A DNA stretch of 64,000 nt from Bacteroidales bacterium (lineage in GTDB: Bacteria > Bacteroidota > Bacteroidia > Bacteroidales > P3), in assembly GCA_017633985.1 (NCBI GenBank), contig JAGBOF010000019.1, positions 1 through 64,000 of the forward strand, in the 5' to 3' direction. A program made the position numbers and the translations under genes. The notes under the pieces were generated by a model. The model ran no database searches. It saw nothing but the letters and a program-made list of their open reading frames with translations, and was not told the origin of the DNA. Below are positions 1 through 64,000 of this stretch, one piece after another (position 1 is the stretch's first letter; each line of letters begins with the position of its first letter).

Positions 1-59
1 TCTAATTCTTCCGTTCTTTTTTATGTGACACGAACCACAGAATTTACACTTTTTTTCAT
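1..59 (-). pseudogene. Left-edge gene start; transposase-like zinc-ribbon N-terminus out of frame
   Basis: A TATCTTTG promoter box (81-88, minus) is followed by an ATG at 59-57. From that ATG only 12 codons are open. One frame over, with one more A (or a -1 slip) in the seven-A run at 50-56, it would read M-K-K-K-CKFCGSCHIKKNGRI up to the window edge. The CxxC pattern followed by KNGR resembles the zinc ribbon at the start of IS1-like and related transposases. The gene runs off the window, so it may be a decayed insertion sequence, a frameshifted one, or an unrelated small zinc protein. The promoter placement is seen; the transposase identity is inference. Confidence 0.35.
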
Positions 60-80
60 ATTGCAGCTAAAAAATCTTTG

Positions 81-88
81 CAAAGATA
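81..88 (-). promoter_or_regulatory. TAnnTTTG promoter box
   Basis: TATCTTTG on the minus strand, 22 nt before the left-edge ATG; matches the Bacteroidetes -7 consensus. Confidence 0.6.
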
Positions 89-141
89 AGTAAATTAATA
101 ATTTAACCCCCTTTTTAGCCTACGATTTTGACCATTATGCC

Positions 142-204
142 ATAAAATAATACGCCGTAAAAATTTTTTAAAACGGCGTATTAATTTATTTTTACGGCTT
201 GTTT
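142..204. repeat. 21-bp-periodic palindromic element E1
   Basis: Three GC pentamers in A/T sequence: CGCCG (centre 155), CGGCG (176), CGGCt (197); spacings 21 and 21. The arms AATACGCCG and CGGCGTATT (149-157, 174-182) are complementary, sharing the ATAC/GTAT variant with E16. It lies behind trmD and before the left-edge gene. Confidence 0.85.
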
Positions 205-215
205 TTCAAATAAAC

Positions 216-902
216 CTACATATCCTGTTTTTCAAGTAATTGCGGACGGCGTTGTTTGGTTCTCTCAAGTGCGTTTTCATATTGCCAAGCCTCTATTTTC
301 TTGGGGTCACCGCACAAAAGTACTTCGGGAACTTTCCAACCTCTGAAATCTGCAGGACGTGAATATACTGCAGGTGCCACCAATCCGTCCTGAAAAGAAT
401 CGCTCAATGCGCTCTGTTCGTCAGACAAAACCCCCGGTATCAATCTTGCAATACTGTCGGAAATAACAGCCGCAGCCAATTCTCCGCCGCTTAACACATA
501 ATCGCCAATTGAGATTTCCCTTGTCACGAAATGCTCCCTTATCCTCTCGTCTATGCCCTTGTAATGTCCGCAAAGTATAAGCAAATTCTCTTTCATCGAA
601 AGCGTATTGGAAAGGCTTTGGTTGAGCATTTGCCCGTCAGGTGCCGTATAGATTATTTCGTCATAAGAAGTTTGTTTTTGCAAATCTTCGATGCAATTAG
701 CCAACGGTTCGACCTGAATAACCATTCCCGCACCGCCTCCGAAAGCATAATCGTCAACGCTTCCGTATTTATTGAGCGAATAATCACGCAAATTGATAAG
801 CCTTACGCTTAAAAAACCTTTGGTCTGTGCCCTTTTGAGGATGGAATACTGGAAAAAGCCCTCAAACATTTCGGGAAACAATGTTATTATGTCTATCTGC
901 AT
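216..902 (-). CDS. trmD: tRNA (guanine-N1-)-methyltransferase TrmD
   Basis: TrmD methylates G37 of tRNAs that read CNN codons and prevents +1 frameshifting; the donor is S-adenosylmethionine, bound in a trefoil knot. The protein shows GHYKGIDER (about residues 112-120) and [14 protein letters not shown] (131-144), the two knot loops of the family, and a normal length of 228 residues. I chose the ATG at 902 because [13 protein letters not shown] matches the family start; a TTG four codons upstream is also in frame. The promoter box at 928-935 leaves a short leader. It is transcribed alone, away from the 1026 gene. Identity is secure. Confidence 0.95.
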
Positions 903-927
903 ACTTTTTATCAAGTTTATCGGACTG

Positions 928-935
928 CAAAATTA
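928..935 (-). promoter_or_regulatory. trmD promoter box
   Basis: TAATTTTG on the minus strand, 26 nt before the trmD ATG. Confidence 0.6.
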
Positions 936-998
936 CAACATTTTTACATTTTATAAAAAAAACAACGGTTTATGTAGTCTGATTGCAAAAAAATATCG

Positions 999-1006
999 TA
1001 ACTTTG
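999..1006 (+). promoter_or_regulatory. Promoter box for the 1026 gene
   Basis: TAACTTTG followed by CA, about 20 nt before the start codon; divergent from the trmD promoter. Confidence 0.6.
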
Positions 1007-1025
1007 CAGACGTTATTATTAATGT

Positions 1026-2549
1026 ATGATATTAAAAAGTATGAGAAAAAACTTAATAAAAACAACATTGTTTTGTTTGCTTGTGGCTTTGTGCGGAAGA
1101 ATTGACGCACAGGTCAAAGATTATAAAGTGGTACCCGATTTTGATTACAGTGACTATTCGCAGCACATGAAATTCATGATACGCCCGTGGGCATTGATGA
1201 ACCAAACGCTGTATTTGGCAAACGTCAATGACACTTTGCTGGATTATTTCTATACCGGCATGCGGGCAAGTGAATATGAGCAACAAAAAAACAAAAGCAA
1301 TAAGCAGCAAAACGGTTCAAGAAGGGAAATAGAAGAAAATTTCAGCGGAGTGAATGCGCAAAATACGGTAAGATTCCGCGGGGAAAACATATCGTATTAC
1401 CATTTAACGCGTATGACTAAAGAAAAACTGCAAAGCCTTAAGGGTGCTTGGTTCGTTGTCTTGGATTATGTTCCTGACCAATTTGCGTTTAACAGGATTA
1501 AAGATGCAGCTTGGGATAAGAAAGATTGGACCAAATTGCGTTATCCGTTTTTAAAACTGCTTGTAGGCAATACTGAAGACACCGTGTTTTATGCTTATCA
1601 GAATTTTTACAACGAATATCACTTCCCGTTTACGCCTATGTCATATTATAACGAAAATAAAAACGGTTATCCCGTAGGCAAATACTCTTATTCGGATTTG
1701 AATTTGATTCATTACGACACGAACGCCAATTATGCAATAGTTCCTGATTTTCTTATCGGACAAAGAATAACGCTTCCCGTTGTTACCGACGCTACATTGG
1801 AGAGATTGTACAACGGAATAAGGGTTTACAATTATGACGACGATTCACGCAAATATTCCTTTACCGAATATCCGATTGCAAAGGCAAAACGTTTGCAGGG
1901 TGTTACGTTTTTTGTAAAGGATGTGGCATTTGATGCAGCCAATTTGACGGATGTTTACCTGAAACTGGTTATTGACGACAGGAATGATACGATATATTAT
2001 AAGTATCCGACCAAAACGGAAAGACATGTGTTTCCTTTTGTGATTGAGAACTTTTTGCAAAAAATCAAAAAGGAATATAAGGACAGGGAATTTACGGTAA
2101 GGGGTGATAAATATCCGCTTACGGTAATTGATTTGAGAAGAAAACGTCCTTTGACATTGCATCAGGGTGATAAATTCAGATGTTTGGACGTTGTGGTAAA
2201 GGACGGTAAGTTCCAGATGCTGATGCGCAACGAAAAGGGAAGGAAATTTTATATGCCCGAGGATTATCAATTGGGCGACAGATTGTGTTTTGACAAATAT
2301 TTGATGGACGACAGGGTTGAGAAATACAGATACACCTACCCTACTGCATACAAAGCCATCTGCAATAAGGAGCTTATACCTACGATGACAATGGATATGA
2401 CCGAACTGTCATGGGGCAAGTACGACAGGGAAGTTTACACTAATTTTGACGGCAGTGACCGCCATTGGTTCTACATGGGAAACGTTTATATCATATTTAA
2501 GAATAACAAATTACACAGAGTTGCACTTATTCCGAAAGAATTGAGGTAA
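1026..2549 (+). CDS. Secreted protein of unknown function with internal repeats
   Basis: I do not recognise the family. The first 27 residues (basic start, hydrophobic core, Ala-Gln end) form a signal peptide, so the protein is probably periplasmic or exported. Two segments are alike: around residues 150-205 (KLQSLKGAWFVVLDYV, then FLKLLVGNTEDTVFYAY and HFPF) and around 285-340 (AKRLQGVTFFVKDV, then YLKLVIDDRNDTIYYKY and HVFPF). A weaker third copy may follow near 385 (LDVVVKDGKFQMLMRNEKG). This points to a repeated beta-rich domain. An alternative start is ATG 1041. The TPR gene begins 7 nt after its stop, so the two are probably cotranscribed. Confidence 0.75.
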   Translation: MILKSMRKNLIKTTLFCLLVALCGRIDAQVKDYKVVPDFDYSDYSQHMKFMIRPWALMNQTLYLANVNDTLLDYFYTGMRASEYEQQKNKSNKQQNGSRREIEENFSGVNAQNTVRFRGENISYYHLTRMTKEKLQSLKGAWFVVLDYVPDQFAFNRIKDAAWDKKDWTKLRYPFLKLLVGNTEDTVFYAYQNFYNEYHFPFTPMSYYNENKNGYPVGKYSYSDLNLIHYDTNANYAIVPDFLIGQRITLPVVTDATLERLYNGIRVYNYDDDSRKYSFTEYPIAKAKRLQGVTFFVKDVAFDAANLTDVYLKLVIDDRNDTIYYKYPTKTERHVFPFVIENFLQKIKKEYKDREFTVRGDKYPLTVIDLRRKRPLTLHQGDKFRCLDVVVKDGKFQMLMRNEKGRKFYMPEDYQLGDRLCFDKYLMDDRVEKYRYTYPTAYKAICNKELIPTMTMDMTELSWGKYDREVYTNFDGSDRHWFYMGNVYIIFKNNKLHRVALIPKELR

Positions 2550-2556
2550 GACATTG

Positions 2557-3984
2557 ATGGACGGATACGACAGAGAACAAAACGAAGAAATGGAGCGCCA
2601 GGTCCGACGCTACGAAAAAAGCAAACGTACGGGCGAAAAGGCTTGGTTTGATTCCGACAATTATATAGATATTATAGACTGGTACTTTCTTAATGATCAA
2701 AACGAACAGGCAATGCAGGCAGTCAATGAAGCCTACAAACTGTTCAGCGAGAATGAAGAAATAATATCACGCTATGCAGGAATGTTTGCCTATGAGAACC
2801 AATACGATAAGGCAATAGAAATACTCAAACAGGCAATAGAAAAGAATCCTTCCGAAGATTTGTACACCGATTTGGCAACAACGTACATCGATTCGGGACA
2901 ACATACTGATGAGGCATTGGAAATTTTGAACAAAGCCGTAGCTTCCTATCCTGATTACTACTTCAATTACTTCCTTTTAGGCCGTATATATTTGGAAAAA
3001 GACGAATTGATAACAGCGGAATATTATTTGAGACAGGCCATTGAGCGTGAGGAAAGCAAAGATGACCGTATGCTTTTGGGTTGTTACACCGATTGTTCCC
3101 ACGAACCTACGGTTGAGCAAACGATGATAAGTTTTCTTTACGGACTTACGCAACAATATCCTTTCAATGACTTTCTTTGGGTGACTTTGGGTATCGTTTA
3201 TTCGAGGTATAAGTTCATTGATGAAGCTATAGAAGCCTTTGATTTGGCTATAGCAATAGATCCCAAGGGAGAATTGCGCCATTCATGCAAAGCCGACTGC
3301 CTTATAGACAAACAGGATTACGAAAAGGCTAAAGAAGAACTGCATACGGCATTGCAATATGCCAAAGACGATCCCGCGGAATTGCATTTGGTGCTTTCGG
3401 GTATACTGATGGCTGAAAGGAATTACCCTGAAGCGTTGATGCATCTGATGAAAGTGGATGCAAAAAAGGAAGATATTTCCGACCGTACGTATCTTTTGGA
3501 TATGGCTTTGTGTTATTATCATTTGAATCTGCCTGACAAAGCATTCGAAACGGTAAAACAGGCTGCTAATGAACAACTTCCGTGCGAAATAATCATTGAT
3601 TTTGCAAGGAAATTATACGATCACGGTTTTTATCAGGCAAGCGAAGATTTGTTTGAGTTGATTATAACCGAAAATACGGACAGTTACGGCATTGAGTTGG
3701 CATCGGTAACCTTGGCTGCATTGAAAGCGAGGGAAGGCAATACGTTCGAAGCCGTCAAAATAATGGAAAACACATTGGCGGAGCTGCATACATGCACCGA
3801 AGACTTTTGGTACGCATTTTTAAGGATTTCCTGCCAAGACCGTCAGTTTGATTATTACACTACGGAGACATTGCGTCTTTTGATGACGTTGGATTCTTTC
3901 CCTACTTATATAAAAGACCATTATCCGGAAATATTTGACAATCCTAATTACAAACGTTGCATAAAAAAGTTATATCATGTTTAA
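2557..3984 (+). CDS. Tetratricopeptide-repeat protein
   Basis: A 475-residue soluble protein made largely of TPR helices. Typical TPR positions are visible in YDKAIEILKQAIEKNPSEDLY, HTDEALEILNKAVASYP, ELITAEYYLRQAIERE and FIDEAIEAFDLAIAIDPKG, then further copies to the end. There is no signal peptide and no catalytic motif, so it is probably a cytoplasmic scaffold. The N-terminal 30 residues are highly charged. ATG 2557 is preferred over an in-frame TTG one codon upstream. It follows the unknown secreted protein by 7 nt and overlaps the DedA gene by 8 nt, so the three form one transcript. The partner is unknown. Confidence 0.85.
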   Translation: MDGYDREQNEEMERQVRRYEKSKRTGEKAWFDSDNYIDIIDWYFLNDQNEQAMQAVNEAYKLFSENEEIISRYAGMFAYENQYDKAIEILKQAIEKNPSEDLYTDLATTYIDSGQHTDEALEILNKAVASYPDYYFNYFLLGRIYLEKDELITAEYYLRQAIEREESKDDRMLLGCYTDCSHEPTVEQTMISFLYGLTQQYPFNDFLWVTLGIVYSRYKFIDEAIEAFDLAIAIDPKGELRHSCKADCLIDKQDYEKAKEELHTALQYAKDDPAELHLVLSGILMAERNYPEALMHLMKVDAKKEDISDRTYLLDMALCYYHLNLPDKAFETVKQAANEQLPCEIIIDFARKLYDHGFYQASEDLFELIITENTDSYGIELASVTLAALKAREGNTFEAVKIMENTLAELHTCTEDFWYAFLRISCQDRQFDYYTTETLRLLMTLDSFPTYIKDHYPEIFDNPNYKRCIKKLYHV

Positions 3985-4726
3985 ATTAAAACAACGCTTT
4001 ATTTCACTGATCCTTTGTCTTATTTTATTAATACAATGCTTTAATCTGAAAGCAAACACGGATACTGCCTCCAATGTGCAAACCTCCGAAGTAAAGAAGG
4101 AAAACACTGTAACCAAAGTCGTTGCGTGGTATATGGACAATATCAATTACGGAACAATAACGCTTTTGATGGCAGTGGAAAGTTCGTTTATTCCTTTTCC
4201 GAGCGAAGTTGTCATACCGCCTGCCGCATATAAGGCTTCGACACAGGAAAACGGCATGAACATAGTGCTTGTTGTGATTTTCGGAACCTTGGGCGCACTA
4301 ATCGGTGCAACGGTTAATTACTTTTTGGCATTGATTATCGGCCGCCCTATCATATATAAATTCGCCGATTCGCGCTTGGGACACATGCTTTTGTTGAGCA
4401 AAGAAAAGGTTATCAAGGCTGAAGAATATTTTGTAAAGCACGGCAAATCTTCCACATTCATCGGACGGCTTGTGCCTGCAGTAAGGCAGCTGATTTCCAT
4501 ACCTGCGGGAATTGCAAAAATGAATTTCGGAATTTTTATCACGTTTACGGCATTGGGAGCTGCGATATGGAACAGTGTTTTGGCTCTTTTGGGTTATATT
4601 GCCAAAGGTCAGCAGGATGTTATCGAGAAATATTCCTCCGAATTGTCGTATATCCTGTTGGGATTGGGTGCTTTATTCGTTTTATACTTGATTTATAACG
4701 GATTAAAGAAGAAAAAAACGAATTGA
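3977..4726 (+). CDS. DedA-family inner-membrane protein
   Basis: DedA proteins are polytopic inner-membrane proteins; some members flip phospholipids or undecaprenyl phosphate. This one has an N-terminal hydrophobic segment, then the family motif ESSFIPFPSEVVIPPAA (about residues 66-82), and the Arg/Pro motif GRLVPAVRQLISIPAGIAKM, followed by C-terminal membrane helices. Length (249) is normal. It overlaps the TPR gene by 8 nt, and its TGA overlaps the TTG start of aroE, which indicates translational coupling. Which lipid it moves cannot be told from the sequence. Confidence 0.9.
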   Translation: MFKLKQRFISLILCLILLIQCFNLKANTDTASNVQTSEVKKENTVTKVVAWYMDNINYGTITLLMAVESSFIPFPSEVVIPPAAYKASTQENGMNIVLVVIFGTLGALIGATVNYFLALIIGRPIIYKFADSRLGHMLLLSKEKVIKAEEYFVKHGKSSTFIGRLVPAVRQLISIPAGIAKMNFGIFITFTALGAAIWNSVLALLGYIAKGQQDVIEKYSSELSYILLGLGALFVLYLIYNGLKKKKTN

Positions 4727-5487
4727 ACCGTCAAAAAAAAATATTCGGTCTTATCGGCAATCCGGTAAAACATTCTTTTTCGCAAATATACTTCGAAGAA
4801 AAATTCCGCTTACTCAATCTTAACGGATTCGAATACAAACTCTTTGAATTAAAATCGGTTACAGAGATTGGGAAGTTACTCAAAAATGAGCCTTGTCTGC
4901 AAGGGCTGAACGTAACATCGCCTTTTAAAACGGAGATATTGCAATATATTGACGTAAAATCTGATTTGACGGCAATGACCGGCTCTTGTAACTGCATAAA
5001 AATCAAAGATAACCAACTGTACGGATATAACACCGACGTATTCGGATTTCTTAAGGCATTGAAAGAGCAAACCGATGTGACAAAAATACATTCTGCATTG
5101 ATATTGGGCAGCGGCGGAGCGGCTAAAGCGGTAAAAAATGCGCTGGAAAACATTCATATCCAGATTTTATGCGTAAGCAGGAACCCTATCGGTAAAGACA
5201 GCAAAACGGTAAGTTACAAGGATTTGTCCGATGGGGAGAATTTGGACATGTTTGATTTGATTGTCAATGCTACACCGTGCGGAATGAAGCACACAAAGGC
5301 TGTCATGCAATTCCCGTACGAAAAAATCAACGCAAAACATACTGTTTTCGATTTGGTGTACAATCCACCGCAAACGGAATTACTGATCCAAGCCGCAAAA
5401 AGGGGTGCAAAAACCATCAACGGGCTGAAAATGCTTTATTACCAAGCGGATAAGAGTTGGGAAATATGGACAAAGGAAGATAACTGA
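4723..5487 (+). CDS. aroE: Shikimate dehydrogenase
   Basis: AroE reduces 3-dehydroshikimate with NADPH in the shikimate pathway. Visible are the substrate loop IGNPVKHSFSQIYF with both serines, the catalytic-lysine motif NVTSPFK (usually NVTxPYK), GYNTDVFGF with the conserved Asn and Asp, the dinucleotide loop LGSGGAAKAV and NATPCGM. Length 254 is slightly short but complete. The start must be the TTG at 4723: no ATG lies upstream of the conserved IFGLIGNP, and the TTG sits in ATTGA, overlapping the dedA stop. It is the fourth gene of the 1026 transcript. Confidence 0.93.
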   Translation: MNRQKKIFGLIGNPVKHSFSQIYFEEKFRLLNLNGFEYKLFELKSVTEIGKLLKNEPCLQGLNVTSPFKTEILQYIDVKSDLTAMTGSCNCIKIKDNQLYGYNTDVFGFLKALKEQTDVTKIHSALILGSGGAAKAVKNALENIHIQILCVSRNPIGKDSKTVSYKDLSDGENLDMFDLIVNATPCGMKHTKAVMQFPYEKINAKHTVFDLVYNPPQTELLIQAAKRGAKTINGLKMLYYQADKSWEIWTKEDN

Positions 5488-5521
5488 ACAACCTTTGCAA
5501 ACAAAAACACTGTCTGAAAAT

Positions 5522-6175
5522 ATGAGTAAGTATTTTATTGTCATAGCTCCCGCATTGGTGATGATATTCATCCGATTAAAGCCGTTCGACTTGATTTTGA
5601 GGACGTTTTATACGCTTATCCATGAACTTTCGCACGCTTTGACAGCCAAAATATTCTCTCAAAAAGTTCAGAAAATAATGCTTAACAAGGATTTTTCGGG
5701 CGTTTGCGTAACAAAAGTAAGCAACAAAAAAGCCTTGTTCTTCATCTCATTGGCGGGATATACTCTGTCATCGGCGGCAGGTTGGGGTTTAATATGTTTA
5801 ATAGGCTCAACGTTCACTCCTGCAGTATTTTACATTCTGATTGCTATATGCATCATATCAGTGATATTCTTTATCGGCAACACTTTCGGCAGAGTCTGGA
5901 GCATCAGTTTCGCAGCCGCCAATCTAATATTCGTAACCGTGCCGTTTTTCAAACCGTATTACGGCCACATAATATATATTTACGCTTGTATCTTACTAAT
6001 TGACAATATTTTATCAACCTTAACGCTGCTTTACATATCACTTGTCAAACCCAATAAGGCAGGTGATGCCGCAATGCTGAAGAAAACGACAAAAATACCA
6101 GCCGTATTTTGGAGTATATTCTTCTTTTTATTTGCTGCGGCAATGCTTATTTTGAGCATCAAAAGGCTTGCGTAA
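5522..6175 (+). CDS. Small membrane protein with HExxH (M50B-like)
   Basis: A 217-residue polytopic membrane protein with the zinc-protease motif HELSHALTA at about residues 34-42, placed at the end of the first hydrophobic segment as in M50-type intramembrane peptidases. Several further hydrophobic segments follow. I see no clear NPDG/LDG second motif, so peptidase activity is not certain; similar M50B-like proteins are usually annotated as hypothetical. The ATG at 5522 fits better than an in-frame TTG at 5495. A gap of 34 nt after aroE suggests readthrough from the same operon. Confidence 0.65.
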   Translation: MSKYFIVIAPALVMIFIRLKPFDLILRTFYTLIHELSHALTAKIFSQKVQKIMLNKDFSGVCVTKVSNKKALFFISLAGYTLSSAAGWGLICLIGSTFTPAVFYILIAICIISVIFFIGNTFGRVWSISFAAANLIFVTVPFFKPYYGHIIYIYACILLIDNILSTLTLLYISLVKPNKAGDAAMLKKTTKIPAVFWSIFFFLFAAAMLILSIKRLA

Positions 6176-6195
6176 ATTATGATGTATCAACAAGA

Positions 6196-6280
6196 TAAAA
6201 ATTAAGGCGTAAAAAAATATTAATCAGCGACGAAAATTTTTTAATCAGCGATAAAAATTTATTAAAACGCTGTTTTAACA
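6196..6280. repeat. 21-bp-periodic palindromic element E2
   Basis: Four pentamers: aGGCG (centre 6207), CAGCG (6227), CAGCG (6248), CGCTG (6270); spacings 20, 21, 22, total 63. The two inner units are TTAATCAGCGAYRAAAA-like. The right end carries CGCTG instead of the usual CGGCG. Confidence 0.85.
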
Positions 6281-6366
6281 TCAAGAAAATAACGCTTTGC
6301 TTCATTCCGAGGATTGATAAACTCAAAAATACGCAAAAACATTAAGCGTATTTCACAAAATATTAT

Positions 6367-6374
6367 TAATTTTG
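6367..6374 (+). promoter_or_regulatory. panD promoter box
   Basis: TAATTTTG followed by CAAC, 21 nt before the chosen panD ATG; it excludes the longer in-frame start at 6314. Confidence 0.65.
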
Positions 6375-6394
6375 CAACTTCATTTTTAACTGAT

Positions 6395-6742
6395 ATGACT
6401 ATGCAAATAGAAGTATTGAAATCTAAAATTCACAGGGTGAGGGTTACCCAGGCTGATTTGAATTACATCGGCTCGGTAACGATAGATGAGCAACTGATGG
6501 AAGCTGCGGGGATTATCGAGAACGAAAGGGTTTATATTTACGACATAAATAACGGCGAAAGATTTGACACTTACGCAATTAAAGGCGAAAAAGGCAGCGG
6601 CATAATAGGTCTGAACGGTGCTGCGGCAAGAAAAGTGCAGGTGGATGATTTGCTTATAATTGTTTCTTTCGCACAAATGGATTTCGAAGAAGCCAAAAAT
6701 TGGAAACCGACAGTTATTTTCCCGAAAAATAACAAGATTTAA
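6395..6742 (+). CDS. panD: Aspartate 1-decarboxylase proenzyme
   Basis: PanD decarboxylates L-aspartate to beta-alanine for pantothenate and CoA synthesis. It is made as a proenzyme that cuts itself to form a pyruvoyl cofactor; the cut site is the Gly-Ser of YIGSVTID (about residues 25-26), and the upstream segment [20 protein letters not shown] is the classic beta chain. Length from ATG 6395 is 115 residues, normal for the family; ATG 6401 is an equally good start. A longer in-frame start at 6314 would lie upstream of the promoter box and is rejected. rfaE2 follows 33 nt later. Confidence 0.95.
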
Positions 6743-6775
6743 CCCTGATAAACAGCACCTTGCAAAAAATAATCC

Positions 6776-7273
6776 ATGAATACATTTAACACAAGTCTGA
6801 AATCGAAAATAACGGACATAAAAACGTTGCAGCAACATCTGGAAACAGCCCGTTTGAAAGGCAAAAAAACAGTTTTCACCAACGGTTGCTTTGATTTAAT
6901 CCATTTAGGACATGTGGATTACCTGTCAAAAGCACGTGATTTGGGTGATTTGTTGGTTGTCGGCGTAAATACCGATGCTTCTGTAAGGCGTTTGAAGGGT
7001 CAAAGCCGGCCTTTGCAGGATGAGAACTCCAGGGCAATGGTTTTGGCAGCCTTTTCGTTTGTGGATTATGTTGTTTTGTTTGACGAGGACACTCCCGCAG
7101 AATTGATAAAAGCCGTTCAGCCGGATATTTTGGTTAAAGGTGCCGACTACAAACCCGAGAATATCGTTGGTTATGACACAGTTACGGCAAAAGGCGGGCA
7201 AGTGGTAACGATAGAATTCATAGAAGGTTACTCTACTACCAATATCGTTAAAAAGATTCTCAATAACGGATAA
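6776..7273 (+). CDS. rfaE2: D-glycero-beta-D-manno-heptose 1-phosphate adenylyltransferase (RfaE2/HldE C-domain)
   Basis: This nucleotidyltransferase activates heptose 1-phosphate to ADP-heptose for LPS core synthesis. The fold is shown by NGCFDLIHLGHVDYLSKA (about residues 35-52, with the HxGH motif), GVNTDASVRRLKG, and the C-terminal EGYSTTNIVKKI. At 165 residues it is the stand-alone domain; the sugar-kinase half (RfaE1) found fused in enterobacteria is absent here. It is close behind panD and ends at convergent element E3. Confidence 0.92.
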   Translation: MNTFNTSLKSKITDIKTLQQHLETARLKGKKTVFTNGCFDLIHLGHVDYLSKARDLGDLLVVGVNTDASVRRLKGQSRPLQDENSRAMVLAAFSFVDYVVLFDEDTPAELIKAVQPDILVKGADYKPENIVGYDTVTAKGGQVVTIEFIEGYSTTNIVKKILNNG

Positions 7274-7290
7274 TCATCAGCATAAGAAAG

Positions 7291-7340
7291 AAAATTAAAA
7301 CGCCGCTTTAGTAAAATAAAACGGCGTTTTAAAAAATTAT
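7291..7340. repeat. 21-bp-periodic palindromic element E3 (minimal form)
   Basis: Only two pentamers, CGCCG (centre 7303) and CGGCG (7324), 21 bp apart with AAAA/TTTT flanks. It lies between convergent rfaE2 and the 7356 gene and forms a hairpin that could end both transcripts. Confidence 0.85.
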
Positions 7341-7355
7341 TACATTGTTTTAATT

Positions 7356-7805
7356 TTAATCAACGACTTTATTGAAATTGCCTTTCAAATCAAACTGCAA
7401 TTTTTTCGAATCGTCCTTTTTATCAATGTGGATTTCATATCCTTTAACATTGCGGAAATCAGTTATATATGCTTTTTCAATCTTGTAATCAGCATAATTT
7501 TTTGCCACATAATCGGAAATGTCAGTCGGAAGATACTCCAAAGGAACCACATAATAGGTTGCAGTTGCCGTTTGCGTGAATTTCATTATGCAATCATTAC
7601 CGTTGGATTTGAAATTTGCAAAATAGGTGTTGCTGTCCGCCATTTCCCAACGTTCATCCGTAACATCAGGACGTTGTTTTAAGAAATCCTTTAAATAACG
7701 TTCCGGTACATCCCGCTTATCCACTGATTTGTAAGGAGATTTTTTTGTGCTGCCGCAAGAAACCAATAAGGCCGCACCCATAAGTATTAATACGTATTTT
7801 TTCAT
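7356..7805 (-). CDS. PepSY-like lipoprotein
   Basis: A 149-residue protein with a lipoprotein signal peptide: MKKYVLILMGAALLVSCGS, where the Cys at about residue 17 is the likely lipidation site. The body (YVVPLEYLPTDISDYVAKNY, then GYEIHIDKKDDSKKLQFDLKGNF) resembles the PepSY-like family once called beta-lactamase-inhibitor-like in Bacteroidetes, which share the pattern LP..I..Y....Y and LxFDxxGxF. Function in this family is unknown. A promoter box is at 7839-7846. It is a monocistronic gene. Confidence 0.75.
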   Translation of the reverse strand: MKKYVLILMGAALLVSCGSTKKSPYKSVDKRDVPERYLKDFLKQRPDVTDERWEMADSNTYFANFKSNGNDCIMKFTQTATATYYVVPLEYLPTDISDYVAKNYADYKIEKAYITDFRNVKGYEIHIDKKDDSKKLQFDLKGNFNKVVD

Positions 7806-7838
7806 TGTTTTAATGATTTTAGTCTTTCAATTATTCGG

Positions 7839-7846
7839 CAAAAATA
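7839..7846 (-). promoter_or_regulatory. Promoter box for the 7805 lipoprotein
   Basis: TATTTTTG on the minus strand, 34 nt before the ATG. Confidence 0.5.
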
Positions 7847-7870
7847 CAAAATATGTTTGTATTGAGAACA

Positions 7871-8659
7871 TTAATTGATAAATTTTTTAAAAAATATTTT
7901 AAAATCCAGAATTCCCAACAGATTCAATGCCGTCATGATTATAACGCAAATAATGATGATTTTAACGAATTTATTACCCTTTTTGAGTGCATATCTTGTT
8001 GCAATATAGGAACCTATGACGTTCCCCGCAGAATGAATCAATGCATACAGCCAATACCTCAACTCAACACCGCCACGTAAAAGGAAGACAGCCATCGCAA
8101 CGACGGTATAACAAAACATAACCGTGTTTTTAGCCGCCGTAGTTTTCACAAGATCATATCCCCACCACGAACCGATAACGGCAATCAGCAAGAAACCCGT
8201 TCCCGCCTGCACAAAACCTCCGTAAAAGCCCGCAGCCATAAACAAAAAAAACGATTTGAAGTAGTTTTGAAGCGTAAAAGGGCGTTCCTGTCTGCTGTCC
8301 GTCTTTCTGTCAGTGCAAAGAAAAACAATCATAATCAACAATACGGCGGCAAAACAGATATTGAAAACTTTTTCATCAATCTTTACTGCAGTCATTGACC
8401 CTATAAATGCCCCGATCATAACGGGCAGTGCATAAAGAAGCACATGTTTGTAATTGACTGCGTGTTTACGGTAAAAGACCAGCGATGCGAATCCGTTTTG
8501 GAACAATACCCCTACTCTGTTTATTGCGTTGGTTGCCTGCGGAGGAATACCCATTGCCAGATAAAGGGCTATGGATACGGTAGTTCCGCCTGCGGATAAG
8601 GTGTTTATGAAACCTACCAAAATACCTGAAAGTATTAATAAAACCGTTATTGTAACCAT
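7871..8659 (-). CDS. TauE/SafE-family permease
   Basis: A 262-residue polytopic membrane protein of the TauE/SafE (DUF81) family, which export sulfite, sulfoacetate or related anions. The family pattern is seen at the start (GILVGFINTLSAGGTTVSIA, about residues 9-28) and in the second half-repeat (GFYGGFVQAGTGFLLIAVIG). The start is set at ATG 8659: an upstream in-frame extension to 8734 would run through the promoter box at 8691-8698 and the terminator at 8707-8729. The substrate cannot be read from sequence or neighbours. Confidence 0.88.
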   Translation of the reverse strand: MVTITVLLILSGILVGFINTLSAGGTTVSIALYLAMGIPPQATNAINRVGVLFQNGFASLVFYRKHAVNYKHVLLYALPVMIGAFIGSMTAVKIDEKVFNICFAAVLLIMIVFLCTDRKTDSRQERPFTLQNYFKSFFLFMAAGFYGGFVQAGTGFLLIAVIGSWWGYDLVKTTAAKNTVMFCYTVVAMAVFLLRGGVELRYWLYALIHSAGNVIGSYIATRYALKKGNKFVKIIIICVIIMTALNLLGILDFKIFFKKFIN

Positions 8660-8690
8660 TGAAATAATTTGTAAATAAATTTTCTTAATG

Positions 8691-8698
8691 CAAATATA
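8691..8698 (-). promoter_or_regulatory. TauE-like gene promoter box
   Basis: TATATTTG on the minus strand, 32 nt before the ATG at 8659 and directly behind the preceding operon's terminator. Confidence 0.65.
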
Positions 8699-8706
8699 CA
8701 AAAAAA

Positions 8707-8729
8707 GGTAACAGCAGGACGCTGTTACC
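8707..8729 (-). terminator. Terminator of the sigma-factor operon
   Basis: Perfect 9-bp stem GGTAACAGC/GCTGTTACC with a 5-nt loop, followed on the minus strand by seven T. It ends the run of genes from 13835 to 8797. Confidence 0.85.
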
Positions 8730-8796
8730 CCCAAAAAAATAAATTAATTATGAAACGAAATCAAAAAGATTTTTATCTTTTTTGCAAACACAAAGT

Positions 8797-9300
8797 TTAC
8801 CGTTTATCGTTTTCTTTCTTAATATCTTTATGACCTTTACTCATTATCTCACGCATAAACTGCTTCTCAAGTCTGTTTAACTTTAATACTTTCTGCGGAG
8901 ATAACACTTTATTAAATTCTGCAGTGTATTTTTCTTCAACTTCCAACAATTGCCTTTCGGTAATCATTCTTTGACTGTTCAACTGCATTGCTTGCTCATC
9001 AGTCAACAACTCTTCATCAAGTCTTTTCCCGCGATCAGCACTGTTTTTTGTTATTTTGTCCTGCAATTCACATGCTCTTTCATGACAAACGCAAATTTCT
9101 TCATCATATTGTGTATAAACGTCCCAAAATTTTTTCATTTGCATTTCATCAAGTGCCAATTCTTTCTTCAGGAACTCATATTTTTGCTTCATCATCTTGT
9201 TATGCAACGCTTCCCATTCCACTTTCGTCGGCTGGGAATAAGCCGTCAGCATAAAAAACATACTGCATATTGCGCTGATAAAACAAAATATCTTTTTCAT
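8797..9300 (-). CDS. Small periplasmic Spy/CpxP-like helical protein
   Basis: A 167-residue protein with a signal peptide (MKKIFCFISAICSMFFMLTAYSQ would span about 1-23) and a mature part that is charged and almost wholly helical, with the spacing KKELALDEMQMKKFWDVY then LSPQKVLKLNRLEKQFM. The words LALDE..Q..KFW and LSPQKVLKL.R.EK..M are typical of Bacteroidetes proteins related to Spy/CpxP, periplasmic chaperone or stress sensors. It lies 17 nt behind the probable anti-sigma gene. Family assignment is by pattern only. Confidence 0.65.
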   Translation of the reverse strand: MKKIFCFISAICSMFFMLTAYSQPTKVEWEALHNKMMKQKYEFLKKELALDEMQMKKFWDVYTQYDEEICVCHERACELQDKITKNSADRGKRLDEELLTDEQAMQLNSQRMITERQLLEVEEKYTAEFNKVLSPQKVLKLNRLEKQFMREIMSKGHKDIKKENDKR

Positions 9301-9317
9301 ACAACAATCCCAATCCT

Positions 9318-9773
9318 CTATCTCATTATACTGTTATACACAAGTTCAAAATTATCCTCATTCAAATAGCTTTCCAAATAATCAAGCTCATCATGAGTAA
9401 AAAGGTCTTCGCTTTCCTGTGGTTTTGAAGATTTACCTGTTGATTTTGTCTGCTTATCTGCCGATACATTCGCATGAACCGATGCCGCAAGTGCCAAATC
9501 TTCGGTATTATTCAAACCGTCTATTGAACTTTCTGTATATTTTGCCGTATTTTTCAAAGAACCTATTTCTTCACTGAAATGAATATCATTATCTCTTACA
9601 TTAATCAAGAGCGTCAAACCAGCCATTGCAACACCTAAACAAGAAACAAAAGAGAAAATTTTTATCTTTCTTACCTTTTGCCTTCTGATGTACTTTTTGA
9701 TGACCTTATCTTCAAAGTTTTCAAAATAATCATCAGGCAGTTTAAATTGTTCCGTGTCTGGTTTAATATTCAT
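9318..9773 (-). CDS. Probable anti-sigma factor (single membrane span)
   Basis: 151 residues: a cytoplasmic N-terminus with FKLPDDYFENFEDKVIKK (about residues 11-28), one membrane span (FSFVSCLGVAMAGLTLLINV, about 46-65), and a polar periplasmic tail. The F.vP..YFe.f..kv start is common in Bacteroidetes genes directly behind ECF sigma genes, and that is the position here (39 nt behind). It lacks the classic HxxxCxxC zinc anti-sigma motif. Function as anti-sigma is inferred from position and topology. Confidence 0.65.
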   Translation of the reverse strand: MNIKPDTEQFKLPDDYFENFEDKVIKKYIRRQKVRKIKIFSFVSCLGVAMAGLTLLINVRDNDIHFSEEIGSLKNTAKYTESSIDGLNNTEDLALAASVHANVSADKQTKSTGKSSKPQESEDLFTHDELDYLESYLNEDNFELVYNSIMR

Positions 9774-9812
9774 TCCTCCCTCCTGTTACAAATTATTTGA
9801 CAAGAAAAAGAT

Positions 9813-10367
9813 TTAAAAGTTTAATTCTTCTTTTAATAAAAATTCTTTTATTTTTTTCTCCGCAATGTGATAAGAGGTTTTCAAAGCACTTTCGGTAGTG
9901 TTCATAACCTGCTCCATCTCTTTGAAAGGCATATTGTTATAATACCTCATCGTAAAAACGGAACGCTGTTTGAGAGGCAAAGATAAAATTGCTTTTTCTA
10001 TTAAAAAATTTATTTTCGAAGAATCAAAAAATCTGTCTTGTTGCAAATTTTCAGCCATGGATTGCTCCAATGACACATCATATTTGCTTTGTTGACGTGC
10101 TTTGCTTTTGAGAAAATTAACCGTTTCGTTATATGCAATCCTGTATATCCATGTTGCCAAAGACGAATCGCCTTTAAAAGAACTTATGTTACGGAAAACT
10201 TTAATGTAAACTTCCTGTATCAAATCGTCGGTATCTTCGTGCGACAATACCATACGCCTTATTTGCCAATACAGGTTTTCTTTGGTTTGTGAGACAAGCA
10301 AACGGAAACCTTTTTCTTTGGTTTTCTTATTATTAATAAGTTCTAATATTTGCCCGTCATCAATCAT
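9813..10367 (-). CDS. ECF-type RNA polymerase sigma factor
   Basis: 184 residues with the two ECF domains: region 2 (DTDDLIQEVYIKVFRNISSF, then STSxATW-like DSSLATWIYRIAYN, about residues 45-85) and region 4 (LPLKQRSVFTMRYYNNMPFKEM then TESALKTSYHIAEKKIKEFL, about 130-178). It should direct polymerase to a stress regulon. It sits 21 nt behind anmK and just before its probable anti-sigma gene, so it is expressed with cell-wall genes. Which promoter it reads is unknown. Confidence 0.92.
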   Translation of the reverse strand: MIDDGQILELINNKKTKEKGFRLLVSQTKENLYWQIRRMVLSHEDTDDLIQEVYIKVFRNISSFKGDSSLATWIYRIAYNETVNFLKSKARQQSKYDVSLEQSMAENLQQDRFFDSSKINFLIEKAILSLPLKQRSVFTMRYYNNMPFKEMEQVMNTTESALKTSYHIAEKKIKEFLLKEELNF

Positions 10368-10388
10368 AAAACTATTTTGCCAACTCTT

Positions 10389-11435
10389 TTAAATCCACAA
10401 TACCGTCTCTCCGCAACAGGAATCACGCCTTGCCCCCGTAACACTTGCCAGACAGTTGATTTCTTTTCTCATACGCCTTAACCCCAAGAAGGCAAAAATC
10501 AATGCTTCCTTATAATCAATAAGTAATCTGTCCGGAACGACCAATTCATAATTTGTTTTACTTCTTATTCTTTCCAAAAGATACTTATTATAAACACCAC
10601 CACCGGTTACAAGCGTTCTTCCCGTGATATTTTTACCTATCCTGTCTGCTGCATGTTCCGTAAAAGAAGCCAATTTATCCTCAATACTTATATCATACCT
10701 GTCAAGAATAGGAAAAACATATTGTTTGACAAACTCTTTTGCCAAAGACTTTTTATCATTATTAATATAATAAGGTATAATGTTTAATTCCTGACAAAGC
10801 CTCGGATTTATATTTCCCGAGCGAGCCGCCATACCGTCAGCATCGTAAGTCTTACCGAGTTTTTCTGCCAGATAATTCAACACAATGTTTGACGGACAAA
10901 TATCAAAAGCCTTACGTACGCCGTCTTCCCTGTAGGAAATATTGGAAAATCCGCCTATATTCAAACAACATTCATAATCTTTAAACAATAATTCATCGCC
11001 TATAGGAACAAGCGGTGCACCCTGACCGTTTAAAGCGACATCCAAAGTTCTGAAATTACCGACAACGGTACATTCCGCCTGCGCAGCTATTGCACTTATA
11101 TCCCCTATCTGAAGCGTAAAACCGTTTTGCGGCTGATGATACACTGTCTGCCCGTGGGAAGATATGAAATCAACCGTCAAACCGTTAGTTTCTATAAATT
11201 CTTTTGCCTGTTTACCGAAATAATGTCCCAAATAAGAAGAAAATTCCGTCAACTGCTCACCGCTGCAACTCTCACAGTCAAGAATTTTACGTCTTAATGC
11301 AGAATCATACTCAACTGTAACGGCTTTTTTTATTGAAAAATCTATATTGCTGCCTTCTGTTATGAATTCGCAATAAGCAATATCCAAACCGTCAAGCGAA
11401 GTTCCTGACATTAATCCCAAAACTCTATAAAGCAT
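10389..11435 (-). CDS. anmK: Anhydro-N-acetylmuramic acid kinase
   Basis: AnmK phosphorylates and opens 1,6-anhydro-MurNAc, giving MurNAc 6-phosphate in peptidoglycan recycling. Family marks: GLMSGTSLDGLDIAYCEF at the N-terminus (about residues 7-24), SSHGQTVYHQP, GDISAIAA, LNIGGFSNI, FDICPSN and VTGGGVYN. Length 348 is normal. Its start overlaps the end of murF by 11 nt, so it is translated with a synthesis gene. The nearby sigma gene suggests a link between wall turnover and a stress response. Confidence 0.93.
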   Translation of the reverse strand: MLYRVLGLMSGTSLDGLDIAYCEFITEGSNIDFSIKKAVTVEYDSALRRKILDCESCSGEQLTEFSSYLGHYFGKQAKEFIETNGLTVDFISSHGQTVYHQPQNGFTLQIGDISAIAAQAECTVVGNFRTLDVALNGQGAPLVPIGDELLFKDYECCLNIGGFSNISYREDGVRKAFDICPSNIVLNYLAEKLGKTYDADGMAARSGNINPRLCQELNIIPYYINNDKKSLAKEFVKQYVFPILDRYDISIEDKLASFTEHAADRIGKNITGRTLVTGGGVYNKYLLERIRSKTNYELVVPDRLLIDYKEALIFAFLGLRRMRKEINCLASVTGARRDSCCGETVLWI

Positions 11436-12738
11436 CTGCTATCCTCTCCATTTGTGTTGCTCTGGAACCTTTTATAAATATCAAAGCATCGTGTATATCC
11501 TGCGTAGACATGAATTCCTTTGCTTCATTACTGTTTTCAAACCACAAAGCATTGTAAGATTTTACTATGTTTCTGTACTCACCACCCACAAAAACGGCTT
11601 GTTTCAGGTTCATTGACATTACTTTTTCGGCAATTATTCTGTGCTGCTTGTCAGTTGTATTCCCCAATTCCTTCATCGCTCCTATAAATACGCGTTTATC
11701 CGAAGCCTTTATACTGTCAAAAGCTTCCAAAGCATACATGCAGGAAGACGGATTGGCATTGTAACAATCCAAAATCAGGGTATTTTTTTGTGTCTTCTTT
11801 ATTTGCGAACGGTTATTGGAAGGAACGTAATCTTCCACTGCCGTTTTTATATCGCCAAGTGAAACTCCGAAATACAAACCTATGGTTAAAGCCGCCAAGA
11901 TATTATAACAATTATACGAGCCCACCAAACGGGATTTGATCTTTACATCTTCGTATATAAGTTCCGCAAAAGCAGATTCTGATTTAACAACTTGTGCAGT
12001 TATGTCAGCTTTTTGCTGCAACGAAAAGGTTGTTGCCGTCTGCGGAGTATTGTTTCTTATATTTTCATCATCAATATTGGCGAATATCTTGCCGTTTATA
12101 CTCTCTGCATATCTGAATAATTCGGTTTTTGCCTGCGTTACACCTTCCAAAGAACCGAATCCCTCAATGTGAGCCGTACCTATATTTGTCAAAATAACCA
12201 TATCTGGTTCCGCAATAGCGCAAAGTTCCGTCAAATCCCCTGTATGAGAAGCTCCCATCTCTATTATTGCTATCTCACAATCTGATTTCATGGACAAAAG
12301 CGTAAGCGGAACACCTATTTGATTATTCAAATTGCCGTATGTCGCATGTGTCTTGTATTTTTTAGCCAATACGGCATTTATCAGTTCCTTTGTGGTAGTT
12401 TTGCCGTTAGTTCCGCTTATTGCAATAAAAGGTATTTTGAATGTTTTGCGGTAATAATTGGCAAACTTCTGCAAAAACAGCAATGCATCCTCCACCAAAA
12501 CGGTCCTTTCGTCTATATAATATTCCGCATTGTCTATTATAACCAACGATGCACCCGCATCCAAAGCTTGTTGTGCATAAATATTGGCATCTACATGTTC
12601 GCCTTTCAGGGCAACGAATATACTTCCCCGTATAACTTTACGTGAATCCGTGGTAAGATAATGCATCTTTTTGAACTCATCGTAAACATACTTCAACAAA
12701 TTGTCATCTAACGGCTGACACTCTTTATTATATTCCAT
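11425..12738 (-). CDS. murF: UDP-MurNAc-tripeptide--D-alanyl-D-alanine ligase
   Basis: MurF adds D-Ala-D-Ala to the UDP-MurNAc tripeptide in the cytoplasm, the last ATP-driven step of the nucleotide precursor. Seen: N-terminal TTDSRKVIRGSIFVALKGEH (substrate UDP recognition), P-loop AISGTNGKTTTKEL (about residues 106-119), EMGASHTGDL, TNIGTAHIEGFG, and DCYNANPSS in the third domain. Length 437 is typical. It overlaps the glycosyltransferase gene by 31 nt and anmK by 11 nt. Confidence 0.95.
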   Translation of the reverse strand: MEYNKECQPLDDNLLKYVYDEFKKMHYLTTDSRKVIRGSIFVALKGEHVDANIYAQQALDAGASLVIIDNAEYYIDERTVLVEDALLFLQKFANYYRKTFKIPFIAISGTNGKTTTKELINAVLAKKYKTHATYGNLNNQIGVPLTLLSMKSDCEIAIIEMGASHTGDLTELCAIAEPDMVILTNIGTAHIEGFGSLEGVTQAKTELFRYAESINGKIFANIDDENIRNNTPQTATTFSLQQKADITAQVVKSESAFAELIYEDVKIKSRLVGSYNCYNILAALTIGLYFGVSLGDIKTAVEDYVPSNNRSQIKKTQKNTLILDCYNANPSSCMYALEAFDSIKASDKRVFIGAMKELGNTTDKQHRIIAEKVMSMNLKQAVFVGGEYRNIVKSYNALWFENSNEAKEFMSTQDIHDALIFIKGSRATQMERIADAL

Positions 12739-13835
12739 AACTTTTCCGCAGAATTATCCCAATCAAAATATTTATTCCTCTGAAAACCTTTTTCAATAAG
12801 TTGTTTACACAAATCCCTGTCTGTATATATTCTCCCCATCGCCTCCGCTATATCTTCCACACTGTACGGATTGACAAGCAAAGCCGCATCCTGTGCAACT
12901 TCTGGCAGCGATGTGGTATTGGACGTTATTACGGGCACTCCGCATGCGAAAGCCTCCACAACAGGTATACCGAATCCCTCAAATAAAGACGGGAACAACA
13001 GACCGCAGGATGCCGATGCTATAAGTGCCACTTGTTTGGCTTCCAAACGGTCGGTAAACACGACGTCATCTTTATACTGTATATTATTATATGTATCTTC
13101 TATCTCTCCGTGCCACCATTTCTTACCGCCTATGATAACCAACTTAACGTCAGAACCCGTTTTTTTCTTGAATTCATCGAATGCAAGGAAGATATTAACC
13201 AAATTCTTACGCTTATGAATGGCTCCTACAAAATAAAAATAATCCTTACCGCCCGTATATTTGGTTCTTGTAACACGGTTTTTGTCTTCGCTCTGCGGTT
13301 GATAAACTTTATTGGCAGCATTGTAAACCACCTCTATCTTATCACTCTCCGCAACGAAGCTCTCAATGATGTCATTCTTACTGAAATTGCTTACCGTTAT
13401 TATCTTATCGGATTTACGCGCATTAAGCGGAAAATATTTCATAAAATAACGCTGGTGCGAATTGCTGCCTATGTATTTGTCATTATGATAAAAATTCAAA
13501 TCATGTATTGTGCATACAACGGGCGTGTGTTTCAAAACCGGAATGTAATTTTCCGGAGAGAAAAACACGTCTATGTGATATTTTTTACAATACAAAGGCA
13601 ATAAATAATCGAAATATATTTTCCACAAAAGCGGATGCCGTGCAGGTAAAGGTACCGTTACGGGAATTATATTATCCGAAAAAACAAATTCAGGTGAATA
13701 TTTTCTGTCAAAAAAGAATATAAACTTATCTTCAGGATGTCTTTTACACATTCTCTGCAGAATCTGGTACTGGAAATACCCTATTCCTTCCAACTTGCCG
13801 CTAAGCAACAACCGTGTATTTACTCCTATTGTCAT
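12708..13835 (-). CDS. Family-4-type glycosyltransferase
   Basis: A 375-residue retaining glycosyltransferase of the GT-B fold. The C-terminal nucleotide-sugar site is SLFEGFGIPVVEAFACGVPV followed by TSNTTSLPEV; the N-terminal GVNTRLLLSGKLEGIGYFQY is the acceptor-side loop. Donor and acceptor are unknown; an envelope glycan is likely from context. The start is ATG 13835: a longer in-frame start at 13898 would lie upstream of the TAATTTTG box at 13856-13863. It heads the six-gene run that ends at 8797. Confidence 0.88.
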   Translation of the reverse strand: MTIGVNTRLLLSGKLEGIGYFQYQILQRMCKRHPEDKFIFFFDRKYSPEFVFSDNIIPVTVPLPARHPLLWKIYFDYLLPLYCKKYHIDVFFSPENYIPVLKHTPVVCTIHDLNFYHNDKYIGSNSHQRYFMKYFPLNARKSDKIITVSNFSKNDIIESFVAESDKIEVVYNAANKVYQPQSEDKNRVTRTKYTGGKDYFYFVGAIHKRKNLVNIFLAFDEFKKKTGSDVKLVIIGGKKWWHGEIEDTYNNIQYKDDVVFTDRLEAKQVALIASASCGLLFPSLFEGFGIPVVEAFACGVPVITSNTTSLPEVAQDAALLVNPYSVEDIAEAMGRIYTDRDLCKQLIEKGFQRNKYFDWDNSAEKLWNIIKSVSR

Positions 13836-13855
13836 TATCTTTCTTAATGAAAATA

Positions 13856-13863
13856 CAAAATTA
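13856..13863 (-). promoter_or_regulatory. Promoter box of the GT-murF-anmK-sigma operon
   Basis: TAATTTTG on the minus strand, 21 nt before the GT start codon. Confidence 0.6.
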
Positions 13864-13916
13864 CAATTTTTTTTATAAAAACATTGCCTTAGAGGCACTA
13901 AATTTTATTTTTCTGT

Positions 13917-14006
13917 CAATAAACGCCGCATTTTAAACTTCTTAATCAATGAAAAAACAAAGTTCCGTCACATCTTTTAATCATCAAAACGCACTTTTAT
14001 TTCCTT
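13917..14006. repeat. Degenerate copy of the 21-bp-periodic element (E17)
   Basis: Left end AAACGCCG (pentamer centre 13926), an inner CTTAATCAATGAAAAA that resembles TTAATCAGCGATAAAAA of other copies, and a right end AAAACGCACTTTTATTT like the usual AAAACGGCGTTTTATTT. Register is partly lost (inner pentamer missing, last interval 25). It sits in the divergent spacer between the GT operon and the DUF4293 gene. Confidence 0.5.
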
Positions 14007-14033
14007 ATAAATACCTGTTTTTAAATTTTTATG

Positions 14034-14041
14034 TATCTTTG
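14034..14041 (+). promoter_or_regulatory. DUF4293 gene promoter box
   Basis: TATCTTTG followed by CAACC, 27 nt before the ATG. Confidence 0.65.
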
Positions 14042-14067
14042 CAACCTCAATTAACAATTTCAAAGAT

Positions 14068-14583
14068 ATGATACAAAGAATTCAAACATTATGGCTTTCA
14101 CTTGCCGTTTTACTGTCGGCTGCGGCATTTTTCTTTCCGCTTGCCGTATTCAGATTTTCGTTTAAGGATATGCAGATTGACTATATCTATTCCATGGTAT
14201 CTTCTTCCAAAGAGTTGATACAAACTTCTCCCGCATGGGCTGCACTTATCTGCTGTCTGATTACCGCGCTTATCGCCCTGATTACAATCTTTCTTTACAA
14301 AAACAGAAGTTTGCAGATGAAGGTATTGGCATTTGCGTTTTTGGTATCCGTTATCGAACTTGCATTGCTTTATTTCTACCAATTGGATGCAGGTTTAAAA
14401 GAAACGGTAAGCATTGTATGCAAAGGTACGCCCGAAGTTATTGACTCTGCGGTACAGTCTGCAAAAACGACATGGGGTTTTGCATCCTTCTTCCCTATCG
14501 TGCAGATATTTCTTTACATTCTTGCGCTGAAAGCAATAAAGAAAGACGAAGCCTTGGTAAGAAGTGCCGACAGGTTAAGATAA
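14068..14583 (+). CDS. DUF4293-like four-helix membrane protein
   Basis: 171 residues with four hydrophobic segments and the start MIQRIQTLWLSLAVLLSAAA, which is characteristic of the DUF4293 family found only in Bacteroidetes. Function is unknown. The C-terminus (KAIKKDEALVRSADRLR) is basic and cytoplasmic; ending in a conserved RSADRLR is also usual for the family. It has its own promoter and is followed by element E4. Confidence 0.85.
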   Translation: MIQRIQTLWLSLAVLLSAAAFFFPLAVFRFSFKDMQIDYIYSMVSSSKELIQTSPAWAALICCLITALIALITIFLYKNRSLQMKVLAFAFLVSVIELALLYFYQLDAGLKETVSIVCKGTPEVIDSAVQSAKTTWGFASFFPIVQIFLYILALKAIKKDEALVRSADRLR

Positions 14584-14608
14584 GAAGAAAAAAGTCATAT
14601 TTCATTGC

Positions 14609-14699
14609 ATAAAAATAAGACGGCGTTTGAGTAAATTAAAACGGCGTTTTATTTTTTTAATCAGCCTGATTAATTTACTGAAACGGCGTTTTATTTTGA
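14609..14699. repeat. 21-bp-periodic palindromic element E4
   Basis: Four pentamers: CGGCG (centre 14623), CGGCG (14644), CAGCCTG (14665), CGGCG (14686); three intervals of exactly 21. The left arm has AGAC before the core but the right arm has GTTTT, so the pair is not fully complementary. Confidence 0.88.
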
Positions 14700-14730
14700 T
14701 GCCTTGATACATTAATATTTTATTTTTATG

Positions 14731-14738
14731 TAACTTTG
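14731..14738 (+). promoter_or_regulatory. Sel1 gene promoter box
   Basis: TAACTTTG followed by CAA, 24 nt before the ATG. Confidence 0.65.
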
Positions 14739-14761
14739 CAAAAAATAAGACATTTCATATC

Positions 14762-15439
14762 ATGAAAAAGATATTTTATTTTACTTTTACAATCTTGTAT
14801 TTGTTTAATACACAAGCACAAAAGGCAGAAGATTTCGTTCAGCGTGCCAATGAAGGCGTTGCCGCAGCCCAATACAATTTAGCTCTTTGTTATGAGGAAG
14901 GTTGGGGAACGGAAAAGGACAAAAAACAAGCCGCCTATTGGTATGAAGCCGCTGCTATGCAGAACCTGCCAAAAGCGCAGTATAATTTAGGAATTCTTTA
15001 CTTCAACGGCGAAGGCGTGGAGAAGAATCCTGCTTTGGCGGTTTATTGGTACGAACAGGCAGCCAATAACGGCGTGGCGGGAGCAATGCTCAATCTTGCC
15101 AATTGCCATAAAGAAGCAATAGGAACTCCTCAAGATTATGACAAAGCTTTCTATTGGTACAGTCAGGCATACGCAACAGGTAACACCGATGCCGCATTAA
15201 GTCTCGGATATTGTTACTATAACGGCATGGGAACGCCTAAAGACGAAACCAAAGCGGTCGAATATTGGCTTGAAGCGGCAAACAAAGGCATTGCTGAAGC
15301 CCAATACAACATAGCAACGTGTTATGAAGAAGGTGTAGGTACGGAAGAAAACAGTTACAAAGCATTGTATTGGTATTCACAAGCCGCAATGCAGGGACAT
15401 TCCAAAGCACAGGAACGTTTAAATAAACTGCAACGGTAA
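14762..15439 (+). CDS. Secreted Sel1-repeat protein
   Basis: 225 residues: signal peptide (about 1-20, ending in Ala-Gln-Ala-Gln) followed by five Sel1-type repeats of 36 residues. Each has the AQYNLALCYEEGWGTEKD / A.YWYEAAA pattern, for example AQYNLGILYFNGEGVEKN and AQYNIATCYEEGVGTEEN. Sel1 repeats form a right-handed alpha solenoid that binds proteins; the partner here is probably periplasmic and unknown. It stands alone between its own promoter and the leuS promoter. Confidence 0.9.
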   Translation: MKKIFYFTFTILYLFNTQAQKAEDFVQRANEGVAAAQYNLALCYEEGWGTEKDKKQAAYWYEAAAMQNLPKAQYNLGILYFNGEGVEKNPALAVYWYEQAANNGVAGAMLNLANCHKEAIGTPQDYDKAFYWYSQAYATGNTDAALSLGYCYYNGMGTPKDETKAVEYWLEAANKGIAEAQYNIATCYEEGVGTEENSYKALYWYSQAAMQGHSKAQERLNKLQR

Positions 15440-15530
15440 TTACCCGCATTACAGACAATACCGTCGGGCATATATCCGCAGGGTTATTTATTAATAAGGA
15501 ATTTATAACGGATATTACGGAAATTTTTCA

Positions 15531-15538
15531 TAACTTTG
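15531..15538 (+). promoter_or_regulatory. leuS promoter box
   Basis: TAACTTTG followed by CAAAT, 32 nt before the ATG. Confidence 0.65.
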
Positions 15539-15569
15539 CAAATCTTAATTCAGATAATAACACAACAAG

Positions 15570-18362
15570 ATGGAATACAATTATAATAATATTGAAAGTA
15601 AATGGCGTGAGTATTGGAAACAAAACCGCACCTTTAAGGTTACAGAAGACGAAAGCAAAGAAAAATTTTATGTTCTGGACATGTTCCCTTACCCTTCGGG
15701 TGCGGGACTGCATGTAGGCCACCCTTTGGGATACATAGCCAGCGATATATTCGCACGTTTCAAAAGATTGAAAGGCTATAACGTGCTTCACCCTATGGGA
15801 TTCGATGCATACGGTCTTCCTGCCGAACAATACGCCATCCAAACGGGACAACATCCTGCCGTAACTACAGAAAACAACATCAGAAGATATAAACAACAGT
15901 TGGATTTGATAGGTCTGTCTTACGATTGGGACAGAGAAGTCCGCACATGCGATCCTAAATATTACAAATGGACGCAATGGACGTTCATAAAGCTGTTTAA
16001 CTCCTATTATGACTGCACTAAAGACAAGGCAATGCCTATAACTGACCTTGTATCCGCCTTTGAAAAAAACGGAAGTAAGGAAGTGAATGCCGCATGCAGC
16101 GAAAAACTTGACTTTACGGCCCAAGATTGGAATAATTATACGGAAAAAGAAAAATCCGACGTATTGATGAATTACCGTTTGGCTTATTTATCGGAATCAA
16201 TGGTTAATTGGTGTCCGCAGTTAGGCACCGTGCTTGCGAACGACGAAGTTGTAAACGGAGTAAGTGTCCGCGGCGGTTATCCTGTTGAGAGAAAACCGAT
16301 GCAACAATGGTCTTTGCGTATAACGGCATACGCAGAAAGATTGCTAAGCGGGCTTGATACGATTCAATGGAGCGACAGTATAAAAGAGATTCAACGCTAC
16401 TGGATAGGCAAATCAAGAGGTTGCGTAGTGAATTTCAATTTAGCAAATGCGGATAACGATTTGCTTGAAGTATTTACCACACGTGCCGATACAATATTCG
16501 GAGTTACCTTCATGGTTCTTTCTCCCGAGCATCCGCTGGTAAGTAAGATTGTGACGAAGAATTACGAAACGGAAGTAAAACGCTATATTGAGGCGGCAAA
16601 ACATAAATCCGAATTGGAAAGAACTTCAGAGACAAAAACCGTCAGCGGTATCTTCACGGGAGGTTATGCAATCAATCCGCTTACAAAGAAACAAATTCCC
16701 GTTTATGTGAGTGATTATGTTCTTATGGGATACGGTACGGGAGCCATAATGGCAGTTCCTGCCCATGATTCGAGGGATTTCGCTTTTGCAAAGCGTTTTA
16801 TGTTGCCTATTGTGCAGGTTGTTTTACCAGAAGGGGAAACCGAAGGCAATACTTACACATGGAAAGAAAGCAAAGACTCAAAAAGCGGCAAAATGATCCA
16901 CTCGGGATTCCTTAACGAGTTGGATGTAAAAGATGCGATAGCAAAAGCAATAGATTATATAGAAAGTAATAATCTCGGTTACGCAACTACCAATTACCGC
17001 TTACGTGATGCCATCTTTTCAAGGCAGAGATATTGGGGCGAACCGTTCCCTGTGTATTATAAAGACGGTATTCCTTACACTTTGGAGGAAAAAGATTTGC
17101 CGTTGTTGTTGCCTGAAGTGGATAAATTCTTACCTACCGAAAACGGAGAGCCTCCTTTGGCACGTGCAACGAATTGGCAGACAAAAGAAGGCTGGCCTTA
17201 CGAAACCAATACAATGCCGGGCTTTGCAGGAAGTAATGCTTATTCAATCAGATATATGGATCCTGACAACGACAAGGCACTTGTAGGAAAAGAAGCGAAT
17301 GATTACTGGCAGAATGTGGATCTTTATGTCGGCGGAAGCGAACATGCAACAGGTCATTTGCTGTATTCACGCTTTATAACCAAGTTTTTGTTTGACATAG
17401 GGGCTGTTTGTAAAGACGAACCGTACAAACGTTTGGTTAATCAGGGAATGATACAAGGCAAAAGTTCGTTTGTATACCGTATCAAGGGAGAAAACAAATA
17501 TGTTTCCTATAATCTGAAAGATGAATACGAAACAGATCCTATCCATATAGATATTTCGTTGGTTGAAAACGGCAATGAAGTCAATATTGAGGGATTGCGC
17601 CAGTGGAGAGAGGAATTTAAAGACGCTGAATTCATAACCGAAGAAAACGGAAAGTACATTTGCGGAAGCGAAGTGGAGAAGATGTCCAAGAGTCTTTACA
17701 ATGTAATCAACCCTGATGCTTTGATAGAAAAATACGGTGCCGATACACTGCGTTTATACGAAATGTTTTTGGGTCCTATTGAGCAATCCAAACCATGGGA
17801 TGTGCAAGGCATTGAGGGCGTAAGCCGTTTTATCAAAAAATTCTGGCGTTTGTATTGCAACGAAGAGGGATTGTGTGTTACTGACGACAAGCCCGATCAC
17901 GAAGAAACGAAGATTTTGCACCGTACAATCAAGAAAATCGAAGACGATATAGAGAGATTTTCATTGAATACGTGCGTTTCCGAGTTTATGATCATAACAA
18001 ATTTCCTTACAGACAGGAAATGTCACAAGAAAGAGATATTGGAACCGCTTGTTATCTTGATTGCACCGTTTGCACCGTTTATTGCCGAAGAACTTTGGTC
18101 GCTTTTGGGACACAATGAGACGGTATCTTTTGCTCACTACCCTGATTTTGATCCTCAAATGCTGGTTGATACCGATTATAAGTATCCCGTATCAATCAAC
18201 GGCAAGACAAGAGCGTTTGTAAACTATGCCTTGGACAAGGATGTTAAGGAAATAGAAAACGAAGTTGTTGCTTTACCTGAATTGCAACAGCATTTGGAAG
18301 GTAAAACAGTCAATAAAATTATCTTTGTCAAAGGAAAAATCATAAATATCGTAGCAAAATAA
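15570..18362 (+). CDS. leuS: Leucyl-tRNA synthetase
   Basis: Class I aminoacyl-tRNA synthetase that charges tRNA-Leu. The HIGH-type motif is [10 protein letters not shown] (about residues 46-55) and the KMSKS loop is [11 protein letters not shown] (about 704-714). The CP1 editing domain is present, with [12 protein letters not shown] and [18 protein letters not shown], so mischarged norvaline or isoleucine should be cleared. Length 930 is normal for the Bacteroidetes form. Single gene with its own promoter, ending at convergent element E5. Confidence 0.97.
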
Positions 18363-18380
18363 AGGTGGTGTTATAAAGCC

Positions 18381-18471
18381 GAAAAATAAGACGGCGTTTT
18401 AAGAAATTAAAACGCCTTATCAGTAAAATAAAACGCCGTAAAAATTTCTTAAAACGGCGTCTTATTTTTTA
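18381..18471. repeat. 21-bp-periodic palindromic element E5
   Basis: Four pentamers: CGGCG (centre 18394), CGCCT (18415), CGCCG (18436), CGGCG (18457); all intervals 21. The ends 18384-18408 and 18443-18467 are complementary at 24 of 25 positions, with copy-specific changes AAGAAA/TTTCTT and AGAC/GTCT in both arms. It lies between convergent leuS and the S41 gene. Confidence 0.92.
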
Positions 18472-18490
18472 CATACGCTATCTTATTGTT

Positions 18491-19588
18491 TTACCGACTG
18501 TTACTCTCCATATCTTTTGCCGTCCAAATAACCCAAGAATCAATATTGTCGGTCAGTTGTTCAGGATAATCCAAAGGAATAATAACCTCGGGGGCAATTC
18601 CCGTATTATCAATAAAATTATCAAACACAGGACAAGTCACAGGCACGTTCATACCGCCGCGCCGTGAGGGCAGAATCATACGTTTGGCATTGGCAAAATC
18701 CAAACATCCTATCGTATTTTCTTTTCCGTATACTTTAAATCGGTTACTGCACGCATTAAGAAAAACTATCAGGAATTCACCCGAAGAAGCCACGTTGTTG
18801 TCAATTATAACTGCTATATTTTCAGGCAAAGGTGATGTATTGATACTGTCAATTGTGTACAAAGAATCGTTATCCATGACAACATACTTATCTTTGGAAG
18901 CATCCATCTGCGCAACAATCTTTTGCGTCAACTCGGGATACTCTTCACGCCAGGAAGTATCGATAAAATTGCGGTTATCCTTTGTGTTAAGCCATTTGTA
19001 TGAATAAAACTGCCCGCAATGATCAGCCGCAAGGTACACTAAAGGCATAAACATGTCGGAACTTCCGCCAGGATTTTTTCTTTCATCTATAATAAGGTTC
19101 TTGCATCCCGATTGTTTAAACTGATTTACCGCCCCGTCTATAAAATTCTTCACGCTGTCAGTGTGTGCATAATGGGGAATGCGGATAAGAAATGTTTTAT
19201 CCGTCACTTTAGATGCCACAAACTGTGGGTTATAGTCTTTGATCAGCAAAGAATAATCTTTATGCTTTTTTGTCATGTAATTACCCGAATGAAAATCCAC
19301 CGAACCCAAAGAAAAATGCAAATCATTGAACCAACCAACCAATTCAGATGCCGCATCCACTCCGTTTCTGTTTTCTTTAATGATTTGTTTGCGTAAAGAT
19401 TTCTTCAAATTACGGTATTTCCGCTTGTTATCTCCCTTAACTTTGAATGCATAACCCGAATAGTTGTGTTCAATCTCATGAACAACAAAATCAAAATCTT
19501 TTAATTCTGTCTTAAGATTATTTTGCGGATAAACGCTTGTGAAAATACCTGATATAAATAAAATGAAAAGTTGTATGAATATCTTCAT
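18491..19588 (-). CDS. S41-family peptidase-like secreted protein
   Basis: 365 residues with a signal peptide (MKIFIQLFILFISGIFTSVYPQ region). The C-terminal half has the tail-specific protease pattern: DERKNPGGSSDMFMPL (substrate loop), NVASSGEFLIVFL with the candidate nucleophile Ser (about residue 262), and GKENTIGCLDFA after it. No PDZ domain is evident. The family cuts unfolded or C-terminal peptides in the periplasm, but such short members may bind rather than cut. ATG 19588 fits the signal peptide better than ATG 19609. Confidence 0.8.
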   Translation of the reverse strand: MKIFIQLFILFISGIFTSVYPQNNLKTELKDFDFVVHEIEHNYSGYAFKVKGDNKRKYRNLKKSLRKQIIKENRNGVDAASELVGWFNDLHFSLGSVDFHSGNYMTKKHKDYSLLIKDYNPQFVASKVTDKTFLIRIPHYAHTDSVKNFIDGAVNQFKQSGCKNLIIDERKNPGGSSDMFMPLVYLAADHCGQFYSYKWLNTKDNRNFIDTSWREEYPELTQKIVAQMDASKDKYVVMDNDSLYTIDSINTSPLPENIAVIIDNNVASSGEFLIVFLNACSNRFKVYGKENTIGCLDFANAKRMILPSRRGGMNVPVTCPVFDNFIDNTGIAPEVIIPLDYPEQLTDNIDSWVIWTAKDMESNSR

Positions 19589-19685
19589 AGGCTTATTGTT
19601 TTTAATCAATCACTGTGTTAATTGTCTCTTTCCTTATATAAATGTCAGTATTTATAATACCTCTATGCCCGCAGGTCCTATAAGA

Positions 19686-20834
19686 TTATAAATACTCCTT
19701 TATTTCTTTTTCAGTTATTTTATCACCGCTCAAAATCACCAATCTTTCTATGGCATTACGCAATTGGCGTACGTTTCCCCGCCAATCCATGGATTGCAAA
19801 GCCTTGACAGCTTTGGCGTTTATCTCAATTTTCTTTCCGCTTGACTTATATAACTGATCCAAGAAGTAATCCACCAATTCTGGTATGTCTTCCCGTCTGT
19901 CATTCAAATCAGGAACTTTCAATTCTATAATATTCAAACGGTGGTATAAATCCTCACGGAATTTTCCTTCCTCTATATCTTTGGGCAAATTCTTATTTGT
20001 TGCACTTATAATGCGTACATCCACATGTTTTTCCTTTTCGCTGCCCACTGCCTGTATAACACCCTCCTGCAATACCTTCAGCACCTTGCTTTGTGTGCGT
20101 AAACTCATGTCCCCTATCTCATCCAAAAACAACGTTCCGCCGTCTGCAAGTTCAAATTTACCTTTTTGTTTGCTTATTGCCGAAGTGAATGCACCCTTTT
20201 CGTGACCGAACAATTCGCTTTCTATTAATTCCTCGGGTATTGCCGCACAATTTATCTCCACAAAAGGCTTGTCACTGCGCAAAGAATGCTGATGTAAAAG
20301 TTTTGCAACAATTTCCTTTCCCGTACCGTTGCTTCCCGTTATCAAAACCTTCGCATCGGTAGGCGCAACTTTAGCAATCATTTTACGCAAATCCTCCATC
20401 ACCTTACTGCTGCCTATCATGTCGGCGGAGCTTTTAACCGCTTTGGGCCTCTTTACCTTGTCCTGCGGTTTTAAATTGTCTTTTTTCAGTGCCTGTTTGC
20501 TGACTTGCAAAAGTTTATTCAGATCAAGAGGTTTTTCTATATAATCAACGGCTCCTTGTTTCATGCATTCGACAGCCGCTTCTATTGTTCCGTGTCCGCT
20601 TATCATTACCACGGGAGCCTGTGTTACGTCTTTGCTTTTTTGCAAAAACTCCATACCGTCACATTTAGGCATCTTTATGTCGCAAAAAATCAAATCAACC
20701 GTTTGTCTTTGCAACATATCCAATCCTTCTTTGCCGTCAGGTGCTTCAAAAACAGAATAGTCCTCCAATTCCAATATATCACGCATAGCTCTGCGTATCT
20801 GCCTCTCGTCATCTATTATCAATATGCTTGCCAT
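19686..20834 (-). CDS. NtrC-type sigma-54 response regulator lacking a Fis HTH
   Basis: A receiver domain (residues 1-120: DDERQIRRA, phospho-acceptor Asp in LIFCDIKMPKCDG, Lys in DYIEKPLDL) joined to a sigma-54 AAA+ ATPase domain (about 145-380: Walker A GSNGTGKE, GAFTSA loop in HEKGAFTSAISK, Walker B GGTLFLDEIGDM, DVRIISATNKNL, R-finger region). The protein stops at LSGDKITEKEIKEYL, where the family normally continues into a Fis-type helix-turn-helix, so specific DNA binding is not explained. It lies 15 nt behind the arginase-like gene, as the last of four genes. Confidence 0.9.
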   Translation of the reverse strand: MASILIIDDERQIRRAMRDILELEDYSVFEAPDGKEGLDMLQRQTVDLIFCDIKMPKCDGMEFLQKSKDVTQAPVVMISGHGTIEAAVECMKQGAVDYIEKPLDLNKLLQVSKQALKKDNLKPQDKVKRPKAVKSSADMIGSSKVMEDLRKMIAKVAPTDAKVLITGSNGTGKEIVAKLLHQHSLRSDKPFVEINCAAIPEELIESELFGHEKGAFTSAISKQKGKFELADGGTLFLDEIGDMSLRTQSKVLKVLQEGVIQAVGSEKEKHVDVRIISATNKNLPKDIEEGKFREDLYHRLNIIELKVPDLNDRREDIPELVDYFLDQLYKSSGKKIEINAKAVKALQSMDWRGNVRQLRNAIERLVILSGDKITEKEIKEYL

Positions 20835-20849
20835 AGCCGTTTGTGCTGT

Positions 20850-22058
20850 CTATCTGTTCAATTTATTGTATGCTTTAATCCATTTCATAGGTAATTTGCC
20901 CTTGGAAGCCTCCTGATAATCCTTATATTCACAAGGTACTATATAATGTCGTCTGTAACGTTTCTTCAATTCATCACTGCACGGCACAACAATCCACCAT
21001 CTGTCGCTCAACTTGCTTTTATAAAACAATGCTTTTTCTATTTGTTTGCCGTCATCGCCGTAAGTTCCGCCGCCGTCTTGAGGATTCAACAAAACTTCAA
21101 ACCGTAAATAGTTATCGTTATCCTCTATATCAACTTCACCCATTCTTCCCGTGTAACCTTCAAGAAAATAATATAATCCGTGGGCAGTTATCTTACAACC
21201 GCTGTCCATGTTTTGCGCAAATCCGCTTATTAAAAGACAACTTAACTTATCACTCAAGCCTCCGTAGTGCAACAGTTTGCAAAGTTCCTCTCCGTAAAAG
21301 CCGTGAGGCGAAATGCTTTCTTTGCAATCGCTCTTTCTTAAGCAACCCGTATCAACGCTTATAAAATCGCAATCTCTTAAAATAGGCTCCGTCTTCTCCA
21401 ATTTTCCCTGTAACAGACCCAATCTGTAACGTTCGAAATACAAATCATCCAACAAATCCTCCCCGCCTTTTTCCACATAATAACTTTGGTAGCCTAACAA
21501 GGTGTAATCAAATAAATAGTTAGGTTCCGCCGTCATAATCTCCTCCAGCCAATTGCGGTATATACTTCCGTCATCTTTGCTTACGCCCGTTAAATCAAAC
21601 CTGCTGTCAATACCTACCATATTTATTATTCTGCCTATCTGCGAATAGCCTTTATATACACCCAATGACAAATCGTCTCCGCCGCCTAAAACAATTACCG
21701 TCTTACCCAATTCAAACAAACATCCGCATATTTCGGAAAGAAGGAAATACGTATCACGTAATTCCGCACCCACTGTCATGCGGCCTAAATCACAGACTTT
21801 AACTTCTCGTCTTGATGGGTATAATCCGTAAAACTCCTTTCTTATACCGTCGGTATAATCGCTGTTGTTTTGTTTCCCAGCACCTCTGTATTCATCTACG
21901 GAAAACATTACCACATCGGCATCATACACATTGCAAAATTCTCCGTCCGAAAAGTTAATATCTGTCTTATCACCTATTCTTTCAAAGCCGTCTTCGTCTT
22001 TTATAAACAAATCTCTTTCTATTCCTTTAAAATATGACGGTAATTCTTTTACGTTCAT
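20850..22058 (-). CDS. Arginase/formimidoylglutamase-like protein with altered metal ligands
   Basis: 402 residues with a ureohydrolase-like core. Corresponding motifs are GGGDDLSLGVY (normally GGDHSxxxG), NMVGIDSRFDL (normally DAHxD) and ISVDTGCLRKSDC (normally SxDxDxxDP). Several of the usual manganese ligands (the His residues and parts of the Asp pairs) are replaced, so the active site is probably lost or different. Similar proteins occur in many Bacteroidetes near wall and T9SS genes. It is 14 nt behind murA. Enzyme activity should not be assumed. Confidence 0.75.
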   Translation of the reverse strand: MNVKELPSYFKGIERDLFIKDEDGFERIGDKTDINFSDGEFCNVYDADVVMFSVDEYRGAGKQNNSDYTDGIRKEFYGLYPSRREVKVCDLGRMTVGAELRDTYFLLSEICGCLFELGKTVIVLGGGDDLSLGVYKGYSQIGRIINMVGIDSRFDLTGVSKDDGSIYRNWLEEIMTAEPNYLFDYTLLGYQSYYVEKGGEDLLDDLYFERYRLGLLQGKLEKTEPILRDCDFISVDTGCLRKSDCKESISPHGFYGEELCKLLHYGGLSDKLSCLLISGFAQNMDSGCKITAHGLYYFLEGYTGRMGEVDIEDNDNYLRFEVLLNPQDGGGTYGDDGKQIEKALFYKSKLSDRWWIVVPCSDELKKRYRRHYIVPCEYKDYQEASKGKLPMKWIKAYNKLNR

Positions 22059-22072
22059 AACACATTTTGTTT

Positions 22073-23374
22073 TTATATTCTTTCTATATCTGCACCCAAA
22101 GCGTTCAACCGCACATCTATGTCTTCGTATCCGCGTTCTATCTGCTCTATATTGCTTATCTCGCTGACACCCTTTGCACTCATTGCCGAAAGCAACATAG
22201 CTATACCCGCCCTTATGTCAGGCGAAGTCATATTAACACCCCGCAGACTTCCCTTCCCGCCGCCTATAACAACCGCACGGTGAGGGTCGCAAAGTATTAT
22301 CCTTCCGCCCATAGCTATTAACTTATCGGTAAAATACAAACGGCTTTCAAACATCTTCTGATGTATCATTATACTGCCCTGTCCCAAAAGTCCAACAGCC
22401 AATACTATGCTTAACAAATCAGGAGAAAATCCCGGCCAAGGGGCGTCACTTATCACTTTCATGCTGCCGTCAAGGTTGCTTCCCAAGAAATATTCTCCCT
22501 GTCCGTTAATCTGTAAGTCTTTTCCCGCATAACTCATCTTTATGCCCAAACCTTCAAACACCGAAGGGATTATTCCCAAAGATTTTTTATCCAAATCTTT
22601 CAGCATTATAACCGATGAAGTCATCGCAGCCATACCTATAAAACTTCCGACCTCTATCATATCGGCTTCCATCGTATGCTCTGCTCCGTGCAAAGTCTTC
22701 ACGCCTTCTATTCTTAACAGATTGCTTCCTATACCCTCTATCTTGGCTCCCATATTGACCAACAACCTGCATAAGCCTACAACATAAGGTTCGCAGGCCG
22801 CATTGAATATTTCCGTAACACCTTCGGTTAAAACCGCAGCCATCACGACATTGGCAGTTCCCGTAACACTTGCTTCCTGCAACAGGACATAACTTCCGTG
22901 CATTGCACTGCCGTCAAGCAACCAACAACCTTTTAAACTGTCGTATTCAATCTTTGCTCCCAAGGCTTCAAAGCCCAAAAGATGGGTATCCAAACGTCTT
23001 CTGCCTATTTTATCACCTCCGGGTTGCCAAATAACGGCTCTTTTGTATCTTCCGAGCATTGATCCTGCCAACATCACGCTGCCGCGTAACGATCCGCTCA
23101 TCTTTCGGTATTTATCCGTATCCGTTAAACCCAAATCCAAGTCCTTGCAGGCAACTTTCCAAACGCCCTGTCCCGGAAAATTGACATCCGCACCCAAATA
23201 ATCCAGAATATCAAACAATCCTTTGACATCCTGTATATAAGGGACGTTATTCAAGGTGACCGTATCCTCGGTTAAGGCGCATGCACATATAACCTGCAAA
23301 GCTTCGTTCTTTGCTCCCTGAACCCTTAACTCACCTTTTAACTGTCTGCCGCCTATAATACGGAATTTTTTCAT
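22073..23374 (-). CDS. murA: UDP-N-acetylglucosamine 1-carboxyvinyltransferase (Asp active site)
   Basis: MurA transfers enolpyruvate from PEP to UDP-GlcNAc, the first committed step of peptidoglycan synthesis. Seen: the N-terminal GRQLKGELRVQGAKNEAL, the active loop QPGGDKIGRRRLDTH (about residues 118-132), DMIEVGSFIGMAA, and the C-terminal DIRAGIAML and ERGYEDIDVRL. In the loop the Cys that is alkylated by fosfomycin in E. coli (Cys115) is Asp. Length 433 is normal. Its start overlaps the stop of the DUF4290 gene by 4 nt. Confidence 0.95.
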   Translation of the reverse strand: MKKFRIIGGRQLKGELRVQGAKNEALQVICACALTEDTVTLNNVPYIQDVKGLFDILDYLGADVNFPGQGVWKVACKDLDLGLTDTDKYRKMSGSLRGSVMLAGSMLGRYKRAVIWQPGGDKIGRRRLDTHLLGFEALGAKIEYDSLKGCWLLDGSAMHGSYVLLQEASVTGTANVVMAAVLTEGVTEIFNAACEPYVVGLCRLLVNMGAKIEGIGSNLLRIEGVKTLHGAEHTMEADMIEVGSFIGMAAMTSSVIMLKDLDKKSLGIIPSVFEGLGIKMSYAGKDLQINGQGEYFLGSNLDGSMKVISDAPWPGFSPDLLSIVLAVGLLGQGSIMIHQKMFESRLYFTDKLIAMGGRIILCDPHRAVVIGGGKGSLRGVNMTSPDIRAGIAMLLSAMSAKGVSEISNIEQIERGYEDIDVRLNALGADIERI

Positions 23375-23979
23375 TTTTTCTTATTTTTTGCCGCTTTCTT
23401 GCTTACGGGTTTAGCGGCTTTTTGTTTGCCCTGAAGTTGTTTAACGGTTTTAAATACGAAATCTTCGTCCAAATCCATCTCTCCACCCGAAAGCAAATAG
23501 AAGACACGTTTTAATTGTTCATCATCCCTTACCGTTCCGCAGCTTTCGTATTCCATACGTTTAAGCATATTAGCAGAGCGTTCCTTCAACGCTTTCTTTT
23601 CCTCACCTTCCAACATCCATGCAGTCTGCTTAAGCATCTCGGGCAAGAACTTACCGTAGGTACGGTTCTTTATCTTGCCGTCAGAATACGTAAAACGGCT
23701 TTTGATTACTTCCTTCTGAAGATTCGGTTCCACTTTGACAGGACAGTCTATATCCAAATCCCAACCTGCAATCATAAAAAAATGCTCCCAAATCTTACGG
23801 TAAAAATTACTGCTGCCGCTTTCCGCCTGTTTAACCTGCATCATTGCTTTAACACACTGTTTGGCTGCGGCATTTCTTTGCTGTCTATCCTCCAAACTTC
23901 TGCAGAATTCAGCCATTTTTTGTATATTTCTGCCGTATTCGGGCATGATTAACTTGCTGCGTAAAGTGTTGTACTCCAT
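23371..23979 (-). CDS. DUF4290-like protein
   Basis: 202 residues from ATG 23979; the segment EYNTLRSKLIMPEYGRNIQK at the start is the hallmark of this Bacteroidetes-specific family, usually found directly before murA as here. The middle has many Lys/Arg/Gln helices and the C-terminus is a very basic KKAAKPVSKKAAKNKKK-like tail, which may bind nucleic acid or be unstructured. Function unknown. A GTG two codons upstream is a less likely start. It heads the operon DUF4290-murA-arginase-like-NtrC. Confidence 0.85.
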   Translation of the reverse strand: MEYNTLRSKLIMPEYGRNIQKMAEFCRSLEDRQQRNAAAKQCVKAMMQVKQAESGSSNFYRKIWEHFFMIAGWDLDIDCPVKVEPNLQKEVIKSRFTYSDGKIKNRTYGKFLPEMLKQTAWMLEGEEKKALKERSANMLKRMEYESCGTVRDDEQLKRVFYLLSGGEMDLDEDFVFKTVKQLQGKQKAAKPVSKKAAKNKKK

Positions 23980-24043
23980 AATCACATAAAGATATTTATA
24001 GTCTCTGATATTTCAATGAATCCGTCAGTTTCATTTTATGATG

Positions 24044-24051
24044 CAAAATTA
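24044..24051 (-). promoter_or_regulatory. DUF4290-murA operon promoter box
   Basis: TAATTTTG on the minus strand, 65 nt before ATG 23979. Confidence 0.6.
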
Positions 24052-24185
24052 ATATATTTTTTCTTAATTTGCTTGTTTTTTTGATTTTTGTTCTTTCTTT
24101 TATTCAAAAATCATTATTTCACGGCAGTGGCATGTCTTTAAAACCGCCGCCGAACGCATATCAAAAAACCGTAAAAACTCCTGCG

Positions 24186-24275
24186 TAAAAAATAACGGCG
24201 TAAAAAAATATTAAAACGCCGTTTTAATAAATTTTTATCGCTGATTAATTTATTAAAACGGCGTTTTATTTTTGT
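24186..24275. repeat. 21-bp-periodic palindromic element E6
   Basis: Four pentamers: CGGCG (centre 24198), CGCCG (24219), CGCTG (24241), CGGCG (24261); spacings 21, 22, 20, total 63. The inner arms AATAAATT/AATTTATT next to the last two cores match perfectly. Confidence 0.9.
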
Positions 24276-24341
24276 AGTTTGTAAATATCTGTTTTTCAAT
24301 ATGCGGCAAAGACGTTTTTTTATGCCTTTTTAACGCCTTTT

Positions 24342-26669
24342 TCAGTCCTTTATTTGAAGTTTTGCGAACTTAAGTATCAATGTTTTTTCGTCCTGATAAT
24401 TTTCAAACTGAACTTTTGCTCTCAAATCGCCGCCTTCTTTGTATACTCTGTTAACCAATCCTTCTCCGAACTTGGAATGCCAAACCGTCATACCCTCTTG
24501 AATCTGTTCAATAGGTATAATATGCCGTCCTTTATCGGCATCCTTATGTTTTAACTGCAGCGGCGGACGGTTATCCGTCAAAGAATTGTACCGCAGTGAT
24601 GTCAAAGGTTTCTTTCTTGCAAAACTTTCCCTTTGAGGCTCCTTTAAAGAAAAAATATTCTTCGGTCTGTCTTCGCCTATTGCGTTTTCATACACCAGAT
24701 ATTGGTTATCAATCTCTTTAACAAACCTGCTGGTCTCGCCGAAAGTTGCATTGCCGAATTTATATCTCACATTGGCGGAAGATAAAAGCAAATGCTTACG
24801 CGCCCTTGTGATTGCAACGTAAAACAACCGCCTTTCCTCTTCTATATTATCCATTGCAGCAAAATTTACCGCCGAGGGAAACAAATTTTCTTCCATTCCC
24901 GCAACGAAAACAACGTTAAACTCCAGACCTTTGGACGCATGGACAGTCATAAGCTTGACAAAATTGTCTTCATCCGTCTCATCCTTATCCGTAGAAGTGA
25001 TAAGGGATATTTGTTGTAAGAAAACGTTAAGGTTTTTGTCCTTTATGGAGATTTCTTCGCCCGTAAGACTGTCTATTAAATTGTCTTCGTCCGACTCTAC
25101 AAATGATTGCAACGCCCCTATCAACTCGTTTATGTTTTCTATACGGTCTTTGTCTTCCGTATCACGCAAAAGCCGCAAATCATTAACTATGCCCGAACGT
25201 TCTATTATCTCACTTCCCAAAGTATAGGCATCGTTTTGGTAAACCCTTACGCTGAAAGTTTCAATCATTGTGCAAAAATGATTCAACTCGGTAACTGCTT
25301 TAGTCGTTATCTTGTAAGGATTGTTGTAATCTATCTGCTTTGCGGTTTTAAATAACGAACATCCGTATTGCTGTCTTGCCAATTTCAAACGGTCAAGTGT
25401 CGTCTGACCTATACCGCGTGCGGGATAATTTATAATTCTTTCGAATGCCTCGTCATCATCATTGTTTACAACCAAACGTAAATATGCTACGCAGTCTTTT
25501 ATCTCCTTACGGGCGTAAAAAGATACCCCTCCGTATATAATATAAGGAATATTCTTCAACCGCAAACAGTCCTCAAAGGCACGGGATTGCGAATTGGTGC
25601 GGTAAAGTATTGCCATATCACGGTATTGCTCCCCGTGTTTATAAAAATACTCTATTTTATCCGCCGTCCATGTTGCTTCTTCTCTGTCGGAAGGCAAGAC
25701 ACTGTAAAGAATCTTCTCTCCGTCGGCATTTTCGGTAAACAGATTTTTCGGAATCTGATGTTCGTTCTTTTGTATTACGCTGTTGGCTGCGTTGATTATA
25801 TTCTTTGTCGAACGGTAATTCTGTTCCAATTTGTAAACACTCGCATCGGGGTAATTTTTCTTAAACGACAATATATTCTCTATGCTTGCCCCACGGAAGG
25901 AATATATACTCTGTGCATCATCTCCCACAACGCATATATTACGGTAATAATCCGCCAGTTTTTTTACGATAAGATATTGGGCGAAATTGGTGTCTTGATA
26001 CTCATCGACGAGAATATATTGGAATCTGTGTTGATATTTTTCCAATACATCCTTGCAATCCCTTAACAAAACGTTCATATTAAACAGTATGTCGTCAAAA
26101 TCCATCGCCATAGCCTGCTTCAAACGCCGTTGATAGAGGGCATAAATTTTGTAAGTATCCCCTATCTGTCCTTGTTCATCTTCCAAACGGAACTGCGGAT
26201 TCTTTTCGTAATCTTCGGGAGCGAACAAAGCACATTTAGCCCTTGAAATACGTTTCAAAACCCTGTCTTTACGGTACTGTTTGTCGTTAAGATTCATTTC
26301 TTTAATGATCGTGCCGATAAGTTTCTTCGAATCGTCGTCGTCATATATCGTATAGTTGCGGGTATAACCTATTCTTTCGCCGTCAATACGCAGAATACGG
26401 GAAAAAATACTGTGAAAGGTTCCCATAAGTATGGATTTGGCTTTAATGCCTACAAGCTGCGTTATCCTCTCCTGCATTTCTTTGGCAGCCTTATTGGTAA
26501 AAGTCAATGCCATTATGGAATAAGGAGACACTCCCTGCTCCAATAAATATGCTATTCTGTAAGTAAGAGTACGTGTTTTACCGCTTCCTGCTCCTGCAAT
26601 GATAAGAATAGGTCCTTCTTTCTGCTCGGCAGCCTGTTTTTGTATGTCATTCAATCCGTCAGTTATCAT
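24342..26669 (-). CDS. pcrA: UvrD/PcrA-type 3'-5' DNA helicase
   Basis: Superfamily 1A helicase used in repair and replication-conflict clearing. All motifs are in order: Q motif LNDIQKQAA, Walker A AGAGSGKTRTLTYR (about residues 26-39), motif II LVDEYQDTN, III VVGDDAQSIYSFRGA, IV LEQNYRSTKNI, V MTVHASKGLEFNVVFV, VI EERRLFYVAITRARKHL. The C-terminus ends with a short Tudor-like domain (WHSKFGEGLVNRVYKEGG), which in PcrA contacts RNA polymerase. Length 775 is normal. The CPBP gene ends 2 nt before its start. Confidence 0.95.
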   Translation of the reverse strand: MITDGLNDIQKQAAEQKEGPILIIAGAGSGKTRTLTYRIAYLLEQGVSPYSIMALTFTNKAAKEMQERITQLVGIKAKSILMGTFHSIFSRILRIDGERIGYTRNYTIYDDDDSKKLIGTIIKEMNLNDKQYRKDRVLKRISRAKCALFAPEDYEKNPQFRLEDEQGQIGDTYKIYALYQRRLKQAMAMDFDDILFNMNVLLRDCKDVLEKYQHRFQYILVDEYQDTNFAQYLIVKKLADYYRNICVVGDDAQSIYSFRGASIENILSFKKNYPDASVYKLEQNYRSTKNIINAANSVIQKNEHQIPKNLFTENADGEKILYSVLPSDREEATWTADKIEYFYKHGEQYRDMAILYRTNSQSRAFEDCLRLKNIPYIIYGGVSFYARKEIKDCVAYLRLVVNNDDDEAFERIINYPARGIGQTTLDRLKLARQQYGCSLFKTAKQIDYNNPYKITTKAVTELNHFCTMIETFSVRVYQNDAYTLGSEIIERSGIVNDLRLLRDTEDKDRIENINELIGALQSFVESDEDNLIDSLTGEEISIKDKNLNVFLQQISLITSTDKDETDEDNFVKLMTVHASKGLEFNVVFVAGMEENLFPSAVNFAAMDNIEEERRLFYVAITRARKHLLLSSANVRYKFGNATFGETSRFVKEIDNQYLVYENAIGEDRPKNIFSLKEPQRESFARKKPLTSLRYNSLTDNRPPLQLKHKDADKGRHIIPIEQIQEGMTVWHSKFGEGLVNRVYKEGGDLRAKVQFENYQDEKTLILKFAKLQIKD

Positions 26670-26671
26670 CT

Positions 26672-27514
26672 TCAGTCTTGGTTTTCGCTTATTATTTCTT
26701 CCGTTTGCGTATATTCTTGTTCAATATAATTGCTTTTTACACTCCTTTGGCTTTTCATTTCACCGTAAACCACAAAACCTATCACCGCCACGACAGATAA
26801 AACAACCGTATAGACAGGAAAAACAAAATCTGCAGTCGGATCTTCGCCTGTTTTGACATAAATCCACAATCCCACTGCTGCCAAAGCGTTATTTATGAAA
26901 TGAAAAACGATATTGGTCCATATACTGCCGCTGTATTGATACAAAAGACCGAGAATAATTCCCATCAAAAATCTTACAAAGAAGTTAGGCATGTCAAAAT
27001 GAATGGCTGAAAATACAGCGGATGCGATAATTATCCCCGCCCAAACGCGTTTTGTCCATTGTATACACAGTCTTTGCAAAACGCCTCTGAATGTCCATTC
27101 TTCAACTATTGCAGTCAATAAACCCATTGACAGTATCAAATTAACCAAGCCCCATACGGAAGTATCGGTTACCAACATAAGTATCTGTTCATTATATCCC
27201 GTTTCAACGGAAAACGTATTTAACAAAGGTAGGGCAGCAACCCATAATACCAGCGCGGCAACAAGCCATTTTATATTGACGTTTTGCGTAAAAGTCCTGC
27301 ATATAGCACCTTTGCTTTCAAACAATAAATAATATACCGCCGCAGTTGCGCCGAACATAAGCACACTTACAATATTTTGAAACATCAACTTATTGCCGTC
27401 CAACAGCAGATAAACCGCTCCTATTATTGACGAAACAATAAAAAACGACAAATAAATTGCAATAAGTATCAAAAATTTTCTCCAAGGTTTTGTCTGTGTA
27501 TTATAAAATTTCAT
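26672..27514 (-). CDS. CPBP-family intramembrane protease-like protein
   Basis: 280 residues with about eight hydrophobic segments and the CPBP (Abi) motifs: EEWTFRGVLQRL (EExxxR, about residues 138-149), SAIHFDMPNF (His in a membrane segment) and FHFINNALAAVG. Members cleave membrane substrates or take part in bacteriocin immunity; the substrate here is unknown. The C-terminal 30 residues are a polar cytoplasmic tail. It precedes pcrA by 2 nt, so helicase and protease share a transcript, with a promoter at 27564-27571. Confidence 0.85.
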   Translation of the reverse strand: MKFYNTQTKPWRKFLILIAIYLSFFIVSSIIGAVYLLLDGNKLMFQNIVSVLMFGATAAVYYLLFESKGAICRTFTQNVNIKWLVAALVLWVAALPLLNTFSVETGYNEQILMLVTDTSVWGLVNLILSMGLLTAIVEEWTFRGVLQRLCIQWTKRVWAGIIIASAVFSAIHFDMPNFFVRFLMGIILGLLYQYSGSIWTNIVFHFINNALAAVGLWIYVKTGEDPTADFVFPVYTVVLSVVAVIGFVVYGEMKSQRSVKSNYIEQEYTQTEEIISENQD

Positions 27515-27563
27515 TTTACGGTTGCTTTTACTTGTTTTTAACTACTGAATTCTCTTAACGGTG

Positions 27564-27571
27564 CAAAGGTA
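27564..27571 (-). promoter_or_regulatory. CPBP-pcrA promoter box
   Basis: TACCTTTG on the minus strand, 50 nt before the CPBP start. Confidence 0.6.
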
Positions 27572-27585
27572 TAATATTTTGTCAA

Positions 27586-27671
27586 AATAATCAGGCTTAA
27601 AAATTTTTTAAAACGCCGTTTTAATAAAATAAAACGCCTGATTAATTTACTCAAACGGCGTTTTATTTTCA
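27586..27671. repeat. 21-bp-periodic palindromic element E7
   Basis: Pentamers CAGGC (centre 27594), CGCCG (27616), CGCCTG (27637), CGGCG (27658); spacings 22, 21, 21. It lies between kefB and the CPBP promoter. Confidence 0.88.
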
Positions 27672-27679
27672 GCCCTTGT

Positions 27680-29983
27680 TTATTCAAAATAATTTTTCTC
27701 CAACAACTTGTATATAACTGACTTATCGCCTATCACCCATACGATGTCATTTTCTTTAAACTTCAAATGCGATGACGGATTGATAATAGGGGTATCGTCC
27801 CTTTCGATTGCAATAACCATACACTTATCTTTCATCAAAGAAGAATCCATAAGGGAATTGTCAATCCATTCACTGCCTTTTTCTATTTGGAAGGTAACGC
27901 AATGAATGGTGGAATTCTCTTTCTTACGTTGCGAAATATTGAAATCATTAAGCGTTTTGATTTTGGAATAATCCAAATTGACACTCTCATCATCATAATC
28001 CAACCGGCGGAGTGAGCCTAACGTTCCGAGCATCCATAACACGTCGCCGCTTTCCAACGCAAAATCTCCGTCAGGAAAATCAAAATCTTTGCCGCGGCGC
28101 TCTACGGATATGATAATCACATTATATTCATTACGGAAATTAAGGTTCTTTAGACTCTTACCGTTTAATTTGCTGTCCTCTCCCACAGAATATTCGGCAA
28201 AGTACACATTGGAGTCAATCCAGTGCAAATTGTTTAACTCACTCATCTTGTTTTTTGCCTGCTTATGGTCTTGCGTTATCTGGCGGAGATTGAAATTTTT
28301 CACAAACCGCGATTCCACTTTCCAATTATAACGTTGCAGTCTTTTGGAATTAAATGTAAGGGCGAAGAATACGAATACGGCTATAACGACAACGTATGCC
28401 GGCAAATCAAAATACTTCTTTATCACAAAAGCTATCATAGCTGCGGCAATAACATAACGCAAAGTTATCAGAAACGATAGAATGAATCTGTTGTTCTTAT
28501 CTTCCGTCCAAAGTTGAAGTGACAACGATGCCTGTTTACCCGAATTGTGTATCATACCGCGTATGGCTATTGCCAGAACAAACAGCGTCAATAAAGCAAA
28601 TGCAGTTTCTTTTATTATGTGATGCTCACCTGTTTTGGCAAAAGGCAACAGTACGTTAATGCTTATGAATATTATTGCAAGGGATATTATCAAATACACA
28701 ATAAGACGCATAAATGACGAGCTTAAATATTGTTTCCATATAGAGGCTTCTTCTTTCACTGCTTCGGCACTGCCTCTTTTGGAAATAAGTATCCGTGAGA
28801 ATCTGTCGGGAAGTAATTTCTCTATCACGTCATACGCAGGCACCGCCAAACGCATACAATACGGCGTAGTGAATGTGGTAAGCACCGAAACGGCTATCAC
28901 TATCGGGTAAAGTTTCTGGCTTGTCAGTCCCATATTCATGCCCATTGCGGCAACGATGAACGAAAACTCTCCCATCTGGGCCAATGAAAATCCGCATTGC
29001 ATTGATGTCTTTAAATTTTGTCCCGTCAATCTTACGCCCGTTGTGGAAAATATCATCTTACCCAGTATACTCGTTGCGGTGATTACCAATATCACGCCGA
29101 AATTCTCCGCCAATACCGTAGGATTAACCATCATTCCCACCGAGACGAAGAATATGGCGGAAAACAAATCCTTAACTGGGGCAATGATCCGCTCTATTCT
29201 TTCCCTTTCTACCGTTTCCGACAGGATACTACCCATAACGAATGCGCCCAATGCGGAAGAAAACCCCGCCTTTGTCGCCAATACGACCATAAACAAGCAT
29301 AAACCCATTGCAACAAGCAACAAAGTTTCGTCGTTAAGATGCTTTTTGGTATTTTTAAGCAATGTCGGGATAAGGAATATACCTGCCACGACCCACAATA
29401 TCATAAAGAACAAAAGCTTTAATATAACTAACGCCAGTTCCGTGCCTTCGAACTGTTTGCTTGCGGCAAAGGTGGAAATCAACACCATAATTATTATAGC
29501 GAACAGGTCTTCAAAGACAAGGATTCCGAAAACTATGGACGAGAATTTCTCTTTTGTCATACCCAAATCGTTAAACGTTTTAACGATTATCGCAGTTGAT
29601 GACATGATAAGCATACCGCCCAAAAGCAATGCGTCAGAGGTTTGCCAGCCCAGCAATTTGCCTACAGTAAAACCCACAACCGACAGAGTGATAGCTTCAA
29701 AGAGCATAGCCTTGCCGCCTGTTTTGCCGACTGAAAGAAGTTTTTTGAAACTGAATTCCAGTCCCATTCCGAACAAAAGGAATATAACTCCTATATCCGC
29801 CCATACCGATATATTGTCTGCATCTACGGTTTGGAAGAATGCGAAATGCGGTCCTGCAATAAAGCCTGCTATTATATAACCAAGCACAACAGGTTGTTTT
29901 AAATATTTACAAAGCAAAGAGAATACGGAACCCAAAATAAGGATTACAGCTAAATCAGTAATTAACGACGGTAAATGACTCAT
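27680..29983 (-). CDS. KefB/CPA2-type cation:proton antiporter
   Basis: 767 residues. Residues 1-385 form a CPA2 exchanger with 11-13 membrane helices (GYIIAGFIAGPH, GLEFSFKKL, SSTAIIVKTFNDLG, GILVFEDLFAI with the conserved Asp, SSALGAFVMGSIL). A middle hydrophobic part (about 425-560) is followed by two TrkA-C type cytoplasmic domains (DSNVYFAEYSVGEDSKLNGK about 610, and FQIEKGSEWIDNSLMDSSL about 690), but no Rossmann RCK-N domain. Ion (K+ or Na+) is not determinable. A close paralogue is divergently transcribed from 30315. Confidence 0.9.
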   Translation of the reverse strand: MSHLPSLITDLAVILILGSVFSLLCKYLKQPVVLGYIIAGFIAGPHFAFFQTVDADNISVWADIGVIFLLFGMGLEFSFKKLLSVGKTGGKAMLFEAITLSVVGFTVGKLLGWQTSDALLLGGMLIMSSTAIIVKTFNDLGMTKEKFSSIVFGILVFEDLFAIIIMVLISTFAASKQFEGTELALVILKLLFFMILWVVAGIFLIPTLLKNTKKHLNDETLLLVAMGLCLFMVVLATKAGFSSALGAFVMGSILSETVERERIERIIAPVKDLFSAIFFVSVGMMVNPTVLAENFGVILVITATSILGKMIFSTTGVRLTGQNLKTSMQCGFSLAQMGEFSFIVAAMGMNMGLTSQKLYPIVIAVSVLTTFTTPYCMRLAVPAYDVIEKLLPDRFSRILISKRGSAEAVKEEASIWKQYLSSSFMRLIVYLIISLAIIFISINVLLPFAKTGEHHIIKETAFALLTLFVLAIAIRGMIHNSGKQASLSLQLWTEDKNNRFILSFLITLRYVIAAAMIAFVIKKYFDLPAYVVVIAVFVFFALTFNSKRLQRYNWKVESRFVKNFNLRQITQDHKQAKNKMSELNNLHWIDSNVYFAEYSVGEDSKLNGKSLKNLNFRNEYNVIIISVERRGKDFDFPDGDFALESGDVLWMLGTLGSLRRLDYDDESVNLDYSKIKTLNDFNISQRKKENSTIHCVTFQIEKGSEWIDNSLMDSSLMKDKCMVIAIERDDTPIINPSSHLKFKENDIVWVIGDKSVIYKLLEKNYFE

Positions 29984-30019
29984 AAATCAATTATTTTACA
30001 TTTTTGAAATAAGATTTTG

Positions 30020-30027
30020 CAAAGATA
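30020..30027 (-). promoter_or_regulatory. kefB (minus) promoter box
   Basis: TATCTTTG on the minus strand, 37 nt before the start codon. Confidence 0.6.
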
Positions 30028-30062
30028 ATACAATTATCTGACATATCCGCATTTGCACGGCG

Positions 30063-30172
30063 TCAAATTAAAACGCCGTCTTATCTTATTAATCTGCGAC
30101 GAAAATTTACTAATCTGCGACGAAAATTTTTTAATCTGCGATAAAAATTTTTTAAGACGGCGTTTTATTTTT
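30063..30172. repeat. 21-bp-periodic palindromic element E8 (long form)
   Basis: Five pentamers: CGCCG (centre 30076), CTGCG (30096), CTGCG (30117), CTGCG (30138), CGGCG (30160); spacings 20, 21, 21, 22, total 84. Three inner AATCTGCGAYRAAAATTT units lie between covarying ends CGCCGTCTTA (30074-30083) and TAAGACGGCG (30153-30162). It sits between two divergent promoters. Confidence 0.93.
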
Positions 30173-30314
30173 ACATCAAGCCGTATTAGTTTTTTCTTAT
30201 ATAAAATATAAAAAATTTTTTTACGTTTTTAATTATGCAAAAGGCTTAAAACAGTCTTTATTTGCACAAAAAAACAAATTGAATTAACAAAATACTGATT
30301 TTAAACAGAATTTT

Positions 30315-32639
30315 ATGGCATCATTACCGTCTTTGATTACCGATTTGGGCGTTATCGTCATCTTGGGAAGCATCTTTGCTTTAATATGCAAGTGGTTGAA
30401 ACAGCCCGTTGTGCTTGGTTATATCATAGCAGGCTTTATCGCCGGTCCGCATTTCCATTTGTTTCAAACCGTTCAACCCGAAAATATCTCAACTTGGGCA
30501 GACATAGGAGTTATATTCCTTTTGTTCGGAATGGGACTGGAATTCAGTTTCAAAAAACTGATGACTATCGGCAAAATAGGCGGAAAGGCAATCGGTTTTG
30601 TCATAATTGCGTTGGGCTTGACGGGGTTCGGTGTCGGTCAATTGATAGGTTGGAAGCCTGCGGACAGTATTCTTTTGAGTGCAATGTTGGTTATGTCCTC
30701 TACGGCTATGATTGTCAAATCCCTTACCGATATGGGTTACAGCAAAGAGAAGTTTGCGCAGATAGTTTTCGGTATTTTGATTTTTGACGACTTGTTTGCA
30801 ATCCTTGCAATGGTTATATTATCCACTTTTGCCGCCTCGGCGCAGTTCCACGGCGGCGAATTGGCTATGGTTTTGGTGAGATTGATTTTCTTTATTGTGA
30901 TTTGGATAGTTGTAGGTATCTTCTTAATTCCTACATTCCTTAAAAAAACTAAACGGCATCTGAACGACGAAATCCTTATGCTCATTGCAATCGGTCTGTG
31001 TCTTGCTATGGTAATGTTATCCGTCAAAGTAGGATTTTCTTCTGCCCTGGGAGCGTTTGTAATGGGCAGCATATTGGCGGAAACATTGGACCAGGAACGA
31101 ATAAGCCGAGTTGTGGCGCCGCTTAGGGACTTTTTCGGAATGATATTTTTCGTGTCTGTCGGAATGATGGTGGATCCTAAAATCCTTACTGCCAATATCG
31201 GCACAATAATCATCATATCCCTTATACCGATTGTGTTTAAAAATCTGTTTTATATAATAGGCGTTAAATTGGCAGGCGAAAGCCTTGAAACAAGTGTGCG
31301 TGCTGGTTTTTCCATGTCGCAGATGGGTGAATTTTCTTTTATTGTCGCACAGACGGGAATCAGTTTAGGTTTGATTTCTGCGGAAGTTTATCCCGTGGCA
31401 ATCGCTGTCAGCGTACTTACTACCTTTGTTACTCCGTACAGCATACGCTTGGGTGAGCCCGCATACAATCTTATCACAAAATTACTGCCTTACGATAAAT
31501 ACAAACGCCTTTATAACGGCAAGAATGACGATAGCACGGCGGCGGAAAGTACACTTGCTGCGGCGGAAAGCGAAAAATCCGTTTGGAGTCAATATCTGAA
31601 ATCATACTTTGCGCGTCTTGCTTTATACATTATTATTTGTGTTGCGATATTGCTCATAAGCATTAATCTGTTGTTACCGTTGGCTGACACAAGTAAGCAC
31701 TACATTCTGATGAGAATCGTTTTTTGTTTGGCAACTCTCGTTATTATGGCACCGCTTTTACGCGGTATGATTCACAATACGGGTAAACAGGCGTATTTGT
31801 ATCTTACCCTTTGGACGGACAGTCATAACAACCGTTTCATTCTGTCGTTTTTTACGACAATACGCTATGTTGTTGCAATAGTATTCGCTTTCTTTGTCAT
31901 AACCAAGTATTCGCATGTACCGTCATGGGTGGATATCATCGTGGCAGTGGTATTCTTTGCCGTGATATTCAACTCCAAAAGATTACTTCGCTACAATTGG
32001 AGCATAGAATCGCGTTTTGTCAAAAACTTCAACGCACGCCAGATAGTGGAACAAAGCAAGAAAACAAAGAGTAAGCTCAACGAATTGGACAATCTGCACT
32101 GGATTGACTCCAATATGTACTTTGCCGAATATTTAGTAACAGCTGAAGGAAAATTGAACGGAAAGAGTTTAAAGGAACTTAACTTCCGTAAAGAATATAA
32201 CGTACTTGTTATCTCGGTTATGCGAAGCGGTAAAGAGTATTCGCTTGTAGGCGGAGATTTTACGCTTATGGGCGGGGACATTCTGTATATGCTCGGAACG
32301 TTAGGCTCATTGCGAAGGTTGGATATGGATGATGACAGCGTATCTTTGGATTACACGAAGATAAAAACGCTTAACGATTTCAACTTATCGCAAAAGGCGG
32401 ACGAAAACTCACAACTGCACTGCGTAACATTCCAAATAGAAAAAGGCAGTGAATGGATTGGCAAAACGCTTATAGATTCTTCATTAATTGAAGGGCGTTG
32501 TATGGTTATTGCCATCGAAAGAAACGACACCCCTATCATCAATCCGTCTTCGCACCTAAAGTTTGAGGAAAACGACACGGTATGGGTAATCGGTGACAAG
32601 GCTGTTGTCTATAAACTTTTGGAGAAAAAATATTTTTAA
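30315..32639 (+). CDS. KefB/CPA2-type cation:proton antiporter (second copy)
   Basis: 774 residues with the same order as the 29983 gene: exchanger domain (GYIIAGFIAGPHFHLFQT, SSTAMIVKSLTDMGYSKEKF, FGILIFDDLFAILAM, SALGAFVMGSILAETLDQE), a central membrane section and two TrkA-C domains ending in VIGDKAVVYKLLEKKYF. The pair is similar over the whole length, so this is a duplication followed by divergence, now head-to-head. A poly-Ala/Glu linker (about 410-425) is unique to this copy. Its stop TAA runs directly into AACGCCG of the next repeat element. Confidence 0.9.
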   Translation: MASLPSLITDLGVIVILGSIFALICKWLKQPVVLGYIIAGFIAGPHFHLFQTVQPENISTWADIGVIFLLFGMGLEFSFKKLMTIGKIGGKAIGFVIIALGLTGFGVGQLIGWKPADSILLSAMLVMSSTAMIVKSLTDMGYSKEKFAQIVFGILIFDDLFAILAMVILSTFAASAQFHGGELAMVLVRLIFFIVIWIVVGIFLIPTFLKKTKRHLNDEILMLIAIGLCLAMVMLSVKVGFSSALGAFVMGSILAETLDQERISRVVAPLRDFFGMIFFVSVGMMVDPKILTANIGTIIIISLIPIVFKNLFYIIGVKLAGESLETSVRAGFSMSQMGEFSFIVAQTGISLGLISAEVYPVAIAVSVLTTFVTPYSIRLGEPAYNLITKLLPYDKYKRLYNGKNDDSTAAESTLAAAESEKSVWSQYLKSYFARLALYIIICVAILLISINLLLPLADTSKHYILMRIVFCLATLVIMAPLLRGMIHNTGKQAYLYLTLWTDSHNNRFILSFFTTIRYVVAIVFAFFVITKYSHVPSWVDIIVAVVFFAVIFNSKRLLRYNWSIESRFVKNFNARQIVEQSKKTKSKLNELDNLHWIDSNMYFAEYLVTAEGKLNGKSLKELNFRKEYNVLVISVMRSGKEYSLVGGDFTLMGGDILYMLGTLGSLRRLDMDDDSVSLDYTKIKTLNDFNLSQKADENSQLHCVTFQIEKGSEWIGKTLIDSSLIEGRCMVIAIERNDTPIINPSSHLKFEENDTVWVIGDKAVVYKLLEKKYF

Positions 32640-32671
32640 AACGCCGCTTGTAACATTCATATAACAACCCG

Positions 32672-32760
32672 TAAAAAAATAACGCCGTTTTAAGAAATTT
32701 TTACGGCGTTTTAATTTATTAATCAGGCTGATTAATTTTTTAAAACGCCGTTTTATTTCA
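32672..32760. repeat. 21-bp-periodic palindromic element E9
   Basis: Pentamers CGCCG (centre 32685), CGGCG (32706), CAGGCTG (32727), CGCCG (32748); all spacings 21. A further CGCCG at 32644, immediately behind the kefB stop codon, is 41 bp upstream (two units), so the element may begin at the stop codon with one lost pentamer. Confidence 0.88.
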
Positions 32761-32845
32761 GCCTTATGTAACACCGTATTTTTCAGTCATATATTCCGCA
32801 TAAGAAAAAAGCATTGCAGGGGGCTTTTTTATGAAAATAATGTCT

Positions 32846-32853
32846 TAATTTTG
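32846..32853 (+). promoter_or_regulatory. recR promoter box
   Basis: TAATTTTG followed by CAC, 30 nt before the recR ATG. Confidence 0.65.
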
Positions 32854-32882
32854 CACATTATTTATTTTTAAGGAAAATAGAA

Positions 32883-33500
32883 ATGAATTATCCTTCTGTT
32901 TATTTGGAAAATGTTATAAATGAATTCGGTAAATTGCCGGGGGTGGGCAACAGAACGGCATTGAGATTTGCCCTGTATCTGCTTGACCAAGACGAAAGGG
33001 AAGCCGAAGTTTTGGCACAAAGCATATTACAAATGCGTAAAGAAATAAAACTCTGCAAACACTGCTACTCCATTTCCGACAGTGACGAATGCGAAGTGTG
33101 TGCAGACAAAAAACGCAATCATTCCATCGTCTGCGTTGTGGAAAACATCAGAGACGTTATGGCAATAGAGAACACACATTCTTATAACGGCGTTTACCAT
33201 GTTTTGGGAGGAGTCATATCCCCTATTGACGGCATAAATGCGGGAGATATTAAGATAGCGGAATTAATAAAACGCATCGCCTCGGAAAATATAGAAGAAA
33301 TAATTTTGGCTCTGCCCACGACAATGGAAGGCGATACCACATGCTTTTACATAAACAAAGTAGTAAAGGATTTGAACGTCAAAGTATCGGCATTAAGCCG
33401 CGGGGTATCGATAGGCGACAATATAGAATTTACAGATGAAATCACCTTGAGCCGCTCAATTATGAACAGGCTTCCGTTTGACAAGATATACCCGAACTAA
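32883..33500 (+). CDS. recR: Recombination mediator RecR
   Basis: RecR works with RecO and RecF to load RecA on gapped DNA. Seen: N-terminal helix-hairpin-helix LPGVGNRTALRFALYLL (about residues 18-34), the zinc finger CKHCYSISDSDECEVC (about 58-73), and the Toprim domain (VVENIRDVMAIE, YHVLGGVISPIDGI, LALPTTMEGD). Length 205 is normal. Single gene, ended by the hairpin at 33541-33574. Confidence 0.95.
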   Translation: MNYPSVYLENVINEFGKLPGVGNRTALRFALYLLDQDEREAEVLAQSILQMRKEIKLCKHCYSISDSDECEVCADKKRNHSIVCVVENIRDVMAIENTHSYNGVYHVLGGVISPIDGINAGDIKIAELIKRIASENIEEIILALPTTMEGDTTCFYINKVVKDLNVKVSALSRGVSIGDNIEFTDEITLSRSIMNRLPFDKIYPN

Positions 33501-33540
33501 AACAACGTTTGATAAATCTATTCCGTTATTATAAATGATT

Positions 33541-33574
33541 GAACCGGCATTTTAATCAGAGAAAATGCCGGTTC
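33541..33574. terminator. Bidirectional terminator between recR and htpG
   Basis: Perfect 13-bp stem GAACCGGCATTTT (33541-33553) and AAAATGCCGGTTC (33562-33574), loop of 8. Both genes end toward it. Confidence 0.8.
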
Positions 33575-33631
33575 GAGTGTTTATTATGTCAAATTAATAC
33601 ATTTTTTTGTCAACTTATTGCTCTGTAATGA

Positions 33632-35530
33632 CTACTGAATGATTTTTGTCGAACGTTTGATAAATTCATCCAATGCCTGACCCTTCAGAAGTCCCTGCGA
33701 AAGAAGTGCAAGATCCTTAAGCTGGGAGAGTTTCTCGGTCTGTTTATCCGTATCCGTGCTTTGAAGGATATTATATATAACAGGGTGGTTGGTATTTATC
33801 ACAAGGTTGTAACTTTCAGGCATATCGCCGTACAAACCATACATTCCGCCGCCGCCAAGTTCGCTCATTTCTTTCATTCTACGCATAAACTCGTTTTGGG
33901 TTACAGTAACGGGAGCTGCAGTTTCGTCTAAAGATTCAGTCTGAACGGTGAATGTTTTCTTATCTACTAGTTCCGACATCATATCCTGCACTTTCTTTGC
34001 CTCGTCTTCCGATAATTTGGACGGTATCTTCTCATCTTTTTGAATCAATTTGCTGATTACGTCGGAGTCAATGCGTGTAAATCTGATTTTCTCGTTCTTC
34101 TGTTCAATCATATTGATGAAATGCGAGTCCAAAACGCCGTCTAACAACAATACATCATAGCCTTTGTCCTTTGCAGATTGTATATAAGCGTATTGTTGTT
34201 CCGTATTTTGGGCGTAAAGGAAGATAACGTTGCCGTCTTTATCGGTTTGAAGCGGTGAAATCTTCTTCTTGTAGTCTTCAAATGTGAAAAACTCTTTATC
34301 TGTGTTCTTATAGACGTATATATTCTTCATTCTGTCGTAGAATTTATCGTCAGAAAGCATTCCGTATTCTATAAAAACTTTCAGATCATCCCATTTGCTG
34401 ATAAAATCTTCGTGTTGGTTTTTGGAAATCTCCTCCAATTTCTCGGCAACCTTCTTGGAAATATGCGAAGATATCTTTTTAACGTTGTTATCCGACTGAA
34501 GATAAGAACGCGATACGTTAAGCGGAATATCAGGCGAGTCCAAAACGCCGCGAAGCAACATCATATACTGCGGAACTACGCCTTCAACGCTGTCTGTTAC
34601 GAAAACCTGATTGCAATACAACTGAATCTTGTCCTGTGTAGGGTCAATATTCTTTTTAATCTTCGGAAAATACAAAATTCCCGTCAAATTAAACGGATAA
34701 TCCACATTAAGATGGATATGGAACAACGGTTCGTCGAAATTCATCGGGTAAAGCTCATGGAAGAACTTGTTATAATCTTCGTCCTTTAGCTCACTCGGAG
34801 TTTTTTTCCACAAAGGGTCGGTATTATTTATGATTCTGTCCTTTTCTACCTCCACTCTTTTTGGATTACCGTCCTTATCCTTTTCCGTAGGTGAGTCTTC
34901 CCAAGATTTTTCCTTGCCGAAACGGATCTGAACAGGCATAAACTTACAGTATTTCTTCAAAAGCTCCAGAATTTTGTACTCTTCCAAGAAATCTTTGCAC
35001 TCTTCGGTTATATGCATTATGATTTCAGTTCCGCGCTCTTGCTTGTCGCACTGCTCAATCGAGTATTCCGTATCACCATCACACGTCCAATGAACGGCAG
35101 GTGCGTCTTTATATGATTTGGTTATTATTTCAACCTGATCGGATACCATAAAGGATGAGAAAAATCCCAATCCGAAATGACCAATCAACTGATTAACGTC
35201 CGCTTCACTCTTACCTTTGAATTTTTCCAAGAATTCCTCGGCTCCCGAAAACGCTATCTGGGTTATATACTTCTCAACCTCGTCTTCCGTCATACCTATA
35301 CCGCGGTCGATTACGTGCAAAGTCTTTTTATCCTTGTCAATTTTAACGTCGATTGTCAAATCGCCCAACTCACCCTTTGCTTCGCCGAGCGAAGACAATG
35401 TTTTAAGTTTCTGGGTCGCATCTACGGCATTGCTGACTATCTCTCTTAAGAAAATTTCGTGGTCCGAATAAAGAAATTTTTTAATAACGGGAAAAATATT
35501 CTCCGTCTTTACATTGATTTTACCTTTCAT
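33632..35530 (-). CDS. htpG: Molecular chaperone HtpG (Hsp90)
   Basis: Bacterial Hsp90; folds client proteins with ATP. The GHKL ATPase site is seen in EIVSNAVDATQKL (about residues 29-41), DRGIGMTEDEVEKYITQIA (about 75-93) and IGHFGLGFFSSFMVSD. The middle domain has RGVLDSPDIPLNVSRSYLQ with the catalytic Arg. The C-terminal dimer domain is complete. Length 632 is normal. A ribosome site AAAGGATAT precedes the ATG. Confidence 0.96.
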   Translation of the reverse strand: MKGKINVKTENIFPVIKKFLYSDHEIFLREIVSNAVDATQKLKTLSSLGEAKGELGDLTIDVKIDKDKKTLHVIDRGIGMTEDEVEKYITQIAFSGAEEFLEKFKGKSEADVNQLIGHFGLGFFSSFMVSDQVEIITKSYKDAPAVHWTCDGDTEYSIEQCDKQERGTEIIMHITEECKDFLEEYKILELLKKYCKFMPVQIRFGKEKSWEDSPTEKDKDGNPKRVEVEKDRIINNTDPLWKKTPSELKDEDYNKFFHELYPMNFDEPLFHIHLNVDYPFNLTGILYFPKIKKNIDPTQDKIQLYCNQVFVTDSVEGVVPQYMMLLRGVLDSPDIPLNVSRSYLQSDNNVKKISSHISKKVAEKLEEISKNQHEDFISKWDDLKVFIEYGMLSDDKFYDRMKNIYVYKNTDKEFFTFEDYKKKISPLQTDKDGNVIFLYAQNTEQQYAYIQSAKDKGYDVLLLDGVLDSHFINMIEQKNEKIRFTRIDSDVISKLIQKDEKIPSKLSEDEAKKVQDMMSELVDKKTFTVQTESLDETAAPVTVTQNEFMRRMKEMSELGGGGMYGLYGDMPESYNLVINTNHPVIYNILQSTDTDKQTEKLSQLKDLALLSQGLLKGQALDEFIKRSTKIIQ

Positions 35531-35699
35531 TATTATATCCTTTTTATTATTATATCCAAAAAATTAACAACAAACATCTTTTCAAAGATTATTCCAAAAA
35601 ATAATGACTGACATTATGTCAGTCACATGGTATTTTATCAGAAAATAATGCCTGAAAACGGCAATTAAAACACATCTGATTTTCACGTAGATACAAGAC

Positions 35700-35800
35700 A
35701 CAAAAATAAAACGCCGTTTCAGTAAATTTTTATCGCTGATTAAAAAATTTTTATCGCTGATTAATTTACTCAAACGACGTGTTATTTTTGTCAAACGGCG
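35700..35800. repeat. 21-bp-periodic palindromic element E10 (overlaps lpxB 3' end)
   Basis: Pentamers CGCCG (centre 35714), CGCTG (35736), CGCTG (35757), CGaCG (35777), CGGCG (35798); spacings 22, 21, 20, 21, total 84. The last pentamer lies inside lpxB and encodes its final Ala-Val before TGA. Two inner units TTTTTATCGCTGATTAA are identical. Confidence 0.9.
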
Positions 35801-36924
35801 TTATTCGTTTTCAACTTCTGTGTTATGCTTTTTGCAATCTGATTCGATGCCCCCGCATTGCCCAATTGTGAGCGTAAAACGGAATATTCGTTTTTCATCC
35901 GTGAGCGGTATTCATTATTAAAGGTTATTTTGCGGAATTCATCATCCAAATCCTTCTCATTCCACAACGATTGCAAAAGTTCTTTTACCGTTTCGTGATT
36001 AAGAATTATGTTTACAAGTGAAATAAACTTGATTTTAGCCACGTATTTGCCTATAATGTAAGATATTCTGGAAGTTTTGTAGCACACGCATTGCGGAACG
36101 TCAAACAAAGCCGTCTCCAAAGTCGCCGTACCCGATGTTATCATACCCGAATGTGCGACATTGAGTATATCATACGTACGGTTAAAGACAAGATGCGCAT
36201 TTTTGCTTTTTATATACTGCCTGTAATAGTTTTCATCAAACGAATCTACGCATGCAATCACGAAATCAAATTGCGGATAACGGTCAATTAACGCACTCTG
36301 AACGGGTAACATCTTTTTGATTTCCTGCTTACGGCTGCCGGGAAGTATAGCCACTATCGGTTTTTCGCCTAAAGAGTATTCTTTAAGGAAGTTTTCTTTG
36401 TTGCTTTCGCTGCTTTTGAACAGTGAAATCTCGTCCAAAAGCGGATTGCCGTAGTATTCAACCTGCATATTGTGTTCTGCGTAAAACGGTTTCTCAAAAG
36501 GAAGGATTACATACAGCTTATCAAGTATGCGTTTCATCATTTTAATTCTTCCTTTCTTCCACGCCCAAACTTGAGGGGAGATATAATAAAAATTTTTTAT
36601 GCCTTTTTTGTGGGTAAACTCTGCAATACGCAGATTAAATCCCGGATAATCCACGAAAATCATGCAATCAGGAGCAAAAGACATGATATCCTTTTTGCAA
36701 AACGATATATTGCCCAATACTTCCGACAAATGTGCAGCCACTTCCGCAAATCCCATAAAAGCAAGTTCCTTTATATGCTTTACAATCTGCACACCTTCTT
36801 TCTGCATATTGTCTCCGCCGAAGCCTCTCAACACTGCGTCCTTGTCATATTGCTTAATATACCTGACAAGTAACGCCGCATGTTTATCCCCTGATAATTC
36901 ACCCGCAATAATATAGTACTTCAT
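35791..36924 (-). CDS. lpxB: Lipid-A-disaccharide synthase
   Basis: LpxB joins UDP-2,3-diacylglucosamine to lipid X, making the lipid A disaccharide at the inner membrane. Seen: YYIIAGELSGDKHAALLV (about residues 3-20), RGFGGDNMQKEG, AFMGFAEVAAHL, VDYPGFNLRIAEF, YYISPQVWAWKKGRI, YGNPLLDE, LPGSRKQEIKKMLP and TSGTATLETALFDVPQ. Length 377 is typical. Its last codons fall in repeat element E10. The heptamer hairpin 36934-37013 separates it from the small membrane gene and surE. Confidence 0.95.
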   Translation of the reverse strand: MKYYIIAGELSGDKHAALLVRYIKQYDKDAVLRGFGGDNMQKEGVQIVKHIKELAFMGFAEVAAHLSEVLGNISFCKKDIMSFAPDCMIFVDYPGFNLRIAEFTHKKGIKNFYYISPQVWAWKKGRIKMMKRILDKLYVILPFEKPFYAEHNMQVEYYGNPLLDEISLFKSSESNKENFLKEYSLGEKPIVAILPGSRKQEIKKMLPVQSALIDRYPQFDFVIACVDSFDENYYRQYIKSKNAHLVFNRTYDILNVAHSGMITSGTATLETALFDVPQCVCYKTSRISYIIGKYVAKIKFISLVNIILNHETVKELLQSLWNEKDLDDEFRKITFNNEYRSRMKNEYSVLRSQLGNAGASNQIAKSITQKLKTNNAV

Positions 36925-36933
36925 AAATTTATT

Positions 36934-37013
36934 ATGTAGTATGTAGTACGTAGTATGCAGTATGTAACATTTATTTTCCCGATATATTACATACTACATA
37001 CAACATACTACAT
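36934..37013. repeat. Heptamer repeats forming a long hairpin
   Basis: About five copies of ATGTAGT-like heptamers (36934-36967) face an inverted run (36987-37013) that pairs with them, giving a near-perfect stem of about 27 bp with one extra heptamer in the left arm. The stop codon of the small membrane protein (37008-37010) lies within the right arm. It sits between that gene and lpxB and may change their relative expression. Confidence 0.8.
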
Positions 37014-37289
37014 AGTTATGTAATTATATTTCTTTAAAATTATTATTACCGCACCTAAAGTGACAATTAACGATATTACCGAACCTTTTAAACTGCTTTG
37101 CATCTCTTTGCGGGCATACAAACGCATGAGTAAAATTTCGGGAATAACACAAAAAACGAACATTTTGGCATGTACAAGCATGTCAATGTGAAATAAACGC
37201 TGCAATACAGCGATTACAAACGCCGCAATGACGGTTACAAAAAACGAACAGACAAATCCGTTTAATATTTTGTCTTCTTTAAACCACAT
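37008..37289 (-). CDS. Small three-helix membrane protein
   Basis: 93 residues with three hydrophobic segments (about 11-33, 41-60 and 66-87) and basic loops; no known motif. It starts at the stop codon of surE (37289) and precedes lpxB, so all three share a transcript. A small membrane protein between surE and lpxB is also seen in other Bacteroidales. Function unknown. Confidence 0.7.
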   Translation of the reverse strand: MWFKEDKILNGFVCSFFVTVIAAFVIAVLQRLFHIDMLVHAKMFVFCVIPEILLMRLYARKEMQSSLKGSVISLIVTLGAVIIILKKYNYITM

Positions 37290-38056
37290 TACTGTATATT
37301 CTCAAAACGTTTTCTTGTTTTATCCAAATATTTCCACGCCGTAAAATCCACCTGCATAGGAACAACGGCAGCATATCCGTCATTAACCGCATTCCAATCC
37401 GCACTGGGATCGTTATCCGTACAATGGTATTCCCCGCCTAACCAAAAAATGGTGTGACCGTCCTGCTCAACCGATTTATCAAACTCTTCCGTCCAATAAC
37501 CCTGCGCCTGATGTCCCACTTTTATGCCTTTAATCTTACCCGTAGGGAAATTAACGTTAAGACATACCGTATCATCCAAACCGTTGGCGATAACCTCGTT
37601 TATAATCTTCCTTACAAACGGTTCGCACTCCGTAAGGTCGGCGTCTTTGTCGTTATCGCAAAGAGAAAATCCCACGCTGGCAACATGTTCGGCGCATCCT
37701 TCCATCACGGCAGCCATAGTACCAGAATAAATAGTGTTAATGGAAGTATTAGCCCCCATATTAATGCCTGCAAACAAGAAATCGGGACGGCGTTTGAGCA
37801 CATTGTCAAAACCCATCTTCACACAATCAACGGGAGTTCCCTCAAGAGCATATTCTTCGTAATGTTCCTCCTTACAAATCTGCTTCAATTTCAACGGAAG
37901 TCCCGTAGTAATGGAATGACTCTTACCGCTCATCTCCGTTTTGGGTGCAACAACGACCACATCCCCCAAAGGACGCAGAATATCCACCAACATACGGATA
38001 CCTTTAGCCTGATAGCCGTCATCATTGGTAATAAATATCAATGGTTTTTGATTCAT
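37289..38056 (-). CDS. surE: 5'/3'-nucleotidase SurE
   Basis: SurE removes phosphate from nucleoside monophosphates and is part of stationary-phase survival. The metal site is FITNDDGYQAKGI (about residues 7-19), with APKTEMSGKSHSIT, NMGANTSINTIYSGTM and GTPVDCVKMG. The start is ATG 38056 (MNQKPLIFITNDDG); a longer in-frame start at 38155 would add a tail not seen in the family and overlap the nitroreductase gene. Length 255 is normal. Confidence 0.93.
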   Translation of the reverse strand: MNQKPLIFITNDDGYQAKGIRMLVDILRPLGDVVVVAPKTEMSGKSHSITTGLPLKLKQICKEEHYEEYALEGTPVDCVKMGFDNVLKRRPDFLFAGINMGANTSINTIYSGTMAAVMEGCAEHVASVGFSLCDNDKDADLTECEPFVRKIINEVIANGLDDTVCLNVNFPTGKIKGIKVGHQAQGYWTEEFDKSVEQDGHTIFWLGGEYHCTDNDPSADWNAVNDGYAAVVPMQVDFTAWKYLDKTRKRFENIQ

Positions 38057-38145
38057 AATATTTTTATAAAACTGTATACGCTGATTTTTATCTGTCTTTA
38101 CTGCGGCAATATGCTCTTTGCCTGCCGCCGCAGCGGATAAAACCT

Positions 38146-38811
38146 CTATAACCAAGTAAAATTCTCTTTTCCTGCCGCAATCTCAAAATGATACTTCACA
38201 ATACCCAAATCCAATTTGGTGTAAAATCCCCAACCTTTCTGCATTCCGACCTGATTGCCCGACAAAATGAATTTAAACTTCTGCTGATTCATCGCAGTAG
38301 GTGCCAACAAAGCCGCCTGTACTCCCTTTTTAAACCAATCAGGAGCATTTTCTGCATTTTTAGTCACCTGCTCATAGGTTTTTATCTTGTGTTCCACACC
38401 GTGGTTCACCCCGTAACCCAAAGCAATAACACAAATCAACTTCTCATCCGCATTGATCTTAATCTTATTCTTCTTTTTGCTGTAAGTAAGTGCCACCCAA
38501 CAGGTATTAAGTCCCATCATCTGTGCCTGAAGCACTAACTTCTCACCGTAATATCCCGCATTGATGTCATTATCCGCCGATTTTTTACCGACGATTGCGA
38601 AATAATTCACGGCATTGGAGAATTTACCGTAATGGGCTGTCATTGTATTGAAAGCATCCTTATCTTCGGTTATCAACTGTATGTTAAGACCGCTTTCTTT
38701 ATTGCACTTATCAATCTCTTTCTGCAATGTTTTGATTTTTTCCGCCTCAATCTTTTTGTCAACAAACGCCCTTACGCTGTGTCTTTGCTTTATAGCTTCT
38801 GTGATATCCAT
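38146..38811 (-). CDS. Nitroreductase-family FMN protein
   Basis: 221 residues. The N-terminal IKQRHSVRAFVDKKIEAEKI (about residues 6-25) is the flavin-binding start of the family, and NAGYYGEKLVLQAQMMGLNTCWV (86-108, shortened here) is the central helix. These enzymes reduce nitro compounds or flavins with NAD(P)H; the substrate is unknown. This member resembles the small Bacteroidetes type that lacks a long C-terminal lid. It lies 89 nt upstream of surE and 27 nt behind gtrA. Confidence 0.85.
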   Translation of the reverse strand: MDITEAIKQRHSVRAFVDKKIEAEKIKTLQKEIDKCNKESGLNIQLITEDKDAFNTMTAHYGKFSNAVNYFAIVGKKSADNDINAGYYGEKLVLQAQMMGLNTCWVALTYSKKKNKIKINADEKLICVIALGYGVNHGVEHKIKTYEQVTKNAENAPDWFKKGVQAALLAPTAMNQQKFKFILSGNQVGMQKGWGFYTKLDLGIVKYHFEIAAGKENFTWL

Positions 38812-38838
38812 ACAAATAAGATCTTTATATATTTAAAA

Positions 38839-39336
38839 TTACTGATTCTTTTTATTTCGGGAAAATACGAATGTTTTGTTCAATAAAAACGTCATAATTG
38901 CATTCGGAAGCACCACAATCAACTGACCTATAGCGTCTCCGACTTTATCATGTGCTAAAGAAAATCTCTCAACTATATTCAAACATCCGCCGTCTATGCC
39001 TATCAACCATTCGTAAAGCCCGCTTTCTGCCAAAAAATGCAATTCCGCCAAATTGACCGCATACATGATACCGTAGACAACGAAAAATTGCAGAATAACA
39101 CTGTAACCTTTGTTCTCAAAAACTAATTTGCCCGTACTGTGATAATTGAAAGTGACCGCCAAAACCGTACTTACAAGCACCGCAACGGCTCTTTCCATGC
39201 CCACCCAACGGCATAAAATGAACAATGTGTAACCTACCAAAGTGTTTATCACACCCACGAACAGAAAACGTATAAATCGGTTTTCTATTCTCATCAATAA
39301 ATCTATCGGTTTATGTATTGCCTGTACAAAAGTCAT
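38839..39336 (-). CDS. GtrA-family membrane protein
   Basis: 165 residues with four membrane helices, starting RFLFVGVINTLVGYTLFIL (about residues 22-40), the GtrA hallmark (FxxVGxxNTxxxY). GtrA-like proteins help move undecaprenyl-linked sugars in O-antigen or wall glycan modification. This copy has an added segment of about 20 residues between helices 3 and 4. It has its own promoter; the nitroreductase follows after 27 nt. Confidence 0.88.
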   Translation of the reverse strand: MTFVQAIHKPIDLLMRIENRFIRFLFVGVINTLVGYTLFILCRWVGMERAVAVLVSTVLAVTFNYHSTGKLVFENKGYSVILQFFVVYGIMYAVNLAELHFLAESGLYEWLIGIDGGCLNIVERFSLAHDKVGDAIGQLIVVLPNAIMTFLLNKTFVFSRNKKNQ

Positions 39337-39355
39337 GTTTTACAAAATTAAATTG

Positions 39356-39363
39356 CAAAGTTA
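39356..39363 (-). promoter_or_regulatory. gtrA promoter box
   Basis: TAACTTTG on the minus strand, 20 nt before the ATG. Confidence 0.65.
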
Positions 39364-39447
39364 GTTCTTTTTTGCCGCAAAGCCAAAGATTTTTTTAACT
39401 TTTCGCAACATGTCACCGCCTATATGTTTATTCATTATTATATAGGG

Positions 39448-39534
39448 CAAAAATAAGACGGCGTTTTAATAAATTAATCAGCGATAAAAATTTATTTTTA
39501 CGGCGTTTTAATATTTTTTTACGCCGTCTTTTTT
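39448..39534. repeat. 21-bp-periodic palindromic element E11
   Basis: Pentamers CGGCG (centre 39461), CAGCG (39481), CGGCG (39503), CGCCG (39524); spacings 20, 22, 21, total 63. The ends AAGACGGCG and CGCCGTCTT are complementary (the AGAC/GTCT variant). Confidence 0.9.
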
Positions 39535-39654
39535 AACTACCTCAATAACAGTATCTTTCAAAGCCCTATTTTTACCTCAAAAAATATCGTTTTTTATAGC
39601 CGGAATCGTCACTTTAATGACCCAAAATACCTACTCGGTGCTGCGTAATGTTTC

Positions 39655-39965
39655 CTTTATTATAAAATACGCTTATTTAATAATATATCTTGCTGTTTTA
39701 ATAATAAAACACACTTGTTTATGTCTGTATAAATGCTAATCTATAATAAAACACACTTGCTTAATTATATATTATGCTGCTTTAGTAATAAAACTCATTG
39801 GTTTAAGTCGGTATAAATGCTAATTTATAATAAAGTACGCTTGTTTAATAATATATCTTGCTACTTTAATAATAAAACACACTTGTTTAAGTCGGTATAA
39901 ATGCTAATCTATAATAAAACACACTTGTTTAATGATATATCTTGCTGTTTTAATAATAAAAATTG
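39655..39965. repeat. 42-bp tandem repeat array, alternating two unit types
   Basis: A conserved AAAACACACTTGTTTAA-like word recurs at 39664, 39706, 39748, 39790, 39832, 39874, 39916 and (partly) 39958, exactly 42 bp apart each time. The second half of the unit alternates between type B (ATATATCTTGCTGTTTTAATA) and type A (GTCGGTATAAATGCTAATC), so the true repeat is 84 bp. Stops occur in all six frames, so it is not coding. 42 is twice the 21-bp step of the nearby elements. Confidence 0.93.
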
Positions 39966-40012
39966 TTTGTTTTATGATGGAAAGCGGTATTTTGAGGCAC
40001 TCTTATAACTAA

Positions 40013-40042
40013 AAACTCCGGAAATATTGCATTCCGGAGTTT
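40013..40042 (-). terminator. rpsA terminator
   Basis: Perfect 11-bp stem AAACTCCGGAA/TTCCGGAGTTT with an 8-nt loop, 37 nt behind the rpsA stop. Confidence 0.8.
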
Positions 40043-40079
40043 CAAATTAAAACAAAATGTCATGAAAATTTCAAGATTC

Positions 40080-41843
40080 TTAATTCTCTTTCTTTTCCAT
40101 TTCTTCCTTCAATGAAGCCAATACATCCAAATCACCTAACGTTGTTTTTTCCAACTGTTGGTTTATTTTCTTAACAGGATTTGCTTCCTTTTTAGATTTG
40201 GATTCTTCTTCCTGACGCCATGTGCGGGTGTGGGAAAGAACTATACGTTTTGCTTCTTTCTGGAATTCAATTACTCTGAATTGAAGTTTTTCGTCTACTT
40301 TAGGGTTAGACTTATCTTCTTTCTGCATTTGACCTTTCGGGCAGAAGCCTTCAATTCCGTAAGGTAGGTTAACTACGCAACCGCTCTTATCATTAACGCT
40401 TGTAACAGTACCTTCGTGTACGGAACCAACGGTAAAGATTGTTTCAAATACGTCCCAAGGATTTTCTTCCAATTGTTTGTGACCCAAAGACAATCTTCTG
40501 TTTTCAGGATCAACCTCCAAAACAACTACATCAATCTTTTCGCCTACTTTTGTAAACTCTGCCGGGTGTTTAATCTTCTTGGACCAAGACAAATCAGATA
40601 TGTGGATCAAACCGTCAACGCCTTCTTCCAATTCAACGAATATTCCGAAGTTAGTAAAGTTACGTACCGTTGCCGTGTGTTTACTTCCTACAGGATATTT
40701 CTCTGCAATGTTTACCCAAGGATCTGGCATAAGTTGCTTCATACCCAAAGACATTTTTCTTTCTTCTCTGTCCAAAGTAAGGATAACAGCTTCCACTTCG
40801 TCGCCTACCTTTAAGAAATCATGAGCTGTACGTAAGTGCTGGCTCCAACTCATTTCCGTTACGTGAATCAAACCTTCTACGCCGGGGATAATCTCAACGA
40901 ATGCGCCGTAATCCGCAATCACTACAACTTTTCCTTTAATCTTGTCACCGACTTTAAGATTTGCGTCAAGCTGATCCCATGGGTGAGGAGTAAGTTGCTT
41001 CAAGCCCAAAGCGATACGCTTCTTTGCTTCGTCGAAATCAAGGATAACCACCTTAATCTTATCATCCAAATGAACGATTTCTTCAGGAGAATTGATTCTT
41101 CCCCAAGACAAATCGGTAATGTGTATCAAACCGTCAACACCTCCCAAATCAATGAATACACCGTAAGATGTAATGTTCTTAACCGTTCCTTCAAGAACCT
41201 GACCTTTCTCAAGGTGAGACATAATTTCGGCTTTCTGTGCTTCGATTTCGTCTTCAATCAATGCTTTGTGCGAAACAACGATGTTCTTATACTCATTGTT
41301 AATTTTAACAATCTTGAATTCCATTGTTTTATCCACAAAAACATCGTAATCTCTGATAGGTTTAACGTCAATCTGCGAACCAGGTAAGAATGCCTCAATA
41401 CCGAATACATCAACAATCAAACCGCCCTTTGTTCTGGATTTAACATAACCCTTAATAATCTCCTGACTGTCATAAGCCTCGTTAACTCTGCCCCATGATT
41501 TCAAGATTCTTGCTTTTTTGTGGGAAAGAAGCAATTGACCGTTTGAATCCTCTTGGTTTTCAATAAATACTTCTACTTTGTCGCCCACTTTCAAATCAGG
41601 GTTGTAACGGAATTCTGCAGCAGGAATAATACCGTCTGATTTAAAATCAATGTTTACGACAACCTCTCTGTCATTCAAAGAAACTACCGTACCTTCTGCC
41701 AACTGTTCGTTACCTATTGTACCGAAAGTCTTGTCGTAAGCCTGTTGTAATTTCTCTCTGTCTTCCTGTGAATATTGCTGTTTGCTGTCAACTGTAGCCC
41801 AATCAAAATCCTGTAAGGGCTGAACGTTTTTTAAGTCTCTCAT
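40080..41843 (-). CDS. rpsA: 30S ribosomal protein S1
   Basis: 587 residues with six S1 (OB-fold) RNA-binding domains in a row. Domains 3, 4 and 5 are closest to consensus: GTVKNITSYGVFIDLGGVDG, KVVVIADYGAFVEIIPGVEG and VRNFTNFGIFVELEEGVDG, each followed by GLIH(I/V)(T/S). Domains 1, 2 and 6 are more diverged. S1 helps the ribosome bind mRNA leaders, important where Shine-Dalgarno sites are weak, as in this phylum. The C-terminal 45 residues are charged. It is a single gene with promoter 41959-41966. Confidence 0.96.
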   Translation of the reverse strand: MRDLKNVQPLQDFDWATVDSKQQYSQEDREKLQQAYDKTFGTIGNEQLAEGTVVSLNDREVVVNIDFKSDGIIPAAEFRYNPDLKVGDKVEVFIENQEDSNGQLLLSHKKARILKSWGRVNEAYDSQEIIKGYVKSRTKGGLIVDVFGIEAFLPGSQIDVKPIRDYDVFVDKTMEFKIVKINNEYKNIVVSHKALIEDEIEAQKAEIMSHLEKGQVLEGTVKNITSYGVFIDLGGVDGLIHITDLSWGRINSPEEIVHLDDKIKVVILDFDEAKKRIALGLKQLTPHPWDQLDANLKVGDKIKGKVVVIADYGAFVEIIPGVEGLIHVTEMSWSQHLRTAHDFLKVGDEVEAVILTLDREERKMSLGMKQLMPDPWVNIAEKYPVGSKHTATVRNFTNFGIFVELEEGVDGLIHISDLSWSKKIKHPAEFTKVGEKIDVVVLEVDPENRRLSLGHKQLEENPWDVFETIFTVGSVHEGTVTSVNDKSGCVVNLPYGIEGFCPKGQMQKEDKSNPKVDEKLQFRVIEFQKEAKRIVLSHTRTWRQEEESKSKKEANPVKKINQQLEKTTLGDLDVLASLKEEMEKKEN

Positions 41844-41958
41844 ACGAGATTTTTATAATTTAATTTGTATCACCTGCCTGTTCCAGATGAAAATGTTAAA
41901 CAATTAATTAATGTTTTTCAAGGTAATAACAGGTTTACCCTATGCGAAAAACAGGGTG

Positions 41959-41966
41959 CAAAATTA
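41959..41966 (-). promoter_or_regulatory. rpsA promoter box
   Basis: TAATTTTG on the minus strand; leader of about 110 nt, long for this window, which could carry S1 autoregulation. Confidence 0.6.
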
Positions 41967-42078
41967 CAAAAATTTTCATTAACGGCAAACAATATTATAT
42001 TTTTTACGAAAATAATTTTCATCAACACCACGTTCAAGACCATGTCCTAACATAAGAAATAAGCACAAAATAATACCA

Positions 42079-42163
42079 CAAAAATAAAACGGCGTTTCAG
42101 TAAAATAAAACGCCGTTTTAATTTTTTAAAACGCCTGTTTAAAAATTTTTTAAGCCTTAAAAA
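42079..42163. repeat. 21-bp-periodic palindromic element E12
   Basis: Pentamers CGGCG (centre 42092), CGCCG (42113), CGCCTG (42134), AGCCT (42155); all spacings 21, total 63. It lies between divergent genes. Confidence 0.88.
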
Positions 42164-42422
42164 TTTCACTCTAATATACATTAATTTATATATAGTGCAA
42201 AGCAACCTATTTTTTCAGCACCGAAAGTTACTTTTCTTATACTCTTCAAGGACTTAAAATTGATTTCATTTTATCAAATCAATACACAAAAATTACATAT
42301 AGCGATACAAACCCCTGTTTATAACTGATTTACAGCATAAACTCACACCTTATAAAAATAATTAATTAAACTAATTTCATTAAAAAACTTTTGATTTATT
42401 TTGTCAATTAAAAAAATTGTTG

Positions 42423-42430
42423 TAATTTTG
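42423..42430 (+). promoter_or_regulatory. M23 gene promoter box
   Basis: TAATTTTG, giving a leader of about 65 nt with a small palindrome. Confidence 0.6.
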
Positions 42431-42501
42431 ACACTTCAAATTTTGGAAGTGGTGCTGGGTGTATTACTTTTGGAATAGGTTCATTAAAACGACAGAAGAT
42501 T

Positions 42502-43494
42502 ATGGTATTAAGAAAAAGGAATTTATTGATTGCGTTACTTGTATTGCCTGCAATGGGAATTGCACAGGTACATGAGCGCGGTATGATGAAAAACAGAACT
42601 AACGTTGAAAGCGAAAGTTCTTCTTACACACTGGGAATATTCAAAGATACGACGCAATACCGTCAAAAACTTATAGAATTCGCATCCTATGACGACAATG
42701 ATGACGATGCTGCTTTGGATGAGAATGATATAGTATACGAAACATTCGATAATCAGGTTGTACACTATCTTAAAAAATTTGACTACGCATCAATGCAGGG
42801 TCAAATCCCCGTACGTCTGACCAACGAGAAAGCAAAAAAATATTATACATGCCCTGTGGAAGGTCCTGTTACCTCCCATTTCGGTCCGAGAAGAAACAGA
42901 TTCCATTACGGAACCGATATAGGGATGCGTACAGGCACACCTATCAAAGCAATGTTTGACGGAGTGGTACGTTATGCAAAATGGAGCAACGGATACGGCA
43001 ACGTGGTTGTCATCCGTCACGACAACGGCTTGGAAACCTACTACGGACACATGTCAAAAATCACTTCCAAACCGAATCAAAAAGTAAAAGCCGGTGAAAT
43101 CATAGGTTTGGTGGGTTCGACAGGCAGAAGTTCCGGCCCGCATCTTCATTTGGAAATACGTTATTTAGGCGCAGCCATAAATCCTGAGCACATGGTGGAT
43201 TTTTCAAACTTCACGCTTAAGGACGATAACGAAATGTTCTATTTGACACGCAACGACTTCAAACCTACTTACAATTCAAAGTCTTCAACCGTCAAATCAT
43301 CTTCATCCCGTTCGCTTGCCAAAGCAAAGACACGTTCAACCCGTTCGGGTAAAAGCTCATCTGTTACCGTAAAGAAGGGAGAAACTCTTTCCCAAATAGC
43401 AAAACGTAACGGAACAACGGTAAAAAAACTTTGCCAACTAAACGGAATAAAGAATAACAAAATCAAAGCAGGACAGAAATTGAAAGTAAAATAG
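42502..43494 (+). CDS. M23 peptidoglycan endopeptidase with C-terminal LysM
   Basis: 330 residues: signal peptide (about 1-21, ending GIAQ), then an M23/LytM domain (about 118-225) with the zinc ligands in RFHYGTDIG (His, Asp) and SSGPHLHLEIRY (HxH), plus the fold words GPVTSHFGPR and GVVRYAKWSNGYGN. A Ser/Lys/Arg-rich linker leads to one LysM domain (VKKGETLSQIAKRNGTTVKK, about 288-330). It should cut peptide cross-bridges in the wall. All catalytic residues are present, so it is likely an active enzyme rather than an EnvC-like activator. Confidence 0.92.
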   Translation: MVLRKRNLLIALLVLPAMGIAQVHERGMMKNRTNVESESSSYTLGIFKDTTQYRQKLIEFASYDDNDDDAALDENDIVYETFDNQVVHYLKKFDYASMQGQIPVRLTNEKAKKYYTCPVEGPVTSHFGPRRNRFHYGTDIGMRTGTPIKAMFDGVVRYAKWSNGYGNVVVIRHDNGLETYYGHMSKITSKPNQKVKAGEIIGLVGSTGRSSGPHLHLEIRYLGAAINPEHMVDFSNFTLKDDNEMFYLTRNDFKPTYNSKSSTVKSSSSRSLAKAKTRSTRSGKSSSVTVKKGETLSQIAKRNGTTVKKLCQLNGIKNNKIKAGQKLKVK

Positions 43495-43517
43495 ATTTTC
43501 ATACTCTTTTAATGACA

Positions 43518-43548
43518 GACGTGAAGTAAGTTGTTCTTATTTCACGTC
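43518..43548 (+). terminator. M23 gene terminator
   Basis: 13-bp stem GACGTGAAGTAAG/CTTATTTCACGTC (one G-T pair) with 5-nt loop, followed by ATTTTTTATT. Confidence 0.88.
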
Positions 43549-43596
43549 ATTTTTTATTGACCGTAAATCATTCTGCAACGCCTATTTACATATTCC

Positions 43597-43706
43597 TAAA
43601 ATTAAGACGCCGTTTCAGTAAATTTTTATCGCACATCAGTAAATTTTTATCGCTGATTAATAAATTAAAACGCCGTTTTATTTTTTTGAAACGGCGTTTT
43701 GATAAA
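43597..43706. repeat. 21-bp-periodic palindromic element E13 (long form)
   Basis: Five pentamers: CGCCG (centre 43610), CGCAC (43632), CGCTG (43653), CGCCG (43673), CGGCG (43694); spacings 22, 21, 20, 21, total 84. The phrase CAGTAAATTTTTATCGC occurs twice within it, 21 bp apart, showing a unit duplication. Confidence 0.9.
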
Positions 43707-43818
43707 ACAAGCGAAGACTTCCGCCAATTTACTGGATTTATCCGACTGCTAAAACGAAGAAAAATAAGACAAACATAAAATTTTTCTTTCAAATGTTATT
43801 TATTCTAATAAATTTTAT

Positions 43819-43826
43819 TAAATTTG
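43819..43826 (+). promoter_or_regulatory. ruvB promoter box
   Basis: TAAATTTG followed by CAAC, 34 nt before the ATG. Confidence 0.55.
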
Positions 43827-43860
43827 CAACTTGAATTTGCAGGTTACAGATTTATAATAT

Positions 43861-44898
43861 ATGAATAAAAATCTTGATCCTAACAGCGGACATCTTTCCA
43901 AACAGGAAAGAGATTACGAGAAGGCGTTACGCCCTCTCGGATTTGACGATTTCGCAGGTCAGGACAGGATTAAAGAAAACTTAAATATATTTGTACAGGC
44001 TGCAAAAGAAAGAGGCGAAGCCTTGGATCACGTCTTATTGCACGGACCTCCGGGTTTGGGAAAAACAACCTTATCTTACATAATAGCAAATGAGTTGGGA
44101 GTCAATGTAAAGATGACTTCGGGGCCTGTTTTGGATAAACCTGGAGAATTGGCCGGCATATTGACGAATTTGGAAGCCAACGACGTGTTGTTTATAGACG
44201 AGATACACCGCTTATCCCCTATTGTGGAAGAATATTTGTACTCCGCAATGGAAGATTATAAGATAGACATTCTTATAGAAAGCGGTCCGAATGCAAAAAG
44301 CGTGGAAATAGCCCTGAATCCGTTCACTTTGATAGGCGCAACGACACGCAGCGGGCTTTTAACTGCACCTTTGCGTTCAAGATTCGGCATAACATGCCGC
44401 TTAAAATATTATGACCACAACACCTTGTGCGGAATTATAAAACGTTCTTGCAGAATACTTCAAACGCCGATAGACAACGATGCAGCGATGGAAATTGCTG
44501 GACGTTCGAGAGGCACTCCGAGAATAGCGAATTTGCTTTTACGCCGCGTAAGGGACTTTGCTCAAATAAAGGGTAACGGCATAATAACTTTGGAAATAGC
44601 AAAGATAGCATTGAGTGCGCTCAATGTTGACGTAAACGGTTTGGATGAAATGGACAACCGCATATTGAGTGTCATAATAGACAAATTCAAAGGCGGTCCT
44701 GTGGGTCTGGGTACGATTGCTACGGCTGTAGGTGAGGATGCGGGGACGGTTGAAGAGGTTTACGAACCATTTTTGATTCAGGAAGGCTATCTTATGCGTA
44801 CGTCAAGGGGAAGGGAAGCTACTTTGTTGGCTTACCGACATTTAGGTAAGGATTTATCGGGCAGAAAAAGCAGTCAGAAAGACCTGTTTAATGAGTAA
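43861..44898 (+). CDS. ruvB: Holliday junction branch-migration ATPase RuvB
   Basis: RuvB is the hexameric motor that drives Holliday junction migration with RuvA. Seen: [19 protein letters not shown] (about residues 25-43), Walker [16 protein letters not shown] (about 60-74), Walker [14 protein letters not shown], sensor 1 [12 protein letters not shown]-finger LRSRFGI, and the C-terminal winged helix ([22 protein letters not shown]). Length 345 is normal. ruvA lies 10 kb away in the same orientation. Confidence 0.96.
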
Positions 44899-44995
44899 AA
44901 TGAAAATTTTTTAAAAAAATATGAAAATTTTTACCTACTTTTTGGACTTTAATTTATTATAGTAAAGAATGAAGACTAAATATAACATAATAAAT

Positions 44996-47900
44996 ATGAA
45001 AAAACTTTTTGTCATTGCTACATTGATTGCACTGACATCGGCAGTCAAAGGTCAGCAAACGTCAAATATCATTTTACTTGATGCAAAGAGCCATAACCAA
45101 AGCATTGCAACTTGTGAAGGAGAGTTTTATGACAATAAAAGGAACGGTACTTATGCCACCAATATCGATTATTGGACCACGATTTGTCCCGAAAACGGCA
45201 ACAGCAGGACAAGATTGGAATTTGACATGTTTGATATCCATCCGTCTGATACGGTCTGGATTTTCTACGGTCAGACAATCAACGACCAACCTGCCACTTC
45301 GCAGGTTACGGGTAAGAATTATTTCCAAAACCAAGAGCTTGAAGGCCGGTCGGTATCACCTCCTATAACCGATGTTTCGGGATGTCTTACCGTAAGATTG
45401 AAGAGTAATTCGATGTATGTAGGCGAAGGTTGGAAAGCCAGAATATCCTGCGAGGCCAATTGTCAGGATGTGTACGTGGCATTAGCCCCAACGTTCACCA
45501 AATTTGACGAAAACGGCAACAAAACAACAAGACCCGTAAGACAAGACTTCGAAATAGACACTGTAAGAATAACAGACCCTACGGTAGGCTATGATTTTAC
45601 GATGACTGACGAGACGGGAAAGGTCGGTTATTATAAACGCGATACGATAAAGTTTGATGCAATTGATATTTGTCAGGGAGATTCCGTTGTTTTGCAAGCC
45701 GCTCCCGATTTCAGATACAATGACAAAGCTTATCATCAGAGTCCTGAAAACTGTATTTACATGTGGGGATTCGGTGACAGCGAGACTTCTTACGATACCG
45801 TGTACTACAATCCTTTTATAGGTCACAAATGGTTAAAGGTTAGCGGATATGATTTGAATCTTTATATAAAAGACACTTCTTACGGCGGATGTGTGGCGAA
45901 AAATACATTGAATGCCCGCGTCAGAATAGCCCAAAATCCTGTTAAAAAGAGCAACCCTATGGCAGCGATGTGTTCGGGAGACAGCCAACCAGTAAGTGTT
46001 GACTATACGGGTAATGCTACGGTCGTTATAGACTCCATGCACATCAATCAGGCACAGCGTGAAATTTTCGAAACCAGAACGTTTCTTCCTGACGGAGGTG
46101 CCAGCGACGGAGGAAGCGGATGTTATACTTCAACTTTAACGTTTTCGTCTTTCGGAGCTGGAACAACGCTTTCAAGCGGTAAGGAAATATTGGATGTATG
46201 TATAACAATGGAACATTCCAGTGTGGGTGATATAGGAATAGAATTGGAATGTCCTGACAGCAAAAAGGTACAACTTAAATACAATACAAAGCATAAAGCC
46301 AACAACATGGCTAACCCTAACAGTAAAATATTCTTGGGAGAGCCTGCAGGTCCTATACAAACAGGTTATTTATACAGCAACCTTGCTGACGGTACACCTA
46401 TAACCGACTCAAATGCCAATCCTATAGGACAATGCTGGCAGTATTGTTGGTCGAACATCTATTTAAACAACCAACAAGGCGTATTAACGGGTCTGTCCCC
46501 TAATATAGTAAGAAATTACAGCCGTTCGATAAGGACAGACTCGGTTTTTGTAAACAACCTTGTCGATTCGACACACTTTTGGTCGGAACAATCACAAGTA
46601 TCTATAACAAAACCTGTCGCAGCGGACACGATACATATATACAACGGTACAATGATATCGGCAAAAGGTAACGACACGGTGATACATGCATCAGGCGGAA
46701 CGACAATACCTAATGCCGACGATGTAATCACTTTCCAAACCGGAGATTCCTACCAAAGTGTATCAACGGGTAATGAATATGTATATTCTTTACAATATGA
46801 CACCAACGTATTCGAGACAGGCGATAAGTTTTTACAATCAATGACGGTTATAGAAAACGGCGCTGCCAATCCTCCTGTATACGGGGATACCTGTATATCA
46901 CACAGAACTGATATAACCATATATAACGGCTCGGCGGCAACAGTTCCCGCTTTTGCTGATACGGTTATTATCAACGGAGGCAACTCTGTTACAATAAAGA
47001 ATAACACACAAAGCAATACCGTTACTTATGACTCCATACTTATAGTAACGCTTCACAAAGCTGAATACCGTCCTTACAAAGACGAATCATTCAATGCCAA
47101 ATACGGTGAATACATACGTAACATAGCATATAACTATACCGTAGACTCCGTTGTTTCTACGGGAGACACTTCGCAGTTTTTCCAAACACCTATACAAAAC
47201 ATATCGGGTAATACGGCTTATTCCGAGCCACAGACTCCTGAATACATTCAGGCAATTACTCCTGATTTAAACGGATTCGATAATCTTATCGGCTGTCCGC
47301 TTAACGGAACATGGACAATAAGAATATGCGACGACGTAGATAAAGATAACGGTTGGATTTGTTCATGGTGGTTGGATTTGAAACTTTCTTCCGCTACTGA
47401 CTGGACATACAGCGTTCCTATTGATACGGTAATTTGGGGCGGACCTTACATTGCAAACTCCAAACCTATGTCTGCCGTTATTGCACCTCCTATCAAATCC
47501 TGCGGAGACTTTACATATAATATAAAGGTAATAGATGATTTCGGTTGCGAATGGCCTGCACAATCCAATATCTCAATTGTATGTACACCTGTTGTGGATT
47601 TGGGCCCTGACAAAGAGACCTGCGAAGGCAAACCTGTGACATTGGATGCAGGAAACTTGGGTGCGGCACATTATGATTGGGAACCTACGGGTGAAACAAC
47701 AAAGACAATTACCGTCAATCCGCCTGAAAACGTTTTCGGACCTCAAACATACGCCGTAATGGTAACTAACCACAATGAAGATTTGTATTGTTACGGCAAT
47801 GACACGATAACGGTAAACATACATCCTGCTGCTGCAGCCTCTTTCACATCTGACAAATATCCTCTTGAAGGATGCGAACCATATACCTTCCGTTTGTACT

Positions 47901-48676
47901 CCACTTCTTCCGATGCATCAAAATTTGAATGGCGTTTGGGAGAATATACTTCAACCGAACAAAATCCTGAATTCACATTCCCTTACGGAGATTATGATTT
48001 GCATTTGAAAGTTACCAGTGATTACGGTTGTACAGACTCCGTATATTATTCTAACATGGTACATGTTTATCAGCATCCTACTGCAGATTTTGCATGGGAC
48101 CCTGCTGTGCCTTATTCTTCCAAACCTTTCGTTACGATGGTCAACAGAACGGAACCTGACGAGGATTTTATGCGTTACAGATGGGAGATTCAAAACAATA
48201 AATTTGATTCCAACGACATGGAAAACGTATTCGGCAAGGAGCCGTATTACGAATGGGTAGTCCAACCTGACGCAAATGTGGCGGGAGATTATAAAGTAAT
48301 CTTGGATGCTTACTCATACAATGAATCCGAATCTGGTTACGTATACGAATGTCACGATACGCTGCAGAAAGTGCTTACTATAATTAATGACAATCTGGTA
48401 TTCCCGACAGTGATTACACCTAACGGTGACGGTATCAATGACGTCTTTGAAATACACAACCTTATAAAAGGACAGGCATTCCCTGACAACGAATTGGCTA
48501 TATACAACCGTTACGGAAAGCGTATATTCTTTGTACAGGACATACGCAAGGAAGACCAATTCTGGAATCCTGAAGACACCAACTCACCTACGGGAACATA
48601 TTTCTACCGCTTTATAGGAAAAGGTCCTATACGCAATGTAGAGATAAAAGGAAGTGTGGAAGTTTTACGTGATTAA
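44996..48676 (+). CDS. Large secreted T9SS cargo: CUB-like, split P-domain-like, PKD and type-B sorting domain
   Basis: 1226 residues from ATG 44996, which gives a clean signal peptide (about 1-20). Residues about 38-153 resemble a CUB domain (CEGEFYDNKRNGTYATN, FDMFDIHPSDTVWIFYG). About 376-430 (VCITMEHSSVGDIGIELECP) and 760-800 (LNGTWTIRICDDVDKDNGWI) match the two halves of a proprotein-convertase P domain, separated by some 330 residues of Thr/Ser/Asp-rich repeats. PKD-like modules follow (about 940-1100). The end (FPTVITPNGDGINDVFEI, YNRYGKRIF, PTGTYFYRF) is the gliding-type (type B) T9SS sorting domain, so it should be exported by the SprA translocon and attached to the surface. No enzyme domain is seen. 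Confidence 0.9.
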   Translation: MKKLFVIATLIALTSAVKGQQTSNIILLDAKSHNQSIATCEGEFYDNKRNGTYATNIDYWTTICPENGNSRTRLEFDMFDIHPSDTVWIFYGQTINDQPATSQVTGKNYFQNQELEGRSVSPPITDVSGCLTVRLKSNSMYVGEGWKARISCEANCQDVYVALAPTFTKFDENGNKTTRPVRQDFEIDTVRITDPTVGYDFTMTDETGKVGYYKRDTIKFDAIDICQGDSVVLQAAPDFRYNDKAYHQSPENCIYMWGFGDSETSYDTVYYNPFIGHKWLKVSGYDLNLYIKDTSYGGCVAKNTLNARVRIAQNPVKKSNPMAAMCSGDSQPVSVDYTGNATVVIDSMHINQAQREIFETRTFLPDGGASDGGSGCYTSTLTFSSFGAGTTLSSGKEILDVCITMEHSSVGDIGIELECPDSKKVQLKYNTKHKANNMANPNSKIFLGEPAGPIQTGYLYSNLADGTPITDSNANPIGQCWQYCWSNIYLNNQQGVLTGLSPNIVRNYSRSIRTDSVFVNNLVDSTHFWSEQSQVSITKPVAADTIHIYNGTMISAKGNDTVIHASGGTTIPNADDVITFQTGDSYQSVSTGNEYVYSLQYDTNVFETGDKFLQSMTVIENGAANPPVYGDTCISHRTDITIYNGSAATVPAFADTVIINGGNSVTIKNNTQSNTVTYDSILIVTLHKAEYRPYKDESFNAKYGEYIRNIAYNYTVDSVVSTGDTSQFFQTPIQNISGNTAYSEPQTPEYIQAITPDLNGFDNLIGCPLNGTWTIRICDDVDKDNGWICSWWLDLKLSSATDWTYSVPIDTVIWGGPYIANSKPMSAVIAPPIKSCGDFTYNIKVIDDFGCEWPAQSNISIVCTPVVDLGPDKETCEGKPVTLDAGNLGAAHYDWEPTGETTKTITVNPPENVFGPQTYAVMVTNHNEDLYCYGNDTITVNIHPAAAASFTSDKYPLEGCEPYTFRLYSTSSDASKFEWRLGEYTSTEQNPEFTFPYGDYDLHLKVTSDYGCTDSVYYSNMVHVYQHPTADFAWDPAVPYSSKPFVTMVNRTEPDEDFMRYRWEIQNNKFDSNDMENVFGKEPYYEWVVQPDANVAGDYKVILDAYSYNESESGYVYECHDTLQKVLTIINDNLVFPTVITPNGDGINDVFEIHNLIKGQAFPDNELAIYNRYGKRIFFVQDIRKEDQFWNPEDTNSPTGTYFYRFIGKGPIRNVEIKGSVEVLRD

Positions 48677-48705
48677 TACTTAATTTGTTATTACATCTTT
48701 TATTT

Positions 48706-48745
48706 AATCCGGTTTGACAGCTTGTTTGTTCAACCGGATTTTTTA
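48706..48745 (+). terminator. Terminator behind the T9SS cargo gene
   Basis: Stem AATCCGGTTTG/CAACCGGATT (one bulged T) followed by TTTTATT, 30 nt behind the stop codon. Confidence 0.85.
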
Positions 48746-48784
48746 TTCATTATCAAGTATTTATCCACAGCACGTCGTTACACC

Positions 48785-48872
48785 GAAATAAAACGCCGTT
48801 TCAGTAAATTAATCTGCGACAAAAATTTTTTAATCTGCGATAAAAATTTACTGAAACGGCGTTTTATTTTTA
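48785..48872. repeat. 21-bp-periodic palindromic element E14 (best-preserved copy)
   Basis: Pentamers CGCCG (centre 48796), CTGCG (48816), CTGCG (48837), CGGCG (48859); spacings 20, 21, 22, total 63. The ends 48786-48810 and 48845-48869 are a perfect 25-bp inverted repeat, including the copy-specific CAGTAAA/TTTACTG. Two inner AATCTGCGAYAAAAATTT units form the loop. Confidence 0.95.
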
Positions 48873-48964
48873 CAGACCTGCACTGCGATGCAACAATACA
48901 ATATTTCAAAAAATAAAAACTGCGTTTTGTTAAGCAAAAAAGCCGTTATATAAAAATAATGTTG

Positions 48965-48972
48965 TAATTTTG
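48965..48972 (+). promoter_or_regulatory. metK promoter box
   Basis: TAATTTTG; transcription should begin within a few nt of the riboswitch 5' end (48984). Confidence 0.65.
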
Positions 48973-48983
48973 CAAACCGAAAA

Positions 48984-49034
48984 TGTGGACAGATTTGAAT
49001 TGATTGCAACCACAATAAAAGAATGCTAAAACAT
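48984..49034 (+). promoter_or_regulatory. SAM-II (SAM-alpha) type riboswitch upstream of metK
   Basis: A compact RNA with the family's conserved words in order: P1 5' strand TGTGG (48984-48988), GATTTG (48992-48997), TTGCAACCAC (49004-49013) closing P1, AATAAAA, and GCTAAAA (49025-49031). These match the SAM-II consensus (P1, GAUUUG, UUGCA, P1', UAAA, GCUAAA). It begins about 12 nt behind the promoter box and 90 nt before the metK ATG. SAM-II RNAs bind S-adenosylmethionine and shut translation of methionine and SAM genes. The exact pseudoknot pairing could not be settled by eye. Confidence 0.8.
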
Positions 49035-49119
49035 GAATCCTTTTATTCAAGAAAAATTCAATTCTTATTCATTTCCACTGATTTTATTAATTAATAACAA
49101 TTAAAAAACAGTACAAGAA

Positions 49120-50385
49120 ATGTCAAGATTTATCACATCGGAATCGGTATCAGAGGGACACCCTGATAAAATTGCCGATCAAATTTCAGACGCATTGTTA
49201 GATGAGTTCTTAAGACGCGATCCCAATTCTCGGGTTGCATGCGAAACTTTGGTAACAACGGGTATGGTGGTATTAAGCGGTGAAGTCAAAAGCGAAAGTT
49301 ACGTAGACGTTCAAACCGTTGCCCGCAATGTCATAAGAAATATAGGTTATACCAAAGGGGAATACCAATTTTCGGCTGACAGTTGCGGAGTACTTTCTTC
49401 CATTCATGAACAAAGCCCTGACATCAATCAAGGCGTGGACAGAAAACTGCCTGAACAACAAGGAGCAGGCGATCAGGGTATGATGTTCGGCTATGCCAGC
49501 AAAGACACTGAAGATTATATGCCGTTGCCGTTGGTGTTAGCCCATCAGATTGTATACGAACTTACGCAGATACGCAAAGAAGGTATAATGATGAAGTATT
49601 TGCGTCCCGACAGTAAGTCACAGGTTACGGTGGAATATGAGGATAAAACCAATAAACCTGTTGCAATAAACACTATTGTCATATCTACACAGCACGATGA
49701 GGATGTTAGCTTGAAACAAATAGAGAAAGACATCCGTCTGATATTGCTTCCGCGTATCGCAAGTAAGCAACGCAAGAAAGAAGTCAAGCAAATGTTTGAG
49801 CAAAACTTCCGTTTGCTTGTCAATCCTACGGGAAAATTTGTAATAGGAGGACCTCACGGAGATACGGGACTTACCGGCAGAAAAATTATCGTCGATACCT
49901 ACGGCGGCAAAGGCTCACACGGCGGCGGAGCATTCAGCGGCAAAGATGCGAGCAAGGTAGACCGAAGTGCGGCATACGCTATGCGTCACGTAGCAAAGAA
50001 TATGGTTGCCGCAGGATTATGTGACGAAGTATCGGTACAGGTTGCATATGCAATAGGTGTCGCAGAACCTGTCGGATTGTACGTAGATACTTTCGGAACC
50101 AATCACACCAAACTTAGCGAAGGTGAAATTGCGGAAAAGATACTGAAGATTTTCGATTTAAGACCGTACGCCATAATAGAGCGTTTCGGTTTGAAAAATC
50201 CTATTTATCTTCCTACCGCAGCATACGGTCATTTCGGAAGAACGCCTTATAAAAAGAAAGTGGAAATAATCGAAAACGGACAGTCAACACTCAAAGAAGT
50301 GGATTTCTATCCGTGGGAAAAATTGGATTATACGGATATATTGAAAAAGGAATTCGGTATTTATCAGACTGAATTTAAGTTATAA
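49120..50385 (+). CDS. metK: S-adenosylmethionine synthetase
   Basis: MetK makes SAM from methionine and ATP. Seen: [19 protein letters not shown] (about residues 8-26), [10 protein letters not shown], the loop [13 protein letters not shown], and the phosphate-binding [20 protein letters not shown] (shortened) with GGGAFSGKD. Length 421 is typical for the Bacteroidetes form. It has its own promoter and lies behind a SAM-II-like riboswitch, so its product should feed back on its own translation. sulP follows after 74 nt. Confidence 0.96.
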
Positions 50386-50459
50386 GGCAACAAAACGGCA
50401 AAACACAACACGCATATAACCAATTAACAAAATAATTAATCAAAAACACAAGGTAATCA

Positions 50460-52160
50460 ATGGCTTTGATACAAACAAATAACATTAAAGGCGACATTTT
50501 CGGCGGAATAACGGCAGGAATTGTCGCTTTGCCTTTGGCATTGGCATTCGGAATACAGGCTTTCGGCGGAATAGACGACCCTGCAGCCAGTTCGTTGGGC
50601 GCATCCGCAGGTTTAATAGGTGCAATCATGCTCGGATTTTTCGCATCTTTGTTCGGCGGCACGCATTCACAGATAAGCGGACCGACAGGACCGATGACCG
50701 TGGTAACGGCTTCGCTTATCGGCGGAGTATGGGCATCAAGCAACGGAAGCATATCATCGGTTTTGGTCTCAATGTCGCTTGCGGGCATATTCTGCGGCGT
50801 ATTCCAGATACTGTTCGGACTTATAAAAATAGGCAAATACGTCCGCTATATCCCCTATCCCGTTCTCTCGGGATTTATGAGCGGTATCGGTATAATAATC
50901 ATACTTCAACAAATATACCCTTTGCTCGGGCTTAAAGCAAGCGGCAGTATGATTGATTTATTAACCAATCTTCCTTCGGCAGTATCACAAGGTATTTCAG
51001 TAACCGCATTGCTTTTGGGATTAGGTACCGTTGTTATTATTCAGTTATTCCCGTTTGTGACGAAGAAAATACCTTCCACATTGGTGGCATTGGTTGTTAT
51101 GACCGTTATAGGCGTTATCTGCAAAACTGACGAGAGTCTTACAATCGGTTTGATACCGTCTGGGTTGCCTATGCCTATGTTTGCAAAAACGGAAATCAGT
51201 TTAGCGGGTATTGATTGGATGTCCGTAATCAAGGCATCGGTAATTCCTGGACTTACTTTGGCAGGTTTGGGAAGTATTGACACGCTTTTGACTTCCGTTG
51301 TTGCGGATAATATAACCAAGACCAAACATAACAGCAACCAAGAGCTTATCGGACAAGGTATAGGCAATGCTGCGGCAAGTATTTTCTGCGGATTGCCCGG
51401 CGCAGGTGCTACAATGCGTACGGTTGTCAACGTAAAAAGCGGCGGAAGAACCCAAATAAGCGGCATGGTTCACGCTTTATTGCTTTTGTCCATCCTTTTG
51501 GGATTGGGATCACTTGTAAAATATGTACCTTTATCCGTTTTGGCGGGAATACTTATCACCGTAGGCTGGGGAATCATAGATTTCAAAGGTTTTAAAGACC
51601 TTTTGAAGATACCGCGTGCCGATGCGTTCGTACTAATTGTTGTATTCTTGGTAACGGTATTCGTGGATTTGCTTACGGCAGTGGGAATAGGAATGGTGAT
51701 TGCATGTGTTTTGTTTATGAAACGTGCGGGTGATTTGGTTGAAGGTTCTTATTCTTCGGCGGAAATGACTGCTTTTGACAAGGAATCGCCGTGGAACGAC
51801 GAAGGAGGCATACCTGAAAACATTAAACACAAGATTTATATCCAACGTTTGAACGGTCCGATATTTTTCGGCTCCATAACACGTTTTCAGGAAGTGATGC
51901 ACGACGTACCGAATGATGTAAAAATCGTCATAATCCGCATGCGGCTTGTAAATTTCATGGATCAATCGGGCTTATACGCTATGGAAACGGCAATAAAAGA
52001 CCTTCAGCAAAGGGGTATCACCGTCCTTATGACAATAATTCAGCCTCAACCGCTGTACATGCTCACTTCCATGAAACTTATACCTGAAACCGTTCCCGAG
52101 GAACACACTTTCAAGACATTTGAAGATTGTACGGAATTTTTGAAATCACTTGATATTTGA
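50460..52160 (+). CDS. SulP-family anion permease with STAS domain
   Basis: 566 residues: a 12-14 helix SLC26/SulP transport domain (GITAGIVALPLALAFGIQAF, about residues 15-34; GTHSQISGPTGPMTVV, 66-81) and a C-terminal STAS domain (about 455-560) with the MDQSG site, regulated by nucleotide or phosphorylation in relatives. Substrates in the family are sulfate, bicarbonate or dicarboxylates; no residue here decides between them. It may be read from the metK promoter, although 74 nt separate them. Confidence 0.9.
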   Translation: MALIQTNNIKGDIFGGITAGIVALPLALAFGIQAFGGIDDPAASSLGASAGLIGAIMLGFFASLFGGTHSQISGPTGPMTVVTASLIGGVWASSNGSISSVLVSMSLAGIFCGVFQILFGLIKIGKYVRYIPYPVLSGFMSGIGIIIILQQIYPLLGLKASGSMIDLLTNLPSAVSQGISVTALLLGLGTVVIIQLFPFVTKKIPSTLVALVVMTVIGVICKTDESLTIGLIPSGLPMPMFAKTEISLAGIDWMSVIKASVIPGLTLAGLGSIDTLLTSVVADNITKTKHNSNQELIGQGIGNAAASIFCGLPGAGATMRTVVNVKSGGRTQISGMVHALLLLSILLGLGSLVKYVPLSVLAGILITVGWGIIDFKGFKDLLKIPRADAFVLIVVFLVTVFVDLLTAVGIGMVIACVLFMKRAGDLVEGSYSSAEMTAFDKESPWNDEGGIPENIKHKIYIQRLNGPIFFGSITRFQEVMHDVPNDVKIVIIRMRLVNFMDQSGLYAMETAIKDLQQRGITVLMTIIQPQPLYMLTSMKLIPETVPEEHTFKTFEDCTEFLKSLDI

Positions 52161-52188
52161 TGCCGACGGCACAAAAGACATGCCCTTT

Positions 52189-52329
52189 GGCGGAAAATCT
52201 CCGCCTTAAGGCGCATCGCTGCCGCCCCATCGCATATTAATTTGAAAAAAACTGTTTTTTTGACCCAAAAAAACAGTTTTTTTACTGTAAAAAATCAGTT
52301 TTTTTGGAAATAATACGCCACGGGGCGGC
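52189..52329. repeat. Nested hairpins and phased A/T-tract array behind sulP
   Basis: A hairpin GGCGGA/TCCGCC (52189-52205) is followed by a long-range stem GCCGCCCC (52221-52228) and GGGGCGGC (52322-52329). The loop between them holds three A-tract/CTG or CAG/T-tract blocks, centred near 52253, 52275 and 52297, that is 22 bp apart. This is the only spacer above 170 bp without a canonical periodic element, yet its build (short core in A/T tracts, two-turn spacing) is similar. Confidence 0.7.
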
Positions 52330-52332
52330 AAC

Positions 52333-52374
52333 AAAAAGGCTTTAAGCGTACATATCACTGCTTAAAGCCTTTTT
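52333..52374. terminator. Bidirectional terminator between sulP and the ABC ATPase gene
   Basis: Perfect 15-bp stem (AAAAAGGCTTTAAGC at 52333-52347, complement at 52360-52374) with T tracts on both strands, between convergent genes. Confidence 0.92.
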
Positions 52375-52420
52375 AAAACAATATTCCCTTTGCGTATAAT
52401 ATCAACTTTTCGGGCTAATA

Positions 52421-54175
52421 TCACATCATAACCGAATCAATCAACTTTTTGGTATATTCTTCTTTAGGGTGCTTGTAAATTTGCTCACTTTCTCCCTGCT
52501 CAACAATCTTTCCCTTTTGCATAACAATGATTCTGTCTGACATATACTTCACAACGGACAAGTCATGCGATATAAAAAGATACGTAAACCCAAAATCGCG
52601 TTTCAAATCATTCAACAAATTCAGCACTTGTGCCTGAACGCTGACATCCAATGCGGCAACGCTTTCGTCACAAATGATAAGTTTGGGATTTAACGCCAAT
52701 GCACGTGCAATTCCTACCCTTTGGCGCTGTCCGCCCGATAGTTCATGCGGATAACGCGTAAAAAACTCCTCGCCAAGACCCGTTTTGTATAACAATTCCG
52801 CCGCTTTTTCCCTGCGTTTAGATGAATTGTAAAGACCGAACACCTCCATAGGTTCTTCAACTGCATTGCCGACAGTCTTCCGCGGGTTTAAAGATGAATA
52901 AGGATCCTGAAAAATTATTTGAATCTCCTTTCTTAATTGATGTTTCTCCGTCTTTGAAAGTGTATCAAGGCTTTTGCCTTCAAAGATTATGCTGCCCGAA
53001 GAAATATTTATAAGTCTTGTTATCGCACGGCCCACAGTCGTTTTTCCGCAACCGCTTTCCCCTACAATACCGAGCGTTTCGCCTTTATTAACTTCGAAAC
53101 TTACCCCGTTTATTGCGTGAAATCGTTTGGATATTTTGCCCAAAAGATTACGCTTTATAACATAATCAACCTCCAAATTCTTAACCTGCAGCAACGGAAC
53201 GCTACTTTCCGTATCTAAAACATCATGTTGCTTGTCGGATTCATCTGTTTTTGTCTTTGAAACGTCTTTTTCAATACCTGAAACGCCTTTTTCAGTTGCT
53301 GAAACACTCTCTTGAATTATTGAAACGTTTTCTTGAACCGCTGAAACGCCATTTTCAAAGTCTGAAACGTCACCTGATTGCATGAAATCGCTGATTGTTT
53401 TCAACCTTTCGGGTTTATAATCCAGCGGAGGGCGTGATGCGATAAGGCTTTTGGTGTAAATATGCTGCGGATTGTTAAAAATATCGTTTGAAGTGCCCGT
53501 TTCAACAATTTTTCCTTTATATATAACCGCTATTCTGTCCGCTATATGATGCACAACACCCAAATCGTGGGAAATAAACAGCACCGCCATATTGTGTTTT
53601 TGCTGCAAAGACTTCAGAAGTTCCAATACGGCTTTTTGAACAGTCACGTCCAACGCCGTTGTAGGCTCATCGGCAATAAGAAGTTCGGGTTCAATGCCCA
53701 AAGCCATAGCAATCATCACCCTTTGACGCTGTCCGCCCGATAGTTCATGCGGATAAGAGTTGTAAACTCGCTCCGTATCGGGCAAAAGCACCTCTTTGAA
53801 CAATTGAAGCGTCTTTTGCTTTGCTTGCTTGTTTGTCATACCAGTATTCAAAAGCAACATCTCATCAACCTGATGCCCGCATTTTTTCACGGGATTAAGT
53901 GCCGTCATAGGTTCTTGAAATATCATTGCCTTGTGCTTACCGTTAAAAATAATTTCCCCCGATGTTATTGCCTCAATTTTGCGGTCCAAAAGATTCATAA
54001 CAGCTAAAGAAGATACGCTTTTGCCGCTTCCGCTCTCCCCTACAAGAGCCAAAATTTCGCCTTTGTTAATCGAAAAATTCACCTTGTGGGTTACTTCCCG
54101 CCAAGTCTTATTTTGTCTGAAAGATACGCTTAAATCTTTGACTGTTAATACTGTATTTTTTGTTAATGTATCCAC
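52421..54175 (-). CDS. Fused two-domain ABC transporter ATPase (Dpp/Opp D-F type) with heptad-repeat linker
   Basis: 584 residues with two complete ABC domains. Domain 1 (about 1-260): Walker A GESGSGKSVSS, signature LSGGQRQRVMIA, Walker B LLIADEPTTALD. Domain 2 (about 330-580): GESGCGKTTVGR, LSGGQRQRVGIA, LIICDESVAALD. This is the DppD/DppF (or GsiA) arrangement for import of peptides or similar small molecules, but no permease or binding protein lies beside it. Domain 1 is some 15 residues short before its Q loop (HKAMIFQEPM). The linker (about 265-325) consists of VSxxxxx heptads encoded by six exact 21-nt repeats. Confidence 0.9.
   Translation of the reverse strand: MDTLTKNTVLTVKDLSVSFRQNKTWREVTHKVNFSINKGEILALVGESGSGKSVSSLAVMNLLDRKIEAITSGEIIFNGKHKAMIFQEPMTALNPVKKCGHQVDEMLLLNTGMTNKQAKQKTLQLFKEVLLPDTERVYNSYPHELSGGQRQRVMIAMALGIEPELLIADEPTTALDVTVQKAVLELLKSLQQKHNMAVLFISHDLGVVHHIADRIAVIYKGKIVETGTSNDIFNNPQHIYTKSLIASRPPLDYKPERLKTISDFMQSGDVSDFENGVSAVQENVSIIQESVSATEKGVSGIEKDVSKTKTDESDKQHDVLDTESSVPLLQVKNLEVDYVIKRNLLGKISKRFHAINGVSFEVNKGETLGIVGESGCGKTTVGRAITRLINISSGSIIFEGKSLDTLSKTEKHQLRKEIQIIFQDPYSSLNPRKTVGNAVEEPMEVFGLYNSSKRREKAAELLYKTGLGEEFFTRYPHELSGGQRQRVGIARALALNPKLIICDESVAALDVSVQAQVLNLLNDLKRDFGFTYLFISHDLSVVKYMSDRIIVMQKGKIVEQGESEQIYKHPKEEYTKKLIDSVMM
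53259..53384 (-). repeat. Six 21-nt tandem repeats in the ABC ATPase linker
   Basis: On the plus strand GAAAC starts at 53259, 53280, 53301, 53322, 53343 and 53364, exactly 21 nt apart, usually as GAAACGYC...TTTTCA. In the protein each unit gives VS plus five residues (VSDFENG, VSAVQEN, VSIIQES, VSATEKG, VSGIEKD, VSKTKTD), with hydrophobic residues at positions 1 and 4 like a coiled-coil heptad. Confidence 0.9.
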
Positions 54176-54197
54176 TTCCGTCTTTTTTATCAGATTG

Positions 54198-54205
54198 CAA
54201 ATATA
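54198..54205 (-). promoter_or_regulatory. ABC ATPase promoter box
   Basis: TATATTTG on the minus strand, 23 nt before the ATG. Confidence 0.65.
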
Positions 54206-54257
54206 TAAAATTTTGAAAAATTTCAGTAAAATATTTTGTCAATTTAATAAATTGTTA

Positions 54258-54265
54258 TAATTTTG
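54258..54265 (+). promoter_or_regulatory. tRNA-Gln promoter box
   Basis: TAATTTTG followed by CAC, 28 nt before the tRNA. Confidence 0.6.
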
Positions 54266-54292
54266 CACTCCGAAATAAGATGGTAATATGAT

Positions 54293-54363
54293 TGTCCCAT
54301 GGTGTAATGGTAACACAGCAGATTTTGGTTCTGTCGTTTCAAGTTCGAGTCTTGATGGGACAA
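54293..54363 (+). tRNA. tRNA-Gln (anticodon TTG)
   Basis: Folds as a cloverleaf: acceptor TGTCCCA/TGGGACA (54293-54299, 54356-54362), D arm GTG..CAC, anticodon stem GCAGA/TCTGT (54318-54322, 54330-54334) around loop TTTTGGT with anticodon TTG, and a T arm with TTCGAGT. CCA is not encoded, as is usual in this phylum. It is a single tRNA gene with its own promoter box and a following terminator. Confidence 0.95.
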
Positions 54364-54388
54364 CAAATAAAACTAAAACAACAATCTA

Positions 54389-54420
54389 AAACGGATTTAC
54401 AGCAAAATGTAAATCCGTTT
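54389..54420 (+). terminator. tRNA-Gln terminator
   Basis: Perfect 12-bp stem AAACGGATTTAC/GTAAATCCGTTT with an 8-nt loop, followed by CTTCTTAT. Confidence 0.8.
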
Positions 54421-54494
54421 CTTCTTATAATTTATCCGCAGCGACAATTCACATCTTCAAATAACCACTTTATTTCAATTACTTAACATCGGCG

Positions 54495-54562
54495 CTAAAT
54501 AAAACGCCGTTTCAATAAATTTTTATCGCTGATTAATTTATTAATACGGCGTGTTATTTTTG
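54495..54562. repeat. 21-bp-periodic palindromic element E15 (short form)
   Basis: Pentamers CGCCG (centre 54507), CGCTG (54529), CGGCG (54549); spacings 22 and 20, total 42. One inner TTTTTATCGCTGATTAA unit, identical to those in E6 and E10. Confidence 0.9.
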
Positions 54563-54614
54563 CAAAAAGACAAATAAAAATAATGAACTGTGTCCGCAGT
54601 ATAAAAATTTATCG

Positions 54615-54622
54615 TAACTTTG
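54615..54622 (+). promoter_or_regulatory. ruvA-sprA promoter box
   Basis: TAACTTTG followed by CAAGG, 23 nt before the ruvA ATG. Confidence 0.65.
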
Positions 54623-54644
54623 CAAGGTTAAATGATTTAAATTT

Positions 54645-55235
54645 ATGTACGAGTTTTTACAGGGAATTTTTGAAGAACTTACACCTTCTTATGCCGTTAT
54701 CAATTGTAACGGAGTCGGCTATTTGGCGGAAATATCGCTTAACTCATACTCTTTTTTGAAATCGAAAAAAGAAGGAAAATTATATACGCATTTCGTTGTG
54801 CGCGAAGATGCCCAAATACTTTACGGATTTGCTACGACAAACGAAAGGGAATTGTTCAGACAACTTATATCTGTCAGCGGAATAGGCGCAAACACGGCAA
54901 GGATGATGCTTTCGTCCTTAAGCACTGATGATTTGGTCAAAGCAATAGTCACCGAAGATGCCAAAACAATCAGTTCCGTCAAAGGCATAGGGCTGAAAAC
55001 CGCCCAAAGAGTCGTAGTTGATTTGCACGACAAGCTGCAAAAATGGGAATTCTCTCAAAATGATGAAGATAAAAAGTTTGTTTCGGACAATAAAAACCGT
55101 GAAGAAGCGTTATTAGCATTGCAAACATTAGGATTTAATAAAGTTATTATTGAAAAAACACTTGACAAATTACTGAAAGAAAACGATGGAATGAGCGTTG
55201 AAAGCCTTGTAAGAGAGGCATTAAGGCGTATGTAG
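54645..55235 (+). CDS. ruvA: Holliday junction DNA-binding protein RuvA
   Basis: RuvA binds the Holliday junction as a tetramer and loads RuvB. Seen: N-terminal OB fold (MYEFLQGIFEELTPSYAVIN), the two helix-hairpin-helix motifs (LISVSGIGANTARMML, about residues 72-87, and ISSVKGIGLKTAQRVV, about 107-122), and the C-terminal UBA-like domain III (EALLALQTLGFNKVIIEKTL). Length 196 is normal. sprA begins 12 nt after its stop, so they are cotranscribed. Confidence 0.96.
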   Translation: MYEFLQGIFEELTPSYAVINCNGVGYLAEISLNSYSFLKSKKEGKLYTHFVVREDAQILYGFATTNERELFRQLISVSGIGANTARMMLSSLSTDDLVKAIVTEDAKTISSVKGIGLKTAQRVVVDLHDKLQKWEFSQNDEDKKFVSDNKNREEALLALQTLGFNKVIIEKTLDKLLKENDGMSVESLVREALRRM

Positions 55236-55247
55236 TGAAAGTTTTGT

Positions 55248-58200
55248 ATGACAAATAGATTAAAACTCATAATAACTTTATTAATCATTGTGCTGTGTAC
55301 AGGGCATTATAACCTTAATGCCCAAAATCAATCAGGATCAAATGATGACTTACATTATCCGTTGCAAGATACGGTGGATTCCCCGTTGTATCTGAAAGAT
55401 CCGTCCAACATAACCCAGACTGTGGAATATGATGCGGAAAAGAATGAATACGTCTTGGTAAAAAAAGCAGGTGATGTCATTTTGGAAAAACGCTCATTGA
55501 CTTTTGAAGAGTACCAACAGTATGATATGGACAAAATGATCGACTCTTATTGGAAAAATAAGACCGGAGCGTCCGCCGCAGTATCATCGGCAACAAAGTC
55601 CGACGGCTCATTAAGTTCATTGATTCCTGCCATGAGGGTAAACAGTGATTGGTTTGAGACTATATTCGGCGGTCAGGATATAACAATAAGACCGAGCGGT
55701 TCCTTGGATTTGAAGTTTTCGTTAGTAAACAACCGTAACGAAAACCTTTCTTTGAGTGAAAACAAGCGCAGCACTACGGCATTCGACTTTGACGAAGACA
55801 TTCAATTGAATGTTATGGCACAAATAGGCACTGCAATAAACTTCAACTTGAATTACAATACAGGTGCGACGTTTGATTTTGAGAAAGAAGTCATGAAATT
55901 GAAATACGAAGGTAAAGAAGATGACATAATACAACTTCTTGAAGCGGGAAACATATCTTTTTCTTTACCTACGACTCTTATTGCTGGTGTACAAAATTTA
56001 TTCGGATTGCGTTCCAAACTTAAATTCGGCAACTTGATACTTGATGCCGTAATATCGCAACAAAAGAGTGAGTCCTCTACGATCACCGTTCAGAACGGTG
56101 CACAAAGTCAAGAGTTCAATTTCAAGGCTGATGATTATGATGAGAACAAGCACTTCTTCCTTTCGCAGAACTTTTACGATAATTACAATAAGGCAATGGA
56201 AACATTCCCTATTGTAAACGCGAATATAATCATAACAAAGATAGAAGTATGGAGAACCAACGTAGGCTCCGCCGTAAGCAATAACAGAAACATTGCCGCA
56301 TTAGCCGTTTTGGGTGAAAGTAACGAAAATGCAGTGATGGCAACCGTTAATAAGGATATGATAAGAAGCATCAACAATGTATCTTCTTATCTACAAGGTG
56401 TAGGCTTTACTTCAGGTTATGATTTTGAGAAAGTGGAATCTGCCCGCAGATTGAATTCTTCGGAATATACACTGAACAGTCAGCTCGGATTTATATCCCT
56501 TAACCAAGCTCTCTCTAACGATCAGGTCTTGGCTGTTGCTTATCAATATCAGATTGTGGGAGATACGACCATATATCAGGTGGGCGAATTCTCGGACGAA
56601 GGTATTGACGACCCGAACACATTAGTTGTAAAACTTATAAAACCTTCCACTCTTAATACAAAGAATCCTTTGTGGAAACTGATGATGAAAAACGTGTATT
56701 GGATTGGTTCGTCACAGATTTCTCCCGATGATTTCCGTTTGAATATTCTTTACTTATCGGCTGAAGAAGGCGTACCTTTGGGTTATTTTACCGACGGAAT
56801 ATACAAAGGAATATCTTTGCTACAGGTCTTTGATTTGGATAGAATGGATAATCAGCAGAATAAATTTCCTGACGGTGTTTTTGACTTTGTTGATAACTCA
56901 AATTCATCAACAGGAACGATTAATGCATCACGCGGATTGGTATATTTCCCTCATGTAGAGCCCTTCGGTAAGGATTTAAGGGAGAAATTAAACGACGATG
57001 AGTTGGCAGACAAATACTGCTTCGATTCCCTTTACACTCTTACCAAGACGCAGGCAATGCAATATACTGAGAAAGATAAATTCTATCTGGAAGGACGTTA
57101 CAGATCTTCATCTACAGGAGGTGAAATATCACTCGGAGCCGTCAATGTCCCGCAAGGAAGCGTAACTGTAATGGCAGGAGGAATTAAATTGCAGGAAGGA
57201 GTGGATTATACTGTTGATTATGCAATGGGAAGGGTAAGAATAATCAACTCCGCTTACTTATCATCAGGAACTCCTATAACCGTATCCACCGAAAGTAACA
57301 CAACATTTTCCATGGTTACTAAAAGAATGTTCGGTGTAAGGGGTACATATACGGTATCTCCTGAATTATCGTTGGGAGCGACGATAATGAATCTTCACGA
57401 AAGTCCTTTGACCACAAAAGTCAATTACGGAGAGGAACCTATAAGCAATACGTTGATGGGATTTGACATTCATTTGACACGTTCGGTTCCTTTTATAACT
57501 AAAATCCTTAACTGGCTGCCGTTTTACGATACGAAAACTCCGAGTAATTTAGTTTTTGAAGGAGAAACAGCAATATTTCTACCGGGAAACTCTTCTGCTA
57601 TCGGACGTTCGGGAGTAGCATATATCGATGATTTCGAAACGGCAAAACGTTCTTACGACATAAAATCGCCTTACGGTTGGTACTTGGCATCAACTCCGCA
57701 GGATTTCAACACTCCTAACGCTTTATTCCCAGAAACCTTCAAAACATCCGAACTGGCTTATGGCTTTAACCGTGCGAAAATTGCCTGGTATACCATAGAC
57801 GATAACTTCTATTTACCTTCGGCTCCATCGAATATAAACAAAGATGACATCTCACAACCTTACGCACGTTTGGTTAAACAAAGCGAAATCTATCCTAACA
57901 AAGACATCATACAAGGGCAAACAACGGATTTACACACTTTCGATATCGCATTTTATCCTTCGGAAAGAGGTCCTTATAATTTTGACACATTATCTTCGTG
58001 GAGCGCAGGTCTTACTTACGACGGTATGTTATCCAACCCGCAATCCCGTTGGGGCGGTATAATGAGAAAAATAGACGCTACGGATTTTGAGTCCGCCAAT
58101 ATAGAATACATTGAATTCTGGCTTATGGATCCGTTTATTGACAATCCTAATTCGTCCGGCGGAAAACTCTATTTCAATCTCGGCGATATAAGTGAAGATA

Positions 58201-61200
58201 TCTTAAGGGACGGAAGAAAATCCTACGAAAACGGTTTGCCTACATCAGCCGTTGTAACCGATGTGGATACCACTATATGGGGACGCGTTCCGAGATTGCA
58301 GGCTGTTGTCAATGCTTTTTCCAATGAAGACAATTCACGTCCGTACCAAGATATAGGATATGACGGATTATCCTCTGCTGACGAACAAAGTTTTCATGCA
58401 CAGTATCTGCAAAAGATACAAAATACCGTATCACCTGAAGCATATCAAAGAATACTGGAAGACCCTTCGGGCGATGATTATACATATTTCAGATCAAGAC
58501 AATACGATCAAGACAATGTTAAAGTAACTGACAGATATAAGAGGTTTAACAATCCTGAAGGTAATTCCGCCGTAACAAGCAGCGGAGAATCTACGCAGGC
58601 GACATCATTACCTAATGTCGAAGATATAAACCAAGATAATACTTTGTCAGAGTCAGAAAACTATTATGAATATGAAATAGACTTATCCCCTGCCCACATG
58701 AATGTCGGGGAAAACTATATAACGGATATACAGGAAGCAAGAGCCGTATCATTGGCTAACGGACAAAAAACAGATTGTAAATGGTACCAATTCCGTATTC
58801 CTGTCAGGGAACCGAGCCGTAAGGTAGGAGCAATTAACGGTTATCAGTCCATAAGGTTTATAAGAACTTTCTTACGCGGATTCGAAGATCCTGTAATATT
58901 AAGATTTGCCACATTGGAATTAGTGTCAGCCGAATGGCGTAAATACAATGACAATTTACTTTCAATAGGAACATATCCGCCTTCTTCCACTACCGAAAAC
59001 ACTACATTTACCGTAGGAACGGTTAATATTGAAGAAAACGGAAGAAGAATCCCCGTTCCTTATAATCTGCCTCCGGGTATTGACAGGGAATTATTGTATT
59101 CCACAACTGCCGCAACCCAACAAAACGAACAAGCCATGAGTTTAAAGGTCTCAAATCTCGGTGACGGAGATTCAAGAGCCGTATATAAAACCATGGAATA
59201 TGATATGAGGCAATACAAGAAACTGAAAATGTTTATCCACGGTGAAACCATGAATTCACAGGACGAATACAATGACGGCGAAGTAAGTGTATTTATCCGT
59301 TTGGGTGCTGATTTTGTTTCCAACTATTATGAATATGAAGTTCCAGTGAAGTTTACGCCGTGGTATACATCTATGCTGGACCGTGAAGTTATATGGCCGT
59401 CGGAGAATCAAATTGAAATAAACTTGGATTCTTTGGTTAAAATCAAAGAAAACCGAAATAAATTAGTCCGTTCTGGTAACAGCAATTACTCCAATACTGA
59501 ATTATACACGGAATACATAGGAAACAATAAAGTAACAGTCTTGGGAAATCCGAATATTGCCGATGTGAAAGTATTCATGATAGGAATAAGGAATCCGAAG
59601 AAACTTTCGCAGAATGACGGAGACGATATGCTACCTAAAAGCGTGGAAATTTGGGTAAACGAATTGCGCTTGACTGACTTTAACAAGAAAGCTGGTTATG
59701 CAGCACGCGGTTCCTTACGTACAAATCTTGCAGATTTGGGTGATTTAGCCTTATCTGGATCTTATAGAAGTGCCGGATTCGGAACCATTGAACAGAAAGT
59801 TGCCGATATATCGCAGGATAACGTTGGGGCATTTGATATTGCGACCAACTTGGAAATAGGAAAATTCTTCCCAGACCGCTTCGGATTGAGAATACCTATG
59901 CATTTTGATTATTCACGTTCCGTAAGCAACCCGCGTTACAATCCGCTTGACCCTGACGTTTTATTGAAAAATGATTTATTATCCTATCGTACGGAAAGGG
60001 AAAGGGATTCTATCAGACACATGGTCCAAGATTTTACCTCTATAACCAATTTCTCTCTTATGAATATAAGGAAAGAACGAACGGGAGCAAGTGCTTTGAA
60101 CCGACATTTCTATGATATTGAAAATTTCAACTTCTCTTACTCTTACTCAAAAATCTTCAGACGTTCACCTGATATAGAATACAACAACCAGACACAAAAC
60201 AGACTTATTTTAAACTATCAATACGATTCCCAAACCAAAGGATGGAAACCTTTAGGCAAAGTATCGGCATTCAAAGGCAAATCTTGGGCAATCTTAAGAG
60301 ACTTTACATTGAACTATATTCCTAAAAACATCACGTTCAAAAGCGATATGCTCCGCGATTTTCAGGAGACTCTTTTAAGAAGTAAAAGTATAGGCGTGGT
60401 GATAATGGAACCTTATTACTACAAAAACTTCTATTGGAACAGGGAATACGGTGTTAAATACGACATTACCAACAGTTTGAGGATGGAATACAGCTCCACG
60501 ATGAACTCTTTGATTGAAGAGCCGCGCGGAAGAATTGACACAAAAGCAAAACGTGACAGCGTTTGGCAAAGCATAACGGATTTGGGAAAAGCACAACAGT
60601 TTACACAAAAAGTACAACTCAACTACAATGCACCTCTTAATAAAATACCTGCTTTGAATTGGGTAAGAATCACGGCAAACTATACGGGACAGTTTACATT
60701 CCAAGGTTCAACCAACGCAACCGAGAGTTTGGGTAACAATATTGAGAACTCACGGCGTATAAACGGTACGGGAAATTTTGCATTCAATACATTATTTACC
60801 AAAATACCTTTTGTAAAGAAAGCATACGAAGCAAGGGACAAGAAAAATGACAACATGTCAAGATTTACGCCTAAAGTACCGACACGTAACCTTGAAAAAA
60901 CGGACAATAAAGCTGATTCAACCGACACCGTGCAGAAAAAGGATTACATGAAAGAGTTTCTTTATTTTACCACACGGTTACTTACAAGTGTGAAAACTGC
61001 ATCCATAAATTACACTCTCAACGACGGAACATTTATACCCGGATTTATGCCAAGGAGCCGTTATTTGGGTATGTCCGACAGGGACAAATGGGCACCTGGA
61101 TGGCGTTTTATTTTAGGCTCACAGCAGGATATTATGGAGGATGCCATACGCAATAACTGGCTTTCGAAAGATACTATGCTTAATGCGGCAACCGTCAAAA

Positions 61201-62369
61201 AGCACACTGAAAATATCACGGCGCAAATAAAAATTGAGCCGATAAGAGACTTTAACATTGATCTTACATTCAAGAAAAACGAAAGCGAACAGTATACTGC
61301 GTATTACAAATTCAATCCTGATGACAACCGTATCAACGGACCGATGAGTGCATACCGCAACGGAAACTTCAGTATAAGCGTTATAGCTTTCCGTACTCTT
61401 TTCAAAAGTTCGGGTAAAGACAATGTAAGCGAAGTTTTCCGCAAGTTTTTAGAAAACCGTCAGACGATAGCCGAAAGACTCTCAAGAAAAAATCAATCGG
61501 CACACTCCGATTATTACGGAGATATGTATTGGGACAGTGCAAGCAACCAATCATGGCCTGACGGCTACGGTGCAACGTCCCAACAAGTGCTTATACCTGC
61601 ATTTTTAGCTGCTTATTTGGGTAAAGACGCTTCTTCGATAAGTCTGTCACCGTTTATTAACGTACCGATGCCTAACTGGAGAATAACCTATACGGGATTG
61701 AATAAATCCGATTGGGTAAAATCGTGGGCAAACAGCATAACCTTGTCATCCAACTACACATGTACCTACAACGTAACGTCGTATTACACCAATATGAGCG
61801 TACCCGACAACAGTGCTTACGATTTCGGAACCGAGTGGGTTCGCAATACATTAAACGGAAACTTCATCCCGAAATACACGACAGACCAAGTTACATTAAG
61901 CGAACAGTTAAGTCCTTTGTTCAAAGCGGACATTAATCTTAAAAACTCCTTGCAATTGAACTTCGAAATAAGAAAAGAAAGAAATTTGAGTCTGTCATTC
62001 AGCAACAATCAGCTTACCGAAGTAAACCGAAGCAGCGTTGTATTCGGAGGAGGCTACAGATTTAAAGACGTAAGGGTCAAAGTAAGGACGGGAGACAATA
62101 CAAGCCGCGAATTTAAAAGCGACATTTTGGTTAAAGCAGACTTCAGCATCACCAATAACAAGACCATATTAAGGAAAATTGACCAAAACAGCAACATAAC
62201 CTCGGCAGGAACCAAAGTTGCAAACATAAACTTAAGCGGTGAATACTCGCTGACCGAAAAAATCATCTTAAAAGCATTCTTTGAAAGCACAATCAATACG
62301 CCGCATATCAGCAGCAGCTACCCTACCTCCACAACTTCGGGCGGATTCTCCATCAAAGTAATTTTGTAA
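55248..62369 (+). CDS. sprA: T9SS outer-membrane translocon SprA/Sov
   Basis: 2373 residues with a signal peptide (about 1-26, ending LNAQ). SprA is the giant beta-barrel pore of the type IX secretion system; it passes folded cargo through the outer membrane. Family marks include the early NSDWFETIFGGQDITIRPSGS (about residues 131-151, shortened here), the many Tyr/Asn/Ser-rich beta strands, RYNPLDPDVLLKNDLLSYR, and the C-terminal FGGGYRFKDVRVKVRTGD region. The ruvA-sprA order is conserved in the phylum. Partner genes (gldKLMN, porV) are not in the window. Nothing suggests truncation. Confidence 0.95.
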   Translation: MTNRLKLIITLLIIVLCTGHYNLNAQNQSGSNDDLHYPLQDTVDSPLYLKDPSNITQTVEYDAEKNEYVLVKKAGDVILEKRSLTFEEYQQYDMDKMIDSYWKNKTGASAAVSSATKSDGSLSSLIPAMRVNSDWFETIFGGQDITIRPSGSLDLKFSLVNNRNENLSLSENKRSTTAFDFDEDIQLNVMAQIGTAINFNLNYNTGATFDFEKEVMKLKYEGKEDDIIQLLEAGNISFSLPTTLIAGVQNLFGLRSKLKFGNLILDAVISQQKSESSTITVQNGAQSQEFNFKADDYDENKHFFLSQNFYDNYNKAMETFPIVNANIIITKIEVWRTNVGSAVSNNRNIAALAVLGESNENAVMATVNKDMIRSINNVSSYLQGVGFTSGYDFEKVESARRLNSSEYTLNSQLGFISLNQALSNDQVLAVAYQYQIVGDTTIYQVGEFSDEGIDDPNTLVVKLIKPSTLNTKNPLWKLMMKNVYWIGSSQISPDDFRLNILYLSAEEGVPLGYFTDGIYKGISLLQVFDLDRMDNQQNKFPDGVFDFVDNSNSSTGTINASRGLVYFPHVEPFGKDLREKLNDDELADKYCFDSLYTLTKTQAMQYTEKDKFYLEGRYRSSSTGGEISLGAVNVPQGSVTVMAGGIKLQEGVDYTVDYAMGRVRIINSAYLSSGTPITVSTESNTTFSMVTKRMFGVRGTYTVSPELSLGATIMNLHESPLTTKVNYGEEPISNTLMGFDIHLTRSVPFITKILNWLPFYDTKTPSNLVFEGETAIFLPGNSSAIGRSGVAYIDDFETAKRSYDIKSPYGWYLASTPQDFNTPNALFPETFKTSELAYGFNRAKIAWYTIDDNFYLPSAPSNINKDDISQPYARLVKQSEIYPNKDIIQGQTTDLHTFDIAFYPSERGPYNFDTLSSWSAGLTYDGMLSNPQSRWGGIMRKIDATDFESANIEYIEFWLMDPFIDNPNSSGGKLYFNLGDISEDILRDGRKSYENGLPTSAVVTDVDTTIWGRVPRLQAVVNAFSNEDNSRPYQDIGYDGLSSADEQSFHAQYLQKIQNTVSPEAYQRILEDPSGDDYTYFRSRQYDQDNVKVTDRYKRFNNPEGNSAVTSSGESTQATSLPNVEDINQDNTLSESENYYEYEIDLSPAHMNVGENYITDIQEARAVSLANGQKTDCKWYQFRIPVREPSRKVGAINGYQSIRFIRTFLRGFEDPVILRFATLELVSAEWRKYNDNLLSIGTYPPSSTTENTTFTVGTVNIEENGRRIPVPYNLPPGIDRELLYSTTAATQQNEQAMSLKVSNLGDGDSRAVYKTMEYDMRQYKKLKMFIHGETMNSQDEYNDGEVSVFIRLGADFVSNYYEYEVPVKFTPWYTSMLDREVIWPSENQIEINLDSLVKIKENRNKLVRSGNSNYSNTELYTEYIGNNKVTVLGNPNIADVKVFMIGIRNPKKLSQNDGDDMLPKSVEIWVNELRLTDFNKKAGYAARGSLRTNLADLGDLALSGSYRSAGFGTIEQKVADISQDNVGAFDIATNLEIGKFFPDRFGLRIPMHFDYSRSVSNPRYNPLDPDVLLKNDLLSYRTERERDSIRHMVQDFTSITNFSLMNIRKERTGASALNRHFYDIENFNFSYSYSKIFRRSPDIEYNNQTQNRLILNYQYDSQTKGWKPLGKVSAFKGKSWAILRDFTLNYIPKNITFKSDMLRDFQETLLRSKSIGVVIMEPYYYKNFYWNREYGVKYDITNSLRMEYSSTMNSLIEEPRGRIDTKAKRDSVWQSITDLGKAQQFTQKVQLNYNAPLNKIPALNWVRITANYTGQFTFQGSTNATESLGNNIENSRRINGTGNFAFNTLFTKIPFVKKAYEARDKKNDNMSRFTPKVPTRNLEKTDNKADSTDTVQKKDYMKEFLYFTTRLLTSVKTASINYTLNDGTFIPGFMPRSRYLGMSDRDKWAPGWRFILGSQQDIMEDAIRNNWLSKDTMLNAATVKKHTENITAQIKIEPIRDFNIDLTFKKNESEQYTAYYKFNPDDNRINGPMSAYRNGNFSISVIAFRTLFKSSGKDNVSEVFRKFLENRQTIAERLSRKNQSAHSDYYGDMYWDSASNQSWPDGYGATSQQVLIPAFLAAYLGKDASSISLSPFINVPMPNWRITYTGLNKSDWVKSWANSITLSSNYTCTYNVTSYYTNMSVPDNSAYDFGTEWVRNTLNGNFIPKYTTDQVTLSEQLSPLFKADINLKNSLQLNFEIRKERNLSLSFSNNQLTEVNRSSVVFGGGYRFKDVRVKVRTGDNTSREFKSDILVKADFSITNNKTILRKIDQNSNITSAGTKVANINLSGEYSLTEKIILKAFFESTINTPHISSSYPTSTTSGGFSIKVIL

Positions 62370-62484
62370 CGGATTTCACTAATCTATCCTGTGATTTCAA
62401 GGATTTTTTAAGGCAGAAAAACACTGATCTGACAGCATTTTTCACGGCAAAGAAACCACCTCATTTTGTTATTGTTACAAACTG

Positions 62485-62578
62485 ATAAAATAATACGGCG
62501 TAAAAAAAATATTAAAACGCCGTATTATTTTACTGATAAGGCGTTTTAATTTCTTAAAACGGCGTGTTTTTTTTACGG
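62485..62578. repeat. 21-bp-periodic palindromic element E16
   Basis: Pentamers CGGCG (centre 62498), CGCCG (62520), AGGCG (62541), CGGCG (62562); spacings 22, 21, 21. The first two cores carry complementary flanks AATACGGCG/CGCCGTATT (the ATAC/GTAT variant). It follows sprA in a 357-bp convergent spacer that holds nothing else but the 62663 terminator. Confidence 0.88.
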
Positions 62579-62662
62579 GTTATCTTCCCACCTTTTTTAG
62601 TACGCAAATCAGTTGATTTTACCGCCGCATTATGCTGTCTTTTTATGCATACATAAAAACTT

Positions 62663-62697
62663 AGCGGGTGATTGAAAATCTGTTTCAATCACCCGCT
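62663..62697. terminator. Bidirectional terminator between sprA and the 62727 gene
   Basis: Perfect 15-bp stem (AGCGGGTGATTGAAA at 62663-62677 with its complement at 62683-62697), 5-nt loop. Confidence 0.88.
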
Positions 62698-62726
62698 GTT
62701 ACGGATATACTACCCGTTGTTAGGAA

Positions 62727-63248
62727 TTATTTTCTTTTTCCCGTGAATGTCATATTCATATCACTGTTGCCTCTTGAAGAATGAACTACAGCTTCAAATG
62801 TCAACTCTCCTTTGGTAATTTTACCGTTTATGGAAGTGATAACATAACCTGCAGAGCCTGCAGACTGACCGTGCATAAATGCTTCAGGTTCGATATTTGC
62901 TCCTGTAAGAACCGTATCACCGTTTTGAACTGCAAAACTTACGCCGTTCATTGCGAAATCCATCAGTCCCATACCTTGTTTCATACCTTCGGAGAAAGTA
63001 ACATTCTGCATTAATACATCACACGTCTTGGTTGAATCAACACATGTAGTTTGTACGTCTACGTCATCGATAGAAAATGCAGGATTATCTATCTTTGATT
63101 CACCGTTAAACACGGATACGTTTACATTATTAGTAACTTCTGTTTGTTGATCGTTACCGCCTTTTTTGTCATCGTCGTCATCATCGCCGCATGCTGCAAA
63201 TGATAATGCTGCTACTGCTACTAAAAGCAATTTTTTGTAATTTTTCAT
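62727..63248 (-). CDS. Calycin-like lipoprotein
   Basis: 173 residues with a lipoprotein signal (MKNYKKLLLVAVAALSFAACGDD; Cys near residue 20) followed by a poly-Asp/Lys stretch that should act as a spacer and surface-export signal. The rest is beta-rich and repeats the pattern of Bacteroidetes calycin-like domains (VTFSEGMKQGMGLMDF, ITSINGKITKGELTFEA, MTFTGKRK at the end). Two Cys (about 68 and 75) may form a disulfide. Ligand unknown. It lies 44 nt behind the 63293 gene and shares its transcript. Confidence 0.75.
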   Translation of the reverse strand: MKNYKKLLLVAVAALSFAACGDDDDDDKKGGNDQQTEVTNNVNVSVFNGESKIDNPAFSIDDVDVQTTCVDSTKTCDVLMQNVTFSEGMKQGMGLMDFAMNGVSFAVQNGDTVLTGANIEPEAFMHGQSAGSAGYVITSINGKITKGELTFEAVVHSSRGNSDMNMTFTGKRK

Positions 63249-63292
63249 TTGTTGTACTTGTTTTAATTGTTGTTTTACTATGTTATTTAACC

Positions 63293-63700
63293 TTAATTTA
63301 TCTTCTTACCGTTATAAGTAACCTTCTTTTGTCCGAAATACGTCGTTATACGCAATTCATCATTCTCCATAACGCCGTTAAACTTCGTTACGGCATATTT
63401 TTCTTTCGGTTGGTTCTTTACAAGAGGTATAAGGTTGTTTCCCGACAGGAAAGTTTTATCACCTTGTACCGTTCTGTTTAAACCTCTTATGTCTGCGTCC
63501 ACTTTAACCGGCATCAAACGGGCGAATTTGGCTCTGAAAATCGTACCGTCAGCCTTTTTACCGTTTTCTCTTACCTGTATGACAACATTTTTACGCGTAT
63601 AATCCCCCACTGTCATCGTTCCCTTGTATTTAGTCGTCTGGGCAAATGCAGCAAAGGCAGTTACAATCATAAAAACGTATGTAAAAATCTTTTTTGTCAT
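63293..63700 (-). CDS. Small secreted calycin-like protein
   Basis: 135 residues with a signal peptide (about 1-20, ending FAAFAQ). The mature part is a run of short beta strands (YKGTMTVGDYTRKNVVIQV, FNGVMENDELRITTYFG, KVTYNGKKIN) similar in layout to the lipoprotein encoded next to it. No catalytic motif. A promoter box is at 63742-63749. Function unknown. Confidence 0.7.
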   Translation of the reverse strand: MTKKIFTYVFMIVTAFAAFAQTTKYKGTMTVGDYTRKNVVIQVRENGKKADGTIFRAKFARLMPVKVDADIRGLNRTVQGDKTFLSGNNLIPLVKNQPKEKYAVTKFNGVMENDELRITTYFGQKKVTYNGKKIN

Positions 63701-63741
63701 TATCTCAAAAACGTATTTAATGCTCTTAAAATTTCAAGTTG

Positions 63742-63749
63742 CAAAATTA
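63742..63749 (-). promoter_or_regulatory. Promoter box for the calycin-like pair
   Basis: TAATTTTG on the minus strand, 42 nt before the 63700 start. Confidence 0.55.
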
Positions 63750-63775
63750 CTTCTGTTTTACAAAGTATGCAATCA

Positions 63776-64000
63776 CTATATTTGAGTATTTTTCGTTTTA
63801 TTCTTCTTAACGATTATTCCGTTTACCACCACAATACCCATAATCACCACAAAAGCTATAAGAATGGATATCATCTCGGTTTTATACTGCTGCGGATTAA
63901 CCCAGATCTCCTTAAACATATTGAGTCTTCCCAATATCTCAACAGGAGTCCAGAACACGATAACCGTAGCAATCGCCATACGGATGTTAGCACCCCACGA
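63776..64000 (-). CDS. C-terminal end of a membrane protein (runs off the window)
   Basis: The frame is open from the window edge (SWGANIRMAIATVIVFWTPV...) to the stop at 63776-63778, so the visible part is only the last 74 residues of a longer protein. It has two hydrophobic segments, a loop NMFKEIWVNPQQYKTEM between them and a basic tail KKNKTKNTQ. The family is not recognised. An internal ATG at 63979 could in theory start a 67-residue protein, but the open upstream frame makes this less likely. Confidence 0.6.
   Translation of the reverse strand, partial: SWGANIRMAIATVIVFWTPVEILGRLNMFKEIWVNPQQYKTEMISILIAFVVIMGIVVVNGIIVKKNKTKNTQI

Follow-up and report, generated by a model that had tools for sequence, protein, structure and literature searches.

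A 306-bp, AT-rich, non-coding tandem array lies between rpsA and a gene for a GtrA-like membrane protein in an uncultured Bacteroidales bacterium (GenBank GCA_017633985.1, contig JAGBOF010000019.1), within the 64,000-nt stretch analyzed here (the window). The features of this region are listed in Table 1. Both neighbouring genes are encoded on the minus strand, and the hairpin behind rpsA can also be found 3′ of rpsA in relatives. The pattern of the gtrA promoter motif occurs near chance level across the window, and its placement at gtrA fits; it lies 270 bp downstream of the array. A first-pass annotation, made from the sequence alone, had placed the array between the rpsA terminator and the gtrA promoter, 120 bp from an element termed E11. 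The hairpin and the promoter-like motif bear out this location, and the distance to E11, which contains TTTTTATCGCTGATTAA at 39474-39490 on the minus strand, was measured as 121 bp. Because it falls between the rpsA hairpin and the gtrA promoter motif, the array is predicted to be untranscribed and to lie outside both transcription units.

Table 1. Features of the rpsA-gtrA region (positions in the window).
Feature	Position	Strand	Description
GtrA-like membrane protein gene (gtrA)	38839-39336	minus	ORF; named from the first-pass annotation and gene context
gtrA promoter motif	39356-39387	minus	Bacteroidota-type, TTTG-N20-TAACTTTG
E11	39451-39534	none	Inverted-repeat element of the genome-wide 21-bp family; inverted repeat I1, direct repeat D2 at spacing 42
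Tandem array	39656-39961	none	42-bp units in alternation, built on 14-15 steps of 21 bp; higher-order periods of 84 bp and 168 bp
First type A 42-bp unit	39662-39703	none	Composed of a pair of related 21-bp modules (39662-39682, 39683-39703)
Further type A units	starts 39746, 39830, 39914
First type B 42-bp unit	39704-39745	none	Its two modules are unlike each other
Further type B units	starts 39788, 39872
rpsA terminator-like hairpin	40003-40052	minus	Inverted repeat I2, 81% complementary arms
rpsA (ribosomal protein S1)	40080-41843	minus	ORF; full-length homologues across Bacteroidales

Homologues of the gtrA-like gene were found in 11 of 13 genomes of the same genus or close to it. In 10 of the 11 other genomes with a close homologue, gtrA stands head to head with surE, whereas here it follows rpsA, so that, among the genomes examined, only this lineage has the junction whose gap holds the array. 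Within the window, surE and gtrA (37289-39336) are not head to head, and the gene order around the array is therefore rearranged in this lineage. None of the relatives with a readable rpsA 3′ end carries the array at that position.

Structure and distribution of the array

The array is marked by the motif ATAAA(A/G) at positions 39662, 39704, 39746, 39788, 39830, 39872, 39914 and 39956, a spacing of exactly 42 bp. Tandem Repeats Finder (TRF) returned periods of 168 (90% matches), 84 (84%), 42 (70%) and 21 bp (53%). Self-identity was 0.906 at lag 168, 0.838 at lag 84, 0.580 at lag 42, 0.567 at lag 126 and 0.449 at lag 21, compared with 0.33 in dinucleotide shuffles; against 300 such shuffles, the corresponding z-scores were 16.9 (lag 84), 14.4 (lag 168), 9.3 (lag 42) and 4.4 (lag 21). 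The first-pass annotation had described eight marks exactly 42 bp apart and two unit types in alternation, giving an 84-bp higher-order period, and this observation is real and accurately described. The best period is 168 bp, which means that the 84-bp pairs are themselves paired, a level absent from that description.

Read in lines of 21 bp, the array repeats the order A-first (ATAAAACACACTTGTTTAATA and variants), A-second (ATATATCTTGCTGTTTTAATA), B-first (ATAAAACACACTTGTTTAAGT) and B-second (CGGTATAAATGCTAATCTATA); after the mark, type A units run on with ATATATCTTGCTGTTTTAATA and type B units with CGGTATAAATGCTAATCTATA. The two type A modules agree at 14 of 21 places, and the type A unit matches itself at a shift of 21, counted around a circular 42-bp unit, at 28 of 42 places (P = 0.0003). 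The modules of the type B unit show no such kinship at shift 21 (P = 0.65). Among shifts of the array against itself, 21 ranks second to 42. Since the A modules are related at shift 21 and the B modules are not, a base step of 21 bp appears to have been doubled to 42 bp, with one second module changed or replaced, before the steps to 84 and 168 bp.

G/C bases cluster at phases 6-13 of each 21 bp (P = 0.025), with A/T linkers between them. In modules 0-2, the linkers are less variable among copies than the cores (P = 0.004, with phases picked post hoc); over all four modules the difference is not significant (P = 0.08). This lower linker variability could hint at constraint. The core words vary among the array copies and, in modules 0-2, more than the linkers, so that there is no conserved core word per unit. 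By eye, AAACAnnnnTGTTT in the first modules has a weak palindromic look.

All six reading frames across the array are stopped, with a longest stop-free run of 45 codons in the 400 bp from 39600 to 40000; the array is non-coding, as had been proposed, and a coding repeat of 7, 14 or 28 codons is ruled out. On one measure, its intrinsic curvature, calculated from wedge angles, was greater than that of plain shuffles (P = 0.015), but it did not exceed that of tiled shuffles (P = 0.32); the array is hence no more curved than any periodic sequence of like make-up.

The array is a single match in its own genome. A genome-wide search with TAAAACACACTTGTTTAA (up to 3 mismatches), suggested by the first-pass annotation as a check, returned no further array, and 30 relatives from its genus, family and order gave no copy. 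The only DNA match in relatives (G007:C19) spans 40 bp within a coding gene and was taken as chance. Searches of phages and plasmids gave no match, and viral contigs contained no exact 18-mer of the array. The analysis found no terminal inverted repeats at either end; the only pairs were AT-rich ones of 14-15 bp inside the array and a single 14-bp, 86% pair, 354 bp apart, just beyond it. No target-site duplication was seen at the array.

A genome-wide class of intergenic repeats with a 21-bp step

The genome-wide figures derive from a 464-kb sample (19%; the window and 20 stretches) and from pattern searches of the whole draft genome of 36 contigs, with genes called as simple ORFs of at least 90 codons. 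In the sample, 84 of 89 non-coding tandem arrays have a period of 21, 22 or a multiple of 21. The rpsA-gtrA array shares this feature through its periods of 42, 84 and 168 bp and its intergenic position between transcription units; at 306 bp it is the longest of its class seen here, followed by one of 113 bp (median 57 bp in the sample). With the focal region excluded, intergenic self-similarity at lag 21 was 0.369 vs. 0.295 (z about 45); further peaks stood at lags 42, 63, 84 and 105, while lags 10, 11, 31 and 32 showed almost nothing. Of the intergenic regions of 100 bp or more, 47% contain a strong lag-21 stretch, compared with 0.1% of shuffles, and such stretches occur in all four gene orientations. 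The commonest word, AAAACGCCGTTTTA, was found at 457 places (up to 1 mismatch; reversed control 14), and TTTTTATCGCTGATTAA at 182 places (up to 2 mismatches; control 0). AAAACGCCGTTTTA falls at 111 intergenic and only 8 coding places, even though the simple ORF calls assign 88% of the sample to coding sequence. A promoter-like TAnnTTTGCA motif lies between the array and the next gene in 18 of 41 same-strand array gaps and on the other side in 1 of 41; reversed controls showed no such bias in placement. Elements with a 21-bp step can be seen in the window at 6211-6265, 14620-14697, 30086-30155, 35724-35764, 43615-43666, 48809-48849 and 62512-62565; such elements frequently carry inverted ACGCCGTTT words at their ends and enclose units of the TCGCTGATTAA type.

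The first-pass annotation had linked the array to this 21-bp element family. The link holds for pitch, given the genome-wide lag-21 signal and the rank of shift 21 within the array, but not for sequence: 8-10-mers of the 84-bp consensus recurred in the genome's 21-bp elements no more often than those of shuffled versions of it (p 0.15-0.21), which leaves descent from the ACGCCGTTTTA/TCGCTGATTAA elements unsupported. We infer that the array belongs to the class by pitch and place, not by its letters.

The relatives were sampled thinly, with at most 119 kb each. G007 had a strong lag-21 periodicity (z 15); that of G008, G013 and G016, the last of which represents another genus of the same family, was clear (z 5-8), and that of G003, G004, G010 and G012 was weaker or undersampled; the genomes sampled from other families, in small samples, gave little or no lag-21 signal. 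The words differ between species, with AACAAAGAGATAGAAAATTAA in G007, AATCAAAAGACATTTAAATAG in G012 and TTTTCAGAAAACATTTTACTC in G008. AAAACGCCGTTTTA is abundant only in the present genome, in G004 (296) and in G006 (90), whereas G003, G011 and G008 are closer to this genome by RpsA or HtpG; TTTTTATCGCTGATTAA is abundant in this genome only. Close relatives share 90-96% HtpG identity, and the words differ even from those of G008, whose HtpG is 96% identical. From these comparisons, turnover of the words seems to outpace the divergence of species, with the 21-bp pitch unchanged. G007 also has 42-bp arrays of two alternating 21-bp modules, the build of the focal array in other letters. Both rpsA and htpG are broken into two open frames in G004 (G004:C14:886363-888115 and 30076-31966), perhaps through sequencing errors in the assembly.

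Origin and possible role of the array

We lean towards reading the array as an untranscribed, inert intergenic minisatellite that grew on a 21-bp frame through tandem duplications out of register. Growth would have started from a short 21-bp-step array in this species and proceeded by replication slippage or unequal recombination of whole blocks, from 21 to 42, 84 and 168 bp. The A/T-rich linkers, alike every 21 bp, would make copies misalign in multiples of 21, so that the 42/84/168 hierarchy could arise without dedicated machinery. Between a terminator and a promoter such an array would damage nothing and would be tolerated; locally, it probably does nothing specific to rpsA or gtrA. We infer both the duplication route and the lack of function; the points for this reading include the nested periods, an identity that rises with block size, from 0.45 (21 bp) through 0.58 (42 bp) and 0.84 (84 bp) to 0.91 (168 bp), and the kinship of the two type A modules. 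Out-of-register growth is the simplest account of the nested periods, the uniqueness of the array and the lack of clear constraint. However, inert growth leaves unexplained why the 21-bp pitch is found everywhere and outlasts the change of words from one species to another. The lack of 21-bp kinship in the second type B module also speaks against it, as do the k-mer comparison with the genome's other 21-bp elements and the lower linker variability.

Two turns of the DNA helix correspond to 21 bp. The pitch could be accounted for by a putative protein that reads two-turn spacing, namely a nucleoid-associated or insulator-like protein bound to one helix face every 21 bp, for which the long array would be a strong nucleation site between two transcription units. 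The first-pass annotation had suggested that the array may be a binding array or a variable-number repeat locus; we consider a spaced binding array unlikely, though worth keeping in view. It is consistent with a pitch held strictly at 21 bp across the genome and in several species whose words differ, with the missing 10/11-bp signal in this genome, with the G/C clustering and the palindromic look of AAACAnnnnTGTTT, and with the position of arrays upstream of promoter motifs. The core words, however, are unconserved both among copies and between species, and a place between transcription units, including the promoter-side bias, is equally expected of tolerated inert DNA. That the array is instead a non-autonomous, MITE-like element with expanded internal repeats, comparable to BrickBuilt of Porphyromonas gingivalis, is improbable. 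P. gingivalis, also of the Bacteroidales, does have MITEs with 23- and 41-nt tandem repeats (PMC4596501), and many smaller 21-bp elements of the present genome end in inverted repeats, but the focal array lacks terminal inverted repeats and a visible target-site duplication, and its single copy rules out a dispersed mobile element.

The position of the array upstream of gtrA, on the same strand, would suit a regulatory leader or structured RNA of gtrA, or else a part of the rpsA terminator. This is very improbable: its folding energy is no better than that of shuffles on either strand (z +0.74 and +0.31), an Rfam search with the array gave no match, the gtrA promoter motif lies downstream of it, and a separate hairpin stands behind rpsA. 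Equally remote is an assembly artefact, either a false expansion or a collapsed longer array. Long repeats are easily misassembled in a draft genome such as this one, and extra array copies may have collapsed, but the copies differ at many sites and nest regularly, unlike a joining error, and the whole genome is dotted with smaller arrays that have this pitch.

Taken alone, the focal array would be of interest mainly as a possible strain marker. Its context matters, since a strict 21-bp pitch is found in about half of the longer intergenic regions and is kept across the genus despite word change: either tandem duplication holds one register for long, or a component of the cell reads the two-turn spacing. 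It is rather doubtful, but conceivable, that a cellular system in this genus keeps the two-turn pitch between transcription units while words turn over between species. An example of such a pitch keeper would be a putative insulator or nucleoid protein that reads linker spacing, with the rpsA-gtrA array as its largest site seen here.

Comparison with other tandem repeats

The searchable open-access literature describes no such 21-bp class; the leads are the P. gingivalis repeats and the TAACTGA repeats. Bacterial intergenic minisatellite or variable-number tandem repeat (VNTR) loci resemble the focal array as non-coding tandem repeats with a nested, duplication-like history between two genes. 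VNTRs are defined by copy-number variation among strains; the focal array, a candidate for such a locus, is set apart by a period bound to the 21-bp pitch of the whole genome. BrickBuilt is likewise a Bacteroidales repeat that is always intergenic, with head-to-tail 23-nt repeats without spacers, but it is dispersed (19 copies in ATCC 33277) and has one repeat word, a leader, a tail and IS5-like terminal inverted repeats (PMC4596501); the focal array is a single copy without such ends and has a 21/42 step. The 41-nt tandem repeats of PgRS/MITE464 of P. gingivalis are close to 42 bp in unit length, but these elements are dispersed and have terminal inverted repeats (PMC4596501), and, compared by description, no sequence relation to the focal array is apparent. 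The TAACTGA direct repeats of Beggiatoaceae, Cyanobacteria and some Bacteroidetes are also abundant and intergenic, with a proposed regulatory role, but they are heptamers found mostly just upstream of start codons (PMC4679880), in contrast to the 21-bp modules upstream of promoter motifs seen here.

Other repeat types can be found among the relatives. Other genera of the family and order (L024:6938-7032; samples of G015 and G018) have an intergenic periodicity of 11 bp, not 21 bp, exemplified by tandem TTGTTGTCCGC units that make a perfect long palindrome. A 168-bp tandem repeat extends over at least 7.2 kb in G012 (L154:12789-20000; about 43 copies) and probably belongs to a gene for a large repetitive surface protein, a gene that runs off the stretch. 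An uncultured Parabacteroides carries an independent 41/42-bp array of alternating units behind the gene that follows rpsA (L090:7567-7874), and the units in this region (L090:7540-7980) each hold a short palindrome such as CCGCACTTGTGGGA.
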